NCBI GenBank assembly: GCA_904420175.1
Contig: CAJFUF010000029.1
Span: 62,001-126,000, forward strand
Length of the DNA: 64,000 nt
Direction of reading: 5' to 3'
Origin: Candidatus Schneewindia gallinarum
Lineage (GTDB): Bacteria; Bacillota; Clostridia; Oscillospirales; Ruminococcaceae
This document shows, piece by piece, positions 1 through 64,000 of this stretch; positions within the stretch are counted from its first letter, which is position 1; the number at the start of each line of letters is the position of its first letter. A model generated the notes under the pieces. The model worked only from the letters and a program-made list of their open reading frames with translations, had not been told where the DNA came from and ran no database searches. The translations under genes and the position numbers were made by a program.

Positions 1-942
1 ACCCCCTTTGTTTTGAAAAAGCTGGATACCGAACTGGAAGACGGGCTGTTTTTACAAAAAAGCGCGCTGAACGCCCTGAGAAGAGAGGCACTGGCGGCGC
101 TGTTAAGCGGACGGACACAGCCGTTCCACCGCCAGCCCCGTCCCGTGACGCTGCCGGAATTCCCTCCGGCAACCCGTGCGCCCCGGCAGTTTTTTGCCCT
201 GCTGCAAAGTGCACAGCAGCTGACGGAGCAGACGGCCGCAGCGTTCGAGCTTATCGGGCTGCCTGCCGGGGAGATCACGCCCCGCGAAGTGGCACTGGCC
301 GGTGCGGACCGGCTGTGCGCAGTCCCCTCCCGCGCGCCCTTCGGCGCGCAGGCGGAGCAGGAGGCCCTGCTGAAGCGGGCCGCTGCCTGCGGGGTGAGCA
401 AGGCGTTGGTGCACACGCTGGACGGGATTACCATGGCAAAAAATGCGGGCCTGACGGAGTGGATAGGTTCTTTTACCCTCAACTGCGGGAACGCGGCGAC
501 GGCAGGGCGGCTGCAGGCCCTCGGGCTGACGGCGCTGTGCGTCACGACGGAGGCACATCCCGACACGGCGGCGTCCCGCTGGCCGGAGGGCCTTGGCTGC
601 GGCGCGGTGGTGTACGGGCGCCTGCCCTTTATGCTGACGCGTAACTGCCCGAAAAAGAACCTGCCGGGGGGAAACGGCTGCGGCGGGCCGTGCGGGCTGA
701 AGGACCGCAGGGGCCGCACCCTGCCCCTGCGGTGCGACGGGCACGCCTGCGAGCTGCTGAATCCCGTGCCGCTGTGGCTGGCTGACCGCCTGCAGGAGTT
801 GCGCGCCCCCAGCCTGCTGTTTTTCCTGTTCGACCGGCAGACGCCGGAGCAGATTTTACAGACAGCGCAGGCATACCGGCAGGGCCTTCCCTGCCCTACC
901 AAGGAATTTACCCGGGGGAATGTGTTCCGCCCCGTGGAATAA
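1..942 (+). CDS. U32 family peptidase, C-terminal part (5' end outside window)
   Basis: The reading frame is open from the first base of the window, so the gene starts upstream and only about 313 C-terminal residues are visible. The segment GLFLQKSALNALRREAL near the left edge is typical of the large U32 (collagenase-like) peptidases. Further on there are paired cysteines (NCPKK, CGGPCGLKDRRG) followed by a basic stretch, as in U32 proteins that carry an iron-sulfur cluster or act in RNA hydroxylation. The exact substrate cannot be told from this fragment. The dut gene follows after 16 bp with its own ribosome binding site, which suggests one transcript. Confidence 0.8.
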   Translation, partial: TPFVLKKLDTELEDGLFLQKSALNALRREALAALLSGRTQPFHRQPRPVTLPEFPPATRAPRQFFALLQSAQQLTEQTAAAFELIGLPAGEITPREVALAGADRLCAVPSRAPFGAQAEQEALLKRAAACGVSKALVHTLDGITMAKNAGLTEWIGSFTLNCGNAATAGRLQALGLTALCVTTEAHPDTAASRWPEGLGCGAVVYGRLPFMLTRNCPKKNLPGGNGCGGPCGLKDRRGRTLPLRCDGHACELLNPVPLWLADRLQELRAPSLLFFLFDRQTPEQILQTAQAYRQGLPCPTKEFTRGNVFRPVE

Positions 943-958
943 AAGGAGGCTGAAGCCC

Positions 959-1414
959 ATGGATGTGAAAGTAAAACGCACCCGTCCCGGTGCGCTGTTG
1001 CCCTTGCGGGCGACAAGCGGCAGTGCCGGCGCGGATTTGTTTGCCTGCCTTGACGCACCCCTGACCCTTGCGCCCGGCGGGCGGGCGCTGGTGCCCACAG
1101 GCATCGCAGTGGAGCTGCCGGGGGCGAACCTTGTGGCGTTCGTCTTTGCCAGAAGCGGCCTTGCCATCAAGCACGGGATCACCCTGTCCAACGGGGTGGG
1201 CGTGATCGACAGCGATTACCGGGGGGAGCTGCAGGTGGGGCTGACCAACCTGTCCGACACCCCGTTTACCATTGAAAACCACATGCGGATAGCACAGCTG
1301 GTTATCAGCGAGTGTGTGCAGGCCGTGTTTGTGGAGACGGAAAATTTGGACGAGACCGCGCGGGGCGCCGGGGGCTTTGGCTCCACCGGGCTTCATGCGG
1401 AAAAGGAGGCGTAG
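959..1414 (+). CDS. dut: dUTP diphosphatase (dUTPase)
   Basis: Hydrolyses dUTP to dUMP and pyrophosphate, keeping uracil out of DNA and supplying dUMP for thymidylate synthesis. The 151-residue length fits the trimeric family. Visible motifs are GSAGADLFA (motif 1), ARSGLAIKHGI (motif 2), GVIDSDYRGE with the catalytic Asp (motif 3), RIAQLVI (motif 4) and a glycine-rich C-terminal RGAGGFGSTG (motif 5). The ATG at 959 is chosen because AAAAGGAGG lies 9 bases upstream; an earlier in-frame ATG at 920 would overlap the previous gene. The maf gene follows after 4 bp. Confidence 0.95.
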   Translation: MDVKVKRTRPGALLPLRATSGSAGADLFACLDAPLTLAPGGRALVPTGIAVELPGANLVAFVFARSGLAIKHGITLSNGVGVIDSDYRGELQVGLTNLSDTPFTIENHMRIAQLVISECVQAVFVETENLDETARGAGGFGSTGLHAEKEA

Positions 1415-1418
1415 GGAC

Positions 1419-1994
1419 ATGAGTTTAATTCTGGCATCCGCATCCCCCCGCCGGGGTGAATTGCTGGCCGTACTGGCCCCTCATTTTGAGGTAATTCCCT
1501 CCAGCGTGGACGAGACGGTCGAGGGGGATCCCTCCCCGGAGGAGCGGGTTATGCAGCTTGCCCAGCGCAAGGCGCAGGATGTGTTTTCCACCCATCCGCA
1601 GGACGTGGTGGTGGGTGCGGACACCCTGGTGTTTCTGGACGGAAGGCCCCTCGGCAAACCGAAGGACCGGGAGGATGCGGCGCAGATGCTGCGCAGCCTG
1701 TCCGGCCGCGTGCATGAGGTGATCACCGGGGTGTGCGTGCTGTGGCCGGAAGGAAGCCGCCTGTTCTCCGAGACGAGCCGGGTGGAGTTCCTGCCCCTGA
1801 GCGAGCAGACCATTGAGAAATATGTCCGCTCCGGCGAGCCAATGGGCAAAGCGGGCGGCTACGCCATCCAGGGGCTTGCATCGGAGTTTGTCAAAAAACT
1901 GGACGGAAACCTCAGCAATGTGGTGGGCCTTCCCATCCCGCCCTTGGCGGGGGCATTGAAGCAAGCCGGGGTAAAATTAATTTTGGATTCATAA
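1419..1994 (+). CDS. maf: Maf-family nucleotide pyrophosphatase
   Basis: Maf proteins hydrolyse non-canonical or modified nucleoside triphosphates, and in Bacillus were first described as septum inhibitors. The 191-residue product opens with LILASASPRRGELL, the family signature, and has VVGADTLVFLDG and GKPKDREDA further in. The ATG at 1419 is preceded by AAAAGGAGG; the longer open frame upstream lies inside dut. Sitting just before mreB is a common arrangement in Firmicutes. The substrate class (dTTP/UTP or other) cannot be assigned by eye. Confidence 0.92.
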   Translation: MSLILASASPRRGELLAVLAPHFEVIPSSVDETVEGDPSPEERVMQLAQRKAQDVFSTHPQDVVVGADTLVFLDGRPLGKPKDREDAAQMLRSLSGRVHEVITGVCVLWPEGSRLFSETSRVEFLPLSEQTIEKYVRSGEPMGKAGGYAIQGLASEFVKKLDGNLSNVVGLPIPPLAGALKQAGVKLILDS

Positions 1995-2002
1995 ATTAGG
2001 CG

Positions 2003-2031
2003 TTGAGAAAACGGCCCGTACAGGGTATAAT
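2003..2031 (+). promoter_or_regulatory. Sigma-A promoter and structured leader of the mre operon
   Basis: TTGAGA (2003-2008), a 17-bp spacer and TATAAT (2026-2031) form a near-consensus promoter just after maf. The leader before the mreB start at 2212 is about 175 nt, GC-rich, and contains a 10-bp hairpin (2044-2053 pairing with 2062-2071). No T-run follows the hairpin, so it is not an obvious terminator. I see no known riboswitch motif. Confidence 0.75.
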
Positions 2032-2211
2032 AGCAGCAGGCGCTGCGCGCCGCGCGGCAGTGCGGCGCGCATGCGGTGATCTGCAAAAAATGCTGTCTGC
2101 CGCTGCCCTGCCCGGCTGAAGGACCGGTGCAGTGCGGGGGGGGCAGCTTTGCCGGAAGCAGGCCGGGGCCGTGCGGAGTCCGGCACAAAATTAGGAAAGG
2201 ACCGGAAAATT

Positions 2212-3219
2212 ATGTTTCAGAAGGATATTGGCATTGACCTTGGAACAGCCAACACCCTTGTGTTTGTCAAGGGCAAGGGCATCATCATGCGCGAGCCGTC
2301 GGTGGTGGCTGTGGATACACGTACGGACACGGTGAAGTTTGTCGGACAGGAGGCGAAGGACGTCATCGGCCGTACGCCGGGATCCATTGTGGCGGTCCGG
2401 CCCCTGAAGGACGGCGTCATCGCCGACTTTGACATCACTGCCAGCATGCTGCAGATTTTTATTAAAAAGGTGTTCAGCAAGAACTTCCTTGTACGGCCAC
2501 GCGTGGTCATCTGCGTGCCGTCGGGCGTGACGGCGGTGGAGCGCCGCGCCGTCCGGGAGGCGACGCTGAAGGCGGGTGCGAAAAGCGTGGCCGTCATTGA
2601 GGAGCCCATGGCCGCGGCCATCGGCGCCGGCCTGCCCGTGGCGGAGGCCACCGGCAGCATGGTGGTGGACATCGGCGGCGGCACCACGGAAGTGGCGGTC
2701 ATCTCCCTTGGGGGTATCGTCACAGCGCGCAGCGTGCGCGTGGGCGGCGACAAGTTTGACGACGCCATTGTCGCCTATATCAAGAAAAAGCACAACCTGC
2801 TTATCGGCGAGCGGACGGCGGAGGATATTAAAATCGGAATCGGTTCCGCCTTCCCCACGGAGGACGAGCAGAGCATGGAAATCAAAGGCCGCAACCTGAT
2901 GGATGGGCTTCCGAAAAACATTGTGGTCACCCCGGAGGAGATTCGGGAGGCACTGGCAGAGCCGTTAAGCGAGGTTATCGAGGCGATTAAGGGGACCCTT
3001 GAGAACACCCCGCCGGAGCTGTCCGCGGACATCATCGACTATGGCATTATGCTGACGGGCGGCGGCGCGCTGCTGCGCGGCCTCGACGTGCTGATTGAGA
3101 GGGAGACCGGAATGCCGGTCAAAATTGCCGAGACGCCGCTGGACTGTGTGGCGGAGGGCGCAGGGATGGTCATTGAGGAAATCGACAAGCTGCGCGATGT
3201 GATTATCGAAGAAAAATAA
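2212..3219 (+). CDS. mreB: Rod-shape determining protein MreB/Mbl
   Basis: Actin-like ATPase that polymerises on the inner face of the membrane and positions the elongation peptidoglycan machinery. The 335-residue product has the phosphate-1 motif [11 protein letters not shown] near the N-terminus, [13 protein letters not shown] in the middle (phosphate 2) and [13 protein letters not shown] towards the C-terminus (adenosine loop). The ATG at 2212 gives the family start [15 protein letters not shown]; an extension back to 2149 is GC-rich leader and has no support. It heads mreB-mreC-mreD-mrdA. Bacillus has several paralogues (MreB, Mbl, MreBH), which I cannot separate here. Confidence 0.95.
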
Positions 3220-3283
3220 ACAGGGTTACGGGGGGCGGCAGCGAAAAGGCGGGCCGCCCCGTCCTGTAAAAGGAGGGTGCTGC

Positions 3284-4150
3284 GTGAAGAAGTTTTTGGG
3301 CAGCCTCAAATTTAAAATTATTTTGGTGCTGGCCTCGCTGATGGTGGGTTTCATGCTGTACGCCTCCACCACCGAGGGGTTTCAGCTGCTGCCGGGCAGA
3401 GTGATCTCTTTCATCGTCACCCCCATTCAAGACCTGTCTGCCCAGCTCAGCTCCTCCGTGGGCGGCTTTTTCAGCATGCTGTTCAACGCCCAGTCCATCA
3501 GCGAGGAGAACGAGCAGCTGCGCCAGGAAAACCAGCAGCTACGGGACAGCCTGATTGAACTGGAGGAGGCCAAGCGCGAGAATGAGCAGCTGAAGGGCTT
3601 CCTCGGCATCAAGGAAAGCAATCCGGACATAGAATTTACCCCCGCGTTTGTCATCGGCCGCGACCCGGCGGATGAGTTTTACGCCTTTACCATCGATGTC
3701 GGCGCCCAGGCGGGCGTCAGCGTGGGCGACCCGGTCATTACGGACAACGGGGTTGTGGGCATCGTATCCCGGGTGGACGACCACACGGCAAAGGTCATGA
3801 CGCTGCTGGACCCGTCCTTTAACCTTGGGGCGCTGGATATGCAGTCGCGGGACCCGGGCTCCGTCATCGGCGAGGCGTCGCTGGCGCTGCACGGCTACTG
3901 CAAAATGACCTACCTACCCCTGACCAGCCAGGCCAAGCAGGGGGATCTTGTCATCACCTCAGGTATCGGCGGCGTGTTCCCGGAAAACCTGGTGGTGGGC
4001 ACCGTGCGGGAGGTGCGCACCGAGACGTCCAGCGTTTCGCTGTACGCGGTGGTGGAGCCCGCCGTCAATGTGGCGGACGTCAAGGACGTGTACGTTATCA
4101 CCAACTTTGAAAACCAGGGGAGCTATGTGACGGGAAATGAAGAACAGTAA
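3284..4150 (+). CDS. mreC: Rod-shape determining protein MreC
   Basis: Extracytoplasmic scaffold that links MreB filaments to penicillin-binding proteins. The 288-residue protein starts with a short basic segment and one membrane helix (about residues 9-27). A coiled coil follows (about 69-108, with EENEQLRQENQQLRDS), then the two beta-barrel regions with GAQAGVSVGDPVI and GDLVITSGIGGVFPENL, both family signatures. The start is GTG at 3284 behind AAAAGGAGGG. The 3' end overlaps mreD by 14 bp, which indicates translational coupling. Confidence 0.94.
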   Translation: MKKFLGSLKFKIILVLASLMVGFMLYASTTEGFQLLPGRVISFIVTPIQDLSAQLSSSVGGFFSMLFNAQSISEENEQLRQENQQLRDSLIELEEAKRENEQLKGFLGIKESNPDIEFTPAFVIGRDPADEFYAFTIDVGAQAGVSVGDPVITDNGVVGIVSRVDDHTAKVMTLLDPSFNLGALDMQSRDPGSVIGEASLALHGYCKMTYLPLTSQAKQGDLVITSGIGGVFPENLVVGTVREVRTETSSVSLYAVVEPAVNVADVKDVYVITNFENQGSYVTGNEEQ

Positions 4151-4670
4151 TCGCCTGAAAAAGACCGCCCCCCTTCTCAAATGGGGCGTATTCGCCCTGC
4201 TGGCGCTGGCGCTGTACCTCATCCAGGTGACGCCCGGCTTTTTACAGTTCGGCATGGTGAAGCCCGCGGCGCTGTGCTGTCTGCCCTGCCTTGTGGCACT
4301 GTATGAGGATGTGTTTGAAAGCGCGGTGTTCGGCTGCGTCTGCGGTATGTTGTGGGATACGTCGGCCGGGGTGCCCTTCGGCTTTTTCGGGCTGTTTCTG
4401 CTGGCACTGTGCGTGCTGACCAGCCTGTTTGTGCGGCGGTACCTGCGCATCAACCTGTTGACGGCGGTGCTGGTGTCGGCGGTGTGTGTGGGCTTCACAC
4501 TGTTTATGAATTATTTGTTTTTATACGCACTTTGGGGCTACACGGGCATGCTGCAGCTGTTTGTAAAAAGCCTGCTGCCGACGGTCCTTATCAGCTGGCC
4601 CTTCTGCTTCCCTGTGTTTTTTGCAGTCAGGGGGATGCAGAGATGGTGCGATAAAGTCAGGGAGAGCTGA
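4137..4670 (+). CDS. mreD: Rod-shape determining protein MreD
   Basis: Small integral membrane component of the elongasome. The 177-residue product is hydrophobic throughout, with about five predicted membrane helices, and has GMLWDTSAGVPFGFFGLF, which resembles the glycine/aspartate loop conserved in MreD. Assignment rests on position between mreC and mrdA, on size and on hydropathy. It starts inside the 3' end of mreC (14-bp overlap). Confidence 0.88.
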   Translation: MKNSNRLKKTAPLLKWGVFALLALALYLIQVTPGFLQFGMVKPAALCCLPCLVALYEDVFESAVFGCVCGMLWDTSAGVPFGFFGLFLLALCVLTSLFVRRYLRINLLTAVLVSAVCVGFTLFMNYLFLYALWGYTGMLQLFVKSLLPTVLISWPFCFPVFFAVRGMQRWCDKVRES

Positions 4671-4707
4671 CGGCGGGGGAATTTTTTGACAGAAAGGAAC
4701 GAAACCC

Positions 4708-6765
4708 ATGAACGAGACGGGAAAGCTGGGAAAGGGCCTCATCAGTGTGATCGTGCTGCTGGCGCTGGTCCTGCTTGTGTTCTTTTTCCGCCTGTTTGAC
4801 TTTCAGGTGGTCAAGGGCGACTACTACGTATCGGTGCAGAACAGCACCAACATCTACAGCACGACCATTGAGGCCGCCCGCGGCGAAATTCTGGACCGCA
4901 ACGGCATTCCGCTGGCCACAAGCCGCGTGGGCTACAACGTGGTGATTGACAAGAACTTCTACTCCCTCGACACCATCAACGACATTATCCTGAGCCTGAC
5001 GGAGATGCTGGCCGTGGAGGGGGAGGAGCATAACGGGACGCTTCCCATTGAGCTCAGCGGCGACAGCTACGTGTTTACCGCCGGCATGGAGGAGGACATC
5101 AGCAGCCTGAAGGACAGGCTGGGGCTGCAGCAGTATGCCACGGCGGACAATGTGATGACGGCCATTGTGGAGCGCTATGACATTACCCAGACGGACAAGG
5201 CGGATATCCTGACCATCGGCGGCGTCCGGTACGAGATGGAGAAGGAGAATTTTTCCGAGGTAACCCCCTTTGTGTTTGCAAACGACGTGTCGGTGAACAC
5301 GGTGGTACGCGTCGGCGAGAACAGCAGCACCTTCCAGGGCGTGTACATTGCGGAGGAGTCCATCCGGGAGTACCCGAACGGCTCCCTTGCCGCGCACCTG
5401 ATCGGCAACATCGGCCCCCTGGACGCGGACGAGTACAACCAGCTGAAAGACGAGGGTTATGCCCTAAACGACCTTGTGGGAAAATACGGCGTGGAGCAGA
5501 TGATGGAAAGCGAACTGCGCGGCACCAACGGGCGCCGGGTGGTGGAAAAGACGGTCAACGGCGAGGTGGTCTCCTCCTACATTGCCTCCTCCCCCACTGC
5601 GGGCAATACGGTGAAGCTGTCCATCGACGCGCCGCTGCAGCACCTGCTGGAGTCAGGGCTTGCCTACCATGCGGAGCGGATCCGCAACCTGCCGGAGCAG
5701 CGCCTCGGCAAGGACGCAGAGGGCGGCTCCGCCGTGGTGGTGGAGGTAAAGACCGGCAAGGTGCTGGCCATGGCGAACTACCCCTCCTACGATTTAAACC
5801 AGTATTACAGTAATTATGAGGAGATTTTAAACGCACAGTATAATCCCCTGTTCAACCGTGCTCTGACGGGCACCTATGTGCCGGGCAGCGTGTTCAAGCC
5901 CATTGTGGCGTCCGCCGCGCTGGAAAAAGGCACCATCGACCTTGGCAGCAGGGTGACCTGCAACCGGATTTACACCTACTTTGAAAACGACCACCCCACC
6001 TGCCTTGCCGCCCACGGATCGTTAAATGTGGTGGGCGCCCTGCGCGAGTCGTGCAACATTTTCTTCTACGACGTGGGCCGCAGGCTGGGCATTGAAAGCC
6101 TGGAGGAGGTTGCCCGCAGCTTCGGCATCGGCGAGCTGACGGGAATTGATGAGGGGCTGGGCACCGGCCTTGTGGAAAAGCAGGGTACCATGGCGGGCCC
6201 GACAGAGCGCGCGGAAACCGGCGGCAGCTGGTATGTTTCGGACACCATCCGTGCGGCCATCGGCCAGTCGGACACGCTGGTGACCCCCATCTCCCTTGCA
6301 AGCTATGTGGCCACGCTGGCAAACAGCGGCGTACGCAACCAGCTCAGTGTGCTGGACAGCGTAATCAGCTACGACCAGACGCAGACAATAAAGACGTACG
6401 GCACCAATGTGCTGGGGCAGACGGGGATCTCGGAAGCGAACCAGGCCATTGTGCGCGACGGCATGATTGCGGCGGCGAACGGCTACGGCCTGGCGAACGG
6501 CCTGGACTTCGAGGTGGCGGCCAAAACCGGTACGGCGCAGGACGGCAACAACCTGACGGCAAACTTCATCTGCTATGCCCCGGCGGAGGATCCGGAAATC
6601 GCCATTGAAATCACGCTGGAAAAAGGCGGATACGGCTCCAACCTGTCCCCCTTTGTGCGGGAAATCCTGCAGTATTACTTCAACGGCACTGTGCCCAGCT
6701 ACGCCATTGAAAGCCTGCCTGAAACGGCAACTTTTAGTTATAATACCGATACAGCCGACCAATAA
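4708..6765 (+). CDS. mrdA: Penicillin-binding protein 2, peptidoglycan transpeptidase
   Basis: Class B penicillin-binding protein that cross-links peptidoglycan during elongation. The 685-residue protein has one N-terminal membrane helix (about residues 8-30), a dimerisation region starting at RGEILDRNGIPLATS, and a transpeptidase domain. The three active-site motifs are visible: SVFK with catalytic Ser394, SCN at 448-450 and KTG at 606-608. It completes the mre block. RodA, the glycosyltransferase partner, is not encoded in this window. Confidence 0.94.
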   Translation: MNETGKLGKGLISVIVLLALVLLVFFFRLFDFQVVKGDYYVSVQNSTNIYSTTIEAARGEILDRNGIPLATSRVGYNVVIDKNFYSLDTINDIILSLTEMLAVEGEEHNGTLPIELSGDSYVFTAGMEEDISSLKDRLGLQQYATADNVMTAIVERYDITQTDKADILTIGGVRYEMEKENFSEVTPFVFANDVSVNTVVRVGENSSTFQGVYIAEESIREYPNGSLAAHLIGNIGPLDADEYNQLKDEGYALNDLVGKYGVEQMMESELRGTNGRRVVEKTVNGEVVSSYIASSPTAGNTVKLSIDAPLQHLLESGLAYHAERIRNLPEQRLGKDAEGGSAVVVEVKTGKVLAMANYPSYDLNQYYSNYEEILNAQYNPLFNRALTGTYVPGSVFKPIVASAALEKGTIDLGSRVTCNRIYTYFENDHPTCLAAHGSLNVVGALRESCNIFFYDVGRRLGIESLEEVARSFGIGELTGIDEGLGTGLVEKQGTMAGPTERAETGGSWYVSDTIRAAIGQSDTLVTPISLASYVATLANSGVRNQLSVLDSVISYDQTQTIKTYGTNVLGQTGISEANQAIVRDGMIAAANGYGLANGLDFEVAAKTGTAQDGNNLTANFICYAPAEDPEIAIEITLEKGGYGSNLSPFVREILQYYFNGTVPSYAIESLPETATFSYNTDTADQ

Positions 6766-6781
6766 TTGGTTATTTTGGATA

Positions 6782-6810
6782 TTGCAAGCGGCACAGCGAG
6801 ATGGTAAAAT
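6782..6810 (+). promoter_or_regulatory. Promoter of the MinD-like gene
   Basis: TTGCAA (6782-6787), a 17-bp spacer and TAAAAT (6805-6810) lie in the 61-bp gap after mrdA. This would allow the MinD-like gene and mgsA to be transcribed apart from the mre operon. Confidence 0.6.
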
Positions 6811-6826
6811 AAATTGAGGTAGTGTC

Positions 6827-7549
6827 ATGATGGGAAAGTCGGTGTGTTTTATCTCCGGCAAGGGGGGCGTTGGCAAAACGACGCTGGCCGCCGCGCTGGG
6901 GAAGGAGCTGGCAAAAACAAAAAAGGTGTTGCTGGTGGAACTGGACTGCGGGTTCCGCGGTCTGGATCTGCTGTTTCAGGAAAGCGGCGTGCTGTACCAT
7001 CTGGGGGACAACCTGTCCGGGGACGACCCGCAGACAGGTGTCCGGCAGCTAAGGGACAGCGGGCTGTATTTTCTGCCGGCTGGCAGCGACACGGACTACC
7101 GGCCGGAGCCGGGGCGCCTTCGCGCGCGGATCCGGCAGTTTGAGGGGCTGTACGACATGGTGCTGCTGGACGCGCCCTGCGGCTGGGGCCCCACCGTACA
7201 GGCGGCCTGCCGTGCTGCGGACGAGGTGGTCGTGGTGGCCACACCGGACGCGGTCTGTGTCCGCGGTGCCAGCACGGTATCGGAACGGGCGTGGGCGCTT
7301 GGTGCACAAAACCAGCGGCTGCTTCTCAACATGGTGCGGGTGGACAGGCCGTCCGACAACCCCATTACTGATTTTGACACCATTCTTGACCTGGTGGCGG
7401 TTCCGCTGCTGGGGGTTGTTCCCTTTGACCGGCAGGTGCACGCCTGCCTCGGAAAAAAGGAGGACAGCGGGAAACCGCTTTATAAAGAGTGTATTGCCGC
7501 CGTGGCAAAACGGCTGCAGGGGGAACAGGTACCGCTGAAAGTAGGATAG
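6827..7549 (+). CDS. MinD/ParA-type P-loop ATPase (orphan)
   Basis: The deviant Walker A motif GKGGVGKT occupies residues 11-18, and the switch region ELDCGFRGLDLLF matches MinD proteins. DMVLLDAPCG corresponds to the Walker B region and VPLLGVVPFD to the conserved late strand. Length is 240 residues against about 265 for typical MinD. The C-terminus ends RLQGEQVPLKVG and shows no clear amphipathic membrane-targeting helix. In many Clostridia minC-minD-minE-rodA lie between mrdA and mgsA; here only this gene is present. It could be a shortened MinD or a MinD-like protein with another cargo. An alternative start is the ATG at 6830. Confidence 0.75.
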   Translation: MMGKSVCFISGKGGVGKTTLAAALGKELAKTKKVLLVELDCGFRGLDLLFQESGVLYHLGDNLSGDDPQTGVRQLRDSGLYFLPAGSDTDYRPEPGRLRARIRQFEGLYDMVLLDAPCGWGPTVQAACRAADEVVVVATPDAVCVRGASTVSERAWALGAQNQRLLLNMVRVDRPSDNPITDFDTILDLVAVPLLGVVPFDRQVHACLGKKEDSGKPLYKECIAAVAKRLQGEQVPLKVG

Positions 7550-7590
7550 GCACGACGTAAAATTTTTTATAGATAGGTGGGAAAAGTCCG

Positions 7591-7995
7591 ATGAACATTG
7601 CACTGATTGCGCACGACTCCAAAAAAGAACTCATGGTCCAATTCTGCATTGCCTACAGCGGTGTGCTGGCCAGACACAACCTGTGCGCTACAGGTGTGAC
7701 GGGCAAAATGATTTCGGATGCCACCGGCCTGCCTGTGGTGCGGTTTTTAAGCGGCAGCCAGGGCGGCAGCCAGCAGATTGCAGCACGCATCTCCTGTAAT
7801 GAAATCGACGTGGTGCTGTATTTCCGCGACCCGCTGGATGTCAGCGAGCCCAGCACCTCCGACATCTCCACCATCATCCGGCTGTGCGACATGCACAACA
7901 TCCCGGTTGCCACCAACATTGCCACCGGCGAGGTGCTCATCCACGGGCTGGAGCGGGGCGATTTGGACTGGCGCAACATCATCAACCCGAAATAA
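7591..7995 (+). CDS. mgsA: Methylglyoxal synthase
   Basis: Converts dihydroxyacetone phosphate to methylglyoxal and phosphate, a bypass that releases phosphate when sugar phosphates accumulate. The 134-residue product begins [15 protein letters not shown], with the conserved His and Lys. It continues with [22 protein letters not shown] and [11 protein letters not shown], which holds the catalytic-region Asp. C-terminal NIATGEVLI is also typical. The gene follows the MinD-like ATPase gene after 41 bp and is probably cotranscribed with it. Confidence 0.95.
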
Positions 7996-8021
7996 AAAAC
8001 GGGCTGCTTCATACCCTGTTT

Positions 8022-8198
8022 CCGGTTGTGAACGGGAAGGAGTACCGTGCTGTTCCTGCATGGAAAGAGAGGGCCGCCGCGGCTGAAAGCGGCCCCGGGG
8101 CAGGCGCACGGGAAGACATCCCCGGAGCCGGGACGGAGGGCCGCCGTTATCCGGCCGCTTGAGTGGGGCGCGTGCGCCCAACAAAGGGTGGTACCGCG
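8022..8198 (+). ncRNA. T-box leader of the hisS-aspS operon
   Basis: The conserved T-box sequence AGGGTGGTACCGCG is at 8185-8198 and a terminator follows. Upstream, stem I can be folded: 8022-8027 pairs with 8126-8131, and 8045-8050 pairs with 8106-8111. The specifier loop carries the AGTA turn (8041-8044) on its left side and GAAGACATC on its right. Aligned on known glycine T-boxes, the specifier is GAC (Asp, 8115-8117); a His codon CAT overlaps it at 8117-8119. The base after TGG in the antiterminator is T (8192), which can pair with the G discriminator of tRNA-Asp but not the C of bacterial tRNA-His. Uncharged tRNA should favour read-through. Confidence 0.9.
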
Positions 8199-8209
8199 AG
8201 GCGACACAA

Positions 8210-8248
8210 CCTCGTCCCTTTCCGTCGGATGGGGACGAGGCTTTTTTT
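8210..8248 (+). terminator. T-box-controlled intrinsic terminator
   Basis: CCTCGTCCC (8210-8218) pairs with GGGACGAGG (8232-8240) and is followed by a run of seven T. It overlaps the 3' side of the T-box antiterminator region, as expected for a transcription-attenuation T-box. Confidence 0.9.
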
Positions 8249-8288
8249 GTCGGCACGGCAAATGCTAGAAAAAAGGAGAGGAAACACA

Positions 8289-9632
8289 ATGGCACAGAAA
8301 TTCAGCGCACCCCGCGGCACACAGGACCTTCTGCCGCAGGACAGCTACAAATGGCGTTTTTTGGAGCGCCGGCTTATGGAAATTGCGGAGGCCTACGGTT
8401 ACCGGGAAATCCGCATTCCCACCTTTGAACATACGGAGCTGTTCATCCGCTCGGTGGGTGAAAGCACCGATGTGGTGGGCAAGGAGATGTACACCTTTGA
8501 GGACAAGGGCGGCCGCAGCATCACCCTGCGCCCGGAGGGGACGGCCGGCACGGTACGCGCCGCCATCGAGCATGGGCTGCTGGCAGGCGCCATGCCGCTG
8601 CGGCTGTGCTATCTGCTCAGCTGCTTCCGGTATGAGAAGCCGCAGGCCGGCAGGCTGCGGGAGTTCCACCAGTTCGGGGTGGAGTGCTTCGGCGCGGCAG
8701 ACGCGGCTGCGGATGCGGAGCTTATCCACCTTGCGGGCAACATCCTCAGCGGCGTGGGCGTCCGGGATTTAAGCCTTGAAATCAACTCCATCGGCTGCCC
8801 CACCTGCCGGAAGGCCTATCTGGAGAAGCTCAGGGCCTACTTCCAATCGCATTATGACGAGCTGTGCGACACCTGCAAGGGCCGGCTTGAGACGAACCCT
8901 CTCAGGATTTTAGATTGTAAAAGCCCGGTGTGCAAGGCCATTTGCGAGGGGGCGCCGGTTATCGTGGACAGCCTGTGCGACGACTGTAAGGAGCATTTCC
9001 GCCGGCTTCAGGAGTATCTGACCGCCATGGACATGCCCTTCACCGTCAACCCGCACATTGTGCGGGGCCTCGACTACTACACCCGCACCGTGTTTGAGTT
9101 TGTGTCCGGCCAAATCGGCGCACAGGGCACCGTATGCGGCGGCGGCCGGTACGACGGCCTGGTGGAGGAGATGGGCGGCAACCCCACCCCGGGCCTTGGC
9201 TTCGGCATGGGGCTGGAACGGCTGATGCTGGTGCTGGAGGCACAGGGGGTGGAACTACCCGCCCAGCCCACCTGCGACGTGTATCTTGCGGGGATTGGCG
9301 ACGCAGCGTCCCGGCGCGCGTTCCTGCTGGCGCAGGAACTGAAGGAGGACGGGCTGCACGCGCAAAGCGACCTGTGCGGCCGCGGCCTGAAGGCACAGAT
9401 GAAATATGCGGACAAAATCGGCGCCAAATACGCCGTGGTTCTGGGGGATGAGGAACTGCAGAGCGGCACGGCAAACCTAAAAAATATGCTCACCGGCGAG
9501 ACCACGCAGGTGCCCATTGACGGGATCGGCGCGGCGGTGACGGACGGCATTATGGACCGGATGCTGGATGAGATGACGGACGACGTGGATAAGGAAGCGC
9601 TGAGCAAACTGTTTGGAGGAATGATGAAGTAA
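8289..9632 (+). CDS. hisS: Histidyl-tRNA synthetase
   Basis: Class II synthetase that charges tRNA-His. The 447-residue product opens with FSAPRGTQDLLP, contains the class II motif 2 region CFRYEKPQAGRLREFHQFGVE, the histidine-specific VRGLDYYTRTVFEF and the motif 3 segment GLGFGMGLERLM. The ATG at 8289 lies behind AAAAGGAGAGG; the longer frame upstream runs through the T-box. The stop overlaps the aspS start (TAATG), so the two are translationally coupled. Confidence 0.96.
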   Translation: MAQKFSAPRGTQDLLPQDSYKWRFLERRLMEIAEAYGYREIRIPTFEHTELFIRSVGESTDVVGKEMYTFEDKGGRSITLRPEGTAGTVRAAIEHGLLAGAMPLRLCYLLSCFRYEKPQAGRLREFHQFGVECFGAADAAADAELIHLAGNILSGVGVRDLSLEINSIGCPTCRKAYLEKLRAYFQSHYDELCDTCKGRLETNPLRILDCKSPVCKAICEGAPVIVDSLCDDCKEHFRRLQEYLTAMDMPFTVNPHIVRGLDYYTRTVFEFVSGQIGAQGTVCGGGRYDGLVEEMGGNPTPGLGFGMGLERLMLVLEAQGVELPAQPTCDVYLAGIGDAASRRAFLLAQELKEDGLHAQSDLCGRGLKAQMKYADKIGAKYAVVLGDEELQSGTANLKNMLTGETTQVPIDGIGAAVTDGIMDRMLDEMTDDVDKEALSKLFGGMMK

Positions 9633-11410
9633 TGGCAGAGACGATGGGAACGTGGCGGCGCAGCCACTACTGCGGGGAAGTAACCGCGGCGGAAATTGGC
9701 AAGGAGGTTGTGGTGTGCGGCTTTGTGCACAAGCGCCGGGATCTCGGAAACCTGATTTTCCTTGACCTGCGGGACCGGACAGGGCTGGTGCAGCTGGCCT
9801 TTGACAGCAGTGTGTCGCCGGCGGAGTGCATGGAGAAGGCCGCGCACTGCCGGGCGGAATTTGTGCTGATGGCAAAAGGCACCGTCAGGGAGCGGCAGGC
9901 AAAGAATGAGGCGATGAAAAACGGCGATGTGGAGGTGTTTGTCTCCGGGCTGAAAATCCTGGCCGAGGCGGAGGTCCCTCCCTTTGAAATCACCGACAAG
10001 ACCGCAGTAAAGGACGAGCTGCGCTTAAAATACCGCTATCTCGACCTGCGCCGCAGGGAGATGCAGGACGCCATCATCCTCCGGCACAAAATCGTCAAGG
10101 CGGCACGGGACTACTTCGACGAAAACGGCTTTCTGGAGATTGAGACCCCCATCCTGATGAAGTCCACGCCGGAGGGCGCGCGGGACTATCTGGTGCCCTC
10201 CCGGGTGCACCCCGGATCCTTCTATGCCCTTCCCCAGTCCCCCCAGCAGTACAAGCAGCTGCTGATGCTGGCGGGCTTTGACCGGTACATGCAGGTGGCG
10301 CGCTGCTTCCGCGACGAGGATCTGCGGGCGGACCGCCAGCCGGAATTCACCCAGATTGACCTGGAGATGAGTTTTGCGGACGTGGACGACGTCATTGCCG
10401 TGAACGAGGGGTTCATGAAAACCCTGTTCCAGCGTATCATGGGAATGGAACTGACGGTCCCCTTCCGCCGCATCCCCTATGAGGAGGCCATGCGCCGCTT
10501 TGGCAGCGACAAGCCGGACACCCGCTTCGGGCTGGAGTTGACCGACCTGACCGACCTTGTGAAGGACTGCGGCTTCGCCGTGTTTTCCGGTGCGGCCGCC
10601 ACAGGCAGCGTCCGGGCCATCAATGTCAAGGGCGCGGCGAAGGAGCTGACCAGGAAGGAAATTGACAAGCTGACGGAGTTTGTAAAGACCTACGGCGCCA
10701 AGGGGCTGGCCTTCAGCCGCTGGACGGCGGAGGCGCAGTCCAGTTCCTTTGAAAAGTTCCTGACACCGGAGGAGAAACAGGCCATCCACACAAGGATGGG
10801 CTACGAGCAGGGCGACGTGCTGCTGGTGGTGGCGGACGCCAAAACCGGCGTGGTGTTTACCGCCCTCGGCGCACTGCGGGTGGAGCTGGCAAACCGGCTG
10901 CATCTCATCCCGGAAAACAGTTTCGACCTGCTGTGGGTCACCGATTTCCCCCAGTTCGAATACAGCGAGGAGGAGGGGCGCTATGTGGCCATGCATCACC
11001 CCTTCACCGCCCCGCGGGAGGAGGACATCCCCCTGCTGAAAACGGACAAGGCGGCCGTGCATGCCAAGGCCTACGACCTTGTTATCAACGGGTGCGAGGC
11101 CGGCGGCGGGTCGGTACGTATCAACGACCCGGCCCTGCAAACCGCCATGTTTGAGGCACTGGGCTTCACGAAGGAGCAGGCGGTGGCGCAGTTCGGTTAT
11201 TTGATTGAGGCGTTCACCTACGGTGCGCCGCCCCACGCGGGCATGGCCTACGGCCTGGACCGGCTGGTGATGCTGCTGACCGGCAAGGACTCCATCCGGG
11301 ATGTCATTGCATTCCCGAAGGTGCAGAACGCAAGCGAACTGATGACGGCCTGCCCCTCCCCTGTCAGCAAGAAACAGCTGGATGAGCTGGGCATCGCCCT
11401 TAAACAATAA
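9632..11410 (+). CDS. aspS: Aspartyl-tRNA synthetase
   Basis: Class II synthetase of the bacterial type (592 residues, with the extra GAD domain). An N-terminal OB fold binds the anticodon (VVVCGFVHKRRDLGNLIFLDLRDRTG). Motif 2 is seen in CFRDEDLRADRQPEFTQID and motif 3 in GMAYGLDRLVMLL. ATG at 9632 shares one base with the hisS stop. The hisS-aspS pair under one T-box is a known Firmicute arrangement. Whether the enzyme also charges tRNA-Asn is not decided by what I can see. Confidence 0.96.
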   Translation: MAETMGTWRRSHYCGEVTAAEIGKEVVVCGFVHKRRDLGNLIFLDLRDRTGLVQLAFDSSVSPAECMEKAAHCRAEFVLMAKGTVRERQAKNEAMKNGDVEVFVSGLKILAEAEVPPFEITDKTAVKDELRLKYRYLDLRRREMQDAIILRHKIVKAARDYFDENGFLEIETPILMKSTPEGARDYLVPSRVHPGSFYALPQSPQQYKQLLMLAGFDRYMQVARCFRDEDLRADRQPEFTQIDLEMSFADVDDVIAVNEGFMKTLFQRIMGMELTVPFRRIPYEEAMRRFGSDKPDTRFGLELTDLTDLVKDCGFAVFSGAAATGSVRAINVKGAAKELTRKEIDKLTEFVKTYGAKGLAFSRWTAEAQSSSFEKFLTPEEKQAIHTRMGYEQGDVLLVVADAKTGVVFTALGALRVELANRLHLIPENSFDLLWVTDFPQFEYSEEEGRYVAMHHPFTAPREEDIPLLKTDKAAVHAKAYDLVINGCEAGGGSVRINDPALQTAMFEALGFTKEQAVAQFGYLIEAFTYGAPPHAGMAYGLDRLVMLLTGKDSIRDVIAFPKVQNASELMTACPSPVSKKQLDELGIALKQ

Positions 11411-11426
11411 GAAGGAAGGTGGAACC

Positions 11427-12470
11427 GTGCTGAAACGCATTGTATCCGTTTTGCTCGTACTCAGTATCATGGTGCTCGCCTGCGCCTGCTCCGGCGGGAC
11501 GGGTGAAAGTTCCTCTGTGCCGCAGCAGGAGGACGACACGGCACAGCAGGGCGTCAACCCGCTGACCGGCCTGCCCGGCCTTTCGGATGAGGTAATGGCC
11601 ACCCGGCCGGTGGCGGTGATGATCAACAATATCAGGAACGCGGTGCCGCAGGACGGCCTGTCCGACGCCGACCTTATTTACGAGGCGGAAACAGAGGGGG
11701 GCATTACCCGTCTGCTTGCGGTGTATAAGGACTGGTCAAACCTGAGCCAGATAGGGCCGGTGCGCTCCGCCAGGGAGTATTATTTGGACTTCGCCATGCC
11801 CCTGGACGCCATTTTTGTACATATCGGGAAAAGCGTTACCGCCTCTGAAAAAATGCAGAGCATCGGTATCGACAACCTGGACGGCAATTTTTTAAGCGGC
11901 TACTTTTTCACAGACCGGACGCTGGCCGCCCAGCGCGGCGGGCAGGAGCACGCCACGTTTATCACGGGGGAAGAGCTGAAGAAGCTGATTGCGGACAAAA
12001 TAGAGGATACCAGCACGGATAAGCAGGACCCGGTTTTCAATTTTTCCGAGTACAAGGTTGTGCCGGGCGACGTGGCGGCGGGGACCATCTCCGTCCGGTT
12101 CTCCGGTTATCTGACCGGCACGTTTCAGTACCAGCCCAAAACCGGCACCTATACCCGCAGTGAGTTTGGCACCACCCTCAGCGACCGGGCAAACGGGGAG
12201 ACGCTGGCTGTGGACAATGTGCTGATTCTCTATGCCACGGGCAGCCAGCATCCCACCTACCCCATTCTTAAGACGTTTACGCTGGACAGCGGCACCGGCT
12301 ACTACGCCAGCCGCGGCATGGCGCAGCCCATTACCTGGACAAAGGGCGGCACGGACGAGCCGTTTAAGCTTTACGATACAAGCGGTGAGGAACTGCAAAT
12401 CAACACTGGAAAAACGTGGATTTGCGTTGTGGATAAGGACTATCAAAACGGGACCACATTCAGCGAATAA
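11427..12470 (+). CDS. DUF3048 (YerB-like) lipoprotein
   Basis: The product (347 residues from the GTG at 11427) begins with a lipoprotein signal: basic MLKR, a hydrophobic stretch and a lipobox LACAC. It should be anchored outside the membrane by a lipidated Cys. The segment PVAVMINNIRNAVPQDGLSDADLIYE and the QIGPVRSAREYYLD region are typical of DUF3048, the family of Bacillus YerB; its function is not known to me. It starts 16 bp after aspS behind GGAAGGTGG, so it probably shares the T-box transcript. The GTG is preferred over a far-upstream start inside aspS. Confidence 0.85.
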   Translation: MLKRIVSVLLVLSIMVLACACSGGTGESSSVPQQEDDTAQQGVNPLTGLPGLSDEVMATRPVAVMINNIRNAVPQDGLSDADLIYEAETEGGITRLLAVYKDWSNLSQIGPVRSAREYYLDFAMPLDAIFVHIGKSVTASEKMQSIGIDNLDGNFLSGYFFTDRTLAAQRGGQEHATFITGEELKKLIADKIEDTSTDKQDPVFNFSEYKVVPGDVAAGTISVRFSGYLTGTFQYQPKTGTYTRSEFGTTLSDRANGETLAVDNVLILYATGSQHPTYPILKTFTLDSGTGYYASRGMAQPITWTKGGTDEPFKLYDTSGEELQINTGKTWICVVDKDYQNGTTFSE

Positions 12471-12486
12471 ATTTCCCACAGCATAG

Positions 12487-12542
12487 AAAAAGCCGACATG
12501 GCGCATACTTCCTTTTAGGAGGTGTCGCCATGTCGGCTTTTT
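12487..12542 (+). terminator. 17-bp terminator hairpin containing the RBS and start codon of the next gene
   Basis: Bases 12487-12503 pair perfectly with 12526-12542, and the right arm ends in a T-run, so this is the likely terminator of the hisS-aspS-DUF3048 transcript. The 22-nt loop holds TAGGAGG, the ribosome binding site of the following ABC ATPase gene. The ATG of that gene (12530) lies in the right arm. Within the loop TCCT (12510-12513) can also pair with AGGA (12517-12520). Confidence 0.85.
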
Positions 12543-13198
12543 TGCATCTTTCACACATTGTCAAAACCTATCCGCTGGGACAGGACAAGGTCTACGCCCT
12601 GAAGGACGTCAGCCTCAGCGTGGAGCGGGGTGAATTGCTGTCCATTGTGGGCCATTCCGGCAGCGGGAAATCCACCCTGATGAACATCCTCGGCTGCCTT
12701 GACACGGCGGACAGCGGCAGCTATCTGCTGGACGGGGAGGAAATGTTGGACAAGACGGAAAGCCAGCGTGCAGTCATCCGCGGGGAGAAAATCGGTTTTA
12801 TTTTTCAGGGCTTCCACCTTATCCAGACCCTGACCGCAGTGGAAAATGTGGAACTGCCGCTGCTGTACCGGGGCGTGACGCAGGCCCGGCGCCGGAAGCA
12901 GGCGCAGGCGCTGCTGGCGTCCGTGGGTCTTGAAAAGCGGGCGGATCACCTGCCGAACCAGCTTTCCGGCGGCCAGCAGCAGCGCGTGGCTGTGGCCCGC
13001 GCCCTTGCCGCAGACCCGCCGCTGATCCTTGCGGACGAGCCGACGGGTAATCTGGACCGCGCGTCTGCAAGGGAGGTGGTCCGTATTCTCACGGGGCTGA
13101 AGCAGCGCGGCGCAACAGTGATTATGATTACCCACGACACGGCCCTTGCTGCCGTGGGCGATCGGCAGGTGGCGATTGAGGACGGCCGTATTGTATGA
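12530..13198 (+). CDS. ABC transporter ATP-binding protein, LolD/MacB type, without permease nearby
   Basis: A 222-residue ABC ATPase with Walker [10 protein letters not shown] (41-49), Q-loop region [10 protein letters not shown], signature [15 protein letters not shown] and Walker [13 protein letters not shown]. These match the MacB/LolD/YknY branch that energises FtsX-like permeases. No permease gene is adjacent on either side, so the partner must be elsewhere or absent. ATG at 12530 is 7 bases after AGGAGG, but both signals lie in the upstream terminator hairpin, so translation may depend on that fold. No separate promoter is obvious. Confidence 0.88.
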
Positions 13199-13220
13199 AA
13201 CATGCGGCGTTCATTACAAA

Positions 13221-13254
13221 AAGCAGGCGGGAAGCCCTTCCCGCCTGCTTTTTT
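13221..13254. terminator. Bidirectional terminator between convergent genes
   Basis: AAGCAGGCGGGAAG (13221-13234) pairs with CTTCCCGCCTGCTT (13237-13250). A T-run follows on the plus strand and an A-run precedes it, so it can serve the ABC ATPase gene and the convergent G5/3D gene. Confidence 0.85.
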
Positions 13255-13264
13255 CTGCTGTAAA

Positions 13265-14320
13265 TTAAAGGATATAGATGTTCATTTTCCGCCCGCCGAA
13301 ATATTTACACTCCAGCACGCTGTCGAGGTAGACGTCCAAATCCACAATATCGGCCACCGTGCCGTAACCGATGTCCGCCGCAATGGCGAACCCATACACC
13401 ACAGAGTTGTCGGGTGATGTGATATAAAGAAGGGAACCCAGGGGGATTTCATCCTTATTGACCCCCACATGCCCCACCATGGCGGGCAGGCCGGAGTAGG
13501 TGACGGCCCCCTTTTTGCTGGTGTAGGCGGTGGCGCGGGCATTGGTAATCACCCGCTTATAGCTGGACGGCACGCCGTCCGCCCCGATGGTGACGCCTGC
13601 AGGCGCGGCCATGGGGGAAATGGGCCCGGCAGAGCTGGAACCCACCAGCATGACCTGATTAACCGGCTCGCTCTGCCGGACGGTGGAGACCAGCTCCCGC
13701 GCGGTTACCTCCCCGTCCACCAGCGTCTCCCGGTAGGTGTTGACAATTTTCCCACTTGTTCCCGCGGACAGCAGCAGTTGCTTCCCGTCCTTTAACAGCG
13801 GGGTGTATTTGTAGCTGGTGCCGTAGGGTATTTCCGTCACTTCCTCCACCAGCTGCTCCGCAATGCGGGTGACCACAATGGTGCCGGCAGTGGCCGCCTG
13901 TGCCTTCAGCGGAACATTGATAAGGTCCTTCTCCCCCAGCGTAATGCCGGAGGCATTCAGCACCTCCTCTACCGTGTCGTTGCAGGTGGTAACGGTGACA
14001 GTTCCGTTTCCATCGGTAATCTGCACCTGTTTGGGCCGGTAGATGGTCAGGGTACCGGTGCCGTTCGAAATACCGGAGAACTCCGTCTCGCAGCCGGTCA
14101 GATCCAGACCCGTCTCCCGCAGGATGTCCTCCTCCTCCGTGTGCATGGTGTACAGGGTGCGCGTCATATCTTCGTCGTAGATTGTCACCACATTGGTCAA
14201 GGTTCCCAAGCCAACCGTCAGCATGCCCAGCATGATGCACATTAGGCTGACAGGCAGGATCCGGCTGCGCACGATGGCACTGCCGGCCGCTTTGGCCTTG
14301 TCTAGGTAGTTTCTAATCAT
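13265..14320 (-). CDS. G5 and 3D domain cell-wall protein (YabE-like)
   Basis: The 351-residue protein has an N-terminal membrane segment or signal ([20 protein letters not shown], about residues 20-39). A DUF348-type segment follows ([20 protein letters not shown]), then a G5-like region rich in Val/Thr. The C-terminal 3D domain shows [33 protein letters not shown] and VDLDVYLDS, with the conserved aspartates. Such proteins act outside the cell on peptidoglycan, by analogy with lytic transglycosylase-like 3D enzymes. The start at 14320 lies behind AGAAAGGATC; the open frame upstream includes the promoter. Confidence 0.85.
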
Positions 14321-14368
14321 GGAACGATCCTTTCTCAAATAAAATAGCCTGATGTTCAGGCCTGCCTT

Positions 14369-14397
14369 ATTATAGGCGGCGTCCGCCAGTTTGTCAA
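14369..14397 (-). promoter_or_regulatory. Consensus sigma-A promoter of the G5/3D gene
   Basis: On the minus strand TTGACA (14397-14392), a 17-bp spacer and TATAAT (14374-14369) match the consensus exactly. The transcript would begin near 14362 with a small hairpin (GCCTGA/TCAGGC, about 14361-14347) at its 5' end. Confidence 0.88.
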
Positions 14398-14889
14398 AAA
14401 ACTGGAAACGCCATTTTTGGGCAAAGTCACGATAAAAAATGGAAAAAACAGGAAAAATTGGGCGGTTTTTATGGGGAAAACGGGGGAAATCAGGGCCAGG
14501 TTTGGGCACTTGTAACAAAATCGCCACATTTGTAACCACATTGTAATAACCCATAAAAAGTGGAGGAAAACCTGCTGAAAACAGGCCGAAGAAGCGGGTT
14601 TTCGGTAGGAAATTCCTTCAAAGTGGGGACTTAGGCCTATTATTGCCAGGAATGGGAAATTTATGCGAAAAAGGACCGCGGTCTTCCGCTGCGGGGGCAT
14701 CGGCCCTGCGGCGACTGCCCCGGACGGCACAAAGCAGCGAAAACTGCAATGAACAGGGGGAAAAGATAAGAAATTGATGCGATTCGTCGCCATTCGATAA
14801 AATACGAAAGACTTCGTCTCAGTGGGTGTGCTATACTGTCCCCAAATCAGTGCAACAGAAGCACAAAAAAGGGTTCAGGGGGAAATATC
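14398..14889. other. Gene-free region with WalR-like box and weak plus-strand promoter
   Basis: About 490 bp without a convincing gene. TGTAAC-N5-TGTAAT at 14531-14547 has the form of a WalR/YycF box, and a third TGTAAC is at 14511-14516. A TATACT hexamer at 14832-14837 could be the -10 of the zinc-ribbon gene, with only a poor -35. A 145-codon minus-strand open frame (14356-14793) crosses the promoter and has no recognisable content. Confidence 0.5.
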
Positions 14890-15444
14890 ATGATTTGTCC
14901 ATACTGTAAAAAGGAAATCCCTTCCCGAAGCAGGCGCTGCCCGGAATGCGGCCTGAAACAGCCCAAAAGGCGCTGGCGGCCGTCCCGCCGCACAGTTTTC
15001 ATCGTGGTGCTGGCCTGGGTGGCGGTCGCGCTGCTGTCGGGAATCATCAACTCCATGGTCGGGAACCCGGCGCAGCCGGATTCCTCCTCGTCCAACCTGG
15101 AGGAAAGCGCGGCAACCCAGCAGACGGTGCAAAGCGAGGAGGAGACAATGCCCTCCTCTTCGGCGGAGCCCGCCCCGTCCTCGCAGGCGCCCGCAGAAGA
15201 ATCCTCCGGGGCAACGTCCCAGCCGCCGGTATCCAGCCAGGCGGCCGGAACGGACAAACAGGAGGCGCCCCAGCCGGTACAGAGCCAGCCGCCCCAGCCG
15301 GAACAAAGCCAGATGGTGTGGATTGTCCAAAACGGGAAGACCTACCACCTCTCGCCCGATTGCAGCAACATGAAAAGCCCTTACCAGGTTTCGCTGACCG
15401 ACGCGGTGAACAGCGGCAGGCGGCCCTGCAAAAAATGCTTTTAG
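14890..15444 (+). CDS. Zinc-ribbon membrane protein with C-terminal Cys/His domain
   Basis: The 184-residue protein starts with a zinc ribbon MICPYCKKEIP/CPECG (CxxC pairs at residues 3-6 and 17-20). A basic stretch and one membrane helix follow (about 34-53). A long Ser/Gln/Pro/Glu-rich linker leads to a C-terminal module with YHLSPDCSNM and GRRPCKKCF, which looks like a small metal-binding domain (His, Cys, then CxxC). The topology suggests the zinc ribbon inside and the C-terminal module outside. The function is unknown. RBS AGGGGGAAA precedes the ATG. A hairpin terminator follows. Confidence 0.75.
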   Translation: MICPYCKKEIPSRSRRCPECGLKQPKRRWRPSRRTVFIVVLAWVAVALLSGIINSMVGNPAQPDSSSSNLEESAATQQTVQSEEETMPSSSAEPAPSSQAPAEESSGATSQPPVSSQAAGTDKQEAPQPVQSQPPQPEQSQMVWIVQNGKTYHLSPDCSNMKSPYQVSLTDAVNSGRRPCKKCF

Positions 15445-15486
15445 GACAGGGAACCGGCGGGAATGGGAAACCCTGCGGCACCCTCC

Positions 15487-15518
15487 GCCCTGCGGCTTTC
15501 CCGGGCCGCAGGGCTTTT
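15487..15518 (+). terminator. Terminator of the zinc-ribbon gene
   Basis: GCCCTGCGGC (15487-15496) pairs with GCCGCAGGGC (15505-15514) and is followed by TTTT. The remaining bases up to the rpsI terminator hold no feature I can support. Confidence 0.7.
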
Positions 15519-15670
15519 CGCCGGGCATCCGGGCCCCGCGCCGGCGGACAGCGCAGGGCTGCGCCACACGCACAGGCCGCCGCATGGGACGGGCTGACAG
15601 GCCGTCATTTTTTATGATGCGCAGAAAGTATTGAAGAAAATAAGCCGGGCAAAAAGAAAAGTGGAGAAAA

Positions 15671-15714
15671 GAAAAACCGCACCGGAAAGCCATGTTCGGC
15701 CTTCCGGTGCGGTT
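15671..15714 (-). terminator. Terminator of rplM-rpsI
   Basis: AACCGCACCGGAA (15675-15687) pairs with TTCCGGTGCGGTT (15702-15714). Read on the minus strand the stem is followed by a T-run, as expected for the end of rpsI. Confidence 0.85.
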
Positions 15715-15732
15715 GTATTTTGTGTGGAAAAA

Positions 15733-16137
15733 CTATCTCTTGCTGAACTGGGGAGCGCGACGTGCGGCTTTGAGGCCGTATTTCTTTCTCTCCTTCATTC
15801 TCGGGTCACGGGTTAAGAACCCTGCCTTCTTCAGGACGGGACGCAGCTCCTCGTTGTACTGCAGCAGGGCACGGGACAGGCCGTGGCGGATGGCGCCTGC
15901 CTGGCCGGAGATACCGCCGCCGTTGACGCGGATTTCCAGGTCAAACTTACCAAGGGTCTCGGTCAGGACCATGGGCTGACGGACAATCAGCTTCAGCGTC
16001 TCCAGGCCGAAATACTCGTCAATATCCCGGTCGTTGATGGTGATTTTGCCGGTGCCTGCATACACGCGCACTCTGGCCACAGAATTTTTCCTTCTGCCGG
16101 TACCATAGAAATAAGGCTTCTTATCATACATTGACAT
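15733..16137 (-). CDS. rpsI: 30S ribosomal protein S9 (uS9)
   Basis: The 134-residue product has the S9 signatures [47 protein letters not shown] and the basic C-terminus ending in QFSKR, whose last Arg contacts tRNA in the ribosome. AAGGAGG lies about 10 bases before the ATG at 16137; the ATG two codons later is an alternative. It follows rplM with 15 bp between, the usual rplM-rpsI pair. Confidence 0.97.
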
Positions 16138-16152
16138 TCTGGTTGTTCCTCC

Positions 16153-16581
16153 TTACAGTTCTACAGAGGCGGGCTTCTGTGCCTCGTGCTTGTGGTTGGC
16201 GTCCTTGTACACCCGCAGTCTGCCCGCGGCAGCTCTGCCAATCACGGTGTCGGGCAGCATGCCCTTGACGGCAAGCTCCATGGCCTTCTCAGGCTTGTTC
16301 GCCATCAGGGTCTTGTACTGAATCTCCTTCAGGCCGCCCACCCAGCCGGTGTGGTAACGGTAGTATTTCTTCTCCAGCTTGCGGCCGGTCAGAACCGCCG
16401 CGCTGCAGTTGATGATGATGACATGGTCGCCGCAATCCACATGCGGGGTAAAAATGGGCTTCTGCTTGCCACGCAGAAGCGAGGCCGCCAACGCGGCAAC
16501 ACGGCCCATGGGCTTACCGGCAGCGTCAATGACGTACCAGCTGCGCTCAATCTCGCCGGCCTTAGGCATATAGGTTGACAT
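16153..16581 (-). CDS. rplM: 50S ribosomal protein L13 (uL13)
   Basis: The 142-residue product shows RSWYVIDAAGKPMGRVA, the HVDCGDHVIIINC segment and the conserved YRYHTGWVGGLKE and LPDTVIGR stretches. The start MSTYMPKAGEIERSWY at 16581 lies behind GGGAGGT; an upstream extension to 16626 would use promoter-leader sequence. rplM leads the two-gene operon, with a consensus promoter 72 bp upstream. Confidence 0.97.
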   Translation of the reverse strand: MSTYMPKAGEIERSWYVIDAAGKPMGRVAALAASLLRGKQKPIFTPHVDCGDHVIIINCSAAVLTGRKLEKKYYRYHTGWVGGLKEIQYKTLMANKPEKAMELAVKGMLPDTVIGRAAAGRLRVYKDANHKHEAQKPASVEL

Positions 16582-16623
16582 AAGGTTTACCTCCCAAATA
16601 TTTGTTACTGAAAATAAAAAATA

Positions 16624-16681
16624 CAAACGCTCTCTCGTTTGCGACGCCTTCTATTATAACTGCCGCCGAATGGCTTGTCAA
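16624..16681 (-). promoter_or_regulatory. rplM promoter and leader hairpin
   Basis: On the minus strand TTGACA (16681-16676), a 17-bp spacer and TATAAT (16658-16653) match consensus. The transcript would start near 16646, and CAAACG-N6-CGTTTG (16641-16624) then forms a short hairpin close to the 5' end. Firmicute rplM leaders often carry an L13-binding structure; whether this hairpin is one is an inference. Confidence 0.8.
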
Positions 16682-16779
16682 CAGCAATTTTCGGTTTTTT
16701 TAATTTATAAACAGACTGCTCTTATTTTCTCTTAATATCTCCGTTTTTCTTCTGATTTCTCATGTGCTAATTTAAAAAG

Positions 16780-16815
16780 TTGCAGCGGCGGGCGCCTCCT
16801 ATTATAATAGGAGGG
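16780..16815 (+). promoter_or_regulatory. Promoter of the TtcA-like gene with a 20-bp perfect palindrome on the -10
   Basis: TTGCAG (16780-16785), 17 bp and TATAAT (16803-16808) form the promoter. The sequence CCTCCTATTATAATAGGAGG at 16796-16815 is a perfect palindrome that contains the -10 hexamer, so a dimeric repressor could block it. The palindrome lies largely upstream of the likely transcription start near 16815, so it is more probably a DNA site than an RNA hairpin. Confidence 0.75.
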
Positions 16816-16837
16816 ACAAGAACGGAGGGGATGCGCC

Positions 16838-17548
16838 ATGCAGCGGCTGATGGGTTTAATTAGAAAAGCGTCGGAGGAATACGGCTTGATTGAGAACGGG
16901 GATCGGATTGCCGTGGGGGTTTCCGGCGGAAAGGACTCGGTGGCGATGCTGTATGCCTTAAGCTACATGCGGCGGTATCTGGAGGTGGAGTACTCTCTGG
17001 TGGCCGTGACGCTGGACATGGATTTTCCAGACGGGGGGATGGACTACTCCCCCATCCGTACCCTGTGCGAGGAACTGGATGTGGAGTACCATGTGAAAAA
17101 GACGGAAATCGGGCGCATCATTTTTTCCGAGCGGCAGGAGCAGAACCCCTGCAGCCTGTGTGCCAGAATGCGGCGCGGCTCCCTTCACGATGCGGCGAAG
17201 GAGTACGGCTGCGGGAAGGTCGCCCTGGGGCACCACCGGGACGATGCGGTGGAGACTTTTTTTATGAACCTGTTTATTGAGGGAAGAATCGGCTGTTTTC
17301 AACCGAAGACCTATCTTTCCCGCAAGGATTTGACGCTGATCCGCCCCATGTGCCTTGCCACAGAGGCGGAGGTGGCGCGTGCCGCAAGGGGGCTTCGCCT
17401 GCCGGTGGTAAAAAGCAGCTGCCCTGTGGACGGGCACACCACAAGGCAGCGGATGAAAGAATTTATTAAAGGGATGGAGCATGCCAGCCCCGGTTTTGAA
17501 AAAAGGGTATTCGGCGCGTTGCGCCGCTCCGGGATTGACGGCTGGTAA
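16838..17548 (+). CDS. TtcA-family tRNA 2-thiocytidine-type PP-loop protein
   Basis: The 236-residue product has the PP-loop SGGKDS (about 30-35), the CxxC pair NPCSLCARMRRG, and GHHRDDAVETFFMNL, all typical of the TtcA/TtuA group of ATP-dependent sulfur transferases that hold a [4Fe-4S] cluster. A third Cys lies in VKSSCPVDG. Members thiolate C32 of some tRNAs in Gammaproteobacteria; in Clostridia related proteins may have other targets. RBS GGAGGG is about 9 bases before the ATG at 16838. Confidence 0.85.
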   Translation: MQRLMGLIRKASEEYGLIENGDRIAVGVSGGKDSVAMLYALSYMRRYLEVEYSLVAVTLDMDFPDGGMDYSPIRTLCEELDVEYHVKKTEIGRIIFSERQEQNPCSLCARMRRGSLHDAAKEYGCGKVALGHHRDDAVETFFMNLFIEGRIGCFQPKTYLSRKDLTLIRPMCLATEAEVARAARGLRLPVVKSSCPVDGHTTRQRMKEFIKGMEHASPGFEKRVFGALRRSGIDGW

Positions 17549-17620
17549 AAAAGGACTGGTATCAAAAATCCGCTTTCTGCATAGAATAGTCAGGTAACAG
17601 AAAAACAGGAGGCGGAGGTC

Positions 17621-17770
17621 ATGAAGGAACATAAGGACGACGCCGGAAAATATGAGGAATACAGCTGCAAGCAGCTGAAAGACTGGTTTTCCGCGCCCGG
17701 CGATTTGGATGATTTTATTTTTTACGACAGCGGCAAAAAAACAGAAAAAGACAGAGGAACGGCGGAATGA
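17621..17770 (+). CDS. Small hypothetical protein, 49 residues
   Basis: ATG at 17621 is preceded by AGGAGGCGGAGG and the frame runs to a TGA at 17768-17770. The product is charged, with aromatic residues in YEEYSCKQLKDWFSAP and DDFIFYD, and ends in a Lys/Glu-rich tail. It has no membrane helix or signal. I do not recognise it. It lies 72 bp after the TtcA-like gene, and its last codons form the left arm of a 17-bp inverted repeat. Confidence 0.55.
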   Translation: MKEHKDDAGKYEEYSCKQLKDWFSAPGDLDDFIFYDSGKKTEKDRGTAE

Positions 17771-17796
17771 AGGGGGTTGCTTCATTCCGCCGTTCC
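17756..17796. repeat. Perfect 17-bp inverted repeat at the end of the small ORF
   Basis: Bases 17756-17772 pair perfectly with 17780-17796 around a 7-base loop. On the plus strand no T-run follows closely. On the minus strand the stem is followed by a T-rich stretch (the A-rich end of the small ORF), so it would work better as a terminator for leftward transcription. Confidence 0.8.
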
Positions 17797-17954
17797 GATG
17801 CCGGGGTGATATTTTTAGAGGATAGTGTATACCAAGAATCGGTGCGGTCCAATCACTTGGTACGCTTATAGTATAACCGCGGCAGGCGTAAAAGATGTTA
17901 CAGGGCCGTGAATAAATTATTAATTCTGCGGGAGGGGCCACAAAGAAAAACAGG

Positions 17955-17983
17955 TTGAAAGTGGGGGCGGAAGCGACTATAAT
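17955..17983 (+). promoter_or_regulatory. Promoter of the first Nudix gene
   Basis: TTGAAA (17955-17960), a 17-bp spacer and TATAAT (17978-17983). A separate inverted repeat TACCAAG/CTTGGTA (17830-17836 and 17856-17862) lies about 95 bp further upstream and is unexplained. Confidence 0.8.
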
Positions 17984-18012
17984 AAGAAAAGACAGAATGA
18001 AGGAGCATGGCA

Positions 18013-18441
18013 ATGAGAAAAGAGAAATCCTGCGGGGCCCTCGTCTACATCGGGCGGGATGACGGACGGGTGGAACTGCTGATTATTAAGCACCGCTACG
18101 GCGGGCACTGGGCCTTTCCCAAGGGACATGTGGAGCAGGGCGAGACGGAAATGCAGACAGCCCTGAGAGAGGTCAAGGAGGAGACGGGGCTGGACTTAAA
18201 GCTTCAACCGGGCTACCGGGAGACGGTGCACTACTCTCCAAAGCTGAATTTGGAGAAGGAAGTGGTCTACTTCCTGGGGGAGGCCGTGAAGGATGAAGTG
18301 GTGATGCAGCCGGAGGAGGTCAGCGCCACCAAGTGGGTGGATCTTGACTGTGTGGCGGACGAACTGACGTATGAAAACGACCGGTATCTGGTCAAACGTG
18401 CGCAGCAGGTGTTGCACCGTGTTCCGGGTGTTGACAAATAG
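18013..18441 (+). CDS. Nudix hydrolase (Ap4A-hydrolase-like)
   Basis: The 142-residue product carries the full Nudix box GHVEQGETEMQTALREVKEETGL, which binds the metal for nucleoside-diphosphate hydrolysis. The segment CGALVY and the WAFPKGHVE approach resemble bis(5'-nucleosyl)-tetraphosphatase-type Nudix enzymes, but the substrate is not certain. ATG at 18013 is chosen because AAGGAG (18000-18005) is 7 bases away; the ATG at 18007 would be too close. The stop overlaps the -35 of the next tRNA promoter. Confidence 0.88.
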   Translation: MRKEKSCGALVYIGRDDGRVELLIIKHRYGGHWAFPKGHVEQGETEMQTALREVKEETGLDLKLQPGYRETVHYSPKLNLEKEVVYFLGEAVKDEVVMQPEEVSATKWVDLDCVADELTYENDRYLVKRAQQVLHRVPGVDK

Positions 18442-18459
18442 GATCAGCCGTGCTAAAAT
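18431..18459 (+). promoter_or_regulatory. Promoter of tRNA-Arg
   Basis: TTGACA (18431-18436), 17 bp, TAAAAT (18454-18459). The -35 lies inside the last codons of the Nudix gene. Transcription would start a few bases before the tRNA. Confidence 0.85.
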
Positions 18460-18476
18460 AGTTAGGCTGATGATAT

Positions 18477-18553
18477 GCGCCGGTAGCTCAGCTGGATAGA
18501 GTGACTGGCTACGAACCAGTAGGTCGGGGGTTCGAGTCCCTTCCGGCGCGCCA
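18477..18553 (+). tRNA. tRNA-Arg (anticodon ACG)
   Basis: A complete 77-base cloverleaf with acceptor stem GCGCCGG/CCGGCGC, a D arm containing AGCTCAGCTGGATAGAG, and the anticodon loop CTACGAA giving anticodon ACG. The T arm contains GGTTCGAGTCC, the discriminator is G and CCA is encoded. The A34 is expected to be modified to inosine and to read CGU/CGC/CGA codons. Confidence 0.95.
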
Positions 18554-18592
18554 AGCCGAAGCAAAGTTCGCTTTGCTTCGGCTTCTTTTTTT
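18553..18592 (+). terminator. Terminator of tRNA-Arg
   Basis: AAGCCGAAGCAAAG (18553-18566), a TTCG tetraloop and CTTTGCTTCGGCTT (18571-18584) form a 14-bp stem, followed by a T-run. It starts at the last base of the tRNA CCA, so little 3' trailer remains. Confidence 0.92.
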
Positions 18593-18872
18593 CTTCCGGC
18601 AGAAAAAAGGCTCTCCCTGCCCTTTTCCCCCGTCTGCGAAGGGGCCGGGCGAAGGCCGCTGTCCCGGACGCAAAGGGGCGGAGCGGTTTTGGCCTGCCAC
18701 CCACTTTTGCGGCTCTGTCCCCGGGGCCGCCTGGGATGTATTTTTTTGTTATTTTGCGCGCCCTGCCTGTAACCACTTGCATCTTCCGCCCTCTTTTCGT
18801 TATAATTTTCTATGGAAGACAGTGGCCGTCCTGCGGCGCGAAGACAGGGATGGCCCAGAAAGGAGAGTGTGG
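18593..18872 (+). other. Non-coding stretch with the LysR gene promoter
   Basis: No gene is supported here. TTGCAT (18777-18782), an 18-bp spacer and TATAAT (18801-18806) form the probable LysR promoter. The GC-rich part before it is open in several frames but lacks starts with ribosome binding sites. Confidence 0.6.
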
Positions 18873-19808
18873 GTGAACACTTTATTTTTCAGATACGCCC
18901 TTGAGGTGGAGCGTACCCGCTCCATCACGCAGGCGGCGGAAAATTTTTTCATGGCGCAGCCAAACCTGAGCCGCGCAATCAAAGAGGTGGAGGACACCCT
19001 GGGCTTCACAATTTTCGAGCGGACGTCCAAAGGCGTGGTTCCAACCAAAGAGGGGATCCTTTTCCTTGACTCCGCAAGGGAGATTGTCCGCCAGCTGGAC
19101 AGGATGAAGCAGATTGCGGACGGTGCGGACGGGACCGTGCAGCGTTTCAGCGTCTCCATGCCGCGGGGCAGCTACATCTCTGCAGGGGTTACGGCGTTTA
19201 TTGCGGGGCTTGACCAGTCCCGGGAAATCGACATGAATATTATGGAGACCAACTCCATACAGGCTGTGGGCTGTGTTGCGGAGGGAAGCTGCAACCTGGG
19301 CATCATCCGCTATCAGACTTTTAACGAGCCGTACTTCGCCGATTACCTCAAGGAAAAGCACATGAAAAGCGAACTGATTTGGGAGTACGAATGCCTGGCG
19401 CTGATGTCGCGGACCAACCCGCTTGCCCGGAAGGAGACGCTGACGCTGGAGGATTTGAGAGACAGTGTGGAGCTGTCCCACGGGGATATGGCCGTGCCCT
19501 ACATTGATGCGTCAAGGATGAGAAATGAGATGACCGGCATCACCAAGAAAAAAATATATATCTACGAGCGGGGCAACCAGTTTGAAATCCTGTGCGGCGT
19601 TCCCAACACCTTCATCTGGGTCTCCCCCGTGCCGGAGGAACTGCTGAAACGGCACGACCTGGCACAGCGCCGCTGCGCCTTCCCGGACAATAAATTCAGG
19701 GATCTTCTAATTTATCCGGAACACTATCAGTTTACCGATTTGGACATGCGTTTTGTTGAAAAACTGTACGAGGCAAAAACGCAGGTCTGTTACAGGGAAT
19801 ATCGTTAA
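18873..19808 (+). CDS. LysR-family transcriptional regulator
   Basis: The 311-residue protein starts with an LTTR winged helix-turn-helix: ERTRSITQAAENFFMAQPNLSRAIKEVEDTLG, then FERTSKGVVPTKEG. A linker helix and a periplasmic-binding-fold effector domain follow. GTG at 18873 is supported by AGGAGA 6 bases upstream; the open frame further left includes the tRNA gene. The gene points towards the iron alcohol dehydrogenase gene 335 bp downstream, which could be a target. The effector is unknown. Confidence 0.9.
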   Translation: MNTLFFRYALEVERTRSITQAAENFFMAQPNLSRAIKEVEDTLGFTIFERTSKGVVPTKEGILFLDSAREIVRQLDRMKQIADGADGTVQRFSVSMPRGSYISAGVTAFIAGLDQSREIDMNIMETNSIQAVGCVAEGSCNLGIIRYQTFNEPYFADYLKEKHMKSELIWEYECLALMSRTNPLARKETLTLEDLRDSVELSHGDMAVPYIDASRMRNEMTGITKKKIYIYERGNQFEILCGVPNTFIWVSPVPEELLKRHDLAQRRCAFPDNKFRDLLIYPEHYQFTDLDMRFVEKLYEAKTQVCYREYR

Positions 19809-20143
19809 AAATATGTCGAAGTTTGCCGTAATATCGAATTTTATATAGCTGTGTAAAACTGCCGGCGGGCTATGCGTGGGATTTTTTACTGCCTGCAGCC
19901 CCCACGTCCGCCCCCATTTTCGGGGTTCCGCCGGAGCGGTTAGCGGTGCAAAACAGCAAAAGGCAGGCGTTTGCCCGCCTGGTGTTTACCTGCGGGCAGA
20001 GGGCGGGCGCATCCCCTTTGGCGCTGGGGCGGCAGTGTATCGGGGCATACAAAATCCATATTTCCTTTTTGATTGGGAAGGGCCTATAATAAAGCCAGAA
20101 CAAAGTTCCAGACCAATTTACATAGAGAAGGAGAGTATGCAAT
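19809..20143 (+). other. Intergenic region before iron alcohol dehydrogenase
   Basis: 335 bp without a supported gene. A TATAAT at 20085-20090 is the best -10 for the downstream gene, with only a weak -35 about 17 bp upstream (TTCCTT). A short inverted repeat CAGGCG/CGCCTG lies near 19963-19980. No clear terminator follows the LysR gene. Confidence 0.5.
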
Positions 20144-21361
20144 ATGGCACGTTTTACACTGCCGAGAGACATTTATCACGGGAAAGGCTCGCTGGAGGCG
20201 CTGAAGACGCTGGACGGCAAAAGAGCAATCGTCTGTGTGGGCGGCGGCTCCATGAAGCGTTTCGGCTTCCTTGACAAGGCGGTTTCCTACCTGAAAGAGG
20301 CCGGTATGGAGGTTGAGCTGTTCGAGGGGATCGAGTCCGACCCGTCTGTTGAGACCGTTATGAAGGGCGCTGCCGCTATGCAGAAATTCCAGCCCGACTG
20401 GATCGTGGCAATCGGCGGTGGTTCTCCCATCGACGCGGCCAAGGCAATGTGGATTAAGTATGAATATCCGGAGACCACCTTTGAGGATATGTGCAAGGTG
20501 TTCGGCCTGCCCAAGCTGCGCACGAAGGCCCGCTTCTGCGCTGTTTCCTCCACCTCCGGTACTGCGACTGAGGTGACTGCGTTCTCCATCATCACCGATT
20601 ATGAGAAGGGCATCAAATACCCCATCGCCGACTTTGAAATCACCCCGGATGTGGCCATCGTGGATCCCGAGCTGGCTGAGACCATGCCCAAGAAGCTGGT
20701 TGCCCACACCGGTATGGACGCCATGACCCATGCAGTTGAGGCATATGTCTCCACCGCAAACTGCGACTACACCGATCCGCTTGCACTGCATGCCATCAAG
20801 ATGATTGAAAACGACCTTGTTGACTCCTACAACGGCGACATGGACGCCCGCGACAGGATGCACAATGCCCAGTGCCTGGCCGGTATGGCGTTCTCCAACG
20901 CGCTGCTCGGCATCGTCCATTCCATGGCACACAAGACCGGTGCCGCATTTGCCGACTACGGCGCGCACATCATCCACGGTGCGGCAAACGCCATGTACCT
21001 GCCCAAGGTCATCGCGTTCAACGCAAAGGATGAGACTGCGAAGAAGCGCTACGGCGTTATCGCGGACTTCATGGGCCTCGGCGGCAGCAACGATGACGAG
21101 AAGGTCAAACTGCTCATCGAGTACCTGCGCGGTATGAACGATAAGCTCAACATCCCCCACTGCATCAAGAATTACGGCGCGGACAGCTATCCCACCGAGA
21201 ACGGCTTCGTTCCGGAGGAGGTCTTCCTGGAGAGACTGCCTGAGATTGCAAAGAACGCCATCGGCGACGCCTGCACGGGCTCCAACCCCCGTCAGCCCAG
21301 CCAGGAGGAGATGGAGAAGCTTCTCAAGTGCTGCTACTACGACACGGAAGTGGACTTCTAA
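20144..21361 (+). CDS. Iron-containing alcohol dehydrogenase
   Basis: A 405-residue group III alcohol dehydrogenase that would interconvert an aldehyde and alcohol with NAD(P)H. The nucleotide-binding GGGSPIDAAKAMW, the SSTSGTATEVTAFSII segment and the metal region GMDAMTHAVEAY with HSMAHKTGAAF and HIIHGAANA are all present. Its layout is closest to the ADH half of bifunctional AdhE proteins. Codon choice is visibly more regular than in neighbours, hinting at strong expression. A strong terminator follows. The LysR gene upstream may regulate it. Confidence 0.93.
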   Translation: MARFTLPRDIYHGKGSLEALKTLDGKRAIVCVGGGSMKRFGFLDKAVSYLKEAGMEVELFEGIESDPSVETVMKGAAAMQKFQPDWIVAIGGGSPIDAAKAMWIKYEYPETTFEDMCKVFGLPKLRTKARFCAVSSTSGTATEVTAFSIITDYEKGIKYPIADFEITPDVAIVDPELAETMPKKLVAHTGMDAMTHAVEAYVSTANCDYTDPLALHAIKMIENDLVDSYNGDMDARDRMHNAQCLAGMAFSNALLGIVHSMAHKTGAAFADYGAHIIHGAANAMYLPKVIAFNAKDETAKKRYGVIADFMGLGGSNDDEKVKLLIEYLRGMNDKLNIPHCIKNYGADSYPTENGFVPEEVFLERLPEIAKNAIGDACTGSNPRQPSQEEMEKLLKCCYYDTEVDF

Positions 21362-21378
21362 TTCAACTTATAAAAAAC

Positions 21379-21420
21379 ACGGCTGCCGCGTACCGCTTTG
21401 GCGCGGCAGTCCGTTTTTTT
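21379..21420 (+). terminator. Terminator of the iron ADH
   Basis: ACGGCTGCCGCG (21379-21390) pairs with CGCGGCAG...CCGT (21402-21413, one bulged T) and runs into seven T. The ribosome binding site of the next gene starts directly after the T-run. Confidence 0.85.
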
Positions 21421-21433
21421 GGAGGCGGTTTCA

Positions 21434-22048
21434 TTGGAATTAAGGGATAAAAACGGACTGACGGAACAGGAATTTCTTGCGGCCTACCGGCCCGGCAAGT
21501 ACGAGCGGCCGTCGCTGACGGCAGACATCGCCGTATTTATTGTGGAACAGGAGCGGCTTCGCCTGCTGCTGGTGAAGCGGGGCGGCCATCCCTATCTCGG
21601 GTGTTGGGCGCTGCCCGGCGGCTTCGCCAAAAAGGACGAGTCGGTGGACGAAACGGCCGCCCGGGAGCTGGAGGAGGAGACGGGCCTTGCGGGCCTTCCC
21701 CTCGCGCAGGTGGGCCTGTTCAGCAAGCCGGGCAGGGACCCGCGCATGTGGGTTGCATCGGAGGCATTTGTCTCCGTCATCCCGCCGGAGCGGATACAGG
21801 AAACCCGCGCCGGGGACGATGCTGCGGACGCCAGGTGGTTTGATGTGGAACGAAGGCAGGAAAACAACCGGATTACCCTGCTGTTCTCCTCCGGAGATGT
21901 TTCTTTCCAGGCAGAACTGCAGCGGAAGGCCGCCCTGCCGGGCGCCTATCCTTCCACTGCGGCCTATACCGTGACGGCGGGCGGGGGCCTGGCCTTTGAC
22001 CACGGGGAGATTATCGCCGCAGCCATGGACAAAATCGGATTACTATGA
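21434..22048 (+). CDS. Nudix hydrolase, likely acting on NAD-related nucleotides
   Basis: The 204-residue product has a Nudix box GGFAKKDESVDETAARELEEETGL, preceded by KRGGHPYLGCWALPGG. This type with an extra C-terminal part of about 80 residues resembles ADP-ribose or NAD-linked Nudix proteins. The start is TTG at 21434, in frame and 5 bases after GGAGGCGG; the ATG at 21398 lies inside the upstream terminator. It precedes nfnAB by 12 bp and is probably cotranscribed with it, which fits a role in pyridine-nucleotide metabolism. Confidence 0.82.
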   Translation: MELRDKNGLTEQEFLAAYRPGKYERPSLTADIAVFIVEQERLRLLLVKRGGHPYLGCWALPGGFAKKDESVDETAARELEEETGLAGLPLAQVGLFSKPGRDPRMWVASEAFVSVIPPERIQETRAGDDAADARWFDVERRQENNRITLLFSSGDVSFQAELQRKAALPGAYPSTAAYTVTAGGGLAFDHGEIIAAAMDKIGLL

Positions 22049-22060
22049 GGGGGTAAACCC

Positions 22061-22924
22061 ATGTATAAAATTGTTAAGAAAAAATCGCTGAACCCGACAG
22101 TGACCTTGATGGAGATTGAGGCGCCCTTTGTGGCGGCCAAGGCAGAGCCCGGCCAGTTCATCATCCTGCGGGTGGACGAGAACGGCGAGAGGATCCCGCT
22201 GACGGTTGCGGGATACGACCGGGAGAAGGGCACAGTGACCATCATCTTCCAGATCGTGGGCGCCACCACGGAGAAGCTGAACCACAAGCAGGAGGGCGAC
22301 TGCCTTCAGGACTTTGCCGGGCCGCTTGGCGTGGCAACGGAGGTGGACAACCTGCACAAGGTCTGCATCGTGGGCGGCGGCGTCGGCTGCGCCATCGCCC
22401 TGCCCATCGCGCAGAAACTGCATGCCATGGGGTGTGAGGTGACCTCCATCATCGGCTTCCGTTCCAAGGACCTGCTGATTCTGGAGGAGGAGTTTCAGGT
22501 GGCCTCCAAGGAGCTTCATGTCATGACGGATGACGGCTCCTACGGCAGGAAGGGCAACGTGTGTGTGCCCCTGCAGGAGCTGTTGGACAAGGGCGAGCAG
22601 TTTGACGAGGTGATCGCCATCGGCCCGCTGATTATGATGAAGTTTGTGGTGGAGACGGTGCGGCCCACCGGCATCCCCTGCAAGGTGTCCATGAACCCCA
22701 TCATGATTGACGGCACGGGCATGTGCGGCGGCTGCCGGCTGACCTTAAACCGCAATGGGGAAAAGGTGACCAAGTTTGCCTGCGTGGACGGGCCTGATTT
22801 CGACGGATATGAGGTGGACTTTGACGAGGCCATGTCCCGCTCTGCCATGTACCGGGATTTTGAACGCCATGCGTATGAGGAAACCTGCAACCTGTTCCGA
22901 AAGGAGAGCGGTAAGAATGCCTAA
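22061..22924 (+). CDS. nfnA: NfnA-type ferredoxin-NADP+ oxidoreductase, FAD/[2Fe-2S] subunit
   Basis: Small subunit of the electron-bifurcating NADH-dependent reduced ferredoxin:NADP+ oxidoreductase. The 287-residue protein has a flavin-binding barrel (PGQFIILRVDENGERIPLTVAGYD), a nucleotide-binding part beginning CIVGGGVGCAIALPIA, and C-terminal cysteines in GTGMCGGCRLTL and KFACVDGPDFDG for the [2Fe-2S] cluster. The next gene overlaps it by 8 bp and encodes the large subunit. Similar proteins are also annotated as sulfide dehydrogenase beta subunit; the pairing supports NfnA. Confidence 0.9.
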   Translation: MYKIVKKKSLNPTVTLMEIEAPFVAAKAEPGQFIILRVDENGERIPLTVAGYDREKGTVTIIFQIVGATTEKLNHKQEGDCLQDFAGPLGVATEVDNLHKVCIVGGGVGCAIALPIAQKLHAMGCEVTSIIGFRSKDLLILEEEFQVASKELHVMTDDGSYGRKGNVCVPLQELLDKGEQFDEVIAIGPLIMMKFVVETVRPTGIPCKVSMNPIMIDGTGMCGGCRLTLNRNGEKVTKFACVDGPDFDGYEVDFDEAMSRSAMYRDFERHAYEETCNLFRKESGKNA

Positions 22925-24347
22925 CATCAACATGTCCCCCAAAAAGAACCCCATGCCCTCCCAGGCGCCGGAGGTTCGCGCGCACAATTTCCTGGAGGTG
23001 GCCACAGGCTACACCGAGGAGATGGCCATTGACGAGGCCCTGCGCTGCCTGTCCTGCAAAAACATGCCCTGTGTGGCCGGCTGCCCGGTCAACATCCACA
23101 TCCCGGAGTTTATTGCAAAAATAAAAGAAGGGGATTTTGAGGGGGCCTATCAGGTCATCAGCGTCTCCTCCAGCCTTCCGGCCGTCTGCGGCCGCGTCTG
23201 CCCGCAGGAGACCCAGTGTGAGTGCAAATGCGTCAGAGGTATTAAGGGCGAGCCGGTGGGCATCGGCCGTCTGGAGCGGTTTGTGGCCGACTGGCACAAT
23301 GCCCACAGCACCGAGAAGCCGGTAACGGCGCCCTCCAACGGCCACAAGGTTGCGGTGGTGGGCTCCGGCCCGTCCGGCCTGACCTGTGCAGGCGACCTTG
23401 CCAAGAAGGGATACAAGGTCACCGTGTTTGAGGCGCTGCATACGGCGGGCGGCGTGCTGGTTTACGGCATCCCGGAATTCCGTCTGCCCAAGTCCATTGT
23501 TCAGAAGGAGGTTGACAACCTCACCGCCATGGGTGTGGACATCGAGACCAACATGATTATCGGCAAGACCCTGACCATTGACGAGCTGTTTGACAAGGGC
23601 TATGAAGCGGTGTTCATCGGTTCCGGCGCAGGCCTGCCCAACTTTATGAATATCCCCGGCGAATCGCTGAAGGGCGTCTACTCCGCCAATGAGTTTTTAA
23701 CAAGAAGCAACCTGATGAAGGCCTATGAGGAGGACCCGGTCACCCCCATTATGAAGGGCGGCAAGGTGGCCGTTGTGGGCGGCGGCAATGTGGCCATGGA
23801 CGCGGCCAGAACCGCCCTGCGCCTTGGCGCTGAAAAGGTGTACATTGTCTACCGCCGCTCCATGGAGGAGCTCCCCGCCAGAAAAGAGGAGGTGGAGCAC
23901 GCCATGGAGGAGGGCATCGACTTCCGGCTGCTGAACAACCCGGTAGAGATTTTGGGGTACGAAAACCCGGAGGACAAGCGCGACCCGAAAAACGGCTTTG
24001 TCACCGGTATGAAATGTATCAAAATGGAACTGGGCGAGCCGGATGAGAACGGCCGCCGCCGGCCGGTGCCCATCCCCGGCAGTGAGTTTGTGCTGGATGT
24101 GGACACGGTGGTTATGGCCATCGGCACCTCCCCCAACCCGCTGATTAAGTCCACCACCAAGGGACTGGAGGTCAACCGCAGGGGCGGTATTATCGTGGAG
24201 GAGGAGACCGGCGCCACCACGAGAGAAGGCGTGTATGCAGGCGGCGACGCCGTCACCGGCGCTGCCACCGTTATTTCCGCCATGGGGGCCGGCAAGCTGG
24301 CCGCAAAGGCAATTGACGACTACCTGAACGGGAAAAAGGAACAATAA
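22917..24347 (+). CDS. nfnB: NfnB-type NADPH-dependent oxidoreductase large subunit (GltD-like)
   Basis: The 476-residue product is built like the small subunit of glutamate synthase. Cysteines in CLSCKNMPCVAGCPV and CGRVCPQETQCECKC hold iron-sulfur clusters. An FAD site GSGPSGLTCAGDLA and an NADPH site GGGNVAMDAARTALRLG follow. With NfnA it would couple NADH and reduced ferredoxin to NADP+ reduction in the cytoplasm. The ATG at 22917 is behind AAAGGAG and overlaps nfnA; the longer frame inside nfnA is rejected. GltD without a partner is the alternative, but the adjacent nfnA argues against it. Confidence 0.92.
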   Translation: MPNINMSPKKNPMPSQAPEVRAHNFLEVATGYTEEMAIDEALRCLSCKNMPCVAGCPVNIHIPEFIAKIKEGDFEGAYQVISVSSSLPAVCGRVCPQETQCECKCVRGIKGEPVGIGRLERFVADWHNAHSTEKPVTAPSNGHKVAVVGSGPSGLTCAGDLAKKGYKVTVFEALHTAGGVLVYGIPEFRLPKSIVQKEVDNLTAMGVDIETNMIIGKTLTIDELFDKGYEAVFIGSGAGLPNFMNIPGESLKGVYSANEFLTRSNLMKAYEEDPVTPIMKGGKVAVVGGGNVAMDAARTALRLGAEKVYIVYRRSMEELPARKEEVEHAMEEGIDFRLLNNPVEILGYENPEDKRDPKNGFVTGMKCIKMELGEPDENGRRRPVPIPGSEFVLDVDTVVMAIGTSPNPLIKSTTKGLEVNRRGGIIVEEETGATTREGVYAGGDAVTGAATVISAMGAGKLAAKAIDDYLNGKKEQ

Positions 24348-24350
24348 AAA

Positions 24351-24387
24351 AACGGCCGCACCGTTTTTTCGGTGCGGCCGTTCTTTT
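24351..24387. terminator. Bidirectional terminator
   Basis: AACGGCCGCACCG (24351-24363) pairs with CGGTGCGGCCGTT (24370-24382), with T-runs on both outward sides. It separates nfnB from the convergent iron ADH gene. Confidence 0.9.
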
Positions 24388-25506
24388 TTATTTCATCAGG
24401 TTAAGAAAAATTTCCGTCAGCTGGGGCTGTGTCATGCCGCCGGGGGTGTTGCCGATGTACCTGGCCCCCATGGCCGCCTGCACCAGTTCCGGAACCTGAT
24501 CCGGCGTCCCGCCGAGCTCCTTCAGGGTACGCGGGCAGCCCACGCTGTCAAGCAGCGCCTCAATACGGGACGTCAGCGCGGCCGCGTCGGGAAGATCGCA
24601 GTAACGGCACAGGTTTGCCACGCGTTCCGGCCGGTGGATGGCCGCCAGACGGACGGTCTCCGGCAGGAAGATGGCACAGGCGAAGCCGTGCTCCAGATGG
24701 TAGTGGGTGGTAACGGGATAGCCCGCCGCATGGCCGAGGCAGATTTCCGCCTGGGAGGATGCATGGCTGGCCACCAGGGAGGCAATGCACATCTGCTCCC
24801 TGGCGTAGGTATCCCCCCCGTTCTTCACAACCTGTTCCAGGTTGTCCAGCACCAGCCGGATGGCAACCAGCGCCATGCCGTCGCTCTGCGGGGTGTCCAC
24901 CTGCCCCAAATAGCTTTCCATGGCGTGGGTCAGCGCATCCAGCCCGGTGGCCGCCGTCCCCCGCGGAGGAACGGAGTAGGTCAGCTCCGGATCCACGATG
25001 GCCAGCACAGGATAGAAAAAGGGCGTCACAATACCGGTTTTCAGCGCACCGTTCTGGAAGGCGAAAACCCCGGCAAAGGTCACTTCACTGCCGGTTCCCG
25101 CTGTGGTAGGAATGCAGATGATAGGCAGTCCCGGTTTTTGGAAGGTGCGGGTCCCGCCGCGGCGGTAGTCGTCCAGCTCACCGCCGTTTGTGGCAATACA
25201 CGCAGCGCCCTTCGCCACGTCCATGGGGCTTCCGCCGCCAAAACCGATGACCGCGCTGGCCCCAAACTCCACCGCCAGCTTTGCCGCCCGGTTGACGGAG
25301 CAATCGGACGGGTTGGGCTCGACATCGGAAAAGACTGCAATCTCACGCCCGGGCAGCAGCGCCCGCAGTTTGTCCACAAAGCCAAGCTTTTCCATGGTAG
25401 CGTCCGTCACCACAAGAATTTTGCCGGAAGGAAGGTGCTCCGGCAGCTCCTTCAGCCGCCCTGCCCCGAACAGCACCCGTGTGGGGGAATAGAAATTAAA
25501 ATTCAT
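24388..25506 (-). CDS. Iron-containing alcohol dehydrogenase (second)
   Basis: A 372-residue group III ADH with GFGGGSPMDVAKGAA, the conserved PTTAGTGSEVT stretch, and metal ligands in TGLDALTHAMESY, LGHAAGYP and LEHGFACAIFLPE. It is shorter and clearly different from the ADH at 20144. Substrate is not predictable by eye; 1,3-propanediol or lactaldehyde-type enzymes share this layout. The upstream gap has three TTATAA-like hexamers (25556-25582), so promoter elements are present but not resolvable. Confidence 0.92.
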   Translation of the reverse strand: MNFNFYSPTRVLFGAGRLKELPEHLPSGKILVVTDATMEKLGFVDKLRALLPGREIAVFSDVEPNPSDCSVNRAAKLAVEFGASAVIGFGGGSPMDVAKGAACIATNGGELDDYRRGGTRTFQKPGLPIICIPTTAGTGSEVTFAGVFAFQNGALKTGIVTPFFYPVLAIVDPELTYSVPPRGTAATGLDALTHAMESYLGQVDTPQSDGMALVAIRLVLDNLEQVVKNGGDTYAREQMCIASLVASHASSQAEICLGHAAGYPVTTHYHLEHGFACAIFLPETVRLAAIHRPERVANLCRYCDLPDAAALTSRIEALLDSVGCPRTLKELGGTPDQVPELVQAAMGARYIGNTPGGMTQPQLTEIFLNLMK

Positions 25507-25632
25507 GGTTTACACAACCCCTTTCTGCCGGATTGGCCGCAGCCGCCCTCCGGTCTTATAATCATATTATAACATATTATAACGCGAAGCGGAGCCGCGG
25601 GAAAGGAGATTCTGTACGGTAAGGGGGAAAAA

Positions 25633-26208
25633 CTAAGAACGGGGCTGTATCTGGCGGGCGCTGCGTCTGTCGATGTCCAGCACAATCCGGCCCACAAACA
25701 AAAGCATCAGCACCTCCAGTGGAAGAATCAGCAGGTTTTTGCCGATTCGCAGCGGCAGGGTGGCCAGCTGGAAGCTCTGCCCGTAGTACAGGTACAGCCA
25801 CACGCTGTTCAGGCCGATGTTTAACACGGTGTTAATCACCAGTTTGGCGGCAAGAGCCCGGTACCAGCGCAGCGGTTTTTTGTACAGCGCCATGCCCCAG
25901 ATGAGGCCCGCCAGCACCGCCGTCAGGGTGAAGCCAGGGAAATAGGCCCCGCCGCCGTTGTTGACAAGCCAGCCCAACAGGTCGGTGGCGGCGCCTGCCG
26001 TCATCGCCACCACCGGGCCGAACAGCATCCCCACCATGGCGCTGGTCAGGAAGCCAAAGCCAATCCGCAGCTGCGGCGTCAGCTGGATGCGGATGTTCAG
26101 CAGATCCAGTGTGATATTGATGGCAATAAGTACGGCGGTAACAGCCAGTGCCCGGGGGGAGCGGAATTCCTCTGCGGAGCAGACAAACTGCTCCTTCAAA
26201 TTTTTCAT
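25633..26208 (-). CDS. folT: Folate ECF transporter S component FolT
   Basis: The 191-residue membrane protein has about five or six helices and starts at the ATG at 26208 behind GGAGGTATTTTT. The segment LTPQLRIGFGFLTSAMVGMLFGPVVAMTAGAATDLLGWL is typical of substrate-binding S components. Folate specificity is supported mainly by the THF riboswitch in its leader. It should bind folate outside and pair with a shared EcfAAT module encoded elsewhere. The 52% larger open frame upstream runs through the riboswitch and is not used. Confidence 0.9.
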   Translation of the reverse strand: MKNLKEQFVCSAEEFRSPRALAVTAVLIAINITLDLLNIRIQLTPQLRIGFGFLTSAMVGMLFGPVVAMTAGAATDLLGWLVNNGGGAYFPGFTLTAVLAGLIWGMALYKKPLRWYRALAAKLVINTVLNIGLNSVWLYLYYGQSFQLATLPLRIGKNLLILPLEVLMLLFVGRIVLDIDRRSARQIQPRS

Positions 26209-26214
26209 AAAAAT

Positions 26215-26250
26215 ACCTCCTTCTGTGCCGGATGCCGCACAAAAGGAGGT
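26215..26250 (-). promoter_or_regulatory. RBS-sequestering hairpin of folT
   Basis: On the minus strand ACCTCCTT (26250-26243) pairs with AAGGAGGT (26222-26215), extended by TGTGC/GCACA. The right arm is the folT ribosome binding site, so this fold would block translation and is the likely output switch of the upstream riboswitch. Confidence 0.82.
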
Positions 26251-26318
26251 GAAATTTTGAGAACGTGCCCCGGTGTATGCAGGGGCGCGCCTCTGCCTGC
26301 ACACACTTCGTTTATGCA

Positions 26319-26417
26319 GCAGCGGGATGCAAAATCCACACCGCGAAACAGGGTTTCTTCGTCCGGTCCGCAACTCCCCGTCGGACCGACACTTGACGCG
26401 TGGATTTTTACTCTGCA
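26319..26417 (-). ncRNA. Tetrahydrofolate (THF) riboswitch
   Basis: Read on the minus strand the leader contains, in order, GCAGAGTA, CCACGCGTCAAGTGT, GACGGGGAGTTG, GGACGAAG, TTCGCGGTGTGG and TGCATCCCGCTGC. These match the conserved blocks of the THF riboswitch, with P1 formed by GCAG/CTGC and P2 by AATCCAC/GTGGATT. It lies between a promoter and folT, where this class is expected. A second hairpin (GTGTGTGCAGG with CCTGCATACAC) follows before the RBS-sequestering stem. Confidence 0.92.
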
Positions 26418-26423
26418 CTGTCT

Positions 26424-26452
26424 ATTATAGGCCATTTCCCGCTGGAAAACAA
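26424..26452 (-). promoter_or_regulatory. Promoter of the THF riboswitch-folT transcript
   Basis: On the minus strand TTGTTT (26452-26447), 17 bp and TATAAT (26429-26424). The transcription start would fall directly at the first paired base of the riboswitch. Confidence 0.82.
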
Positions 26453-26473
26453 GGGAGGAAATATTCCGGGCCG

Positions 26474-27091
26474 CTATTGCCCCGCCACGGTCATGCGCAG
26501 CACGGTTTTCAGCCTGTCCGGCGCACAGCGGCGGGGATCCGAAAGGTAAATTTCATGGTGCCACAGCGGATCCCTGCGCTGAAGTCCGTGCTCCTCTAAA
26601 AAGCGCAGCAACCGGGAAAAACTGCGCGCCTCCTCCGCATAGGGGCCGGTATGCAGCAGTTGGACGCACAGCCCCTCCTTTCGTGTTTCAAGGCGCACCC
26701 GCTCCACCGGTAGTTCCGGATGCTTCCGGCGCACCTGCTGTGCAGCCTGCTCCAGAACGTCAGGGGTGACGAACGCCGGCTGTGCCAGAAGTGAGCACCA
26801 TTTCCAGCGCGCCCGCGGCGTGGACAGGCCCTCTTCCAACTGCCACAGACCCTCCAGCGGCGGCATGACATACGGATGATACCCCTCCGGCGCCTGCCCG
26901 GAAAGCCGGCCCATTTTGATGGACCATGCAAGGGCGTACAGCGCCCCGACGCCCTGCTGATAAACCTGGTCCTCCGGAGCGCCTGTCCCGTCCAGTGTAA
27001 GGAAGCGCAGGGCGGGCACCTGCACAAGCGCAGGCGTGCTCCCCGGCCGGTACAGCGCCCGGTACGTCTTTTTAAAATCAAACTTGTCCAT
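26474..27091 (-). CDS. GyrI-like small-molecule-binding domain protein
   Basis: The 205-residue protein begins MDKFDFKKTYRALYRP and contains VPALRFLTLDGTGAPED and HEIYLSDPRR, which are typical of the stand-alone GyrI-like (SOUL/effector-binding) proteins found in Firmicutes. They bind hydrophobic or cationic compounds; a few act as hydrolases of cyclopropanoid toxins. No DNA-binding domain is fused. It is the last gene after the SPL-type radical SAM gene (12-bp gap). Confidence 0.82.
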   Translation of the reverse strand: MDKFDFKKTYRALYRPGSTPALVQVPALRFLTLDGTGAPEDQVYQQGVGALYALAWSIKMGRLSGQAPEGYHPYVMPPLEGLWQLEEGLSTPRARWKWCSLLAQPAFVTPDVLEQAAQQVRRKHPELPVERVRLETRKEGLCVQLLHTGPYAEEARSFSRLLRFLEEHGLQRRDPLWHHEIYLSDPRRCAPDRLKTVLRMTVAGQ

Positions 27092-27103
27092 CAGAATCCC
27101 CCT

Positions 27104-28006
27104 TTACAGGTAGTATAGAAAGCTCTGCTGTACCGGGAGGTGCGCGCCGCGGTAGGCGGCGTTGATGTCCTGCATACGGTACAGCAGCCCGTACCGGTCG
27201 CACTCCTGCCGGAACAGGGCGTACAGCTGCTTTGCACGGGGGCTCTGGCAGCTGTAGCGGTCCCCATACCGCTGCCGGTACCGGGCAGACAACCCCTGCC
27301 CGGGGAACTGCTGCTCCAGCTTGCGGTAGTACCAGTCCCGCTGGTTCTGACGCAGTGTCATGCCGAACAGCGCGTACACGAACTTTGCCCCACAGTCCGC
27401 CGCGGCACGGACAATGCCGCGCACATTGTCCTCCGTATCCTCCAAAAACGGCAGAACCGGGGTCATCAGCACGCCGGTAAATATGCCCGCTTTTGCCAGC
27501 GCCTCCACCGCAGCGAACCGGGCGCTGGAAACACTGACATGGGGCTCAATCTTCCTGCACAGCGCATCGTCACAGGTGGTGATGGTCAGCTTGCACAGCA
27601 TAGGCGCCCTTTCGCCGATCTGCCGGAACAGATCGATGTCCCGGACGACAAGGCTGCTCTTGGTCGTGACGGCCATACCGAAGCCGTACCGGGCAATCAG
27701 CTCCGCCGCGCCCCGGGACAGGCACAGCTCCCGCTCAAAGGGGTTGTACGGGTCGCTCATGGCGCCGGTGGCGATGACGCCGTGCAGCCGCTTGCTTCGC
27801 AGCTCCTTTTCCAGGATGGGCAGGGCGTCCTTTTTGCAGCGGACACGGTCGAAATCCTCCACCTGGTAACAGGCGCTGCGGCTGTCGCAGTAGATGCAGC
27901 CATGGCAGCAGCCGCGGTAGAGGTTCAGCGTGTAGTCGTAGCCGAACCACGCGCTGCTTTTTGTTCTGGACAGCATGGTTTTTGCCGGAACCTGCTCAAG
28001 TTCCAT
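27104..28006 (-). CDS. SPL-family radical SAM protein
   Basis: The 300-residue protein has the radical SAM cluster motif C33-x3-C37-x2-C40 within YRGCCHGCIYCD, and ATGAMSDPYNPFE, VTTKSSLVVRD and LTITTCDD further in. These are shared by spore photoproduct lyase relatives of the Rv2578c/SplB type that are not true lyases. RBS GGAGGGAAATACAA precedes the ATG at 28006. It sits between a WYL regulator and a GyrI-like protein, which suggests a stress or damage-response unit. The substrate is unknown. Confidence 0.85.
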   Translation of the reverse strand: MELEQVPAKTMLSRTKSSAWFGYDYTLNLYRGCCHGCIYCDSRSACYQVEDFDRVRCKKDALPILEKELRSKRLHGVIATGAMSDPYNPFERELCLSRGAAELIARYGFGMAVTTKSSLVVRDIDLFRQIGERAPMLCKLTITTCDDALCRKIEPHVSVSSARFAAVEALAKAGIFTGVLMTPVLPFLEDTEDNVRGIVRAAADCGAKFVYALFGMTLRQNQRDWYYRKLEQQFPGQGLSARYRQRYGDRYSCQSPRAKQLYALFRQECDRYGLLYRMQDINAAYRGAHLPVQQSFLYYL

Positions 28007-28169
28007 TTGTATTTCCCTCCCCTGTTGTATTAGACCGGCTTTTCTTCCGTGCCTTCGCTCTTCGGGCATAGTCCCCCTCTTCTACCGTGAGGCGGCCGGG
28101 AAAAGCCCTGCCGCGGCTTCGAACCGGGTCTCCCCAGCGGCACGGTCCGTGCCCCGATGGGATAGGGAC

Positions 28170-28213
28170 AGTATAAACGGGATAATAGGACATCAGTGTG
28201 TCATATTATCCCG
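28170..28213 (-). promoter_or_regulatory. Promoter with 36-bp palindromic operator candidate
   Basis: CGGGATAATA (28178-28187) and TATTATCCCG (28204-28213) are perfect inverted arms, and the inner GGACA/TGTCA nearly pair as well. The site overlaps the WYL stop codon and covers the -35 and spacer of a leftward promoter whose -10 is TATACT (28175-28170). The WYL protein itself is the natural candidate to bind it. Confidence 0.7.
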
Positions 28214-29119
28214 CTTGGCGTATCGTTTTGCGATTTTTTTTGCTGCGTCCGCCAGTGCGGCGCGCAGGGGCGCAGGCCCCAGCACCTGCAGCCCCGGCCC
28301 GAAGCCCAGCAGGTAGCCCACTGTCCAGTCGTCCTGGGGGTACCGGGTTCGGACCAGCAGGCTGCCGTCCGGCCGGGCGGTAATCTCCTTTTCCGGAAAT
28401 TCATCGTACACCCGGAAAGCCAGCTGCGGGGAAAACAGCAGCGTTACCTCCGTAAGTGCAAAGGACTGTTGAAAAGCGGCGTCCATATCCGCAGGCACAT
28501 CCCTGCGGGGTGGGAATTCCTCCTCGCACAGCTGCACGTCCCGCATTCTTCCCACCTTAAAGCAGCGGTAGCCCTGCCGGGAAAGGCAGAACGCCTGCAG
28601 GTACCAGGCGCTGTTTTTAAAGCAGAGGCGTACCGGCTGGACCCTGCGGCGGGACTGGCCCCCGCCGGAGGAGAAGTAGCGGAAGGACACCACCCGGTGC
28701 GACAGGATGCCGGTTTTCAGCAGCTGAAACTTGTCCCGATCCACCGGGCCGGAGCCCCAGCGGGAGAAATCCACATCGATCCAGTCCTCCGGCTCCCTCT
28801 GGAACAGGGCCGCCAGTGCCTGCAGCGTGCCCTGTTCGTCCTGCGCACCGGTCTGCTTCAGCGACTGCAAAGCGAACAGGATGTCGTCCTGCTGCTGACG
28901 GGTCAGCGCCGTCCGGTCCAGCACAAAACCGGGCAGCAGCCGGAGGCCGCCGCCGCGGCCCCTGTCCCCGTAAACGGGCACGCCCGCCGCACTGAGCAGG
29001 TCGATGTCCCGGTAGATGGTGCGCGGCGACACCTCAAAGCGCTCCGCCAGTTCCCGCGCGGTTACCTGCCGCCCGCCCAGCAGCAGATACAGGATTTGAA
29101 ACAGCCTGTCTGTCTGCAT
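28193..29119 (-). CDS. YafY-type transcriptional regulator (HTH and WYL domains)
   Basis: The 308-residue protein starts MQTDRLFQILYLLLGGRQVTARELAERFEVSPRTIYRDIDLLSAAG, a DeoR-type winged helix. A WYL domain follows, with FRYFSSGGG and NSAWYLQAFCLSRQGYRCFKVGRM, and a C-terminal WCX extension with DDWTVGYLLGFG. WYL domains sense nucleic acids or small ligands and often control DNA-damage or defence genes. The ATG at 29119 gives the family N-terminus. The gene is followed at once by the operator-containing promoter of the SPL-GyrI pair. Confidence 0.9.
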   Translation of the reverse strand: MQTDRLFQILYLLLGGRQVTARELAERFEVSPRTIYRDIDLLSAAGVPVYGDRGRGGGLRLLPGFVLDRTALTRQQQDDILFALQSLKQTGAQDEQGTLQALAALFQREPEDWIDVDFSRWGSGPVDRDKFQLLKTGILSHRVVSFRYFSSGGGQSRRRVQPVRLCFKNSAWYLQAFCLSRQGYRCFKVGRMRDVQLCEEEFPPRRDVPADMDAAFQQSFALTEVTLLFSPQLAFRVYDEFPEKEITARPDGSLLVRTRYPQDDWTVGYLLGFGPGLQVLGPAPLRAALADAAKKIAKRYAKRDNMTH

Positions 29120-29175
29120 ATGTTTCTCCCCTCTCCGCACGGCGGCCGTTTTCCCCAAAACTGTGCCGTGCATGC

Positions 29176-29211
29176 AAAAACAGCGGGCCGATGCTGCCCA
29201 CCGGCCCGCTG
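29176..29211 (-). terminator. Terminator of the rpe-rnfDEA operon
   Basis: On the minus strand CAGCGGGCCG (29211-29202) pairs with CGGCCCGCTG (29190-29181) and is followed by five T. It lies just after the stop of the glycoside-hydrolase-like gene and marks the operon end. Confidence 0.85.
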
Positions 29212-29220
29212 TCATACGGT

Positions 29221-30390
29221 TTATTCGCTGTACAGCAGGCTGTCAATTCCGGCCTGCTTTAAAATGTTTTCCAGCTCCGTGTCGCCGGAATCCAACTGGA
29301 CCATCAGCTTTCCGGTAAAACCCTGCGTGCTGGCGTTTTCCTGCAGCAGCTGCACCAGCCGGGTCAGGCCCGCCGCACGGTCCGTGGACAGGTCGATCAC
29401 TTCGCCGTTTACGGCATAGCGGGTTTGCAGCGCCTCCTGTGTCATGGTAAGCAGGATGTAGTCCGCGTCCAGCTTAAAGGGGGCAGAGCCATACTGGTCC
29501 GCCTGCTGGCCAAGACCCGCCAGCACCGGAAGAGAGACAATCAGCTGGCAGTCCTTCCCCTGCAGGGCGCTTTTCAACGTCTGGGAGCAGGCATACAGCG
29601 CGTCGGACTTATCCCCGCCGGTGTTGCCCGGATAGTAGGCGTAGTGCAGGCCCACCCCGTCAGGGAACTGCAGGTGATCCACCAGCACCGCCTCAAAGCC
29701 CAGATCCGCCAGCTCCCCCACGAGGGAGGCGATATAGCTGTTTGCCCGCTGGCTGTAGGGGTTGAGCCACGGCTTGCCGCCCTGGTTGGCATAGTTGTCC
29801 AGCCAGGTGGTCTCGGTGGCCACACCGCCGCTTTGATACTTGACACAGGCGTCGGTCATTTTTCTTGCCCCCTGCGGGTCGAGGAACGCACTCAGCCCTG
29901 CAATGGGCATGACGCCGCCCGCGCTGAGCGTTTCTGCGGCCCCCGACAGGCTGACGGCGCCCTCCGCCACGGCTTCCGCCGCCTGCGTCTCCTGCGAGGC
30001 GGTGGCGTAAAGAACCATGCCGTCCTCCCCTTTTACGGTGAACAGCGCAGCGGTCCGCCCCTGTCCCGCCAGGGTGGAGGCCAGCCCGGCCGGGTCGGAC
30101 GCAAGCGCGCTAAGGCTGCCTGTGCCGATGCTGGTAAGGGAGCCCGTCTGCTGCTGCGGCTCCGAAGAGGAACTGCTGTCCGACACCGACTGGCTGCCCG
30201 AGGAAGTTTCCGACGGCGCAGGTGCAAAATTGCCGCTGAAAAAGTCGATGACCACCGGCGCGATGCTGTAGCCTGCAAAGGCCACCAGCAGGCAGATCAC
30301 CGCCACACATACCCATTTGATAATGCTGGCGCGCCGGGGACTGCGGCTGTAAATTTTCTGGTTCCGTTTGATTTTGTACTTTTTCGCCAA
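29221..30390 (-). CDS. Membrane-anchored glycoside-hydrolase-like protein (DUF4015 type)
   Basis: The 389-residue protein has a basic N-terminus, one membrane helix (about 25-47), a Ser/Gln-rich linker and a large extracytoplasmic domain. The stretch WLNPYSQRANSYIASLVGELADLGFEAVLVDHLQFPDG, followed by repeated strand-helix units, resembles the putative GH family DUF4015 with a TIM-barrel fold. An Asp in VLVDHLQFP may be catalytic. The start is TTG at 30390 behind GGAGAAATACCC, 18 bp after rnfA. The substrate is unknown. It is the last gene of the rpe-rnfDEA operon. Confidence 0.7.
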   Translation of the reverse strand: MAKKYKIKRNQKIYSRSPRRASIIKWVCVAVICLLVAFAGYSIAPVVIDFFSGNFAPAPSETSSGSQSVSDSSSSSEPQQQTGSLTSIGTGSLSALASDPAGLASTLAGQGRTAALFTVKGEDGMVLYATASQETQAAEAVAEGAVSLSGAAETLSAGGVMPIAGLSAFLDPQGARKMTDACVKYQSGGVATETTWLDNYANQGGKPWLNPYSQRANSYIASLVGELADLGFEAVLVDHLQFPDGVGLHYAYYPGNTGGDKSDALYACSQTLKSALQGKDCQLIVSLPVLAGLGQQADQYGSAPFKLDADYILLTMTQEALQTRYAVNGEVIDLSTDRAAGLTRLVQLLQENASTQGFTGKLMVQLDSGDTELENILKQAGIDSLLYSE

Positions 30391-30408
30391 GGGTATTTCT
30401 CCTTTCCG

Positions 30409-31002
30409 CTAGAACAGGATGGAGCTGCCGATAAAGCCGTAAATGGCAAGGCTGATGATGCCGATGTAGATCATTTCGCTGGGCAGGCCCCGGAAGGACT
30501 CCGGGATGTCCAGCTTTTTCAGTTGTTTTTGGCCGTAATACATGATAATAACCGCCAGCAGGAAGCCCAGCGCCGTGCCAAGGCCGAGGCCCAGTGCAGA
30601 GACGGCGGACAGGTTCTCCCTGGTGCCGATGTAGATGCTGCCCAGCACCGTGCAGTTGAACATGGCCGGGCTTAACAGCGGCCGGTAGGTGTTGTAGCTG
30701 CTTTTGAAAAAGGAGCCCCATACGACGCAGGTCAGCGCATAGACAACCAGCATCACGCCCACAAAGGCGAGGGGTTTGCCAAAGGAGGGGATGGGGAACC
30801 ACTGGTTCAGCGCCGTCAGCGCCCAGGCAAGCAGAGAGGAAACGGTGGTCATCCCGGTCAGAATGCCGCAGAACGGCAGGATGGTGGCGGGATGCTCAAT
30901 TAAGCGGATAAGCCGCCCGATTCCCAGCGCCCTTGCAAACAGGGTGTTTTCAAACAGCAGCACCAGCAGGAAGGTGTTTGTGAATTCAAGTAAAAGGGTC
31001 AT
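30409..31002 (-). CDS. RnfA/NqrE-like membrane protein, divergent
   Basis: The 197-residue protein has six membrane helices and aligns with RnfA along its whole length, including SPAMFNCTVLG and the C-terminal FRGLPSEMIYIGIISLAIYGF. In Rnf and Nqr, RnfA and RnfE each give two cysteines to an iron-sulfur centre within the membrane. Here the first position (LGLCPF in RsxA) reads LGIGRL, so Cys is replaced by Gly29; the second, Cys117, is kept. The start overlaps the rnfE stop by 4 bp. Rnf ancestry is clear, but normal Rnf electron transfer is doubtful. Confidence 0.85.
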   Translation of the reverse strand: MTLLLEFTNTFLLVLLFENTLFARALGIGRLIRLIEHPATILPFCGILTGMTTVSSLLAWALTALNQWFPIPSFGKPLAFVGVMLVVYALTCVVWGSFFKSSYNTYRPLLSPAMFNCTVLGSIYIGTRENLSAVSALGLGLGTALGFLLAVIIMYYGQKQLKKLDIPESFRGLPSEMIYIGIISLAIYGFIGSSILF

Positions 31003-31811
31003 TGGTTATTCACCGGCCTTTCCTGCCCTGCGGAGGGCTCTGCCTGCAGGGGTGCTGTATCTGTCTGTTCTTCCACGGCACCCTCCGGGGCGACGGACGT
31101 CTCCTCCGCCGCGTCCGGCTGTTCCATATCAAGGCTGTCGTCCACCCATTTCTCCGTATAAATCTGCTCATGCCGGTCAAGCAGCTCGTTTTCGCGGATG
31201 ACGGCGGCAGCTTTCTTTGCCGCCGCGCCAAGCATCCCGATAATGATAAAGCCCATATACGGGTAGGCGGCGGACGGGACGGTCAACAGCGTGGGCGCAG
31301 GCAGGCCGAAAATGGTTCCGGCGCCAAGCCACTCCCGCACGATGCCAACCAGCAGGGTGCACAGAAAGAAACCGAGAATATTCTGGACAATGTGAAGGAA
31401 GCCCTTACGGTAGCCCCGCTCTGCCAGGGCATGGGGCACCTTCATCACCACAATGGAACTGACGCACAGCAGCGGCAGATAAATGCCAAGGGACACGCTT
31501 TGCAGCGGCAGGAAGGTATCCACCACATAGCCCACCGGGATGAACGCCGCGGCGGACACAAAAGCGGCCAGCCCCTTTTGCACCGGGACGCGGAACAGCA
31601 TCCCACCCATGGCGCACATGCCGCTGAGAAACAGCATAAGGAATGCAGCGGCCAGCCCCAAAATCAGGCCGTTTGCCGCAGTGGTGGCGCCCACCACCAC
31701 CGGGGTGATGGACAGGCCGCCGATGAACACCGGATTTTCGCTGAACAGTTCCAGCGTCCACTCCTTCAACGCATGCAGCGCCTTGCCGGGTCTGGAGGCC
31801 CTGCTACTCAT
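30999..31811 (-). CDS. RnfE/NqrD-like membrane protein, divergent, with acidic C-terminal tail
   Basis: The 270-residue protein shares the RnfE helical layout (SENPVFIGGLSITPVVV, AFIPVGYVVDTFLPLQSVSLGIYLPLL, IVREWLGAGTIFG). The two iron-ligand cysteines are missing: GLCPLL of RsxE corresponds to GLSITPVV (Ser34), and VTNCIVVG to VSSIVVM (Ser119). A Cys at 116 is three residues off. About 60 C-terminal residues form a cytoplasmic Glu/Gln/Pro-rich tail not found in RsxE. The ATG at 31811 overlaps the rnfD end by 8 bp, leaving no room for rnfG. Confidence 0.83.
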   Translation of the reverse strand: MSSRASRPGKALHALKEWTLELFSENPVFIGGLSITPVVVGATTAANGLILGLAAAFLMLFLSGMCAMGGMLFRVPVQKGLAAFVSAAAFIPVGYVVDTFLPLQSVSLGIYLPLLCVSSIVVMKVPHALAERGYRKGFLHIVQNILGFFLCTLLVGIVREWLGAGTIFGLPAPTLLTVPSAAYPYMGFIIIGMLGAAAKKAAAVIRENELLDRHEQIYTEKWVDDSLDMEQPDAAEETSVAPEGAVEEQTDTAPLQAEPSAGQERPVNNQ

Positions 31812-32760
31812 GGGCGGCCACCTCCCTTCTGTTTGCAAGCTGCCGCCGGACGTGCCGGACCAGTGCCTCCAGGCAGGGCAGCAGCGCCTGGCAAATCAGC
31901 AGCGCAAAGCAGAACCCCTCCTCAAACGCACCGTTGTAGCGGAACAGCATCGCCGCAGGACCCAGCAGCAGCGCATACAGGTACCGCACACTGCGGGCTT
32001 TTGGCAGCACAACCGGGTCACACAGCAGAAACAGCCCGCCGAACAGGATATAGCCGGAACTCATCTCATACACAACGGACAGGAACGGGCCCGCCGCGCT
32101 GCGTGGGAACAGCAGGGCAAACAGTGCGGCCGAAGCAAAAAAGATGCACACGGTGGGCACATCCACACAGCGCCGCACAGCAAGGTACAGGAACACGGTC
32201 AGCAGGACCACCACACAGGTGGTGCCCAATGCCCCCGGATTGTTGCCGATGAACATATCAAATATCCCAAAGGAGGGAATGCCCCCCAATTTTAGGGCCC
32301 CTGCCGCGCTGGTGGCGGGGGGGAAGCTGTCCGCCCCCACAGCCAGCTGCTGAAGCGGCGTGGTGTAGGCGAAAACCTGAGAAGGAAAGCTCAGCGTTAA
32401 AAACGCCATGCCCGCCGCGGCAGGCGTAAAGGCGTAGCTGTAGGCGCCGCCGAAGGGGTATTTCGCCACCAGCAGCGCAAAGGCCACCCCCATGGGGCCC
32501 AGCCAGTAGGGCGCCGTGGGCGGCAGCATCATGGTGATGATAAGCGCGGTGGCAAGGCCGGACGGCTCCCACCGGCCGCGGTGCTTCATGAAGAACTGCA
32601 GGACAATCAGATCCAGCAGGGCTGCCACCGCGCAGTTGATAAGCGCAAGGTACAGCACCCGGATCCCGTAGAAATAGAATCCGACGATCATCAGCGGGAT
32701 GCAGCACAGCATCACGTCGTACCGATACCGGTCGCACTGCTTACGCAGGCCTCTGTTCAT
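31804..32760 (-). CDS. RnfD/NqrB-like membrane protein
   Basis: The 318-residue protein has about nine helices with typical RnfD segments: EPSGLATALIITMMLPPTAPYW, KYPFGGAYSYAFTPAAAGMAF and FDMFIGNNPGALGTT. In RnfD a Thr in a GAT motif carries covalent FMN. The matching segment here is PPATSAAGAL, so Thr150 is kept although the preceding residues differ. The ATG at 32760 is behind GGAGGGTCC and gives the family N-terminus. It follows rpe by 37 bp and leads straight into rnfE. Confidence 0.85.
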   Translation of the reverse strand: MNRGLRKQCDRYRYDVMLCCIPLMIVGFYFYGIRVLYLALINCAVAALLDLIVLQFFMKHRGRWEPSGLATALIITMMLPPTAPYWLGPMGVAFALLVAKYPFGGAYSYAFTPAAAGMAFLTLSFPSQVFAYTTPLQQLAVGADSFPPATSAAGALKLGGIPSFGIFDMFIGNNPGALGTTCVVVLLTVFLYLAVRRCVDVPTVCIFFASAALFALLFPRSAAGPFLSVVYEMSSGYILFGGLFLLCDPVVLPKARSVRYLYALLLGPAAMLFRYNGAFEEGFCFALLICQALLPCLEALVRHVRRQLANRREVAAHE

Positions 32761-32797
32761 ATCGGACCCTCCTTTTTCCAACAACATTGGTACGGGC

Positions 32798-33460
32798 TTA
32801 CAGCGCCGCGTCCGCCGCCGCGCGCAGCCCGGCCACCGCTTTCACGCGGTCGTCTGCCAGGAACAGGGAGGAGCCGGCCACCAGCAGATTGGCGCCCGCC
32901 TTCGCCACCAGCGGGGCGTTGCTTTCGCCGATGCCGCCGTCCACCTCAATATACAGCGTTTTGCCGATCCGGTCTGCCTCTGCCTTGATTTTTTCAATTT
33001 TGGGCAGCATGTCCGCCATGAACTTCTGCCCGCCGAAACCGGGCTCCACCGTCATAATCAGCACCAGGTCCAGCTGCGGCAGGAAGGGGAACACCGCCTC
33101 TGCCGGGGTGGCGGGCTTGATGCTGAGCCCTGCCTTCATCCCCTTCTCTTTGATGGCGGCAATGGTGGCTGCCGTGTCGCTGTCCGCCTCCAGATGGAAG
33201 GTGAGGATGTCGCTGCCTGCGGCGGCGAAGTCATCCACATACCGCAGCGGATCGCTGATCATCAGGTGCACGTCAAACACCATGTCGTTCGCCTTGCGCA
33301 GGCATTTGATAACCGGCGCGCCCAACGAGATGTTGGGCACAAAATGGCCGTCCATTACGTCGATGTGCAGCATATCCGCCCCGGCCCGCTTCATGGTGTC
33401 GCACTCTTCAGCGAGGCGGGAAAAATCACAGGCAAGAATGGAGGGGGAAATTTCAGTCAT
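32798..33460 (-). CDS. rpe: Ribulose-phosphate 3-epimerase
   Basis: Interconverts ribulose 5-phosphate and xylulose 5-phosphate. The 220-residue TIM barrel shows ISPSILACDFSRLAEE, MLHIDVMDGHFVPNIS with the metal-binding His and Asp, VHLMISDP, MTVEPGFGGQKF and EVDGGI. It is the first gene of the operon with rnfD, rnfE and rnfA, an unexpected partner for a pentose-phosphate enzyme. In other Firmicutes rpe is often next to rsgA or prkC, which are not seen here. Confidence 0.95.
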   Translation of the reverse strand: MTEISPSILACDFSRLAEECDTMKRAGADMLHIDVMDGHFVPNISLGAPVIKCLRKANDMVFDVHLMISDPLRYVDDFAAAGSDILTFHLEADSDTAATIAAIKEKGMKAGLSIKPATPAEAVFPFLPQLDLVLIMTVEPGFGGQKFMADMLPKIEKIKAEADRIGKTLYIEVDGGIGESNAPLVAKAGANLLVAGSSLFLADDRVKAVAGLRAAADAAL

Positions 33461-33510
33461 GATACAAGACTCCCATCTATCATTTGTAGTTTCTTTTATA
33501 AGTATGTATT

Positions 33511-33539
33511 ATTGTAGGTTATTTCACGCAAAAAAGCAA
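33511..33539 (-). promoter_or_regulatory. Promoter of the rpe-rnfDEA operon
   Basis: On the minus strand TTGCTT (33539-33534), 17 bp and TACAAT (33516-33511). The leader to rpe is about 45 nt. A separate extended -10 (TGGTATGAT, near 33634) on the plus strand probably serves the aldo/keto reductase gene. Confidence 0.65.
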
Positions 33540-33661
33540 GACAAGCCCGCTGCCGCTTCCATTATAACACGGTTTTCGGTGCGTTGTGTTAAATGTCCGT
33601 GAAGTTTTGTGTGCAAAACGGGACCCGGTGTGGTATGATGAAAGAAAGGAGGGCGAACAAG

Positions 33662-34795
33662 ATGATTGACAGAGTAACCTTGCCCATCGGCTCGCTGCCC
33701 CGGCTGGGGCTGGGCTGCATGCGGCTGCCCACGGCGCCGGACGGCGCCATTGATGAGGAGAAGGGGCTCGCACTGGTGGACGCCGCCATGGAACGGGGGC
33801 TCAACTATTTCGACACGGCGTATCTTTACCACGGGGGCCTGTCCGAGCCGTTTTTGAAAAAGGCCCTGTCCCGCTACAGCCGGGACAGCTACCTGCTGGC
33901 GGATAAGCTGCCCCTGTGGGAGTGCGCGGCGCCGGAGGACATGGACCGGATTTTTGAAGAGCAGAAGCAGCGCTGCGGGGTGGAGTGGTTCGATTACTAC
34001 TTCATCCATTCCCTCGACCGGAACAACTGGGAAAAGGCGCAGCGGTTCGGCGTGCAGGAGTGGATACGGCGGCACAAGGCTGCGGGGGACTTTCGGCACA
34101 TCGGCTTTTCCTTTCACGACACCCCGCAGGTGCTGGGGGAAATCCTTGACGGGTTTGACGGCTGGGAATATGTTCAGTTGCAGCTGAATTATCTCGACTG
34201 GGAGCTGCAGGATGCGAAAACCACCTACAAAATGGTGACGGAGCGGGGCCTTACCGTTTTTGTGATGGAGCCTATCCGCGGCAAGTTTTTGGCAGAGCTT
34301 CCCCCGTCGGTCAAGCCTGTGTTTGAGGGGTACGAGGGGACTCCTGCCTCCTTCGCGCTGCGCTTTGTGGGCAGCCTGCCCGGGGTGGGTGTGATTCTCA
34401 GCGGCATGAACCGGATGGATCAGCTGCTGGAGAATATTGGTACCTTCACAGACTTCCGTCCGCTGTCGGAGACGGAGCGGGTGCTTGCACAGCGGGCGTG
34501 CGCCGCCTTCCGGGAGCTGCACGCCATCCCCTGTACCGGCTGCCGGTACTGTGTGGAGCACTGCCCCCAGGGCATTGACATCCCCGGATGCTTTGCCAGC
34601 TACAACGACAACAAGCTGATGGACAACGGCTTTGGGCAGAATGTACGGATTGAGTACTTCTTCGGCATCCCGGAGGGGCACCGGGCGGACAGCTGCATCG
34701 GCTGCGGCGCCTGTAAGGAGCACTGCCCCCAGCACATCGACATCCCGTCGCTGATGCCGCAGGTCCATGCGGCGCTGTTAAAGACACAGGACTGA
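33662..34795 (+). CDS. Aldo/keto reductase with C-terminal ferredoxin domain
   Basis: The 377-residue protein has an aldo/keto reductase barrel (LPRLGLGCMRLP, LNYFDTAYLYHGGLSE, GFSFHDTP, FVMEPIRGKF). It ends in two 4Fe-4S motifs, CTGCRYCVEHCPQGI and CIGCGACKEHCPQHI. Such fused reductases are common in strict anaerobes and may take electrons from ferredoxin; the substrate is unknown. ATG at 33662 is behind AGGAGGGCG; the frame further upstream overlaps the promoter. Confidence 0.92.
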   Translation: MIDRVTLPIGSLPRLGLGCMRLPTAPDGAIDEEKGLALVDAAMERGLNYFDTAYLYHGGLSEPFLKKALSRYSRDSYLLADKLPLWECAAPEDMDRIFEEQKQRCGVEWFDYYFIHSLDRNNWEKAQRFGVQEWIRRHKAAGDFRHIGFSFHDTPQVLGEILDGFDGWEYVQLQLNYLDWELQDAKTTYKMVTERGLTVFVMEPIRGKFLAELPPSVKPVFEGYEGTPASFALRFVGSLPGVGVILSGMNRMDQLLENIGTFTDFRPLSETERVLAQRACAAFRELHAIPCTGCRYCVEHCPQGIDIPGCFASYNDNKLMDNGFGQNVRIEYFFGIPEGHRADSCIGCGACKEHCPQHIDIPSLMPQVHAALLKTQD

Positions 34796-34805
34796 TGCAA
34801 AGGAA

Positions 34806-34833
34806 GGCGGACGGCGCGGCTGCGCCGTCCGCC
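34806..34833 (+). terminator. Hairpin after the aldo/keto reductase, weak terminator
   Basis: GGCGGACGGCGC (34806-34817) pairs with GCGCCGTCCGCC (34822-34833). The stem is strong but no T-run follows, so its role as a terminator is uncertain. Nothing else is evident between here and the Rex-like site at 35005. Confidence 0.5.
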
Positions 34834-35004
34834 TCTATCATAAGCGGCCGAGAAAGGTGAGCGTGACGTGTCGAGGGCCTTTTTGAGGAGACCATCCCCG
34901 CTCTCTCTCCGCGCATTTTCCCGCCACTTTCTTTATCCTATGCGGCCGCCCTGTCCGGCGGCAAAACAGGCGGCGGTGCACCGGGCGGCAAAAGGGCCCG
35001 GACG

Positions 35005-35022
35005 GTGTTAATTGTTTCACAA
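35005..35022 (+). promoter_or_regulatory. Rex-like operator before the butanol dehydrogenase gene
   Basis: TGTTAA-TTGT-TTCACA (35006-35021) differs at one position from the Rex core TGTTAA-N4-TTAACA. It lies about 42 bp upstream of the -35. Rex is a NADH/NAD+-responsive repressor that often controls alcohol dehydrogenases in Clostridia; the call is by motif only. Confidence 0.55.
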
Positions 35023-35063
35023 AATTGTGCACTTTTGCCGAAAGAAGGGCGCAAAACATTTTG

Positions 35064-35092
35064 TTGTGGTGTCCTCCGGCTTGTGCTAAAAT
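35064..35092 (+). promoter_or_regulatory. Promoter of the butanol dehydrogenase-type gene
   Basis: TTGTGG (35064-35069), 17 bp, TAAAAT (35087-35092). The short leader has a GGCCGAAG/CTTCGGCC hairpin (35108-35128) just before the ribosome binding site AAAGGAG. Confidence 0.72.
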
Positions 35093-35149
35093 AATGGTGG
35101 ACTTTGCGGCCGAAGGGCACCTTCGGCCAAGAGAAAGGAGTTATCATTC

Positions 35150-36328
35150 ATGCAAAATTTTGTATTTACGAACCCTACAACAATTGTTTTCGGCAAAGGA
35201 CAGGAGGGACAGGTCGGCGCCCTGTGCAGCGAGCTTGGATCCCGCGTGCTGATTTTGCACTACGGCGGAACGTTTTTACAGGACATCGGCCTGTACGACG
35301 GGATGATGGCCTCCTTTAAGGAGGCGGGCCTGTTCACGATGGAGCTGGGCGGCGTTGTCAGCAACCCCCAGTTGGACCTGGTGGAAGAGGGGATCCGGCT
35401 GTGCCGGGAAAACAACATCGACTGCCTGCTGGCAGTGGGCGGCGGCTCCGTCATTGACACGGCCAAGTCCATTGCCGCCGGCATGAGCGTGGAGGGCGAC
35501 ATCTGGGACTACTACACCGGGGCGAAAAAGTCCGAGGACCGCTATAAAAAGGCGCTGCCCATCGGCGTTATTCTGACCATTGCCGCCGCCGGAAGCGAGT
35601 CCTCCCCCGCTGCGGTGCTGTCCAAGGGGCATGAGAAGCTGATGATCAGCTCCCCCAACCTCATCCCGAAATTTGCCATCCTCAACCCCGAGTTCACCTA
35701 CGGCCTGCCCGCCTACCAGACGGCTGCCGGCGGCGCGGACATCATCTCCCACCTGCTGGAGCGCTACTTCACGCAGGAGAAACATGTGGATTTGACCGAC
35801 CGGCTGCTGGAGGGCGCCATCAAAACCATGATGTACATCCTGCCCCGGGTGCTGAAGGACCCGAAAAACTACGATTACCGCGCAGAGATGATGTGGTGCG
35901 GCACTATCGCCCACAACGGCATCCTCGGCTGCGGCCGGATTGAGGACTGGGCCAGCCACAACATCGAGCATGAGCTGAGCGGCGCGTACAACATCACCCA
36001 CGGCGCCGGCATGGCCATCATATTCCCGGCGTGGATGAAGTACTGCTATAAGGAGAACCCCGCCCGCTTTGTCCAGTTTGCTACCCGCGTCATGGACGTT
36101 TCCATCGCCTACGACAATGAGGAGGAGCTGATTCTGGAAGGAATCAAGCGGTTTGAGGACTTCCTCGTGTCCGTGGGCATGCCGGTCCGCTTAAGCGACG
36201 CAGGCATTACGGACGACAGCAAGTTTGACGAGATGGCGCACCGCTCCATGCTGGGTGGAGAGTGCATGGGCTACTTCAAAAAGCTGTATGAAAAGGATGC
36301 CAGAAACATCCTGGAACTGGCAAAATAA
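35150..36328 (+). CDS. Iron-containing alcohol dehydrogenase, butanol dehydrogenase type
   Basis: The 392-residue protein belongs to the BdhA/YqhD branch: FTNPTTIVFGKGQ at the start, AVGGGSVIDTAKSIA for nucleotide binding, LTIAAAGSESSPAAV, and DWASHNIEHELSGAYNITHGAGMAI with the metal histidines. It should reduce butyraldehyde or other aldehydes with NAD(P)H. A Rex-like site and a clear promoter lie upstream and a strong terminator follows, so it is a single-gene unit tied to redox state by inference. Confidence 0.93.
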   Translation: MQNFVFTNPTTIVFGKGQEGQVGALCSELGSRVLILHYGGTFLQDIGLYDGMMASFKEAGLFTMELGGVVSNPQLDLVEEGIRLCRENNIDCLLAVGGGSVIDTAKSIAAGMSVEGDIWDYYTGAKKSEDRYKKALPIGVILTIAAAGSESSPAAVLSKGHEKLMISSPNLIPKFAILNPEFTYGLPAYQTAAGGADIISHLLERYFTQEKHVDLTDRLLEGAIKTMMYILPRVLKDPKNYDYRAEMMWCGTIAHNGILGCGRIEDWASHNIEHELSGAYNITHGAGMAIIFPAWMKYCYKENPARFVQFATRVMDVSIAYDNEEELILEGIKRFEDFLVSVGMPVRLSDAGITDDSKFDEMAHRSMLGGECMGYFKKLYEKDARNILELAK

Positions 36329-36334
36329 GCACAG

Positions 36335-36374
36335 AAAAAAACTGCCTCCTTTTTTAAAAAGGAGGCAGTTTTTC
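36335..36374. terminator. Terminator of the butanol dehydrogenase gene
   Basis: A stem of about 17 bp, with AACTGCCTCC pairing with GGAGGCAGTT, is flanked by A- and T-runs. It is followed by TTTTTCT on the plus strand. Confidence 0.9.
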
Positions 36375-36405
36375 TATATCATTCTAAGTCGTCATATGAT
36401 ATAAT
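36375..36405 (+). promoter_or_regulatory. MFS promoter with inverted repeat
   Basis: TATATCAT (36375-36382) and ATGATATA (36396-36403) are perfect 8-bp inverted arms. The right arm overlaps the likely -10 TATAAT (36400-36405). The -35 is weak, which suits a regulated promoter. Confidence 0.55.
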
Positions 36406-36454
36406 GAAGAGGATCCAGTCGCGTGCGGTCCTGCGACAGGGGAAAAGAAAGGTG

Positions 36455-37657
36455 ATGATCGGTTTGAGCCGGGCAGAGGGAAAAAACAAGCTGATGCTGT
36501 TCATGGCGGCGTATTTTACGATGCACATGTGCATCAGCTGCCAGTACAACTACATGTCCCTGTTTTTTGAAAGCCATGGGATGACGGATGTGCAGATTGG
36601 CATCCTGATGGGGGTGGGGCCGCTGGCCGCCACCATCGGCCAGTACACCTGGGCCAACGTGGCGGATAAAGCGAGCTCCATTAACAAGGTGCTGCTTTCT
36701 GTTATGTCGGTGGCGGCGCTGACGCTGGTGCCCTATTTTGTGCTGACGGGCTTCCCGGTATACCTGGTCACCATCATTGTCTACAACTTCTTTGTGTCCG
36801 CAGCCACCCCGTTGTATGACACCATGTGCCTGTACTACGCTGCGGAGAAGCACTACGCCTTTGGGCACATGCGCATGGTGGGCAGCCTCGGCTACCTGCT
36901 GTGCATGATTTCCTCGGGAATCTTGGTGGCTTACTATGTGGGCGTCATCTTCGTCATCCAGGCGGTCGCTTTCGCGCTGTTCCTGTTTTTCCTGTCCCGG
37001 CTGCCGAAAATAAAAATGCCAAGGCTGAAAAAGGCCGCCTTCAACCCCATGGTGATGTTGAGAAAGCCATCTGTGGCGGCTATTTCCGGCGTGCTGCTGG
37101 TGCTGCATTTCGGCTACGGGCTGAACACCGCGTTTTTTACTCCTTATTTTGTGACGGAACTGGGTGCGCCCAGCTACTTCATCAGCATCGGCGCGGTGTT
37201 GTCCATTGCCATTGAAGTGACCTACTTCACCTTCTTTGACCGGCTGGTACAGCGGGTTCCCTTTAAGGTCCTGTTTGCCATTGCGGCCAGCCTGTCAGCA
37301 GTGCGGTGGCTTATCTGCGGGGTGACGCAAAACATCTATGTGCTGATGGTGTCCTTTGCGTTTGAGGGGATTACCAGTGTGGGCCCCATCTATCTGTCCG
37401 TTTACTACTTTAAACGGGTCGCCCCGCCCGAGGGGAAGACCAGCGCGCAGACGCTGGTGCACATCATTACCTTCGGCATTGGGAAATGCCTGGGATCCTT
37501 TGTGGGCCCGCACCTGACGGCGGCCCTCGGCGGGAATTTGCAGACCACTTACGCGGTACTGTGCGCCAGCGTTGCGACAGCGGTGGTTATTTTCACCCTG
37601 CTTCCGGTAAAATTCCAGCAGCAGGACAACAGCACCGCCGGTGTGGTCATTGAATAA
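36455..37657 (+). CDS. MFS transporter, LacY-like (copy 1 of a tandem pair)
   Basis: A 400-residue major facilitator protein with twelve predicted helices. FESHGMTDVQIGILMGVGPL and the MFS motif-like GQYTWANVADKASS are seen in the first half, and FAIAASLSAVRWLICG in the second. It resembles the MFS_1-like/oligosaccharide:H+ symporter group; the substrate is unknown. The ATG at 36455 is preceded by AAAGG. The protein is very similar along its whole length to the next gene product, and both end FQQQDNSTAGVVIE. Confidence 0.85.
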   Translation: MIGLSRAEGKNKLMLFMAAYFTMHMCISCQYNYMSLFFESHGMTDVQIGILMGVGPLAATIGQYTWANVADKASSINKVLLSVMSVAALTLVPYFVLTGFPVYLVTIIVYNFFVSAATPLYDTMCLYYAAEKHYAFGHMRMVGSLGYLLCMISSGILVAYYVGVIFVIQAVAFALFLFFLSRLPKIKMPRLKKAAFNPMVMLRKPSVAAISGVLLVLHFGYGLNTAFFTPYFVTELGAPSYFISIGAVLSIAIEVTYFTFFDRLVQRVPFKVLFAIAASLSAVRWLICGVTQNIYVLMVSFAFEGITSVGPIYLSVYYFKRVAPPEGKTSAQTLVHIITFGIGKCLGSFVGPHLTAALGGNLQTTYAVLCASVATAVVIFTLLPVKFQQQDNSTAGVVIE

Positions 37658-37758
37658 AAAGCCGTATGAAAACAAAGGCTGCCGCCTGTTAAAGGGCGGC
37701 AGTTTCCCCTGTCTGAGGCCGCCGGCCGGGCAGGGCGCGGCAGAAAGGAGACGGTTGT

Positions 37759-38952
37759 TTGGTCCGGACGGAAACAAAAAGCAAACTGCACCTGTTTATG
37801 GCGGCGTATTTTACGATGCACATGTGTATCAGCTGCCAGTACGGCTATATGCCCCTGTTTTTTGAAAGCCATGGCATGGACAGCATGCAGATTGGCATCC
37901 TCATGGGGGTGGGGCCGCTGATATCCATTCTGGGCCAGTACACCTGGGCCAACATGGCGGACAAGTGCAGTTCCATCAACAAGGTGCTGCTGTGCGTTAT
38001 CTCCGTGGCGGCGCTGACCATTGTGCCCTACTTTGTTTTCACGGGCTTCCCGGTGTACCTTGCAACCATTATCCTCTACAATTTCTTTGTGTCCGCGGCC
38101 AACCCCCTGTACGACACCATGTGTCTGTACTACGCGTCGCAGAACCATTACGCCTTTGGGCACATGCGCATGCTGGGCAGCCTCGGCTACCTGCTGACGA
38201 TGATTGTATCGGGCATTCTGGTGGCATATTACGTGGGCGCCATCTTTGTCATTCAGGCGGTCGCTTTCGCGCTATTCCTGTTTTTCCTGTCCCGGCTGCC
38301 GAAAATAAAAATGCCCAAGTTAAAAAAAGCAGCCTTCAACCCCATGGTCATGCTGAAAAAGCCGTCGGTGGCGCTGATTGCGGCGGTGCTGTTGGTCCTG
38401 TACTTCGGCTACGGGCTGAACACCGCGTTCTTTTCCACCTACCTTGTGACGGAGTTGGGCGCGCCCAGCTATTTTATCAGCATCGGCGCGGTGCTGTCCA
38501 TCGCCATTGAGGTGGTCTACTTTACGTTTTTCGACCGGCTGGTGGAGCGGTTCCCCTTCAAGGCGCTGTTTGCCATCGCAGCCAGCCTGTCGGCCATACG
38601 GTGGCTTATCTGCTGCAGCACAAGGGACACGGGGGTGCTGATGCTGTCCTTCGCCTTTGAGGGGATCACCTCCGTGGGGCCCATTTACCTGTCCATCTAT
38701 TACTTTAAACGGGTGGCCCCGCCCGAGGGGAAAACCAGTGCGCAGTCCCTTGTGCACATCATTACCTCCGGCTGCGGGAAGTGCCTGGGCTCCCTCATCG
38801 GGCCGCATCTGACAGCGGCCCTCGGCGGGAATTTGCAGACCACCTATGCGGTGCTGTGCGTCAGCGTGACGGCGGCAGTGGTGCTGTTTATCCTGCTGCC
38901 GGTGAAGTTCCAGCAACAGGACAACAGCACCGCCGGCGTGGTGATTGAATAA
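37759..38952 (+). CDS. MFS transporter, LacY-like (copy 2 of a tandem pair)
   Basis: A 397-residue paralogue of the preceding transporter, well over 80% identical by eye. Blocks such as AFALFLFFLSRLPKIKMP and the last 14 residues are the same. Differences gather in the first loops and around the middle of helices (GYMP for NYMS, ISILG for AATIG, CSTRDTG for GVTQNIY). The start is TTG at 37759, 8 bases after AAAGGAG. A weak hairpin (37679-37702) lies between the copies and a strong terminator follows. Confidence 0.85.
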   Translation: MVRTETKSKLHLFMAAYFTMHMCISCQYGYMPLFFESHGMDSMQIGILMGVGPLISILGQYTWANMADKCSSINKVLLCVISVAALTIVPYFVFTGFPVYLATIILYNFFVSAANPLYDTMCLYYASQNHYAFGHMRMLGSLGYLLTMIVSGILVAYYVGAIFVIQAVAFALFLFFLSRLPKIKMPKLKKAAFNPMVMLKKPSVALIAAVLLVLYFGYGLNTAFFSTYLVTELGAPSYFISIGAVLSIAIEVVYFTFFDRLVERFPFKALFAIAASLSAIRWLICCSTRDTGVLMLSFAFEGITSVGPIYLSIYYFKRVAPPEGKTSAQSLVHIITSGCGKCLGSLIGPHLTAALGGNLQTTYAVLCVSVTAAVVLFILLPVKFQQQDNSTAGVVIE

Positions 38953-38960
38953 AAAGCAAA

Positions 38961-38998
38961 AAGGGGACGGGCTGCCGGAACAGCCCGTCCCCTTTCTT
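38961..38998. terminator. Terminator between MFS pair and PHP gene
   Basis: AAGGGGACGGGCTG (38961-38974) pairs with CAGCCCGTCCCCTT (38981-38994), followed by TCTTTG. An A-rich stretch precedes it, so it may work in both directions. Confidence 0.8.
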
Positions 38999-39028
38999 TG
39001 TTGTGCAACCGCCCCGGCCGGGGCGGCA

Positions 39029-39757
39029 TTAAACCCGAAGCCCTTTTAAAAACGCAATGAACTGCCCGGCGGTTGTAAGGTCGTCCGGCACTTCAAAAAA
39101 CTGCTCCGGTTCGGCAATATCCTGCAGGTAGTGCGCATCCGAGTTTTGTACAATCACCTTGTCGCCCAGCTCCGGATTGGTCGTCAGCAGCTGGGGCAGG
39201 CGGCTTTTATCCCGCAGTTCCGCCATGGTGAAGCCGCAGCTGTCCGGAATGACGCCGAGGCTGACAAGGATGCTGAAGGAATCCCGGTCCACATGCGCCG
39301 GGAAGCAGAAGCCGCCGTACTGTGCCACCACGGCAGGCAGCTCATCCACCGACAGCGCCGCGCCGGTCAGCAGCAGAAGCGGCTCAGTCCCAATCTCCTG
39401 GTCCTGACTGTCGAAAATGCTCTGCCTGCCGAAGGCGCGCTCATCGTTGCAGATGGGCGGCAGTTTTTCGTGCAGCATCCGGGAGAAGCGCAGCGCCGCG
39501 TCCACGTCCGGGAACAGGCACACCACATGGATTTCCTCCTCGGTGCACACCTCGCACCCGGGGATGAACAGCAGGTGGGTGCCCTCGGCGGCGGCCTGGA
39601 CGGCGGGGCAGTTCTCCGCCGTGTTGTGGTCGCACACTGCAATGACATCCAGCCCGTTTAAACGCGCCATGCCCACAATGTTGCAGGGGGTCATGTCCAT
39701 GTCGCCGCAGGGGGACAGGCAGGAGTGGATGTGCAGGTCGTAATACAGCCGCTTCAT
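39029..39757 (-). CDS. PHP-domain metal-dependent phosphoesterase
   Basis: The 242-residue protein starts YDLHIHSCLSPCGDMDMTPCNIVGMA and has VCDHNTAENC, FPAHVDRDSF and QNSDAHYLQDI, the metal-binding motifs of PHP phosphoesterases. In many Clostridia this gene ends the DRTGG/sensory-hydrogenase cluster, and here it overlaps the upstream DRTGG gene by 4 bp. The physiological substrate is unknown. Confidence 0.9.
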   Translation of the reverse strand: MKRLYYDLHIHSCLSPCGDMDMTPCNIVGMARLNGLDVIAVCDHNTAENCPAVQAAAEGTHLLFIPGCEVCTEEEIHVVCLFPDVDAALRFSRMLHEKLPPICNDERAFGRQSIFDSQDQEIGTEPLLLLTGAALSVDELPAVVAQYGGFCFPAHVDRDSFSILVSLGVIPDSCGFTMAELRDKSRLPQLLTTNPELGDKVIVQNSDAHYLQDIAEPEQFFEVPDDLTTAGQFIAFLKGLRV

Positions 39758-40083
39758 GACAGCGCCTTGTCAATCCGTTTTGCGGCCTCAAAAATGGGCA
39801 GCGGGGTGCGTAAAACCGGGATGTCCTGCTCCCGGGCTTTGACCACTGCGTCCGCATCCACGTCCAGCCCCTCCGCCACAATGATGCAGGCGGTGTCGGC
39901 AAGGGCGCTGACGGCGACGGCGTTGACCCCGCCCATAATGGTGACCCATGCGCAGTCCGCAGGGGCCCGGCCCATCACCTGGCTGAGCATGTCGCAGCAG
40001 TACACCCCCGTCACCTCCCGCTGGTCGTCGCCCTTTACCACGACGGTGCCCTCAATCAGCGCGGGAATCTCTTTTACAGTCAT
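39754..40083 (-). CDS. DRTGG-domain protein (second of two)
   Basis: A 109-residue soluble protein with EGTVVVKGDDQREVTGVYCCDMLSQVM and the hydrophobic alternating strands of a DRTGG domain, a nucleotide-binding-like fold also found in phosphotransacetylase N-termini. No catalytic residues are recognised. It lies 16 bp after the sensory hydrogenase gene and overlaps the PHP gene. A role in signalling with the hydrogenase-like protein is an inference from context. Confidence 0.8.
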   Translation of the reverse strand: MTVKEIPALIEGTVVVKGDDQREVTGVYCCDMLSQVMGRAPADCAWVTIMGGVNAVAVSALADTACIIVAEGLDVDADAVVKAREQDIPVLRTPLPIFEAAKRIDKALS

Positions 40084-40099
40084 GGCCTATCAGCCTCCT

Positions 40100-41413
40100 C
40101 TATGTTGCATCGTTACCCGGCTTTTCCGGTGTGCGGAAGGGCGGCGGCAGGTAGGTGCCCTCCCCTGTGCTTTTCAGCTGGTCACGGTATTTGAATACGC
40201 AGTCGCTTTCCGTGGCGAAGCCCGTCACCACGTCCTCCGCAAAGGCGCGGCAGGACGGCGCCCCGCAGGAACCGCAGTCAAGGCCCGGCAGGGTGGCAAG
40301 GAAACTGCTCACGCTGCGCATAATCTCCATGGACTTGCGGATGTCGTTATCGAACTGCATAATGGGCATGGGTTCCAGTTCGTTCTGGAAGCCCATATCC
40401 TCCGGGATGGAGTCCCCCAGCCGGTTGCAGGCCACCGGCAGGTACTTGCGCAGCTTTTTAAGGCGGGTGCGGGCGATATACGGGTTCTCCACCGTCAGCA
40501 CCCCGCCCACGCAGCCTGCGGCGCAGGCGTTCAGCTCGATAAAATCAAGCTCGCCCAGCTTCTCATCCTCCAGATCCTCCAGCACTTTAATGACGTTTTC
40601 AATGCCGTCCGCTGCAAGGTAGCTCTCCTTCAGCAGGGCGGCGGCCTCCCCGCCGGAGCTGCCCCAGCCCACGCCGATCCGGCCGGAGTCGTTTAATCCG
40701 TCGTCGCTGTCGTCCTGCGGCCGCATGACGGCAAGCAGCTTGGGATAGACCTCCTTAATGGCCACCACCGCGTCAATGGCGGACGTTTCCATCACAAGCG
40801 GCATTCTGGCCGCCGTGCGCTTAGCCGGGCAGGGGGAGATGAAAATCACCCCGATTTTGTCCGCCGGAAGGCCCGTTTTCTCCATGGCGCGCTGCTTGGC
40901 AAGCCCGGCGGCCACTTCCACCGGTGCGCGCAGCGGCAGGATGTTTTCAATCAGCTCCGGGAAGCGCACCCGGATAAGCCGGGTCACTGCCGGGCAGGCC
41001 GAACTAATCACCGGCCGCCTCAGCTTCCCGGACGCCATCAGCTTCCGGGTGGCGTCGCTGACCAATTCCGCCGCGCTGGCCACCGGGAACACGTCGTCAA
41101 AGCCGATGCTTAAAAGCCCCTCTAAAATAATGTCGATTTCATCCAGGTTGTGGAACTGCCCGTACAGTGCCGGTGCAGGCAGCGCCACAGTGTACTCGTA
41201 ACGCTCCAGCACGCTCAGCGGATCATACAGTGCAAGCTTTGCGTGGTTGGGGCATACCCGGATGCACTCCCCACAGTCGATGCACCGCTCGGAGATAATG
41301 CGCGCCTTGCCGTTGCGCACACGGATAGCCTCCGTCGGACAGCGTTTAATACAGTTGATGCAGCCCTTGCACTTATCCTTATCAAGGGCAACGGAATGTA
41401 CAAAGTTACTCAT
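40100..41413 (-). CDS. Sensory-type [FeFe] hydrogenase-like protein
   Basis: The 437-residue protein begins with two 4Fe-4S motifs (Cys15/18/21/25 and 44/47/50/54). A hydrogenase domain follows, and the protein ends in a 4Fe-4S domain LDCGSCGAPSCRAF with Cys380/383/388/405. The H-cluster ligands appear kept: Cys140 in SSACPAV, Cys195 in SPCPAKR, and Cys297/301 in NACAAGCVGG. The proton-transfer Cys of catalytic enzymes (TSCCPxW) is replaced by Ala139, as described for sensory HydS proteins. It likely senses H2 or redox state rather than turning over H2 quickly. Confidence 0.87.
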   Translation of the reverse strand: MSNFVHSVALDKDKCKGCINCIKRCPTEAIRVRNGKARIISERCIDCGECIRVCPNHAKLALYDPLSVLERYEYTVALPAPALYGQFHNLDEIDIILEGLLSIGFDDVFPVASAAELVSDATRKLMASGKLRRPVISSACPAVTRLIRVRFPELIENILPLRAPVEVAAGLAKQRAMEKTGLPADKIGVIFISPCPAKRTAARMPLVMETSAIDAVVAIKEVYPKLLAVMRPQDDSDDGLNDSGRIGVGWGSSGGEAAALLKESYLAADGIENVIKVLEDLEDEKLGELDFIELNACAAGCVGGVLTVENPYIARTRLKKLRKYLPVACNRLGDSIPEDMGFQNELEPMPIMQFDNDIRKSMEIMRSVSSFLATLPGLDCGSCGAPSCRAFAEDVVTGFATESDCVFKYRDQLKSTGEGTYLPPPFRTPEKPGNDAT

Positions 41414-41461
41414 ACCCTAAAACACGCCTCCCCTTTGAAAGGGACTGCCTTTCCCGGGCGG

Positions 41462-41887
41462 TCAGGACAGGTTTACCGTCATGGTCACGGTGGTCCCAAC
41501 CCCCACCTTGGTAAACACGTCCATGACGTCCGAATATTTTTTCATATTGGGAAGGCCCATCCCCGCGCCGAAGCCGAGGCTGCGCACCTCGTCCGAGGCG
41601 GTGGAGTATCCCTCCCGCATGGCAAGCTCCAGGTTTTCAATGCCGGGGCCCTGGTCGGCCAGTACCATGGTGATGGCCTCCGGCGAGATGGTCACGTCCG
41701 CAACCCCGCCGCCGCCGTGGATGACCATGTTAATCTCCCCTTCATACATGGCGATGGCCACCCGGCGGATAATCTCCCCGGGCACCCCCAGCTTCCGCAG
41801 GGTCTTTTTCACTGCACTGGAGGCCTCCCCCGCGCGGGTGAAATCGTCCCCCGGGACGTCGTAATGCAGCTTGATGGTGTCATTCAC
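41462..41887 (-). CDS. Anti-sigma-factor-like ATP-binding protein (HATPase fold)
   Basis: The 141-residue protein has a GHKL ATPase fold: AIAMYEGEINMVIHGGGG (N-box), LADQGPGI (G1) and GFGAGMGLPNMKKYSD (G2), like SpoIIAB/RsbW serine kinases. No dimerisation or sensor domain is present. The start is GTG at 41887, overlapping the DRTGG stop by 8 bp; the longer frame lies within the DRTGG gene. It is 48 bp before the sensory hydrogenase gene. Confidence 0.85.
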   Translation of the reverse strand: MNDTIKLHYDVPGDDFTRAGEASSAVKKTLRKLGVPGEIIRRVAIAMYEGEINMVIHGGGGVADVTISPEAITMVLADQGPGIENLELAMREGYSTASDEVRSLGFGAGMGLPNMKKYSDVMDVFTKVGVGTTVTMTVNLS

Positions 41888-42239
41888 GGATCCTGATCCC
41901 TCCCCCTGACAGGCCGGCGGCGTACAGCTTGCCGCAGGCGGTGAACAGGGGCAGCTTGGTTGCCAGCACCACAATGCCGCGCTCCTCCGCCATTTCAATC
42001 ACAGCGGGGTCGGGCTGCTTGCCCCGGACAAAAACAATGCACACAATGTCCATCATGTCGGCAGTGCGCATGACCTGCGGGTTGATAAGGCCCGTCAGCA
42101 GCACCGACTGGTCCTTGACAAAGGCCAGCACGTCGCTCATCATGTCGGAGCCACAGGCTGTCTTTGCATCGTGGTCGAGGTCCGCCTCCCCCGCGAGGAC
42201 AGTGGCGTCCAGAATTTCTGCAATTTGACGAATTTTCAA
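41880..42239 (-). CDS. DRTGG-domain protein (first of two)
   Basis: The 119-residue protein, MKIRQIAEILDATVLAGEADLDHDAKTACGSDMMSDVL, is a typical stand-alone DRTGG protein and leads the leftward operon. It is similar in fold but not closely related in sequence to the second DRTGG protein. RBS GGAGGGG precedes the ATG at 42239. Partners are the HATPase and sensory hydrogenase encoded next. Confidence 0.82.
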   Translation of the reverse strand: MKIRQIAEILDATVLAGEADLDHDAKTACGSDMMSDVLAFVKDQSVLLTGLINPQVMRTADMMDIVCIVFVRGKQPDPAVIEMAEERGIVVLATKLPLFTACGKLYAAGLSGGGIRIRE

Positions 42240-42300
42240 AGCTTACCCCTCCTGAAGCCGGGGCCCCGGCGACGCCGGGGAACGCCCGTTTATAAAATCC

Positions 42301-42329
42301 ATTATACTGTAAAAAAACCTGCGGCGCAA
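42301..42329 (-). promoter_or_regulatory. Promoter of the leftward DRTGG-sensory hydrogenase operon
   Basis: On the minus strand TTGCGC (42329-42324), 17 bp and TATAAT (42306-42301). The leader has a CCCCGGC/GCCGGGG hairpin (42264-42280) a few bases before the ribosome binding site. Confidence 0.78.
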
Positions 42330-42432
42330 TCAGTTTGTAACAAGTGTAAAAATGGAAAGGCATTTTGTGCTAAAACTAGATAAAATTGCAGTTTTCGGCG
42401 TTTTACCACTGGCGTTTGGGACGGTTTTCTGA

Positions 42433-42472
42433 TATAATATAAGTCGTTATGTTATGTCAAAAAATTAACATA
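42433..42472 (+). promoter_or_regulatory. hyd operon promoter with Rex-like operator
   Basis: TATAAT (42433-42438) is a good -10 with a weak -35. At the predicted start lies TGTCAA-AAAA-TTAACA (42455-42470), one mismatch from the Rex core TGTTAA-N4-TTAACA. It is nested in a second inverted repeat TATGTTA/TAACATA (42448-42454 and 42466-42472). Binding here would block transcription of hydC-hydB-hydA. Confidence 0.68.
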
Positions 42473-42504
42473 GTTATTTGACCACTAAGGAGGGCAAAAA
42501 ACGA

Positions 42505-42996
42505 ATGGCAAACAAGAAGACCAAACTGCCTTTTAAAGGCACAAAGGAGCAGGAGGAGCAGCTGCGTTCCTTCATCCGCGCGTTGCCGGACAAGGACAGC
42601 GCCGTCATCACGGTGCTGCAGAAGGCGCAGGAGATCTACGGATACCTGCCCGAGGAAGTTCAGCTGATCGTCGCGGATGAGCTGGGCGTGTCCCCAGCGG
42701 AGGTGTACGGTGTCTCCACCTTCTACTCCCAGTTCTCCCTGAACCCAAAGGGCGAGAACAAAATTTCCGTGTGTCTCGGCACGGCCTGCTATGTCAAGGG
42801 GTCCGGCGACATTTTCAACAAGCTGGTTGAAAAGCTGGGCATCCAGGGCGGCGAGTGCACGCCGGACGGGAAGTTCTCTCTGGAGGCATGCCGCTGCATC
42901 GGCGCCTGCGGACTGGCGCCCGTCCTGACCGTGAATGACGACGTGTACGGAAGGCTGACCGTGGACGACGTGGATTCCATCCTTGCGAAGTACTAA
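42505..42996 (+). CDS. hydC: HydC/NuoE-like [2Fe-2S] subunit of bifurcating hydrogenase
   Basis: The 163-residue thioredoxin-like [2Fe-2S] protein carries its cluster on cysteines in VCLGTACYVKGS and CRCIGACGLAP. It is equivalent to NuoE of complex I and HydC of bifurcating hydrogenases. ATG at 42505 is behind AAGGAGGGC. It leads the rightward operon and should form the HydABC complex with the products of the hydB and hydA genes downstream. Confidence 0.93.
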   Translation: MANKKTKLPFKGTKEQEEQLRSFIRALPDKDSAVITVLQKAQEIYGYLPEEVQLIVADELGVSPAEVYGVSTFYSQFSLNPKGENKISVCLGTACYVKGSGDIFNKLVEKLGIQGGECTPDGKFSLEACRCIGACGLAPVLTVNDDVYGRLTVDDVDSILAKY

Positions 42997-43008
42997 GCCA
43001 TTGTTGTA

Positions 43009-43557
43009 ATGAGAGAACTGTCTTTACATATACTGGACGTGGCGCAGAACTCGGTCAAGGCGGGGGCAACGCTGACCACCATTGAACAGACAGTGGACAC
43101 GGCGGCACACACCCTGCGCTTTACCATCACGGACAACGGCTGCGGCATGGATGAAACAACGGTGCGTCGTGTCATCGACCCGTTTTTCACCTCCCGTACC
43201 ACCAGAAAGGTGGGCCTCGGCATCCCGTTTTTTAAAATGGAGGCGGAGAACACGGGGGGCAGCTTTTCCATCTCGTCCGTTCCGGGGCAGGGCACCACAG
43301 TCAGCGCCCTGTTCCACACCGACCATATCGACTGCCTTCCGGTGGGGGATATGGCGGGCACCGTCACGGCGCTTGTGCAGTGCAACCCACAGCTGGATTT
43401 TGTATACCGGCTGTGTGTGGACGGCAGAAGTTTTGTCATGGACACGCGGGAGTTTCGGGAGCAGCTGGAAGGAGTGCCCTTAAACAACCCGGACGTGGTA
43501 CAGTTTATGAAGGAATTTCTCGAGGAGAACAGTGAGACAATCTATGGAGGTGCATAA
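43009..43557 (+). CDS. Histidine-kinase-like ATPase domain protein
   Basis: The 182-residue protein begins MRELSLHILDVAQNSVKAGA, an N-box. Then come FTITDNGCGMD (G1), KVGLGIPFFKMEAENTGG (G2 region) and SVPGQGTTVSALF, as in GHKL ATPases. It has no receiver or sensor domain and no clear H-box. The same kind of gene sits between hydC and hydB in other Clostridia. With the HATPase encoded on the left operon it suggests a phosphorylation or ATP-dependent control layer. Confidence 0.85.
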   Translation: MRELSLHILDVAQNSVKAGATLTTIEQTVDTAAHTLRFTITDNGCGMDETTVRRVIDPFFTSRTTRKVGLGIPFFKMEAENTGGSFSISSVPGQGTTVSALFHTDHIDCLPVGDMAGTVTALVQCNPQLDFVYRLCVDGRSFVMDTREFREQLEGVPLNNPDVVQFMKEFLEENSETIYGGA

Positions 43558-43925
43558 TGAAAAGTTTAGCGGAACTCAAGGCAATTAAAGAGAAAAACAA
43601 GATGGGTGTCATGCTCCGTGAGGAGCAGGACGGTATCCGCGTTGTGGTCGGCATGGCCACCTGCGGCATTGCCGCCGGTGCGCGCCCGGTCTTGAATGCG
43701 TTTACAGAGGAAGTGGCCAAGCGCCGCCTGGAGGGCGTCACCGTTGCCCAGACCGGCTGCATCGGCATCTGCCAGTACGAGCCGGTTGTGGAGGTCTACG
43801 CCCCCGGTAAGGAGAAGGTCACCTATGTGAAAATGACCCCTGAGAAGGTAGCCCGCGTGGTCGCCGACCATCTGGTCAACGGCAACGTCGTAACGGAGTA
43901 TACCATCGGGGCCATGCAGAAATAA
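43557..43925 (+). CDS. [2Fe-2S] ferredoxin, thioredoxin-like
   Basis: The 122-residue protein has VVVGMATCGIAAGARPV and QTGCIGICQYEP, the four-cysteine pattern of thioredoxin-like [2Fe-2S] ferredoxins, and a C-terminal strand-helix end. It starts at ATG 43557, overlapping the previous stop by one base, and is 17 bp before hydB. It may be an accessory electron carrier of the hydrogenase complex. Confidence 0.88.
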   Translation: MKSLAELKAIKEKNKMGVMLREEQDGIRVVVGMATCGIAAGARPVLNAFTEEVAKRRLEGVTVAQTGCIGICQYEPVVEVYAPGKEKVTYVKMTPEKVARVVADHLVNGNVVTEYTIGAMQK

Positions 43926-43942
43926 CGAGGAGGAGTATTAGA

Positions 43943-45730
43943 ATGTATCGTTCCCATGTACTTGTCTGCGGGGGTACAGGATGTACTTCTTCAGGCAGTG
44001 GTGAGATTATCAGCACATTCGAGAGAGAGCTTGCGAAAAACGACCTGGATAAAGAGGTCAAGGTCGTCCGTACCGGCTGCTTCGGCCTGTGCGCACTGGG
44101 CCCCGTGGTCATCGTCTACCCGGAGGGCAGCTTCTACAGCCGCGTCAAGGCGGAGGACGTGCCCGAGATCGTGGAGGAGCACCTGTTAAAGGGCCGTATC
44201 GTCTCCCGCCTGCTGTATGAGGAGACGGTGGAGGACGACGAGATCCTCTCCTTAAACGAGACGGACTTCTACAAAAAGCAGCACCGGGTTGCGCTGCGTA
44301 ACTGCGGCGTAATTGACCCGGAGAACATCGAGGAATACATTGCAGTGGACGGCTACGAGGCGCTGGGCAAATGCCTGACCGAGTACACGCCTGAGCAGGT
44401 CATCCAGATTATCAAGGACTCCGGCCTGCGCGGCCGTGGCGGCGCGGGCTTCCCCACCGGTGTGAAATGGAGCTTTGCTGCGGCCAATGCGGCGGACCAG
44501 AAATATGTCTGCTGCAACGCGGACGAGGGCGACCCCGGCGCGTTCATGGACCGGTCCGTGCTGGAGGGCGACCCCCACGCCGTGATTGAGGCCATGGCCA
44601 TTGCCGGCTATGCCATCGGGGCAAGCCAGGGCTACATCTATGTCCGTGCAGAGTATCCCATCGCCGTCAAGCGCCTGCAGATTGCCATCGGGCAGGCAAG
44701 AGAGTACGGCCTGCTGGGCAAGGACATTTTCGGCACCGGGTTTGATTTTGATTTGGACGTGCGGCTTGGCGCCGGCGCGTTTGTGTGCGGCGAGGAGACG
44801 GCGCTGATGACCTCCATCGAGGGCAAGCGCGGCGAGCCGCGCCCCCGTCCCCCGTTCCCTGCGGTGAAGGGCCTGTTCGGCAAGCCCACCGTCTTAAACA
44901 ATGTAGAGACCTATGCCAACATCCCGCAGATTATTCTGAAGGGTGCGGACTGGTTCGCTTCCATGGGCACGGAGAAGAGCAAGGGCACCAAGGTGTTCGC
45001 CCTGGGCGGTAAAATCCATAACACCGGCCTTGTGGAGGTGCCGATGGGCACCACCCTTCGTGAAATTGTCGAGGAGATCGGCGGCGGCATCCCGAACGGC
45101 AAGAAGTTCAAGGCTGCCCAGACCGGCGGCCCCTCCGGCGGCTGCATCCCGGCAGAGCATTTCGATGTCCCCATCGACTACGACAACCTGCTGGCCATCG
45201 GCTCCATGATGGGTTCCGGCGGCCTTATCGTCATGGACGAGGACAACTGCATGGTGGATATCGCCAAGTTCTTCCTGGAGTTCACCGTGGACGAGTCCTG
45301 CGGCAAATGCACCCCCTGCCGCGTCGGCACAAGGCGCCTGCTTGAGATGTTAGACAAGGTAACCAAGGGCAAGGCGACCATGGAGGATCTCGACAAGATC
45401 GAGTCCCTGTGCTACTACATCAAAGAAAACTCCCTTTGCGGACTGGGCCAGACGGCGCCGAACCCGGTGCTGTCCACGCTGCGCTACTTCCGGGACGAGT
45501 ATATCGCCCACATTGTGGACAAACGCTGCCCGGCAGGCGTGTGTAAGGACCTGCTGCAGTACGTCATCGACCCGGCCAAGTGCCGCGGCTGCACCCTGTG
45601 CTCGCGTGTGTGCCCGGCGGGCGCCATCTCGGGCGAGGTCAAGACCCCGCACCGGATTGACCCGGCCAAGTGCGTGAAGTGCGGCGCCTGCATGGAGAAG
45701 TGCAAATTCGGCGCCATTTCGAAGAAGTAA
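43943..45730 (+). CDS. hydB: HydB/NuoF-like NADH-binding subunit
   Basis: The 595-residue protein has an N-terminal [2Fe-2S] thioredoxin-like domain (CGGTGCTSSG, RTGCFGLCALGP). The NuoF core follows, with GLRGRGGAGFPTGVKW and CNADEGDPGAFMDR for NADH and FMN and ESCGKCTPCRVGTRR for a 4Fe-4S cluster. It ends in two ferredoxin motifs (CRGCTLCSRVCPAGA, CVKCGACMEKCKFGA). It oxidises NADH and is the probable bifurcation site in HydABC-type complexes. Codon use suggests strong expression. Confidence 0.95.
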   Translation: MYRSHVLVCGGTGCTSSGSGEIISTFERELAKNDLDKEVKVVRTGCFGLCALGPVVIVYPEGSFYSRVKAEDVPEIVEEHLLKGRIVSRLLYEETVEDDEILSLNETDFYKKQHRVALRNCGVIDPENIEEYIAVDGYEALGKCLTEYTPEQVIQIIKDSGLRGRGGAGFPTGVKWSFAAANAADQKYVCCNADEGDPGAFMDRSVLEGDPHAVIEAMAIAGYAIGASQGYIYVRAEYPIAVKRLQIAIGQAREYGLLGKDIFGTGFDFDLDVRLGAGAFVCGEETALMTSIEGKRGEPRPRPPFPAVKGLFGKPTVLNNVETYANIPQIILKGADWFASMGTEKSKGTKVFALGGKIHNTGLVEVPMGTTLREIVEEIGGGIPNGKKFKAAQTGGPSGGCIPAEHFDVPIDYDNLLAIGSMMGSGGLIVMDEDNCMVDIAKFFLEFTVDESCGKCTPCRVGTRRLLEMLDKVTKGKATMEDLDKIESLCYYIKENSLCGLGQTAPNPVLSTLRYFRDEYIAHIVDKRCPAGVCKDLLQYVIDPAKCRGCTLCSRVCPAGAISGEVKTPHRIDPAKCVKCGACMEKCKFGAISKK

Positions 45731-45748
45731 GGGAGGGAGACGAGTAAC

Positions 45749-47491
45749 ATGGATATGGTAAATATTAAAATCAACGGCATGGACTATTCCGTCAAGGCCG
45801 GCTCCACCATTCTGGAGGCCGCCCATGAGGTAGGCATCGACATCCCCACCCTCTGCTACTTAAAGGACATCAACGCCATCGGCGCATGCCGCATCTGCGT
45901 GGTGGAGGTCAAAGGGGCGAAAAGCCTGGTGGCCGCCTGTGTGTACCCGGTCAATGAGGGGATGGAGATCTTCACCCACTCCCCCAAGGTGTTAAAATCC
46001 AGAAAAATGACCCTGGAGCTGATTCTGTCCACCCATGAAAGAAAGTGCCTAAGCTGCGTGCGCGGCGGCGACTGCGAGCTGCAGCGCCTGTGTAAGGAGT
46101 TCGGCGTGGAGGATGAGGGCCGCTTCGACGGCGAGAACCAGCACTATGAGATCGACGACAGCGCCGTGCACATGTTCCGCAACGACAACAAGTGCATCCT
46201 GTGCCGCCGCTGCATCGCCGTGTGCGACAAGTATCAGGATGTGGCGGTTATCGGCGCCAACGAGCGTGGCTTTAAGACCCATGTGGGCTGTGCCTTTGAC
46301 AAGGACCTGGCCGATGTGTCCTGCGTGTCCTGCGGCCAGTGCATCACCGTCTGCCCCACCGGCGCCATCGCCGAGAAGGACGAGACGGACAAGGTCTGGG
46401 AGGCGCTTGCGGACGAGACGAAGCATGTGGTGTTCCACACTGCCCCCTCCATCCGCGTCACCCTGGGCGAGGCGTTCGGCATGCCCGTCGGCACCAATGT
46501 GAAGGGCAAAATGGTTGCCGCCATCCGGCGGCTGGGCGCGGATAAGGTGTTTGACACCGACTTCTCCGCCGACCTGACCATTATGGAGGAAGCAAATGAG
46601 TTTATCGAGCGGGTGCAGAACGGCGGAACCCTGCCGCTGATCACCTCCTGCTCCCCCGGCTGGATCAAGTACTGTGAGCACAAGTTCCCGGAGATGATCC
46701 CGAACCTGTCCTCCTGCAAGTCCCCGCAGCAGATGTTCGGCGCGGTGATAAAGACCTACTACGCGGAGAAAAACGGCATCGACCCGAAGGACATCTTTGT
46801 TGTCGCCGTCATGCCCTGCACCGCCAAGAAGTTTGAGGCGGGCCGTGACGACCAGGCCGCGGCGGGCGTGCCCGACACGGATGTGGCCATCACCACGAGA
46901 GAGCTTGCCCGGATGATTAAGCGCGCGGGCCTGAAGTTTGCAGAGCTGCCTGATGAGGAGTTTGACAACCCGCTGGGTGAGAGCTCCGGCGCAGGCGCCA
47001 TCTTTGGCGCCACCGGCGGCGTGATGGAGGCGGCGCTTCGTACCGCTGTGGAGACGCTGACCGGCAAGGAGCTGGAGAAGCTGGAATTCACCGAGGTGCG
47101 CGGCACGGCCGGCGTCAAGGAGGCCACCTACAACGTGGCTGGAATGGACGTGAATGTGGCGGTGGCCTCCGGCCTGAAAAACGCCCACGCCCTGCTTGAC
47201 AAGGTCAAGAGCGGCGAGAAGCAGTACCACTTCATCGAGATCATGGCCTGCCCCGGCGGCTGTGTTAACGGCGGCGGCCAGCCCGTCCAGCCCGCCAGTG
47301 TCCGCAACTTTGTGGATCTGCGCGGCAAGCGTGCGGCAGCCCTGTATGAGGAGGATGCGAACCTGCCGGTCCGCAAGTCCCATGAGAACCCCATGATCAA
47401 GAAGATTTACGAGGAGTACTTCGAGAAGCCCGGAAGCCATAAGGCCCACGAGATTCTTCATACCTCCTACGTTGCGAGAAACAGATATTAA
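45749..47491 (+). CDS. hydA: NADH/ferredoxin-dependent [FeFe] hydrogenase catalytic subunit HydA
   Basis: The 580-residue protein has an N-terminal [2Fe-2S] domain (Cys36/47/50/64) and a His-Cys3 cluster (His96, Cys100/103/109). Two 4Fe-4S motifs follow (149/152/155/159 and 192/195/198/202), then the H-cluster domain. The three H-cluster motifs are TSCSPGW (299-305), MPCTAKK (355-361) and EIMACPGGC (497-505). The second Cys of classical TSCCPxW is Ser here. It should make H2 from NADH and reduced ferredoxin together with HydB and HydC. Maturases hydE, hydF and hydG are not in the window. Confidence 0.95.
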   Translation: MDMVNIKINGMDYSVKAGSTILEAAHEVGIDIPTLCYLKDINAIGACRICVVEVKGAKSLVAACVYPVNEGMEIFTHSPKVLKSRKMTLELILSTHERKCLSCVRGGDCELQRLCKEFGVEDEGRFDGENQHYEIDDSAVHMFRNDNKCILCRRCIAVCDKYQDVAVIGANERGFKTHVGCAFDKDLADVSCVSCGQCITVCPTGAIAEKDETDKVWEALADETKHVVFHTAPSIRVTLGEAFGMPVGTNVKGKMVAAIRRLGADKVFDTDFSADLTIMEEANEFIERVQNGGTLPLITSCSPGWIKYCEHKFPEMIPNLSSCKSPQQMFGAVIKTYYAEKNGIDPKDIFVVAVMPCTAKKFEAGRDDQAAAGVPDTDVAITTRELARMIKRAGLKFAELPDEEFDNPLGESSGAGAIFGATGGVMEAALRTAVETLTGKELEKLEFTEVRGTAGVKEATYNVAGMDVNVAVASGLKNAHALLDKVKSGEKQYHFIEIMACPGGCVNGGGQPVQPASVRNFVDLRGKRAAALYEEDANLPVRKSHENPMIKKIYEEYFEKPGSHKAHEILHTSYVARNRY

Positions 47492-47498
47492 CCTGTGA

Positions 47499-47538
47499 AA
47501 GAAGGCCGGAAGCCAAACGCTTCCGGCCTTCTTTTTTT
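47499..47538 (+). terminator. Terminator of the hyd operon
   Basis: AAGAAGGCCGGAAGC (47499-47513) pairs with GCTTCCGGCCTTCTT (47519-47533), running into seven T. Confidence 0.92.
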
Positions 47539-47594
47539 GCTTCTTTTTCACCCTGCGCGTCCATATAGATGAAGGGAGGAAATGAGGGAGTGCA

Positions 47595-48842
47595 GTGAAG
47601 AAAAGGCGAAAGGAAATTCTGTTCGGGCTGGCGGTGGTGCTGCTGTGCGGCCTGCTGGTGCTGTTTCTCGGCACAAGGGGGAAACAGCGGCAGGGCACGG
47701 GCGCAAAGCCCCGCACTGTCATCGAGTATACGGAGGCATATGAGATTTTTGCCCTGTACCCCCACTTCGGGGTGGCAGCGGCGGATGAGGAGCTGGAGGC
47801 GTATGTCGCAGCGCAGTGCGACGCATTCCGGTCGGATGAACACGCCGGTTCGGGCCGGAGCGAGCTGCACATGGAATACCGGTTGTATGAACCCTGCCTT
47901 GGGGTTGTCAGTGTGGAGATGACGGTGTTCACCAGGGTGGCCGGGGTGGAAGCGACCACCAGTGCGGCCTTTTGCTACGCCATGCCGGAGGGGGAACGCC
48001 TGGGGCTGCACAACCTGTTTGCTGCGGACCGGGCGGAACAGCTGCTTGTCTGGTGCGGCGGGGAGGAAATGGCGTTTCTGCTGCGTCCGGACCGGCTGCT
48101 GTTGTGGCGCGGCGGCAAGCTGGTGAAGGAGTTTGCCAAAAGCGAATACGAGGACGACCTGCTCTATCCGCCAAAGACGCAGGGGCACAGCGGCGGTACC
48201 CAGGCGTTTGTCAGCGTGCTGCCCGCCACCTGCACGGTGGAGGAGGAGAAACCCATGATAGCCCTCACTTTTGACGACGGGCCCAACCCCAAATACACGG
48301 TGCAGATTCTTGAGACGCTGGGGCGGTATGGCGCGGCAGCCACCTTTTTTGAAATCGGCAGCCTGGTGGAGGCCTACCCGGAGGTGTCGCGGCAGATTGT
48401 GGCACAGGGCTGTGAAATTGGCAACCACAGCTACAGCCACCGGCAGCTGACCAGCCTGTCTGCGGCAGAGATAGAGGAGCAGACGAGAAAGACGCAGCAG
48501 GCGATAAAAAACGCCGTGGGCTACGAGCCGACGCTGACGCGGCCCACCTACGGCGACATCAACAACACTGTGAAGAACTGCATCGACATGCCGCTGATTT
48601 TGTGGAGCATCGATACCCTCGACTGGAAAAGCAAAGACGCCCAGGCGGTGGCAGAGCACATTTTAAGCAACGTCAAGGAGGGGGACATCATCCTGATGCA
48701 CGACGTGTACCCCTCCACTGTGGAGGCGGTGGAGCTGGTGGTGGGCGAGCTGCAGCAGCGCGGCTTTCAGCTGGTGACCGTGTCCACCCTGCTGGAGGAG
48801 GCGCTGGATGCAGGGAAACAGCAGGTATTCCGCCATAAATAA
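47595..48842 (+). CDS. Membrane-anchored polysaccharide deacetylase (PdaC-like)
   Basis: The 415-residue protein starts at GTG 47595 with KKRRKE and a membrane helix (about 7-26). About 180 residues of a PdaC/RsiV-like domain follow, then a NodB deacetylase domain. NodB motifs are TFDDGPNP (metal and base Asp), HSYSH (metal His), RPTYGD and LMHDVYP. It probably removes acetyl groups from peptidoglycan outside the membrane. The usual RPPYG motif reads RPTYG. Confidence 0.88.
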   Translation: MKKRRKEILFGLAVVLLCGLLVLFLGTRGKQRQGTGAKPRTVIEYTEAYEIFALYPHFGVAAADEELEAYVAAQCDAFRSDEHAGSGRSELHMEYRLYEPCLGVVSVEMTVFTRVAGVEATTSAAFCYAMPEGERLGLHNLFAADRAEQLLVWCGGEEMAFLLRPDRLLLWRGGKLVKEFAKSEYEDDLLYPPKTQGHSGGTQAFVSVLPATCTVEEEKPMIALTFDDGPNPKYTVQILETLGRYGAAATFFEIGSLVEAYPEVSRQIVAQGCEIGNHSYSHRQLTSLSAAEIEEQTRKTQQAIKNAVGYEPTLTRPTYGDINNTVKNCIDMPLILWSIDTLDWKSKDAQAVAEHILSNVKEGDIILMHDVYPSTVEAVELVVGELQQRGFQLVTVSTLLEEALDAGKQQVFRHK

Positions 48843-48875
48843 AAAAACAGGGTACAGCCGAAGGCTGTACCCTGT
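48841..48875 (-). terminator. Terminator of the GldAFG-DUF4340 operon
   Basis: ACAGGGTACAGCC (48847-48859) pairs with GGCTGTACCCTGT (48863-48875). On the minus strand it is followed by a T-run, so it ends the leftward operon; it may also slow the deacetylase transcript. Confidence 0.85.
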
Positions 48876-48884
48876 TCGCTGTGT

Positions 48885-50288
48885 TTAAGACATAAAGCTG
48901 GAAGTGGGTTGGTTCTCCCTGACGATTAGGATATCGGACAGAACCCGGTCAATATAGGTGGTCCTGCACAGGAAGTCAATTTCCCCGTCGATTTCAATGG
49001 CCATCCGCCGGCCGGATACGCTGTAGAAATTTACCACGCGGTCCGGTAAGGAGGAATCCCGGGATTTCCAGGTAATGGTCATCAATATCTCCCCCAGTTC
49101 CACATCAACTGCCGGCTCGGTGCCGTAGTAGTGGTTGAGGACACGGTAAAAGTTTTTGAAGTTGTCATAGGTGACGTCGTTGCCGTCCACCTTCAGGGCG
49201 TAATCATCCTCCGACTCACCGGTTACTTCAATGGTATGCGACCGATCCCCGGAGACAATGGTGATGGTCTCCACATCACTCAGCAGCGGGGCGTAAGGAT
49301 AGACGCTGGCAAAGGTGTAGTAGTCCCCGTGGGCCCACGGCACGCTGTCCGCCTTCACGGTGTAAATCCAGTCCTCGTTATCCACCCGGACCGCCACATA
49401 GCCGTCACTTTCAATTCCAACGGCGATGGTGTGCTGCTGCCCGTCCCGGACAAAGGTGGCGGTGTAGGCCTTATCCGCCGTCAGGCCTGCATTTTCAAGG
49501 ATTTCATCTGTCAGGCCGACCACGGCCACCCGTTCAGCGGTCAGGCCGGTCAGCGGGATAATATACTCGGACTCCGCGGCGTACATGAAGTAGCGCTGCT
49601 TGGGGGACACCATCTGGAAGTTGATGGTATTGAAAGCGCCGTCCTTGAACCCTTCGCTCAGCCGTTCGATGACGATGGGCTCAAAATTTGTCTCCGGCCC
49701 GCAGAATTCCACCCGGGTGATGGGGGTATCCTGCATTTCATTTGCAGAGGCGGTAATCTGCTTGTTTAAAAAGTAGTAGCCTTCCTCCAGGACAGGGTCG
49801 AAGGTGACCATGTTGTGAAGCCACACGGTGTCGGAACCTTCCATGCGGATATAGTAGCTGGACTCGTCCGGGAACTCATCCCCGACATAAACGGTGGTTT
49901 CCGTCCCGTCGGACAGGCGCACACGTACGGTGGCGGCGGGCTCGTCCAAACCGTAAAGGGACAGATCCTCCGGCGCCTCGTTAACCAGGCGAGAGGGGGT
50001 GATGGACTCCAGCTTAGTGGCAAGATCCCAGATGACGGTGCTGTCCACCGGAACCTGCTCGTAGGGAGATACCTCCCACGAGGTGTCCGTTTTAATCATG
50101 GAAAACTGGCCGTGCTGGTTTTCAACGCTGATTTCCGCAATGTCGTCGCGGCTGCAGCTGAACAGGGTCTGTGCCTCTTCGCCCTGCGACTCTGTGGCTG
50201 GGCGGGTCAGCAGCAGCACACACAGCAGCGCTGCCAGCACCACCACAACGCCGAGGGAGAGAAGCAGAGTGCGTTTGCGTTTGTTCAT
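48885..50288 (-). CDS. DUF4340 membrane-anchored protein
   Basis: The 467-residue protein has one N-terminal membrane helix (about 8-28) and a large extracytoplasmic part with repeated beta-rich units (DLSLYGLDEPAATVRVRLSDG, VYVGDEFPDESSYYIRMEGSDTVW). These mark DUF4340, which is usually found beside GldG-type ABC components. Its start overlaps the gldG-like stop by one base (TAATG). Function is unknown; it may be the extracytoplasmic partner of the ABC system. Confidence 0.85.
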   Translation of the reverse strand: MNKRKRTLLLSLGVVVVLAALLCVLLLTRPATESQGEEAQTLFSCSRDDIAEISVENQHGQFSMIKTDTSWEVSPYEQVPVDSTVIWDLATKLESITPSRLVNEAPEDLSLYGLDEPAATVRVRLSDGTETTVYVGDEFPDESSYYIRMEGSDTVWLHNMVTFDPVLEEGYYFLNKQITASANEMQDTPITRVEFCGPETNFEPIVIERLSEGFKDGAFNTINFQMVSPKQRYFMYAAESEYIIPLTGLTAERVAVVGLTDEILENAGLTADKAYTATFVRDGQQHTIAVGIESDGYVAVRVDNEDWIYTVKADSVPWAHGDYYTFASVYPYAPLLSDVETITIVSGDRSHTIEVTGESEDDYALKVDGNDVTYDNFKNFYRVLNHYYGTEPAVDVELGEILMTITWKSRDSSLPDRVVNFYSVSGRRMAIEIDGEIDFLCRTTYIDRVLSDILIVRENQPTSSFMS

Positions 50289-51781
50289 TACAGGTGCCTC
50301 CTGCGGATAAAGACATAGACGCCGTACACAAGAATCATGGCCGGCAGCACGAAGGCGAACAGAATCCAGATAAGGTTACTCTGCTGCGCTGTCACATCCA
50401 GGTAGGAACTGGACAGGCTTTTTGCATAAATGGTCAGCGAATCGTCCTTATTTAACAGCTGGTTGCACAGGTGCAGCAGATACTCGCTGTTGGAGTAGGA
50501 AGGGTTCTCAAGGTAGGAGGCGTCTGCAAAGGAGTAGGAGCCGAAAGCCACCACATAAGAGTGGATGGAGTAGGCATTATCCTTAATGGATGTTGTCATG
50601 CCCATGATGGCCGCAGGCCGTGTGCCGGTCTCCTCGCTGGTGGGATCCCAGCTGTCTGTGGCGGTAACCGGCCGGACAGCGCTGGTATCATAGAAATTCA
50701 GCAGCGTCTTGCTTCGCAGGCTGACACCGCCGCCCAGCTCAAGGGCTGTCAGCGGCACAGCGGAGTTAATAACCGGGAACAGGCCGTCGGTGTCGGGCAG
50801 GTCGCCGGAGTAATCCTCGTCCCCGTACTGAAGCCTTGTAAAGTAGGCGTTCTGCCCGATGACATTGGCCGAGTCTGTCTCATAGACGGTGCCCTCGCCG
50901 GTGGCGATGCCCCAGTCGTTCAAGAACACCTCCAGGTTGGGCAGGCTGCCCGCCGTGGTGGAGTCCGCGAAGTACAGCACGACCTTGCCGTACTCCCCTC
51001 CGTTATACAGAAAGCTGTCCAGCGCGGAAAGCTCCTCCAGTGTGTAGTCCCTGGAGGGGGCGGAGATAACAAGGATGGAGGCGTCAGTGTTGAGTCCCTC
51101 GGAGGCGATGTTGTTGGACACCACCTCAAAGTTATTGAGCCTCAGCAGGTTTTCAAGCCCGGAAAGCGCTTTCTCCTCATGTCCCTCGAGGAACGCGGCA
51201 ATGGGCGGATTCTCACTGGTAACGGACAGCAGGGCGCTGGTAACGCAGCGTTCCACATTGCTGGACGCAATGTAGTAGCCCGAGCTGTTCTGAGAGAAAT
51301 TGAACAAATCGTTGGAACTGATTTTTACCGAGCGCTTCTCACTGCTGACGATAATATCGCTGGTAGAGGCCGACAAATCATTGTATTTGTTCAGCACGTT
51401 GGGATCTGCAATCGGATCCTCATAGTTGACGGTTACATTGCTGTTTAACCGCGCGTAGTTTTTCAGCATCTCATTCGCCTGGGCGGTGTAGTCGTCGATG
51501 GCCACGAAGTCTGTCTCATCGGCAAGCAGTGTGATGGTGACGGGGATGTCTACCGAGTCCAGGATATTTCTGGACTGCTCCGTCAGCTCAAACGCTTTCT
51601 CCCCTGTCAAATCAAGCTTTAAGGGGAACCGCTCCACCAGAAGGGTGCAGATGACGTTGACGATAATAAGCACCACAAGGAACAGCGCGGTCATGGCGGT
51701 GGCCATGGAGCCGTATTTAAAGCTGCGGCGGTTAAAGTGTTTCCTGCCGGTCTTGGCCGGCTGTGTTTCTTTTTTATTCAT
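50288..51781 (-). CDS. GldG-like ABC transporter auxiliary membrane protein
   Basis: The 497-residue protein has an N-terminal helix (about 29-50) with LDLTGEKAFELTEQSRNIL, a long extracytoplasmic region with VSSEKRSVKI and LEGHEEKALSGLENLLRLNNFEV, and a C-terminal helix with a basic end (RRRHL). This layout is typical of GldG (DUF4350/ABC-2 auxiliary) proteins. It is encoded between the permease and DUF4340 genes, with 15 bp to the permease gene. Confidence 0.87.
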   Translation of the reverse strand: MNKKETQPAKTGRKHFNRRSFKYGSMATAMTALFLVVLIIVNVICTLLVERFPLKLDLTGEKAFELTEQSRNILDSVDIPVTITLLADETDFVAIDDYTAQANEMLKNYARLNSNVTVNYEDPIADPNVLNKYNDLSASTSDIIVSSEKRSVKISSNDLFNFSQNSSGYYIASSNVERCVTSALLSVTSENPPIAAFLEGHEEKALSGLENLLRLNNFEVVSNNIASEGLNTDASILVISAPSRDYTLEELSALDSFLYNGGEYGKVVLYFADSTTAGSLPNLEVFLNDWGIATGEGTVYETDSANVIGQNAYFTRLQYGDEDYSGDLPDTDGLFPVINSAVPLTALELGGGVSLRSKTLLNFYDTSAVRPVTATDSWDPTSEETGTRPAAIMGMTTSIKDNAYSIHSYVVAFGSYSFADASYLENPSYSNSEYLLHLCNQLLNKDDSLTIYAKSLSSSYLDVTAQQSNLIWILFAFVLPAMILVYGVYVFIRRRHL

Positions 51782-51796
51782 CTGTACAACCCTCCT

Positions 51797-52501
51797 TTAG
51801 CTCCATCTCTTTTTCTCGAATACGCGGATGGTCAGATAGACGAAGAAAGCCGCGACCGAGAGGAAGTAGACAATGTTGGAAAAATCAAGCAGCCCGTAAG
51901 AGAACGAGTTGTAGCGCTGGAACAGCGCAATGGCGTTAAGAATCGCCGCAACAGTGGCATTGGGCACAATCTGCGCAATGGAGGAAATAATCGTCACCAG
52001 CAGGATGATGGCGTAGGTTCCCACCACGGCGATGATCTGGCTCTCCGTCAGGGAAGAAATAAACATACCAATGGCCGTCAGCGCAAGGCCCAGCAGCAGC
52101 AGGCCCACAAACTGGCTGATGACAACCGGCCAGTCGGGCGAGCCGAAGGAGGACATAATGACTGCATAGACAAGGGTGATGCTGCACATCAGCACATAGA
52201 CGATATAGCAGCTTAGCAGCTTACCGAGAACCAGCCCCGGCAGGGACACCGGGCTTGTCAGCAGCAGCTGATCCGTCCTTTGCTTTTTCTCCTCACTCAT
52301 CAGGCGCATGGTCAGCACCGGCACAAGGAAGCCCAGCAGGTTCACGATGGAACTGAACAGGCTGCTCATGGAGGTGTTCTGCGCAACCAGGTTATAGGAG
52401 TTGAAGAACAGGCCGGAGAACAGGTAGAAAATAACCAGCACAACATAGCCAATAGGAGAGGAGAAGTAGTTGCTTAACTCCCGTTTGATAATCGCTTTCA
52501 T
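51797..52501 (-). CDS. GldF-like ABC-2 permease
   Basis: The 234-residue protein has six helices and begins MKAIIKRELSNYFSSPIGYVVLVIFYLFSGLFF, followed by RLMSEEKKQRTDQLLLTSPVSLPGLVLGKLLSCY, the cytoplasmic coupling region of ABC-2 permeases. In GldF-type proteins the sequence ends as here in VRVFEKKRW. It directly follows the ATPase gene (adjacent stop and start). Confidence 0.9.
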   Translation of the reverse strand: MKAIIKRELSNYFSSPIGYVVLVIFYLFSGLFFNSYNLVAQNTSMSSLFSSIVNLLGFLVPVLTMRLMSEEKKQRTDQLLLTSPVSLPGLVLGKLLSCYIVYVLMCSITLVYAVIMSSFGSPDWPVVISQFVGLLLLGLALTAIGMFISSLTESQIIAVVGTYAIILLVTIISSIAQIVPNATVAAILNAIALFQRYNSFSYGLLDFSNIVYFLSVAAFFVYLTIRVFEKKRWS

Positions 52502-53443
52502 TTACTGGTGTCCCCCTTCCCTGACAAGCTGCAGGAAGATATCCTCCAGCGTCAGCTCCGAACTGCGGCTGGAAAGCAGCGGCCAACGCCTGTCCGCAAG
52601 GCGCAGGAACATCTCCTTGCGCACGTCGGTTCCGGTGCGCGACTCCACCGCGTACTCGTACACGCCCACATCCCGCTTGCCCAGCTTTTTGACGCTGATG
52701 ACATTGGGCAGGGAGGAGAGCAGTTTCGCCACGTCGTTTTCCGGCCCCTCGATGCGGACCATCAGCTTGTGGTCGCCCGACAGCTGCGCGGACAGGTTGT
52801 CCGGCGTGCCGTCCGCCACAATCTGCCCCTTGTTGATGACAAGGATGCGGTCACACACAGCCTGCACCTCCGGCAGGATGTGGGAGGACAGGATGACGGT
52901 GTGCCTTTCCGCAAGGCCGCGGATAAGGTTGCGGATGTCGATAATCTGTTTGGGGTCGAGACCCACGGTGGGCTCGTCCAGAATCAGCACATCCGGGTTG
53001 CCGATCAGCGCCTGGGCAAGCCCCACACGCTGACGGTAGCCCTTGGACAGATGCTTGATGATCCGTCCGTAGACATCGGTGATTTTGACCACGTCGCAGA
53101 CCTCTTTCAGGTGCTGCTGCTTGGGCAGGGTGGTCTTTTTCAGTTCATACACAAACTCGAGATATTCCTTTACGGTCATGTCGAGATACAGCGGCGGCTG
53201 CTCCGGCAGGTAGCCGATAAGGCGCTTTGCCTCCATGGGCTCCTCCAGGATGTCGTGCCCACCGATGATGGCCTGTCCCTCCGTTGCGGACAGGTATCCG
53301 GTCAGGATGTTCATGGTGGTGCTTTTGCCAGCGCCGTTGGGCCCTAAGAACCCAAGCACCTGACCCGGCTCCACCGTGAAGGAGACATCCTTCAGGGCGA
53401 ACTTGTCGCCGTACTTTTTTGTGAGGTGTTTGACCTCAATCAT
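52502..53443 (-). CDS. GldA-like ABC transporter ATP-binding protein
   Basis: The 313-residue ATPase has GFLGPNGAGKSTTMNILTGYL (Walker A), YLPEQPPLYLDMTV (Q-loop), LSKGYRQRVGLAQALIGNPDVLILDEPTVGLDP (signature and Walker B), and a C-terminal extension of about 90 residues as in GldA. It is the first gene of the four-gene operon. RBS AGGAGGG lies before the ATG at 53443. The leader up to about 53560 has a GGGGGAACATCCCC hairpin and an AT-rich promoter zone I could not resolve. Confidence 0.92.
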   Translation of the reverse strand: MIEVKHLTKKYGDKFALKDVSFTVEPGQVLGFLGPNGAGKSTTMNILTGYLSATEGQAIIGGHDILEEPMEAKRLIGYLPEQPPLYLDMTVKEYLEFVYELKKTTLPKQQHLKEVCDVVKITDVYGRIIKHLSKGYRQRVGLAQALIGNPDVLILDEPTVGLDPKQIIDIRNLIRGLAERHTVILSSHILPEVQAVCDRILVINKGQIVADGTPDNLSAQLSGDHKLMVRIEGPENDVAKLLSSLPNVISVKKLGKRDVGVYEYAVESRTGTDVRKEMFLRLADRRWPLLSSRSSELTLEDIFLQLVREGGHQ

Positions 53444-53556
53444 GGTATTCCCTCCTAAGTGGTACGATGCGTTCTCTTCACTGCAGGAAACGGGGATGTT
53501 CCCCCGCGCCCGTCTATCTTTAACATTTTATATCATATAGGGCGAAAAAGCAATGC

Positions 53557-54525
53557 TTACACAAACTTTTCACGCTGAAGTGCCAGTTCTGCCAGCCGTC
53601 TGGCGTCGTCCAGCGTGGTAAGCTGCGCCGCCTGCCTGCGCAGTTCCGCCGCGCCGCGTATCCCCTTGAGATACCATGCGGCATGCTTCCTCGCCTCCCT
53701 CATGCCGGTCTGCTCCCCTTTGTGGCGCACAATCAGCTCCATGTGGCGAAGCATGACGTCCATTCGCCGCTTCAGGGGGACGGCAGGCGGCTCTTCCCCT
53801 TTCAGGCGGGCCGCAATCTCCTCAAAAACAAAGGGGTTGCCCATGGCACCGCGGCCAATCATCACAAGGTCGCAGCCGGTCTGCCGCTTCATGGCGAAAA
53901 AGCTGTCCGCATCCGTCACGTCGCCGTTGCCTGCCACCGGGATGGACAGGGCCTGCTTCACCCGTGCAATGACGGACCAGTCCGCCCCCGGCTGGTAGTA
54001 TTGCTCCCTGGTTCTGCCGTGCACCGCCACCATGGCCGCACCTGCGTCCTCCAGATATTTCGCCACCTCCACGGCGTTTTCCTCCCGGAAGCCCTTGCGG
54101 ATTTTGGCCGTGACGGGCACCCTGTCCCCACAGCCCCGGCGCACCGCGCGCACTAACTCCCCTGCAAGGGACGGCGTTTTCATAATGGCGCTTCCCGCCC
54201 CGCCGCCTACCACCTTGGGAACCGGGCAGCCCATGTTGATGTCGATAACATCCGGCCCGTACTTCATGGCGATGGCGGCGGCCTGCTCCAGCTCCTCCGG
54301 CACGGCGCCGAACAGCTGCACGGCCGCCGGATGCTCAGCCCCGGTGAGCACAAGCAGCGGGGCCGAACGCCGCTCATTCATCATAAGGCCCTTGGCACTG
54401 ACCATCTCCCCCACAAGGTAGACGGCGCCGAACTGCTTGCAAATGAGACGGAATGCCGTGTCTGCCACCCCTGCCATGGGCGCCAGGGCCGCCCCCTCAC
54501 TGATAGAAAGGGATCCGATTTTCAC
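53557..54525 (-). CDS. dusB: tRNA-dihydrouridine synthase (DusB type)
   Basis: FMN enzyme that reduces uridine to dihydrouridine in tRNA D loops. The 322-residue product begins MKIGSLSISEGAALAPMAGVADTAFRLICKQFGA. It has INMGCPVPKVVGGGAGSAIM with the catalytic Cys, VHGRTREQYYQPGADW, and GNGDVTDADSF with MIGRGAMGNPF for phosphate binding. GTG at 54525 is behind AAGGAG; the longer frame is not supported. Confidence 0.93.
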   Translation of the reverse strand: MKIGSLSISEGAALAPMAGVADTAFRLICKQFGAVYLVGEMVSAKGLMMNERRSAPLLVLTGAEHPAAVQLFGAVPEELEQAAAIAMKYGPDVIDINMGCPVPKVVGGGAGSAIMKTPSLAGELVRAVRRGCGDRVPVTAKIRKGFREENAVEVAKYLEDAGAAMVAVHGRTREQYYQPGADWSVIARVKQALSIPVAGNGDVTDADSFFAMKRQTGCDLVMIGRGAMGNPFVFEEIAARLKGEEPPAVPLKRRMDVMLRHMELIVRHKGEQTGMREARKHAAWYLKGIRGAAELRRQAAQLTTLDDARRLAELALQREKFV

Positions 54526-54739
54526 CCTTGTCCGCTCCTTCCCGATACAGTCTTTCCCTAGTTTACCACAATGCCGCCGGGTTGAGAAGCCTTGCCTATG
54601 GGAAAGGAACCGGCACAGCCTCCGAGACATATAGTAATTAGTACGGCCGCCTCTGCGGGGGGACGCACCGGCGCCATACATCCCCATGCCGCGGCACCGC
54701 TTCGGCATGGGGCGAAATGAACAAAGGAGGAGAACGACA

Positions 54740-55696
54740 ATGGCAGAATGGAAAGGCATTGACGTATCCCGCTGGCAGGGCACCATCGACTGGAACAGGG
54801 TCAAGGCGGCGGGCATACAGTTTGCCATGATCCGTATCAGCTATGGAATGGGGCTGGATTCCCGTTTCCGGGAGAACCTTGCCGGAGCAAAGGCGGCGGG
54901 CGTCCCAGTAGGGGTGTATCATTTCACCACGGCTGTCACCCCGGAAGGCGCCAGGCAGGAAATCGACTGGCTGTTTGAGCAGCTGGGCGATGAGAAGCTG
55001 GAGTACCCTGTGGCCTTCGACATGGAGGACGAGGGGGATCGCTACACCGGTATGACAAGGGGCCAAAGGACGGACATCGCTGTGGCCGGCCTTTCCCAGA
55101 TTGAGCAGCACGGCTACTACGCCATTTTGTACACCAACCCGAGCTGGCTGAACACAAAGCTGGATGCGGCGGCCCTGAAGCCCTATGACATCTGGCTTGC
55201 GGCCTGGCAGGCAGAACGCCCCGCCGGTTACGATTACGGCATGTGGCAGTATACCAGCGCGGGAAAGGTCGACGGCATCGACACCAATGTGGATTTGGAC
55301 GCCGCGTTTAAAAATTACCCGGCCATTATCAAGGCGGCGGGCCTTAACGGCTGGCAGACGGGGACCAATCCGGATTACACCACCTATACCGTGAAGCCGG
55401 GCGACAGCTGGTGGGGCATTGCCCAGTCCCAGCTGGGCGACGGAAGAAAATACAAGGAACTGGCCGCCTTCAACGGCGCCACGCCGGAGACGGTTCTTTA
55501 TGCCGGGCAGGTACTGAAAATCCCGAAGGGCGGCACGGCCCCGGCGCCGGATGTGCTGTACACCGTGAAGGCGGGGGACAGCCTGTCCGCCATCGCAGCG
55601 CGGTTCGGTACCACCTATCAGGCCCTGGCGGAGTACAACGGCATCCGCGACCCGAATCTGATTTATCCCGGCCAGACCATTAAAATCCCGCAGTAA
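54740..55696 (+). CDS. GH25 lysozyme with two LysM repeats, no signal peptide
   Basis: The 318-residue protein has an N-terminal GH25 muramidase domain (GIDVSRWQGTIDWNRVK, MIRISYG, VAFDMEDEG with catalytic Asp/Glu, ILYTNPSWL) and two C-terminal LysM modules (YTVKPGDSWWGIAQ, YTVKAGDSLSAIAARFGT). It would cut the glycan strand of peptidoglycan. The ATG at 54740 is behind AAAGGAGGAG. No signal or membrane segment precedes the catalytic domain, as in phage endolysins, so export is unexplained. Confidence 0.92.
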   Translation: MAEWKGIDVSRWQGTIDWNRVKAAGIQFAMIRISYGMGLDSRFRENLAGAKAAGVPVGVYHFTTAVTPEGARQEIDWLFEQLGDEKLEYPVAFDMEDEGDRYTGMTRGQRTDIAVAGLSQIEQHGYYAILYTNPSWLNTKLDAAALKPYDIWLAAWQAERPAGYDYGMWQYTSAGKVDGIDTNVDLDAAFKNYPAIIKAAGLNGWQTGTNPDYTTYTVKPGDSWWGIAQSQLGDGRKYKELAAFNGATPETVLYAGQVLKIPKGGTAPAPDVLYTVKAGDSLSAIAARFGTTYQALAEYNGIRDPNLIYPGQTIKIPQ

Positions 55697-55788
55697 GCGG
55701 CGGCCGGACAGGGCGCAGGGAAACCTGCGCCCCTTTCTTTCACCGGGCGGTTTTTGTGGAAGGGACGGTTTTTTGTGCGCAGATATGC

Positions 55789-55794
55789 TATAAT
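55789..55794 (+). promoter_or_regulatory. Extended -10 promoter of polA
   Basis: TATAAT preceded by TGC gives an extended -10 element; the -35 region (CGGTTT) is weak. The leader to polA is about 95 nt. Confidence 0.55.
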
Positions 55795-55896
55795 ATGCCC
55801 AGAAGGAAAACGGTGGAGACAAGCGCCCCGCCGTTTTGCGGCGTTCCGGCGTGCGGCTTTGCCCCGCCGGGCGGCCGCCAGTTTGGAGGGCTTAAT

Positions 55897-58458
55897 TTGA
55901 AACTGCTGCTTGTAGATGGAAACAGCGTCTTTTACCGGGCGTTTTTCGGCGTGCGGCCCCTGTCCACAAAGGATGGGTTCCCCACCGGCGCGCTGTACGG
56001 CTTTTTAAACATTTTAATGAAGGAAACCGATGCGTTTGCCCCGGACGGGGTGGCCGTGGCGTTTGATCTGCCCACCCCCACCTTCCGGCATGAACTGTAT
56101 GACGGGTACAAGGCAGGGCGCAAGCCCGCCCCGGAGGAGCTGCACATGCAGATGCCCGTTATGAAGGAAATCCTGACGGCCATGGGCTACCACGTGGTCA
56201 CCTGCGAGCGGTATGAGGCGGACGACATTCTCGGCACCCTGTCCGCACGCTGCGTGCCCGGTGAGGACCGGTGCGTCATCCTGACAGGAGACCGGGACAG
56301 CCTGCAGCTGGTAAACGACTGCGTCACCGTCCGGCTGGCCTCCCCCAAGGCGGGGGTGTCCGCCACCGAGTTTGACCGCGCAAAAATCAAACAGGAGTAC
56401 GGCGTGGACGACGCCCTGCGCATTGTGGACATTAAGGCGCTGATGGGCGACAGCTCGGACAACATCCCCGGGGTGGCGAAAATCGGCCCCAAAACGGCCG
56501 TGACCCTCATCTCCGCCGCAGGGGACCTGGACAAGGTGTACGAAAATTTGGACGGGCTGCCCGTGTCGGACACGGTTAAGCGCAATTTGCTGGCGGGAAA
56601 GGACAGCGCCTTTTTCAGCCGTACCCTTGCCGCCATCGACCGCAACGCACCCATCGACACGGACCTGGCGCACTACCGGAACGCCCCGGCGGATGAGGAC
56701 AGGCTGCGGGTTTTACTGACAAAATACGAGTTGAACTCCATTTTAAAACGCCTGAAGCTGGCGGCCAAAACACAGCAGGAGCCCGCACCGCAGGCAGGCG
56801 CCGTGCCTGCCGCCGCACCGCAGCAGGCGGAGGTGTGGACGCAGGACACCCTGCCGCCGCTCTCCTCCCCTGTGGGTGTCTGGTGCCGGTTTGAGGAGGA
56901 CATGCCCGCACAGCTGGAACTGGCGGATGAAAAGCACCTCTATCAGGTGGGTGGGGATAGCGCAGCAGTGTTGAAGGCGCTGCTGGCAGAGGAGAAGCTG
57001 GAAAAGCATGTGTTTCATGCGAAGGGCTTCTACCGTTTTGCCATCAAAAACGGGCTGCCGGCCAAAAACATGGGTGTGGACGGGGAGCTTGCAGGTTACC
57101 TGCTTGCGGCGGACAGCAGCACCTACACGCTGGACGCGCTGTGTGTGCGGTATCTCGGCGCCACGCCGGAGGAGACGGGCCGCGCAGCGCTGGTGCGGCA
57201 CCTCGGCCTGACACTGGGGCCGCGGCTTGCGGCGCAGGGGCTGGAACAGCTGTACCGCGAGGTGGAACTGCCGCTGAGCGAGGTGCTGGCTTTTATGGAG
57301 CTGTGCGGTGTGGCCGTGGACAAAAAGGGCATTGAAGCGTTCGGCAGCATGCTGTCGGACAGGATTGAAAACCTGCGGGGGGAAATCTACTCCCTTGCGG
57401 GGGGTGAATTTAACATCAACTCCCCGAAGCAGCTGGGCGAGGTGCTGTTTGAAAAGCTGGGGCTGCCTGTACGCAAAAAGACCAAGTCCGGCTACTCCAC
57501 CAATGTGGAGGTGCTGGAAAGCCTCAGGGAGCACCATCCCATTGTGGAAAAAATCCTGGAGTACCGCACGTTTCACAAGCTAAAAAGCACCTATGTGGAG
57601 GGCTTTTTGAAGCTGATCGGGCCGGACGGACGCATTCACAGCACCTTCCAGCAGACGGTGGCGCGTACGGGCCGCATCAGCTCTACCGAGCCGAACCTGC
57701 AGAACATCCCGGTGCGTACGCCGCTGGGAAGTGAAATGCGCCGCTTCTTTGTGGCGGCGCCCGGCAGGGTGCTGGTGGATGCGGACTACTCCCAGATTGA
57801 GCTGCGGGTGCTGGCGCACATGTCCGCAGACGAGAGCATGTGCCGCTCCTTCCTTGACGGGGAGGACATCCACATGAAGACCGCCAGCGAGATTTTCCAT
57901 ATGCCCCCCCTGATGGTTACGCCGCTGATGCGCTCCCGCGCGAAAACCGTGAATTTCGGCATTATCTACGGCATGGGCGCCTTCTCGCTGTCCAAGGACA
58001 TCGGCGTGTCCGTCAGCGAGGCCAAGCAGTATATTGAGGGGTATTTCGCCTCCTACCCGAAGGTCAAGCAGTTTTTGGACGGCACGGTGGAGGACGCGCG
58101 CCGGACGGGCCATACCACCACCCTGTTCGGCCGGATCCGCCCCATACCGGAGCTGCAGTCCACCAACAAGGTCACAAAGGCCCTGGGCGAGCGGATTGCC
58201 ATGAACTCCCCCATTCAGGGCACGGCGGCGGACATCATTAAAATCGCCATGGTGCGGGTGTACCGCAGGCTGGCGGCGGAAAACATGAAGGCAAGGCTGA
58301 TTTTGCAGGTGCATGACGAGCTGATTGTGGAGGCGCCGGAGGATGAGAAGGACAAGGCGCAGCTGATTGTGGCGGAGGAGATGCAGAACGCCGCAAAGCT
58401 GCGGGTGCCGCTGGTGGTGGACACCGGTGTGGGGAACAGCTGGTATGACGCAAAATAA
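55897..58458 (+). CDS. polA: DNA polymerase I
   Basis: The 853-residue product has an N-terminal 5'-3' exonuclease domain (LLLVDGNSVFYRAFFG, YEADDILGTLS, TGDRDSLQLV, GDSSDNIPGV). A middle domain lacks recognisable proofreading Asp/Glu motifs. The C-terminal polymerase has DADYSQIELRVLAHMS (motif A), RSRAKTVNFGIIYGMG (motif B) and QVHDELIVE (motif C). It fills gaps in repair and removes primers. The start is TTG at 55897, 7 bases after GGAGGG; upstream residues read like leader. Confidence 0.95.
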   Translation: MKLLLVDGNSVFYRAFFGVRPLSTKDGFPTGALYGFLNILMKETDAFAPDGVAVAFDLPTPTFRHELYDGYKAGRKPAPEELHMQMPVMKEILTAMGYHVVTCERYEADDILGTLSARCVPGEDRCVILTGDRDSLQLVNDCVTVRLASPKAGVSATEFDRAKIKQEYGVDDALRIVDIKALMGDSSDNIPGVAKIGPKTAVTLISAAGDLDKVYENLDGLPVSDTVKRNLLAGKDSAFFSRTLAAIDRNAPIDTDLAHYRNAPADEDRLRVLLTKYELNSILKRLKLAAKTQQEPAPQAGAVPAAAPQQAEVWTQDTLPPLSSPVGVWCRFEEDMPAQLELADEKHLYQVGGDSAAVLKALLAEEKLEKHVFHAKGFYRFAIKNGLPAKNMGVDGELAGYLLAADSSTYTLDALCVRYLGATPEETGRAALVRHLGLTLGPRLAAQGLEQLYREVELPLSEVLAFMELCGVAVDKKGIEAFGSMLSDRIENLRGEIYSLAGGEFNINSPKQLGEVLFEKLGLPVRKKTKSGYSTNVEVLESLREHHPIVEKILEYRTFHKLKSTYVEGFLKLIGPDGRIHSTFQQTVARTGRISSTEPNLQNIPVRTPLGSEMRRFFVAAPGRVLVDADYSQIELRVLAHMSADESMCRSFLDGEDIHMKTASEIFHMPPLMVTPLMRSRAKTVNFGIIYGMGAFSLSKDIGVSVSEAKQYIEGYFASYPKVKQFLDGTVEDARRTGHTTTLFGRIRPIPELQSTNKVTKALGERIAMNSPIQGTAADIIKIAMVRVYRRLAAENMKARLILQVHDELIVEAPEDEKDKAQLIVAEEMQNAAKLRVPLVVDTGVGNSWYDAK

Positions 58459-58915
58459 GCTGGTGATTCGGCCCGCCCTGCCGGAAGATGCGGCGGGCAT
58501 TGCGGCGCTGGAAAAGCAGTGCTTTTCCGCCCCGTGGAGCGAGCAGGCAGTGGCAGCGGAACTGGCGGCGGACGGCGCCGTGTTCCTTACCGCGTGGTGC
58601 GGGGCGGCCCTTTCCGGATACGCCGGCTACCGCGCCGTATGCGGGGAGGGGTATCTGGGCAATGTGGCGGTGGCGCCCGCCCTGCGGCGCAGGGGAGTGG
58701 GCCGCGCGTTGATGGAAGCACTCATCCTGCAAGCTGAGAGACAAAATCTTGCATTTTTAACACTGGAGGTGCGCCGCTCAAACCATGCGGCCATCGCCCT
58801 TTACAGCGGCCTCGGCTTCCGGCAGGCGGGCGTCCGCCCCGGCTACTACACCGCCCCAAAGGAGGACGCGCTGCTTTTGACGCTGTATTTTAACGGAGAG
58901 GAAGGAAACGGATGA
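58445..58915 (+). CDS. rimI: Ribosomal-protein-alanine N-acetyltransferase RimI-like
   Basis: A 156-residue GNAT protein with IRPALPEDAAGIAALEKQCFSAPWSE, acetyl-CoA-binding NVAVAPALRRRGVGRALMEAL, and LEVRRSNHAAIALYSGLGF. RimI acetylates the N-terminus of S18, but some RimI-like proteins next to tsaD have other targets. The ATG at 58445 overlaps polA by 14 bp and the end overlaps tsaD by 4 bp, so polA-rimI-tsaD form one coupled unit. TsaB, often next to rimI, is not present. Confidence 0.9.
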   Translation: MTQNKLVIRPALPEDAAGIAALEKQCFSAPWSEQAVAAELAADGAVFLTAWCGAALSGYAGYRAVCGEGYLGNVAVAPALRRRGVGRALMEALILQAERQNLAFLTLEVRRSNHAAIALYSGLGFRQAGVRPGYYTAPKEDALLLTLYFNGEEGNG

Positions 58916-59931
58916 AAATACTGGGAATTGAATCCTCCTGCGATGAGACGGCCTGCGCCGTGGTGGAGGACGGACGGCGCATTCTGTCCAGTGCTGTGGC
59001 CTCCCAGGTGGAGGAGCACAAGCTGTACGGCGGCGTGGTGCCGGAAATCGCCTCCCGCAGGCATGCGGAGGCCATCTCCGGGCTGTGCGCCTGCGCGCTG
59101 AAGGACGCGGGCTGCACCATGGACGATATCGGCGGCATTGCCGTCACATACGGGCCGGGGCTTATCGGCGCGCTGCTGTGCGGCGTCAGTTTTGCAAAGG
59201 GCCTTGCCCTTGCCGCGGACAAGCCGCTTATCCCCGTCAACCACCTGAAGGGCCACGTGGCCACCAACTACCTGACCACGCCGGACCTTACGCCCCCGTT
59301 CCTCTGCCTGATTGTGTCCGGCGGGCACAGCCACATCGTGGAGGTGAAAAGCTACACCGAATACCGCGTGGTGGGCCGCACAAGGGACGATGCCGCGGGG
59401 GAGGCATTCGACAAGACCGCCCGGGTGCTGGGCTTCCCCTATCCCGGTGGGGTGTACGTGGACCGGGCTGCGGCGCAGGGGGACCCTGCCGCCTTCCGGC
59501 TGCCCCATCCGTCGGTGGACGGCGGCCCCTACGACTTCAGCTTTTCCGGGCTGAAAACAGCGGTCATCAACCTTGTCCACACCATGGAACAGCGGGGGGA
59601 ACCCTTCCGCAGGGAGGATGTGGCTGCCAGCTTTACCGCCACGGTCTGCGACCTGCTGTGCGGCCGGACGCTGGCGGCGGCAAAGGCGCTTGGATACCGC
59701 ACGGTGTGCGTGGCGGGGGGCGTGTCCGCCAACAGCCACCTGCGCGGGGAGATGCAGCGCCGCTGCAACCGGGAGGGTATCCGCTTGTACCTGCCGGAAA
59801 CCAGCCTGTGCGGGGACAATGCGGCCATGATTGCCTCCCAGGGGTTTTTTGAACTGCAGGCCGGCAACACCGCCGGGCCGGATCTGAATGGTTTTGCAAG
59901 TTTGCGGTTGGAAAACTGTAAAATTTGTTAG
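58912..59931 (+). CDS. tsaD: tRNA N6-threonylcarbamoyladenosine synthase subunit TsaD
   Basis: Transfers the threonylcarbamoyl group to A37 of ANN-decoding tRNAs. The 339-residue ASKHA protein begins ILGIESSCDETACAVVEDG, has VNHLKGHVATNYL (metal-binding histidines), LIVSGGHSHIVEV, DDAAGEAFDKTARVLG and VAGGVSANSHLRGEM. ATGA overlap with rimI. TsaB and TsaE, the partners, must be encoded elsewhere. Confidence 0.96.
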   Translation: MKILGIESSCDETACAVVEDGRRILSSAVASQVEEHKLYGGVVPEIASRRHAEAISGLCACALKDAGCTMDDIGGIAVTYGPGLIGALLCGVSFAKGLALAADKPLIPVNHLKGHVATNYLTTPDLTPPFLCLIVSGGHSHIVEVKSYTEYRVVGRTRDDAAGEAFDKTARVLGFPYPGGVYVDRAAAQGDPAAFRLPHPSVDGGPYDFSFSGLKTAVINLVHTMEQRGEPFRREDVAASFTATVCDLLCGRTLAAAKALGYRTVCVAGGVSANSHLRGEMQRRCNREGIRLYLPETSLCGDNAAMIASQGFFELQAGNTAGPDLNGFASLRLENCKIC

Positions 59932-59934
59932 AGT

Positions 59935-59989
59935 ATTAACAAAAAATTAACGAAAACCCATTGCTAATTGGGATGGGTTAGTTTATAAT
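59935..59989 (+). promoter_or_regulatory. pckA promoter with tandem 11-bp direct repeats
   Basis: TTGCTA (59961-59966), 17 bp and TATAAT (59984-59989) form the promoter. Just upstream, ATTAACAAAAA (59935-59945) and ATTAACGAAAA (59946-59956) are tandem repeats one helical turn apart, right after the tsaD stop. They could be an activator site or an A-rich UP element. Confidence 0.75.
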
Positions 59990-60056
59990 GTATTTGTGAA
60001 AAGTTGGCTTTCATTTACTTTTGTAAAGTTCAAAATTTGAAAGGAGAACCACTATC

Positions 60057-61820
60057 ATGACAACAAACAAACATGTCCTGAGCTGGCTGGACGAGACAGT
60101 CGCCCTGTGCAAGCCCGACAAGGTCGTCTGGATTGACGGAAGCGACGCTCAGCTGCAGGCCCTGCGGGACGAGGCATGCTCCACAGGAGAGATGCATAAA
60201 CTGAACGAGGAGAAGCTGCCCGGCTGCTACCTGCATCGCACCGATCCCAGCGACGTTGCCCGTGTGGAGCAGCGCACCTTCATCTGCTCCAAGAAGGAGG
60301 AGGACGCAGGCCCCACCAACAACTGGATGGCCCCGGAAGAGGCATATGCCAAGCTGCGTCCCCTGTTTGACGGCGCCATGAAGGGCCGTACCATGTATGT
60401 CATCCCGTACTGCATGGGCCCCATCGGCTCTCCTTTTTCCAAGGTCGGCGTTGAGGTAACCGACTCTATCTACGTTGTGCTGAACATGGACATCATGACC
60501 AGAATGGGCAAGCAGGCGCTGGACCAGCTGGGCGACAGCAACGACTTTGTCCGCGGCCTGCACAGCAAGGCCACGCTGGATCCGGACGGCAAGTACATCT
60601 GCCACTTCCCGGAGGACAACACCATCTGGTCCGTCAACTCCGGTTACGGCGGCAACGTGCTGCTGGGCAAGAAGTGCTTCGCGCTGAGAATTGCTTCCTA
60701 CCAGGGCAAGAACGAGGGCTGGATGGCCGAGCACATGCTCATCCTCGGCATCGAGACCCCGGACGGCGATGTGAAGTACATCACCGCTGCATTCCCCTCC
60801 GCCTGCGGCAAGACCAACCTTGCCATGCTGGTTCCCCCGGAGATTTACAAGAAGCAGGGCTACAAGGTCTGGTGTGTCGGCGACGACATCGCCTGGCTGC
60901 GTAAGGGCCCTGACGGCAGACTGTGGGCCATCAACCCGGAGGCGGGCTTCTTCGGCGTCGCCCCCGGCACCAATGCAAAATCCAACCCCAACGCGCTTGC
61001 CTCCACCCGTCAGGGCACCATCTTCACCAACGTGGTGCTGAACCTGGACGACAACACCGTGTGGTGGGAGGGTCTCGACAAGAACCCGCCCAAGAACGCG
61101 CTTGACTGGAAGGGCAATAAGTGGGATCCCGACAGCGGCGAGAAGGGCGCACATCCCAACAGCCGCTTCACCGCACCGGCTATCAACTGCCCGTGCATCA
61201 GCCCCGAGTTTAACAACCCGCAGGGCGTGCCGGTTTCCGCCATGGTCTTTGGCGGCCGCCGTGCAAAGACTGCTCCGCTGGTCTATCAGTCCTTTGACTG
61301 GAACCACGGCGTGTTCGTCGGCTCCATCATGGCGTCTGAGACCACCGCTGCTGCGGCCGGCGCTGTCGGCGTTGTCCGCCGCGACCCCATGGCCATGCTG
61401 CCCTTCTGCGGCTACAACATGGGTGACTACTGGCAGCACTGGCTCGACATGGGCAAGGAGCTGGGCGACAAAGCCCCCAAGATTTTCAACGTCAACTGGT
61501 TCAGAACCGATGACGAGGGCCACTTCATCTGGCCCGGCTTCGGTGACAACATGCGTGTGCTGAAGTGGATCCTCGACCGCTGCGAGGGCAAGGCCGACGC
61601 GGTGGAGACCCCCATCGGCTACGTACCGAAGGCAGAGGACATCAATATCGAGGGCCTGGACGGCGTTACGGTTGACACAATCAAGGGCCTGCTGGAAGTG
61701 GACCGCGACCTGTGGAAAGAGGACGCGGAAAGCATCAGCGAGCTGTACGCAAAATTCGGCGACAAGCTGCCGAAGGAGCTTGCTGCACAGCTGGATGCCC
61801 TGAAGGCAAGACTGGGCTAA
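60057..61820 (+). CDS. pckA: Phosphoenolpyruvate carboxykinase (GTP-dependent type)
   Basis: Interconverts oxaloacetate and PEP with GTP/GDP; in fermentative gut Clostridia it may run in the carboxylating direction. The 587-residue product has the P-loop AFPSACGKTNLAML (Lys252/Thr253), GDDIAWLRKGPDG, NPEAGFFGVAPGT and the GTP-form segments FGGRRAKTAPLVYQ and FRTDDEGHFIWPGFGDN. RBS AAAGGAG. Codon choice is strongly biased, suggesting high expression from the consensus-like promoter. A terminator follows. Confidence 0.96.
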   Translation: MTTNKHVLSWLDETVALCKPDKVVWIDGSDAQLQALRDEACSTGEMHKLNEEKLPGCYLHRTDPSDVARVEQRTFICSKKEEDAGPTNNWMAPEEAYAKLRPLFDGAMKGRTMYVIPYCMGPIGSPFSKVGVEVTDSIYVVLNMDIMTRMGKQALDQLGDSNDFVRGLHSKATLDPDGKYICHFPEDNTIWSVNSGYGGNVLLGKKCFALRIASYQGKNEGWMAEHMLILGIETPDGDVKYITAAFPSACGKTNLAMLVPPEIYKKQGYKVWCVGDDIAWLRKGPDGRLWAINPEAGFFGVAPGTNAKSNPNALASTRQGTIFTNVVLNLDDNTVWWEGLDKNPPKNALDWKGNKWDPDSGEKGAHPNSRFTAPAINCPCISPEFNNPQGVPVSAMVFGGRRAKTAPLVYQSFDWNHGVFVGSIMASETTAAAAGAVGVVRRDPMAMLPFCGYNMGDYWQHWLDMGKELGDKAPKIFNVNWFRTDDEGHFIWPGFGDNMRVLKWILDRCEGKADAVETPIGYVPKAEDINIEGLDGVTVDTIKGLLEVDRDLWKEDAESISELYAKFGDKLPKELAAQLDALKARLG

Positions 61821-61839
61821 GTCCCAAAAGGGAAAACAC

Positions 61840-61873
61840 AAGGCGCACAGGAAACTGTGCGCCTTCCTGTTTT
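61840..61873 (+). terminator. Terminator of pckA
   Basis: AAGGCGCACAG (61840-61850), GAAA loop, CTGTGCGCCTT (61855-61865), then CCTGTTTT. Confidence 0.82.
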
Positions 61874-61894
61874 CAAAGGAAAGGAGGGAAAAAT

Positions 61895-62707
61895 ATGCCG
61901 GTTATTGACTTTCATGTCCACACCTTCCCGGATGCCATTGCAGAGCGGGCGGTGAAAAAGCTGGCGGACATCTCCGGAATTACACCCAGCACAGACGGCA
62001 CCGTAGGCGCCACCCTGCCTGTTTTGCGGCATGCCCGGGTGGACACCGGCGTGTCCTTAAACATTGCAACCAGCCCGAAGCAGATGCACACCATCAACGA
62101 CCATGCGGCCGTCCTGAACCGCGAGCTGGGAGGAAGGCTTGTCTCCTTCGGCTCCGTGCACCCGGATGCCCCCGATGCGGTGGAGGAACTGCGCCGGATT
62201 AAGCAGCTGGGCCTGCCGGGCATTAAGCTGCATCCGGACTATCAGGGCTTTATGGTGGATGAGGAGCGGCTGTTCCCCATCTACGAGATGTGCGGGGAGC
62301 TGGGCCTTCCCATCGTGTTCCACGCGGGCTGGGATTGCTACAGCCCTGAGCTTATTCACAACCCGCCTGCGCGCAGCGCCAGGGTGGCAAAACTGTTCCC
62401 CCGCACCCGTATGGTGCTGGCGCACCTGGGCGGCCTCAAACAGTGGGACGAGGTGGAGCGGCACCTGTGCGGGCTGGAAAACGTGTACTTTGACACGGCC
62501 ATTATTGCAAGCTACATCGACCCGGCACAGGCCGTGCGGGTGATGAGAAACCATCCGGCGGACCATGTCCTGCTGGGCAGCGACTGCCCGTGGGAGGATC
62601 CGGCAGTGTCGGTGGCATTTATCGAAAACCTGCCCGTCAGCGAACGGCGGAAGAGGCAAATCCTCGGTGAGAATGCGCAGCGGCTGCTGCGGCAGGCACT
62701 GCAATAA
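61895..62707 (+). CDS. Amidohydrolase-family metal-dependent hydrolase
   Basis: The 270-residue protein has the metal motif IDFHVHTFPD at the start, then GIKLHPDYQGF, VFHAGWD, MVLAHLGGLKQW and LLGSDCPWEDP, an arrangement of the amidohydrolase_2 / TatD-like barrel with HxH, Lys, His, His and Asp. The substrate is unknown; related enzymes act as lactonases or decarboxylases. ATG at 61895 follows AAGGAGGG. It lies 74 bp after pckA, beyond the pckA terminator. Confidence 0.85.
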   Translation: MPVIDFHVHTFPDAIAERAVKKLADISGITPSTDGTVGATLPVLRHARVDTGVSLNIATSPKQMHTINDHAAVLNRELGGRLVSFGSVHPDAPDAVEELRRIKQLGLPGIKLHPDYQGFMVDEERLFPIYEMCGELGLPIVFHAGWDCYSPELIHNPPARSARVAKLFPRTRMVLAHLGGLKQWDEVERHLCGLENVYFDTAIIASYIDPAQAVRVMRNHPADHVLLGSDCPWEDPAVSVAFIENLPVSERRKRQILGENAQRLLRQALQ

Positions 62708-62713
62708 AAGCGG

Positions 62714-62752
62714 AAAGGCACGGTGCAGAACATTCTGCACCGTGCCTTTTTT
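62714..62752. terminator. Terminator between convergent genes
   Basis: AAAGGCACGGTGCAGAA (62714-62730) pairs with TTCTGCACCGTGCCTTT (62733-62749), followed by more T on the plus strand and an A-rich stretch before it. Confidence 0.88.
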
Positions 62753-63646
62753 CTACAGATAATGCATTGCCTGGAGAATTTGTTCCAGCCGCTGTGCGTC
62801 CTCCCCGGCGCCGCAGGCGTACACCGCCGTGGTGCCGACCTGGATGGCTGCGCCGCAAAGCCCGGGCGCACGAATCGTATAAATGCGGTAGTTGTGGTTT
62901 GTCCTTGTCGTCTCCTCTTTCCCCTGCATCTGCTTGGAGCTCTCCAGCAGCATGGCAAGCCCCTGCTGGTACAGCTCTTCCGCCGCGCTTTTTGTTTTCA
63001 TGTCGAAAAACTGGAACAGAAATGTGCCGTCCCGCGCAATCAGCCCCTGATTTAAGCTGGAATGCGCCTCTTCCTCCTTTGGCACAAGGCCGTTGGAGAC
63101 CAAAATTTCCTGCACCTGCCCGGCATTTACCTGCAGTTTGGAAACGGTGGCCATTTGGTACACAAACAGCACCATGGCAGCCAACATGGCCGCAGAAAGC
63201 ACCACAAGCAGCACACCCTTTAAAAGGGCACGCCCCGGCCGTGGGACCTTTCTGCCGGTACAGAGCAGATACACAAGGTTCGCCCCTGCACAGGCGGCGC
63301 ACAGCACCCCCAGCGCCACCCCGGCGTAGCCGAGGGGCCAGTCGAGGATGGGAAGGAACAGCCCGAAAATAGAAAGGTTAAAGCCCAGCACGGCAGGGAT
63401 GGTGCACAGCAGGTACAAAAGCAGCAGCCACCCTGTTTTTTTGGAATTGGGGGAGGTGGAAACAAGCCAGTTTGTGACATACCCGTAGGGCCGCTTCCTG
63501 TGGCGCACCCCAAACCGGTAGGTGTAAACGTCCTTTTCATCCACCCCTGCAGAGCGGTAGACCAGCTCCAGCAGCCATCCGCTGCTGGAGCGGGTCAGCG
63601 GAATGAGGCACAGGAACAGAAGCAGCCTGAGCAGCGTTTCATCCAA
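62753..63646 (-). CDS. Hypothetical membrane protein
   Basis: A 297-residue protein that I do not recognise. It has a hydrophobic N-terminus, helices at about 73-95, 100-130 and 145-167, and a C-terminal soluble domain of about 130 residues rich in Gln/Glu with two late cysteines (LCGAAI, YACGAG). The start is TTG at 63646, overlapping the phosphofructokinase stop by 8 bp, which supports expression from the same transcript. A functional link to sugar-phosphate metabolism is not evident. Confidence 0.7.
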   Translation of the reverse strand: MDETLLRLLLFLCLIPLTRSSSGWLLELVYRSAGVDEKDVYTYRFGVRHRKRPYGYVTNWLVSTSPNSKKTGWLLLLYLLCTIPAVLGFNLSIFGLFLPILDWPLGYAGVALGVLCAACAGANLVYLLCTGRKVPRPGRALLKGVLLVVLSAAMLAAMVLFVYQMATVSKLQVNAGQVQEILVSNGLVPKEEEAHSSLNQGLIARDGTFLFQFFDMKTKSAAEELYQQGLAMLLESSKQMQGKEETTRTNHNYRIYTIRAPGLCGAAIQVGTTAVYACGAGEDAQRLEQILQAMHYL

Positions 63647-64000
63647 GGTTTGCGGCCCCTTCCCCCATCAGCTGCAGCACCTCCGCCCCGGAGGCCAGCC
63701 AATCGGAAAAGGCGGTGGCACTGCCGGCGGCAAGCCCCATGCGGAAGGCGCGGGAAATGCTGTCAATATGGTCGGGGGCCCGGCCTTTGTCCCCACGGCC
63801 TTCGGCGGCAGGCTGTTCACCGGCAAGCAGGCCCGCAAGGAAGCCCGCCACCATGGAGTCCCCAGCGCCCACGGCGCCCTTCACCTCGCCCTTTGGGGCC
63901 GGGGCGGTGTGCACCCGCCCCAGGCTGTCAAGCAGCAGCGCCCCCTCCCCGCCAAGGGACACAAGCACGTTTTCCGCACCCTGCCGCTGAAGGGCCTGCG
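63639..64000 (-). CDS. 1-phosphofructokinase-type PfkB kinase, C-terminal part (5' end outside window)
   Basis: The frame is open to the window edge, so only about 120 C-terminal residues are seen. ENVLVSLGGEGALLL and VKGAVGAGDSMVAGFLAGLL, with the catalytic Asp in GAGDSMVAGF, are typical of FruK/LacC-like PfkB kinases. Fructose-1-phosphate is the usual substrate when the gene is in a fru operon, but tagatose-6-phosphate kinases look alike; the missing part would decide. Confidence 0.85.
   Translation of the reverse strand, partial: QALQRQGAENVLVSLGGEGALLLDSLGRVHTAPAPKGEVKGAVGAGDSMVAGFLAGLLAGEQPAAEGRGDKGRAPDHIDSISRAFRMGLAAGSATAFSDWLASGAEVLQLMGEGAANLG

Follow-up and report, generated by a model that had tools for sequence, protein, structure and literature searches.

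The T-boxes of hisS-aspS operons carry conflicting labels: in the relevant passages of three papers they are called His-specific (PMC7927825), Asp-specific (cited in PMC5313534) and dual (PMC4342826). Gutierrez-Preciado 2009, as cited in a passage of PMC5313534, described overlapping Asp and His codons in these T-boxes and suggested that aspartate is read, and the overlap in hisS-aspS T-boxes is thus already in print. TBDB, in the section of PMC7778990 concerned, is described without discriminator matching for predicted His T-boxes. No published precedent for comparing the overlap with non-hisS control T-boxes was found in the open-access papers searched.

The hisS-aspS leaders of bacilli and lactobacilli, as described in the same passage of PMC5313534, share with the locus studied here the operon, the T-box and the overlapping Asp and His codons (theirs read GACAC), whereas here the codons read GACAU, the bulge is UGGU and the host is a GC-rich clostridial relative. 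A two-codon T-box of Clostridium acetobutylicum for tRNA-Asn and tRNA-Glu (Saad 2013, cited in PMC4052509) likewise has overlapping codons in one specifier loop; according to that citing text both tRNAs are bound, whereas in the present case conservation of the second codon is lacking and nothing suggests that it is used. The lysK T-box of Bacillus cereus, for which an excerpt of PMC2916919 describes induction by tRNA-Lys and, in part, by tRNA-Asn, is similar in its possible response to a second tRNA, but that response was measured, whereas the hisS leader is known here from sequence alone. Among the conflicting labels, the comparison of leaders presented below favours aspartate in this clostridial group.

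Identification and anatomy of the leader

The locus lies in a window of 64,000 nucleotides, by which the whole stretch of DNA analysed is meant. The leader scores 72.6 bits against the T-box model RF00230, below the gathering score of 93, and the default Rfam scan of the window missed it. It was found by rescanning the window with an E-value threshold in place of the gathering score. A search of the leader's own genome with RF00230 gave the leader again, with a genome total of 10 T-boxes at E <= 0.001, and 7 of the 10, the hisS leader among them, are below the gathering score. An earlier note on this DNA had placed the T-box at 8106-8192, a span that takes in no more than its 3' portion. Its positions for GAC, CAT and TGGT were confirmed, and the T-box ahead of hisS-aspS is real. 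The features are listed below, where R1 denotes a stem I covariance model described in the next section.

8019-8222, + strand: T-box leader, stem I to antiterminator (RF00230, 72.6 bits with E 4.3e-16, matched over the whole model, 1-219)
8041-8044, + strand: AGUA, the 5' strand of the specifier loop (loop E) (sequence, aligned to the Rfam consensus AGUA)
8066-8070, + strand: AGAGA T-loop (sequence)
8084-8088, + strand: UGAAA T-loop (sequence)
8115-8117, + strand: specifier codon GAC (Asp) (R1 specifier columns and Rfam alignment)
8117-8119, + strand: overlapping CAT (His), out of register (sequence)
8118, + strand: A after the specifier, the purine that should stack beneath the paired codon and anticodon (sequence)
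from 8124, + strand: GGAGC conserved motif (sequence)
8183-8221, + strand: antiterminator hairpin (fold, -13.8 kcal/mol)
8189-8195, + strand: 7-base T-box bulge UGGUACC (in the fold of 8180-8224 precisely this heptamer is bulged out between two helices)
8210-8240, + strand: terminator hairpin, with a T tract at 8242-8248 (fold of 8180-8250, -28.9 kcal/mol, z -2.73; sequence)
8289-9632, + strand: hisS, histidine--tRNA ligase (TIGR00442, 505.7 bits, over cut-off)
9632-11410, + strand: aspS, aspartate--tRNA ligase (NF001750, 830.4 bits, and TIGR00459, 758.7 bits, both over cut-off; ORF)

The relevant part of PMC7583486 describes the AGAGA and UGAAA motifs as two T-loops that touch the tRNA elbow, and the purine 3' of the specifier as stacking beneath the codon-anticodon duplex. 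In the minimum-energy fold, the third base of the CAT (U8119) is the partner of A8037 within the GGGA/UCCC basal helix, with a pair probability of 0.586. The folded antiterminator and the competing terminator have 8210-8219 in common. The terminator (8210-8248) was absent from the output of a simple terminator scan, and the fold of the whole leader, being indistinguishable from shuffles (z -0.93), was left out of the evidence. As a member of RF00230 the leader shows the covariance match (below the gathering score), UGGN in a 7-base bulge, a competing terminator and amino-acid genes downstream. The start codon of aspS overlaps the stop of hisS.

Directly 5' of the leader lies a methylglyoxal synthase gene (7591-7995, NF003559 over cut-off), and by eye a coding sequence resembling this gene is also found 5' of hisS in several relatives. 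Elsewhere in the window, the Rfam scan gave a tetrahydrofolate riboswitch at 26318-26417 on the - strand (91.7 bits).

Specifier register across related hisS leaders

To avoid circularity, R1 was trained on 27 T-boxes of genes other than hisS; it holds 14 base pairs only, and the alignment behind it was made automatically. A strict T-box pattern tried on 110 hisS loci caught only part of the leaders, and R1 was used instead. The model was applied to 299 hisS loci of related Clostridia and to a further 107 T-boxes, among which were the 27 used for training. A leader was kept if its stem I match was on the right strand and at most 900 bases 5' of hisS. From 88 matches, 2 on the opposite strand (L074, L110) and 2 lying more than 900 bases upstream (L194, L196) were removed, and the remaining 84 came to 80 distinct leaders after 4 duplicates were taken out; six loci (L363-L368) gave no R1 match. 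The controls were reduced to 106 by excluding L373, which reads GAC-AC and has no hisS downstream in its fragment.

In the window's hisS leader, R1 puts GAC, not CAT, in the specifier columns, in what is a weak match (21.2 bits, E 0.0036), and the Rfam alignment likewise sets GAC as the specifier. By R1, the specifiers of the 80 distinct hisS leaders are GAC (69), GAT (1), AAC (9) and GGC (1), and a His specifier, CAC or CAT, stands in register in none of them. The exact R1 columns hold GAC in 64 of the 69, while the other 5 GAC and the GAT sit one base 5', a reading (6 of 70 Asp rows) that was accepted only where GAC or GAT lay there. A HisS tree was made for 76 of the 80 leaders, 4 having too little HisS sequence; with 42 of its rows less than half filled it gives only rough change counts, and the specifier changes between Asp and Asn 5 times on it. 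To the earlier note the leader had seemed tuned to aspartate, and it had named a comparison of hisS-aspS leaders and a covariance-model fold as ways of checking this. The Asp specifier in 70 of 80 leaders and the R1 register support it well, as do the bulge bases described below.

The T-box bulge and the tRNA discriminator base

The tRNA-Asp(GUC) of the genome has the 3' end G-CCA, with G73 as discriminator, and its tRNA-His(GUG) ends in C-CCA, with C73 as discriminator and an extra G ahead of the first base. The base that faces the discriminator in the window is U8192, the last of TGGT (8189-8192), which can meet G73 of tRNA-Asp by wobble and makes no pair with C73 of tRNA-His. Among the 70 Asp hisS leaders, this position carries C in 47 and U in 17 and was not read in 6, and none of the 64 readable ones has A or G, the latter being the base that would pair with C73. 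The 106 controls have U in 87, A in 8, C in 6 and G in 2 (not read in 3). UGGU is accordingly the default bulge, found in 87 of the 103 controls with a readable bulge, and the C that is rare among the controls accompanies Ser, Asn and Trp codons.

Taken alone, the bulge in the window allows tRNA-Asp, by wobble, and leaves C73 of tRNA-His unpaired. At the level of leader sequences, the strong discriminator evidence for Asp is the UGGC of most related hisS leaders, not the UGGU of the window. The earlier note's argument from U8192 therefore pointed in the right direction and was weak for the window by itself, where the base is the common one and pairs only by wobble.

The overlapping His codon and the basal helix

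A CAY codon overlaps the specifier in 57 of the 69 hisS leaders with GAC. It is absent from 13 of the 70 Asp leaders (GACGC 3, GACAG 2, GATAG 1, GACCT 2, GACCC 2, GACGA 2, GACGT 1), so that this second codon is not conserved among the orthologues, and it changes 12 times on the rough HisS tree. The same overlap is present in 42 of the 82 control T-boxes, none of them ahead of hisS, whose specifier ends in C, at rates that vary by codon (GTC 0/6, AAC 4/4, ATC 9/13). In the leader's own genome it occurs in TTC-AT of pheS, CTC-AC of leuA, ACC-AC of thrS and TGC-AC of cysE (gene names assigned by eye). The overlap is commoner in the hisS GAC leaders than in the C-ending controls (Fisher p 6e-5, a value that ignores shared descent). 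Since the hisS leaders are orthologues whose shared descent was left uncorrected, the excess was counted as weak evidence for a leader with two codons.

Directly 3' of the specifier, 90 of the 106 controls have A or G, and at the next position all but one have C or T (105 of 106). The overlap arises because a purine mostly comes next to the specifier and the pyrimidine that opens the basal helix comes after it, and a C-ending specifier with a following A therefore contains CAY. The His codon overlapping the Asp codon looks like a by-product of this T-box layout and not like a second sensor. Because half of the C-ending controls (the 42 of 82 above) carry it, the overlap by itself is no evidence of dual sensing, and caution is needed with schemes that read several frames of the specifier loop. 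The residual or shifted His reading suggested in the earlier note thus found no support, the overlap being missing from some Asp leaders and frequent in T-boxes that have nothing to do with histidine.

Position +5, where the His codon has its third base, is a possible first position of the basal helix in 48 hisS leaders out of 75 and in 68 controls out of 98; for +4 the numbers are 1 and 7, respectively. In constrained folds, which ignore tertiary contacts, the window's leader can form the basal helix GGGA/UCCC (-38.8) or CGGG/CCCG (-38.3), which are 0.5 kcal/mol apart; the former would present GAC-A and the latter CAU-C. The earlier note had allowed that a better stem I fold might place CAT in the specifier position: the helix that shows GAC has the lower energy, but the one exposing CAU is only slightly worse. 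Both registers are possible in 12 of 53 CAY-bearing hisS leaders against 7 of 39 matching controls, and there is therefore no sign of selection for slipping.

Proposed mechanism and alternative explanations

The analysis shows the T-box and its register, the conservation of the Asp codon, tRNA ends that match, and the operon. The leader is very probably a transcriptional T-box riboswitch specific for tRNA-Asp, and it almost certainly reads uncharged tRNA-Asp to switch on hisS-aspS. In the proposed mechanism, the stem I GAC (8115-8117) would pair with the GUC anticodon, with A8118 stacking below, and the 3' end of uncharged tRNA-Asp, G73-CCA, would pair with UGGU (8189-8192), U8192-G73 being a wobble pair. 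This pairing would hold the antiterminator and block the terminator at 8210-8248, and RNA polymerase would then run on into hisS-aspS. Binding of tRNA-Asp and antitermination would be expected and a response to histidine would not, so that aspartate charging alone would set both synthetases. The leader has GAC in register and a U8192 able to pair, by wobble, with G73 of the host's tRNA-Asp. It is best taken as a T-box of the usual kind, within an established class of riboswitches, that reads aspartate.

It is unlikely that the leader is instead a two-codon T-box, in which a slipping basal helix lets it sense both tRNA-Asp and tRNA-His. Both helices exist in the window at nearly equal energy, the overlap is kept more often in GAC hisS leaders than in controls, and PMC4342826, citing Gutierrez-Preciado 2009, mentions in the passage concerned two possible structures and the sensing of both tRNAs. 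Against this, 13 Asp leaders have lost the overlap and yet retain the Asp codon, and hisS leaders with CAY do not have a double register more often than matching controls do. The CAU codon is followed by C and so lacks the stacking purine whose role is described in part of PMC7583486, it would pair with G34 by wobble, C73 of tRNA-His is unable to pair with U8192, and TBDB, in the section of PMC7778990 concerned, states that specifiers with 3'-C are always favoured over those with 3'-U. It is similarly improbable that the basal helix slips by two bases and alternately shows GAC to tRNA-Asp and CAU to tRNA-His; if this were true, a single leader would tune the two synthetases of the operon to aspartate and histidine alike.

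The position of hisS as the first gene, and the label "histidine T-box" given to hisS-aspS in a passage of PMC7927825, would fit a leader that reads tRNA-His only, with CAT as its specifier. This reading is hardly credible, as no hisS leader of the 80 has CAC or CAT in register, no readable bulge of an Asp leader has the G that C73 calls for, and in 13 Asp leaders the His codon is altogether missing at this place. A decayed T-box that senses no tRNA any more would agree with the score below the Rfam gathering threshold and with the weak R1 score, but it is very improbable: the core motifs, antiterminator and terminator are all intact, and most T-boxes of the genome are under the same threshold.

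Other Asp and Asn specifiers

An Asn specifier, AAC, was read in 9 of the 80 hisS leaders (L182, L183, L206, L207, L301, L323, L327, L335, L345). Loss of asnS, the gene of asparagine--tRNA ligase, was considered as the cause and is unsupported: among the genomes examined, asnS is absent from 4 of the 9 whose leader reads AAC and from 4 of the 21 with GAC; gatB was found in 30 of 31 genomes searched. In the hisS leader of L304, the specifier columns hold GGC (Gly), in the context GAACGGCAACC.

A search for Asp leaders of aspS alone, meant as a better control, gave L505 as the sole clear case: its aspS leader, with no intervening hisS, reads GAC-AC and has the bulge UGGC, and this single case speaks for the aspartate reading. 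Of 60 aspS loci read, 53 have hisS in the locus, and the other 7 are without hisS and without a T-box that could be found. The T-boxes ahead of aspS-like genes in L171 and L500 read AAC (Asn), and the aspS relatives downstream possibly encode a non-discriminating enzyme serving tRNA-Asn. By eye, the GAC-AC T-box of L373 has an acetyltransferase-like gene downstream in its fragment, and the coding sequence upstream of it resembles that 5' of the window's hisS leader.

Follow-up and report, generated by a model that had tools for sequence, protein, structure and literature searches.

Loss of the [2Fe-2S] ligands and the outer FMN pocket in a putative rpe-linked paralogue of the Rnf D-E-A membrane core

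Introduction

The Rnf complex (RnfABCDGE) is a Na+/H+-translocating ferredoxin:NAD+ oxidoreductase. In published RnfD proteins, FMN is bound covalently to Thr153 in the vicinity of Arg130 and Glu185, and a riboflavin lies near Asn124 and Asp248 (PMC9588780, PMC11889175). The A. woodii complex becomes inactive when the cysteines of its iron-sulfur cluster are mutated (PMC11889175). Crossing of Na+ has been proposed to occur via RnfA/E in A. woodii (PMC11889175) and via RnfD in C. tetanomorphum (PMC9588780), and the A/E pair has been likened to alternating-access carriers for its broken helices (PMC12174285). The Na+-NQR is descended from a duplicate of the rnf operon in which rnfB was lost (PMC4014512). 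NQR/RNF-like systems have also been described in flavinylation clusters, where an NqrF-type NAD domain is fused to RnfD/NqrB; they occur mainly in Actinobacteria and CPR, and electron flow in them is one-way (Meheust et al., 2021; PMC8238504).

Here we analyse a trio of genes encoding RnfD-, RnfE- and RnfA-like membrane proteins in a 64,000-nucleotide stretch of DNA, referred to below as the window. The trio is homologous to the D, E and A subunits of Rnf and shares their fold and the gene order C-D-(G)-E-A. Unlike Rnf, however, it lacks RnfB and RnfG (or RnfC), the [2Fe-2S] ligands of A and E and the outer FMN pocket of RnfD, and it belongs to a separate clade. NqrB, NqrD and NqrE are likewise homologous to the trio, but the Na+-NQR gained NqrF and retained all redox sites, whereas the trio lost sites and gained no reductase. 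The systems of Meheust et al. resemble it in being partial Nqr/Rnf sets with an RnfD/NqrB-type membrane protein; in contrast to them, the trio has E and A but no NAD domain and no linked FMN_bind or ApbE gene. A literature search, with subscription journals outside its reach, found no paper on an Rnf core without redox ligands.

Results

Organization of the operon

The trio forms part of a compact operon that begins with rpe and ends with a gene for a DUF4015 protein and a terminator-like hairpin (Table 1). A gap of 10 bp separates rpe from the longest RnfD-like frame, the RnfE- and RnfA-like genes overlap by 4 bp, and 18 bp lie between the RnfA-like and DUF4015 genes. The likely start of the RnfD-like protein is the ATG at 32760, which is preceded by GGAGG, and that of the RnfE-like protein is the ATG at 31811, giving an overlap of 8 bp with the end of rnfD. 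Shine-Dalgarno-like sequences (GGAGG, GGGAGG or AAAGGAG) are present 5' of the RnfD-like, RnfE-like and DUF4015 genes. All three proteins of the trio passed the Pfam cut-offs but scored far under the curated cut-offs of the NCBIfam rnfA, rnfE and rnfD models. By Pfam, the RnfD-like protein stops after the membrane domain and has no NAD domain. The RnfE-like protein ends in an acidic C-terminal tail. No NqrF or NqrA gene is present in the operon.

Table 1. Coordinates of the operon and of other features of the window
Feature	Position	Strand	Evidence or remark
Operon, rpe to DUF4015 gene	29221..33460	-	
D-E-A trio	30409..32787	-	
rpe, ribulose-phosphate 3-epimerase, first operon gene	32798..33460	-	TIGR01163 above cut-off
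RnfD-like membrane protein	31804..32787	-	PF03116 E 1.2e-55; solved RnfD homologues
RnfE-like membrane protein	30999..31838	-	PF02508 E 1.6e-20; A. woodii RnfE 9eri_E E 3.5e-16
RnfA-like membrane protein	30409..31002	-	PF02508 E 4.9e-16; RnfA 7zc6_A E 1e-9
DUF4015 (PF13200) membrane-anchored extracytoplasmic TIM-barrel protein, TTG start	29221..30390	-	Pfam, AlphaFold model
Terminator-like hairpin and T-run directly 3' of DUF4015 stop codon	29181..29203	-	pattern scan; consensus match only
THF riboswitch	26318..26417	-	RF01831, 91.7 bits
MFS-type transporter gene, first copy	36404..37657	+	
MFS-type transporter gene, second copy	37759..38952	+	
PHP-domain and DRTGG-domain genes	39029..40083	-	overlap of a few bases

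A search for RNA elements, riboswitches or other, found none at the operon; the window contains just a THF riboswitch and one tRNA, both elsewhere. The riboswitch lies directly 5' of the gene for a folate-type ECF S component, and the longest frame in that region (25633-26418) wrongly spans it. The two MFS-type transporter genes in Table 1 are adjacent and very similar, and appear to have arisen by a recent tandem duplication.

Replacement of three [2Fe-2S] cysteines out of four

The cysteine positions were located using phmmer against solved Rnf structures (and also Nqr chains) together with a family alignment. Residues were tallied after removal of sequences more than 90% identical, on 92 RnfA, 90 RnfE and 86 RnfD sequences of the divergent type and on 25-27 canonical sequences per subunit. 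One of the four [2Fe-2S] cysteines is left in the window. In the RnfA-like protein the first cysteine is replaced by Gly29 (30916-30918), and the second is retained as Cys117 (30652-30654). The first cysteine of the RnfE-like protein aligns with Thr45 if counted from the TTG start, or Thr36 from the ATG (31704-31706), and the second with Ser128 or Ser119, respectively (31455-31457). A preliminary description of this locus had named Gly29, Cys117 and Ser119, all of which the alignment bears out; it had also named Ser34 of the RnfE-like protein, which is two residues off.

The first cysteine of RnfA was found in none of the 92 divergent sequences (Ser in 72, Thr in 9), as against 25/25 canonical ones, and RnfE had lost the first cysteine (0/90, Ala in 70) as well as the second (0/90; Pro in 45, Ser in 34, Thr in 8), each of which was present in 26/26 canonical sequences. 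The second cysteine of RnfA was kept in 56/92. In canonical sequences each tallied feature was present in all or all but one. The recurrence of these losses across the family excludes chance. We considered whether the cysteines were kept at shifted positions, as Cys125 of the RnfE-like protein is three residues before Ser128, but no family-conserved cysteine was found near either RnfE site.

The Gly, Pro and Asn residues specific to the fold of the broken helices are conserved in the alignment of the divergent family. At RnfE position 107, beside the former second cysteine (now mostly Pro), Glu or Asp is present in 45/68 of the members without RnfC (C-less members). A carboxylate would then lie midway across the membrane, consistent with an ion-coupled carrier. 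The window has no Glu or Asp at this position (Ser127) and shows Ser-Ser there. Of the residues in the Na+ route proposed for A. woodii, RnfA Gln85 and Glu88 are lost in the divergent proteins, and RnfE Arg67 and Glu115 are kept by most members, with Gln and Pro, respectively, in the window. The missing carboxylate and the partial retention of the route count against a role in transport. Near the C-terminus of RnfA, a Gly-His pair (His193) was observed in 78/92 divergent and in no canonical sequences; the window has Ser193.

Loss of the outer FMN pocket of RnfD and variation at the riboflavin site

In the RnfD-like protein, the position of the FMN-bearing Thr153 is occupied by Ser160 (32308-32310), and every one of the pocket residues Arg130, Glu185, Asn90, Gly237 and Ser284 is replaced, the first two by Met127 and Thr189. 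Across the family, the threonine is present in 3/86 sequences (Ser in 47, Gly in 30-32 depending on the alignment used), and Arg130 and Glu185 in 0/86 each. The preliminary description had assigned the FMN threonine to Thr150 (Thr159 from the upstream ATG), and this assignment was not upheld, as Thr159 aligns with the canonical Ala152. The adjacent Thr159 ends a D-x4-A-T string (DSFPPAT) that is found in the window protein only, among the 86 divergent sequences. Because the window sequence branches from deep within the clade and lacks the FMN pocket, the string more likely reflects chance than a kept flavinylation site. Electron movement through flavin only, the first of three roles that had been offered for the trio, is also unlikely, given that neither the window nor any of its 86 relatives has retained the rest of the pocket.

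At the riboflavin site, Asn124 is replaced by Thr121 in the window and Asp248 is kept as Asp257. This site varies in the family: the position of Asp248 has Asp in 46 and Glu in 35 of 86 sequences (Asp or Glu in 79/84 in another tally), and the Asn is present in 19/19 members that carry RnfC versus 25/65 of the C-less ones (Fisher 5e-7, kinship ignored). At canonical position 194 of RnfD, a cysteine lies within a membrane helix in 73/86 divergent sequences, versus Gly in canonical RnfD and Val198 in the window.

A canonical Rnf is encoded elsewhere in the genome

The source genome is a metagenome-assembled genome (MAG) of 1.77 Mb in 39 contigs, 86.65% complete. A second rnf cluster, the possibility of which had been raised in the preliminary description, was found on contig C23 as a complete canonical rnfCDGEAB with all cysteines present (L005). 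It holds the only RnfB, RnfC and RnfG of the genome, and this RnfG is the genome's single FMN_bind protein; the FMN_bind and ApbE genes, on contigs C23 and C3, are unlinked to the operon. No other RnfC-like, RnfB or RnfG partner was found in the genome, a 40% match on contig C8 being confined to a short Fe-S stretch. The earlier statements that no rnfG lies between the overlapping D, E and A genes, that rnfB and rnfC are not nearby, and that the trio is not an ordinary Rnf are upheld. With the cluster ligands, RnfB and RnfG absent, the published Rnf electron path cannot run in these proteins.

A fragmented and incomplete MAG could in principle conceal an ordinary Rnf whose missing genes were misassembled or lie elsewhere. 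However, about 90 loci, counted without redundancy, share the gene order, some of them from isolates or finished genomes (Anaerotruncus colihominis DSM 17241, L140), and the cysteines are lost in every divergent locus. We consider this explanation refuted, with next to no probability left to it.

The operon recurs within one order

Across 84,980 species genomes, 80 loci were found, and the non-redundant rpe-D-E-A-type loci were, in our sampling, confined to the order of the window genome. They occur in Gemmiger, Faecalibacterium, Subdoligranulum, Anaerotruncus, Fournierella, Ruthenibacterium, Massiliimalia, Massilioclostridium, Merdimmobilis and other genera. A divergent RnfA (at least 135 bits) was detected in 67 of 149 related genomes, 64 of them from Ruminococcaceae, to which the window genome belongs, and a single one from each of three further families of the order. 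Among 341 class-wide genomes, the higher-scoring matches inspected outside the order were canonical, having all cysteines and linked RnfB/RnfG.

In a set of 120 loci (some redundant, and with canonical controls included), 81 showed rpe-D-E-A, whether or not a DUF4015 gene was detected, and 25 showed rpe-C-D-E-A, the exceptions being mostly at contig ends. Where the flank was sufficient, rpe was the upstream neighbour of the trio in nearly every locus and DUF4015 adjoined rnfA in nearly all. No divergent locus had a linked RnfB or RnfG. The proposed association of the cysteine losses with rnfD, with DUF4015 (nearly always) and with the absence of rnfB and rnfG thus stands, but that with the absence of rnfC does not, as some members, for instance Merdimmobilis hominis, keep an RnfC-like protein. 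Two canonical-looking C-D-E-A-B loci (L181, L186) had no match to the RnfG profile between D and E, which may reflect a divergent RnfG or a real loss, and another canonical cluster (L194) had two consecutive RnfB-like frames.

In an unrooted maximum-likelihood tree of 24 divergent and 26 canonical RnfD sequences, the branch separating the two types had support of 100/100. The rows carrying RnfC lie between the C-less and the canonical rows, and 13 C-less rows, including the window, form one side of a branch that is not strongly supported (85/86). This refines the earlier account, in that the absence of RnfC would be a later loss within the family. In two genomes of a sister family (L072, L188), a canonical rnfCDGEAB is located between rpe and DUF4015, with the same flanks as the stripped operon, and its RnfD branches first on the canonical side of the tree. 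Both [4Fe-4S] motifs (C..C..C...C) are present in 25/25 RnfC-like proteins, and the NADH/FMN loop (G-x-G-G..F-P-T) in 0/25.

These proteins bear on the possibility that the operon encodes a reduced redox device, in which the inner riboflavin site of RnfD would still work as a redox sensor or gate for A/E. Where present, the RnfC-like [4Fe-4S] protein would feed it and, lacking the NADH/FMN loop, would itself draw on ferredoxin; species like that of the window would have lost even this input. The intact [4Fe-4S] motifs, the invariant riboflavin-site Asn of the members with RnfC and the prevalence of Asp or Glu at position 248 are in agreement with such a device. However, no transmembrane route is left, and the window has neither RnfC nor the riboflavin-site Asn. 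Moreover, the loss of RnfC maps to one clade, so the association between the Asn and RnfC rests on few events. We regard a residual redox function as rather unlikely.

The family is under purifying selection

Median dN/dS values from 19 independent close pairs were 0.13 for A, 0.18 for E, 0.12 for D and 0.12 for rpe, and 0.19 for DUF4015 (9 pairs). The values for A, E and D indicate that the family genes are maintained. The window copy itself sits at the end of a long branch (1.74) and lacks close relatives, and no same-genus genome was present among the relatives searched. This branch, the departures from the family at RnfA His193 and RnfE Arg67, and the successive losses of B and G and then C could be read as the decay of a remnant of a duplicated rnf operon. 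Such decay is contradicted by the intact, overlapping frames with their ribosome sites, by the occurrence of the divergent form in nearly half of the related genomes and by the low dN/dS. The values from pairs of relatives rule out a pseudogene for the family; decay is refuted at this level, and we consider it highly improbable altogether.

Predicted folds and the DUF4015 partner

The AlphaFold model of the RnfA-like protein (pLDDT 83) matched RnfA/NqrE of solved complexes with Z scores of 14.2-14.6, and the next unrelated fold was the MgtE Mg2+ channel, with a Z score of 7.0. DSSP analysis of the model showed that the first inner helix is still broken (residues 25-28). Helix 100-127 is continuous, whereas the solved structures are broken there, which may be an error of the model or a real change.

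The DUF4015 protein scored 52 bits against a Pfam cut-off of 27, and has a barrel joined to a single membrane anchor by a Ser/Pro-rich linker. The closest folds to its AlphaFold model (pLDDT 83) were Cwp19 (Z 21.0) and the C-terminal domain of PgaB (Z 20.1), which are glycoside-hydrolase-like barrels with 14-16% identity to it. A further difference is that only 21/63 of the operon-linked members keep the Asp of the D-x-x-x-F-P motif, which we take to be catalytic by analogy with other barrel hydrolases, while Lys120, Asp171, Trp208 and Pro211 are invariant. DUF4015 has also been reported in fusion with YkyA, a domain that is otherwise a partner of polysaccharide deacetylases (PMC12700454).

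The preliminary description had also proposed a flavin-linked module with this extracytoplasmic protein. A functional link between the trio and DUF4015 is suggested by the conservation of the operon. The trio could also be a structural or regulatory paralogue, moving nothing, that anchors or positions the DUF4015 protein or, as a decoy, assembles with subunits of the canonical Rnf. The near-constant position of DUF4015 beside rnfA in well-flanked loci and the presence of a canonical Rnf in the genome agree with this, as does the loss of the motif Asp in two thirds of the members, by which the DUF4015 protein, too, may bind and not cut. On the other hand, selection constrains the membrane-buried residues as tightly as it does rpe, the broken helices have retained their fold-specific Gly, Pro and Asn, and several genomes with a divergent RnfA, most of them incomplete, show no clear canonical RnfB. 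Although the data that agree with transport could also be explained by a structural or scaffold role, we consider such a paralogue improbable.

Discussion

Taken together, the alignments and gene content show the loss of RnfB, RnfG and, in the clade of the window, RnfC, as well as of the [2Fe-2S] ligands and the outer FMN pocket of RnfD, and show that the folds and the operon are preserved under purifying selection. The observation first made on this locus is confirmed with the corrections given above, and its interpretation is partly supported. The reading that we prefer, for and against which we see about equal grounds, is that D-E-A is a paralogous Rnf core that lost transmembrane electron transfer in steps and was probably kept as an ion or solute transporter. 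Of the three roles offered earlier, that the trio 'transports something' is the most plausible, and it is a putative one.

On this transporter reading, the rpe-linked position would be the older place of rnf. From the copy there, B and G would have disappeared together with the Fe-S ligands, the outer FMN and the NADH site, with C still kept, and RnfC and the riboflavin site would have been lost later, in the C-less clade, with energy conservation covered by the second, canonical rnf elsewhere. Small or polar residues may now occupy the place of the former [2Fe-2S] cluster, and the A/E pair, carrier-like in its broken inner helices, could together with D move an ion or small solute down or with a gradient. 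D-E-A would act in a complex or pathway that includes the cell-wall-facing DUF4015 protein. More tentatively, and with our doubts slightly the heavier, the Rnf-derived core may have been remade into a redox-independent transporter, in which an ion or solute is conducted without electron flow.

If this last proposal is true, the transport path of Rnf/Nqr would be separable from the redox chain. A natural, maintained D-E-A without the redox chain offers a ready-made test of which part of Rnf transports, and what it transports. After Nqr, this would be a second instance in which duplication of an rnf operon led to a new function. The stripped core is carried by common gut genera, namely Gemmiger, Faecalibacterium, Anaerotruncus and Fournierella, and automated annotation may class it as a subunit of Rnf electron transport, so that the occurrence of energy-conserving Rnf in these bacteria would be overstated.
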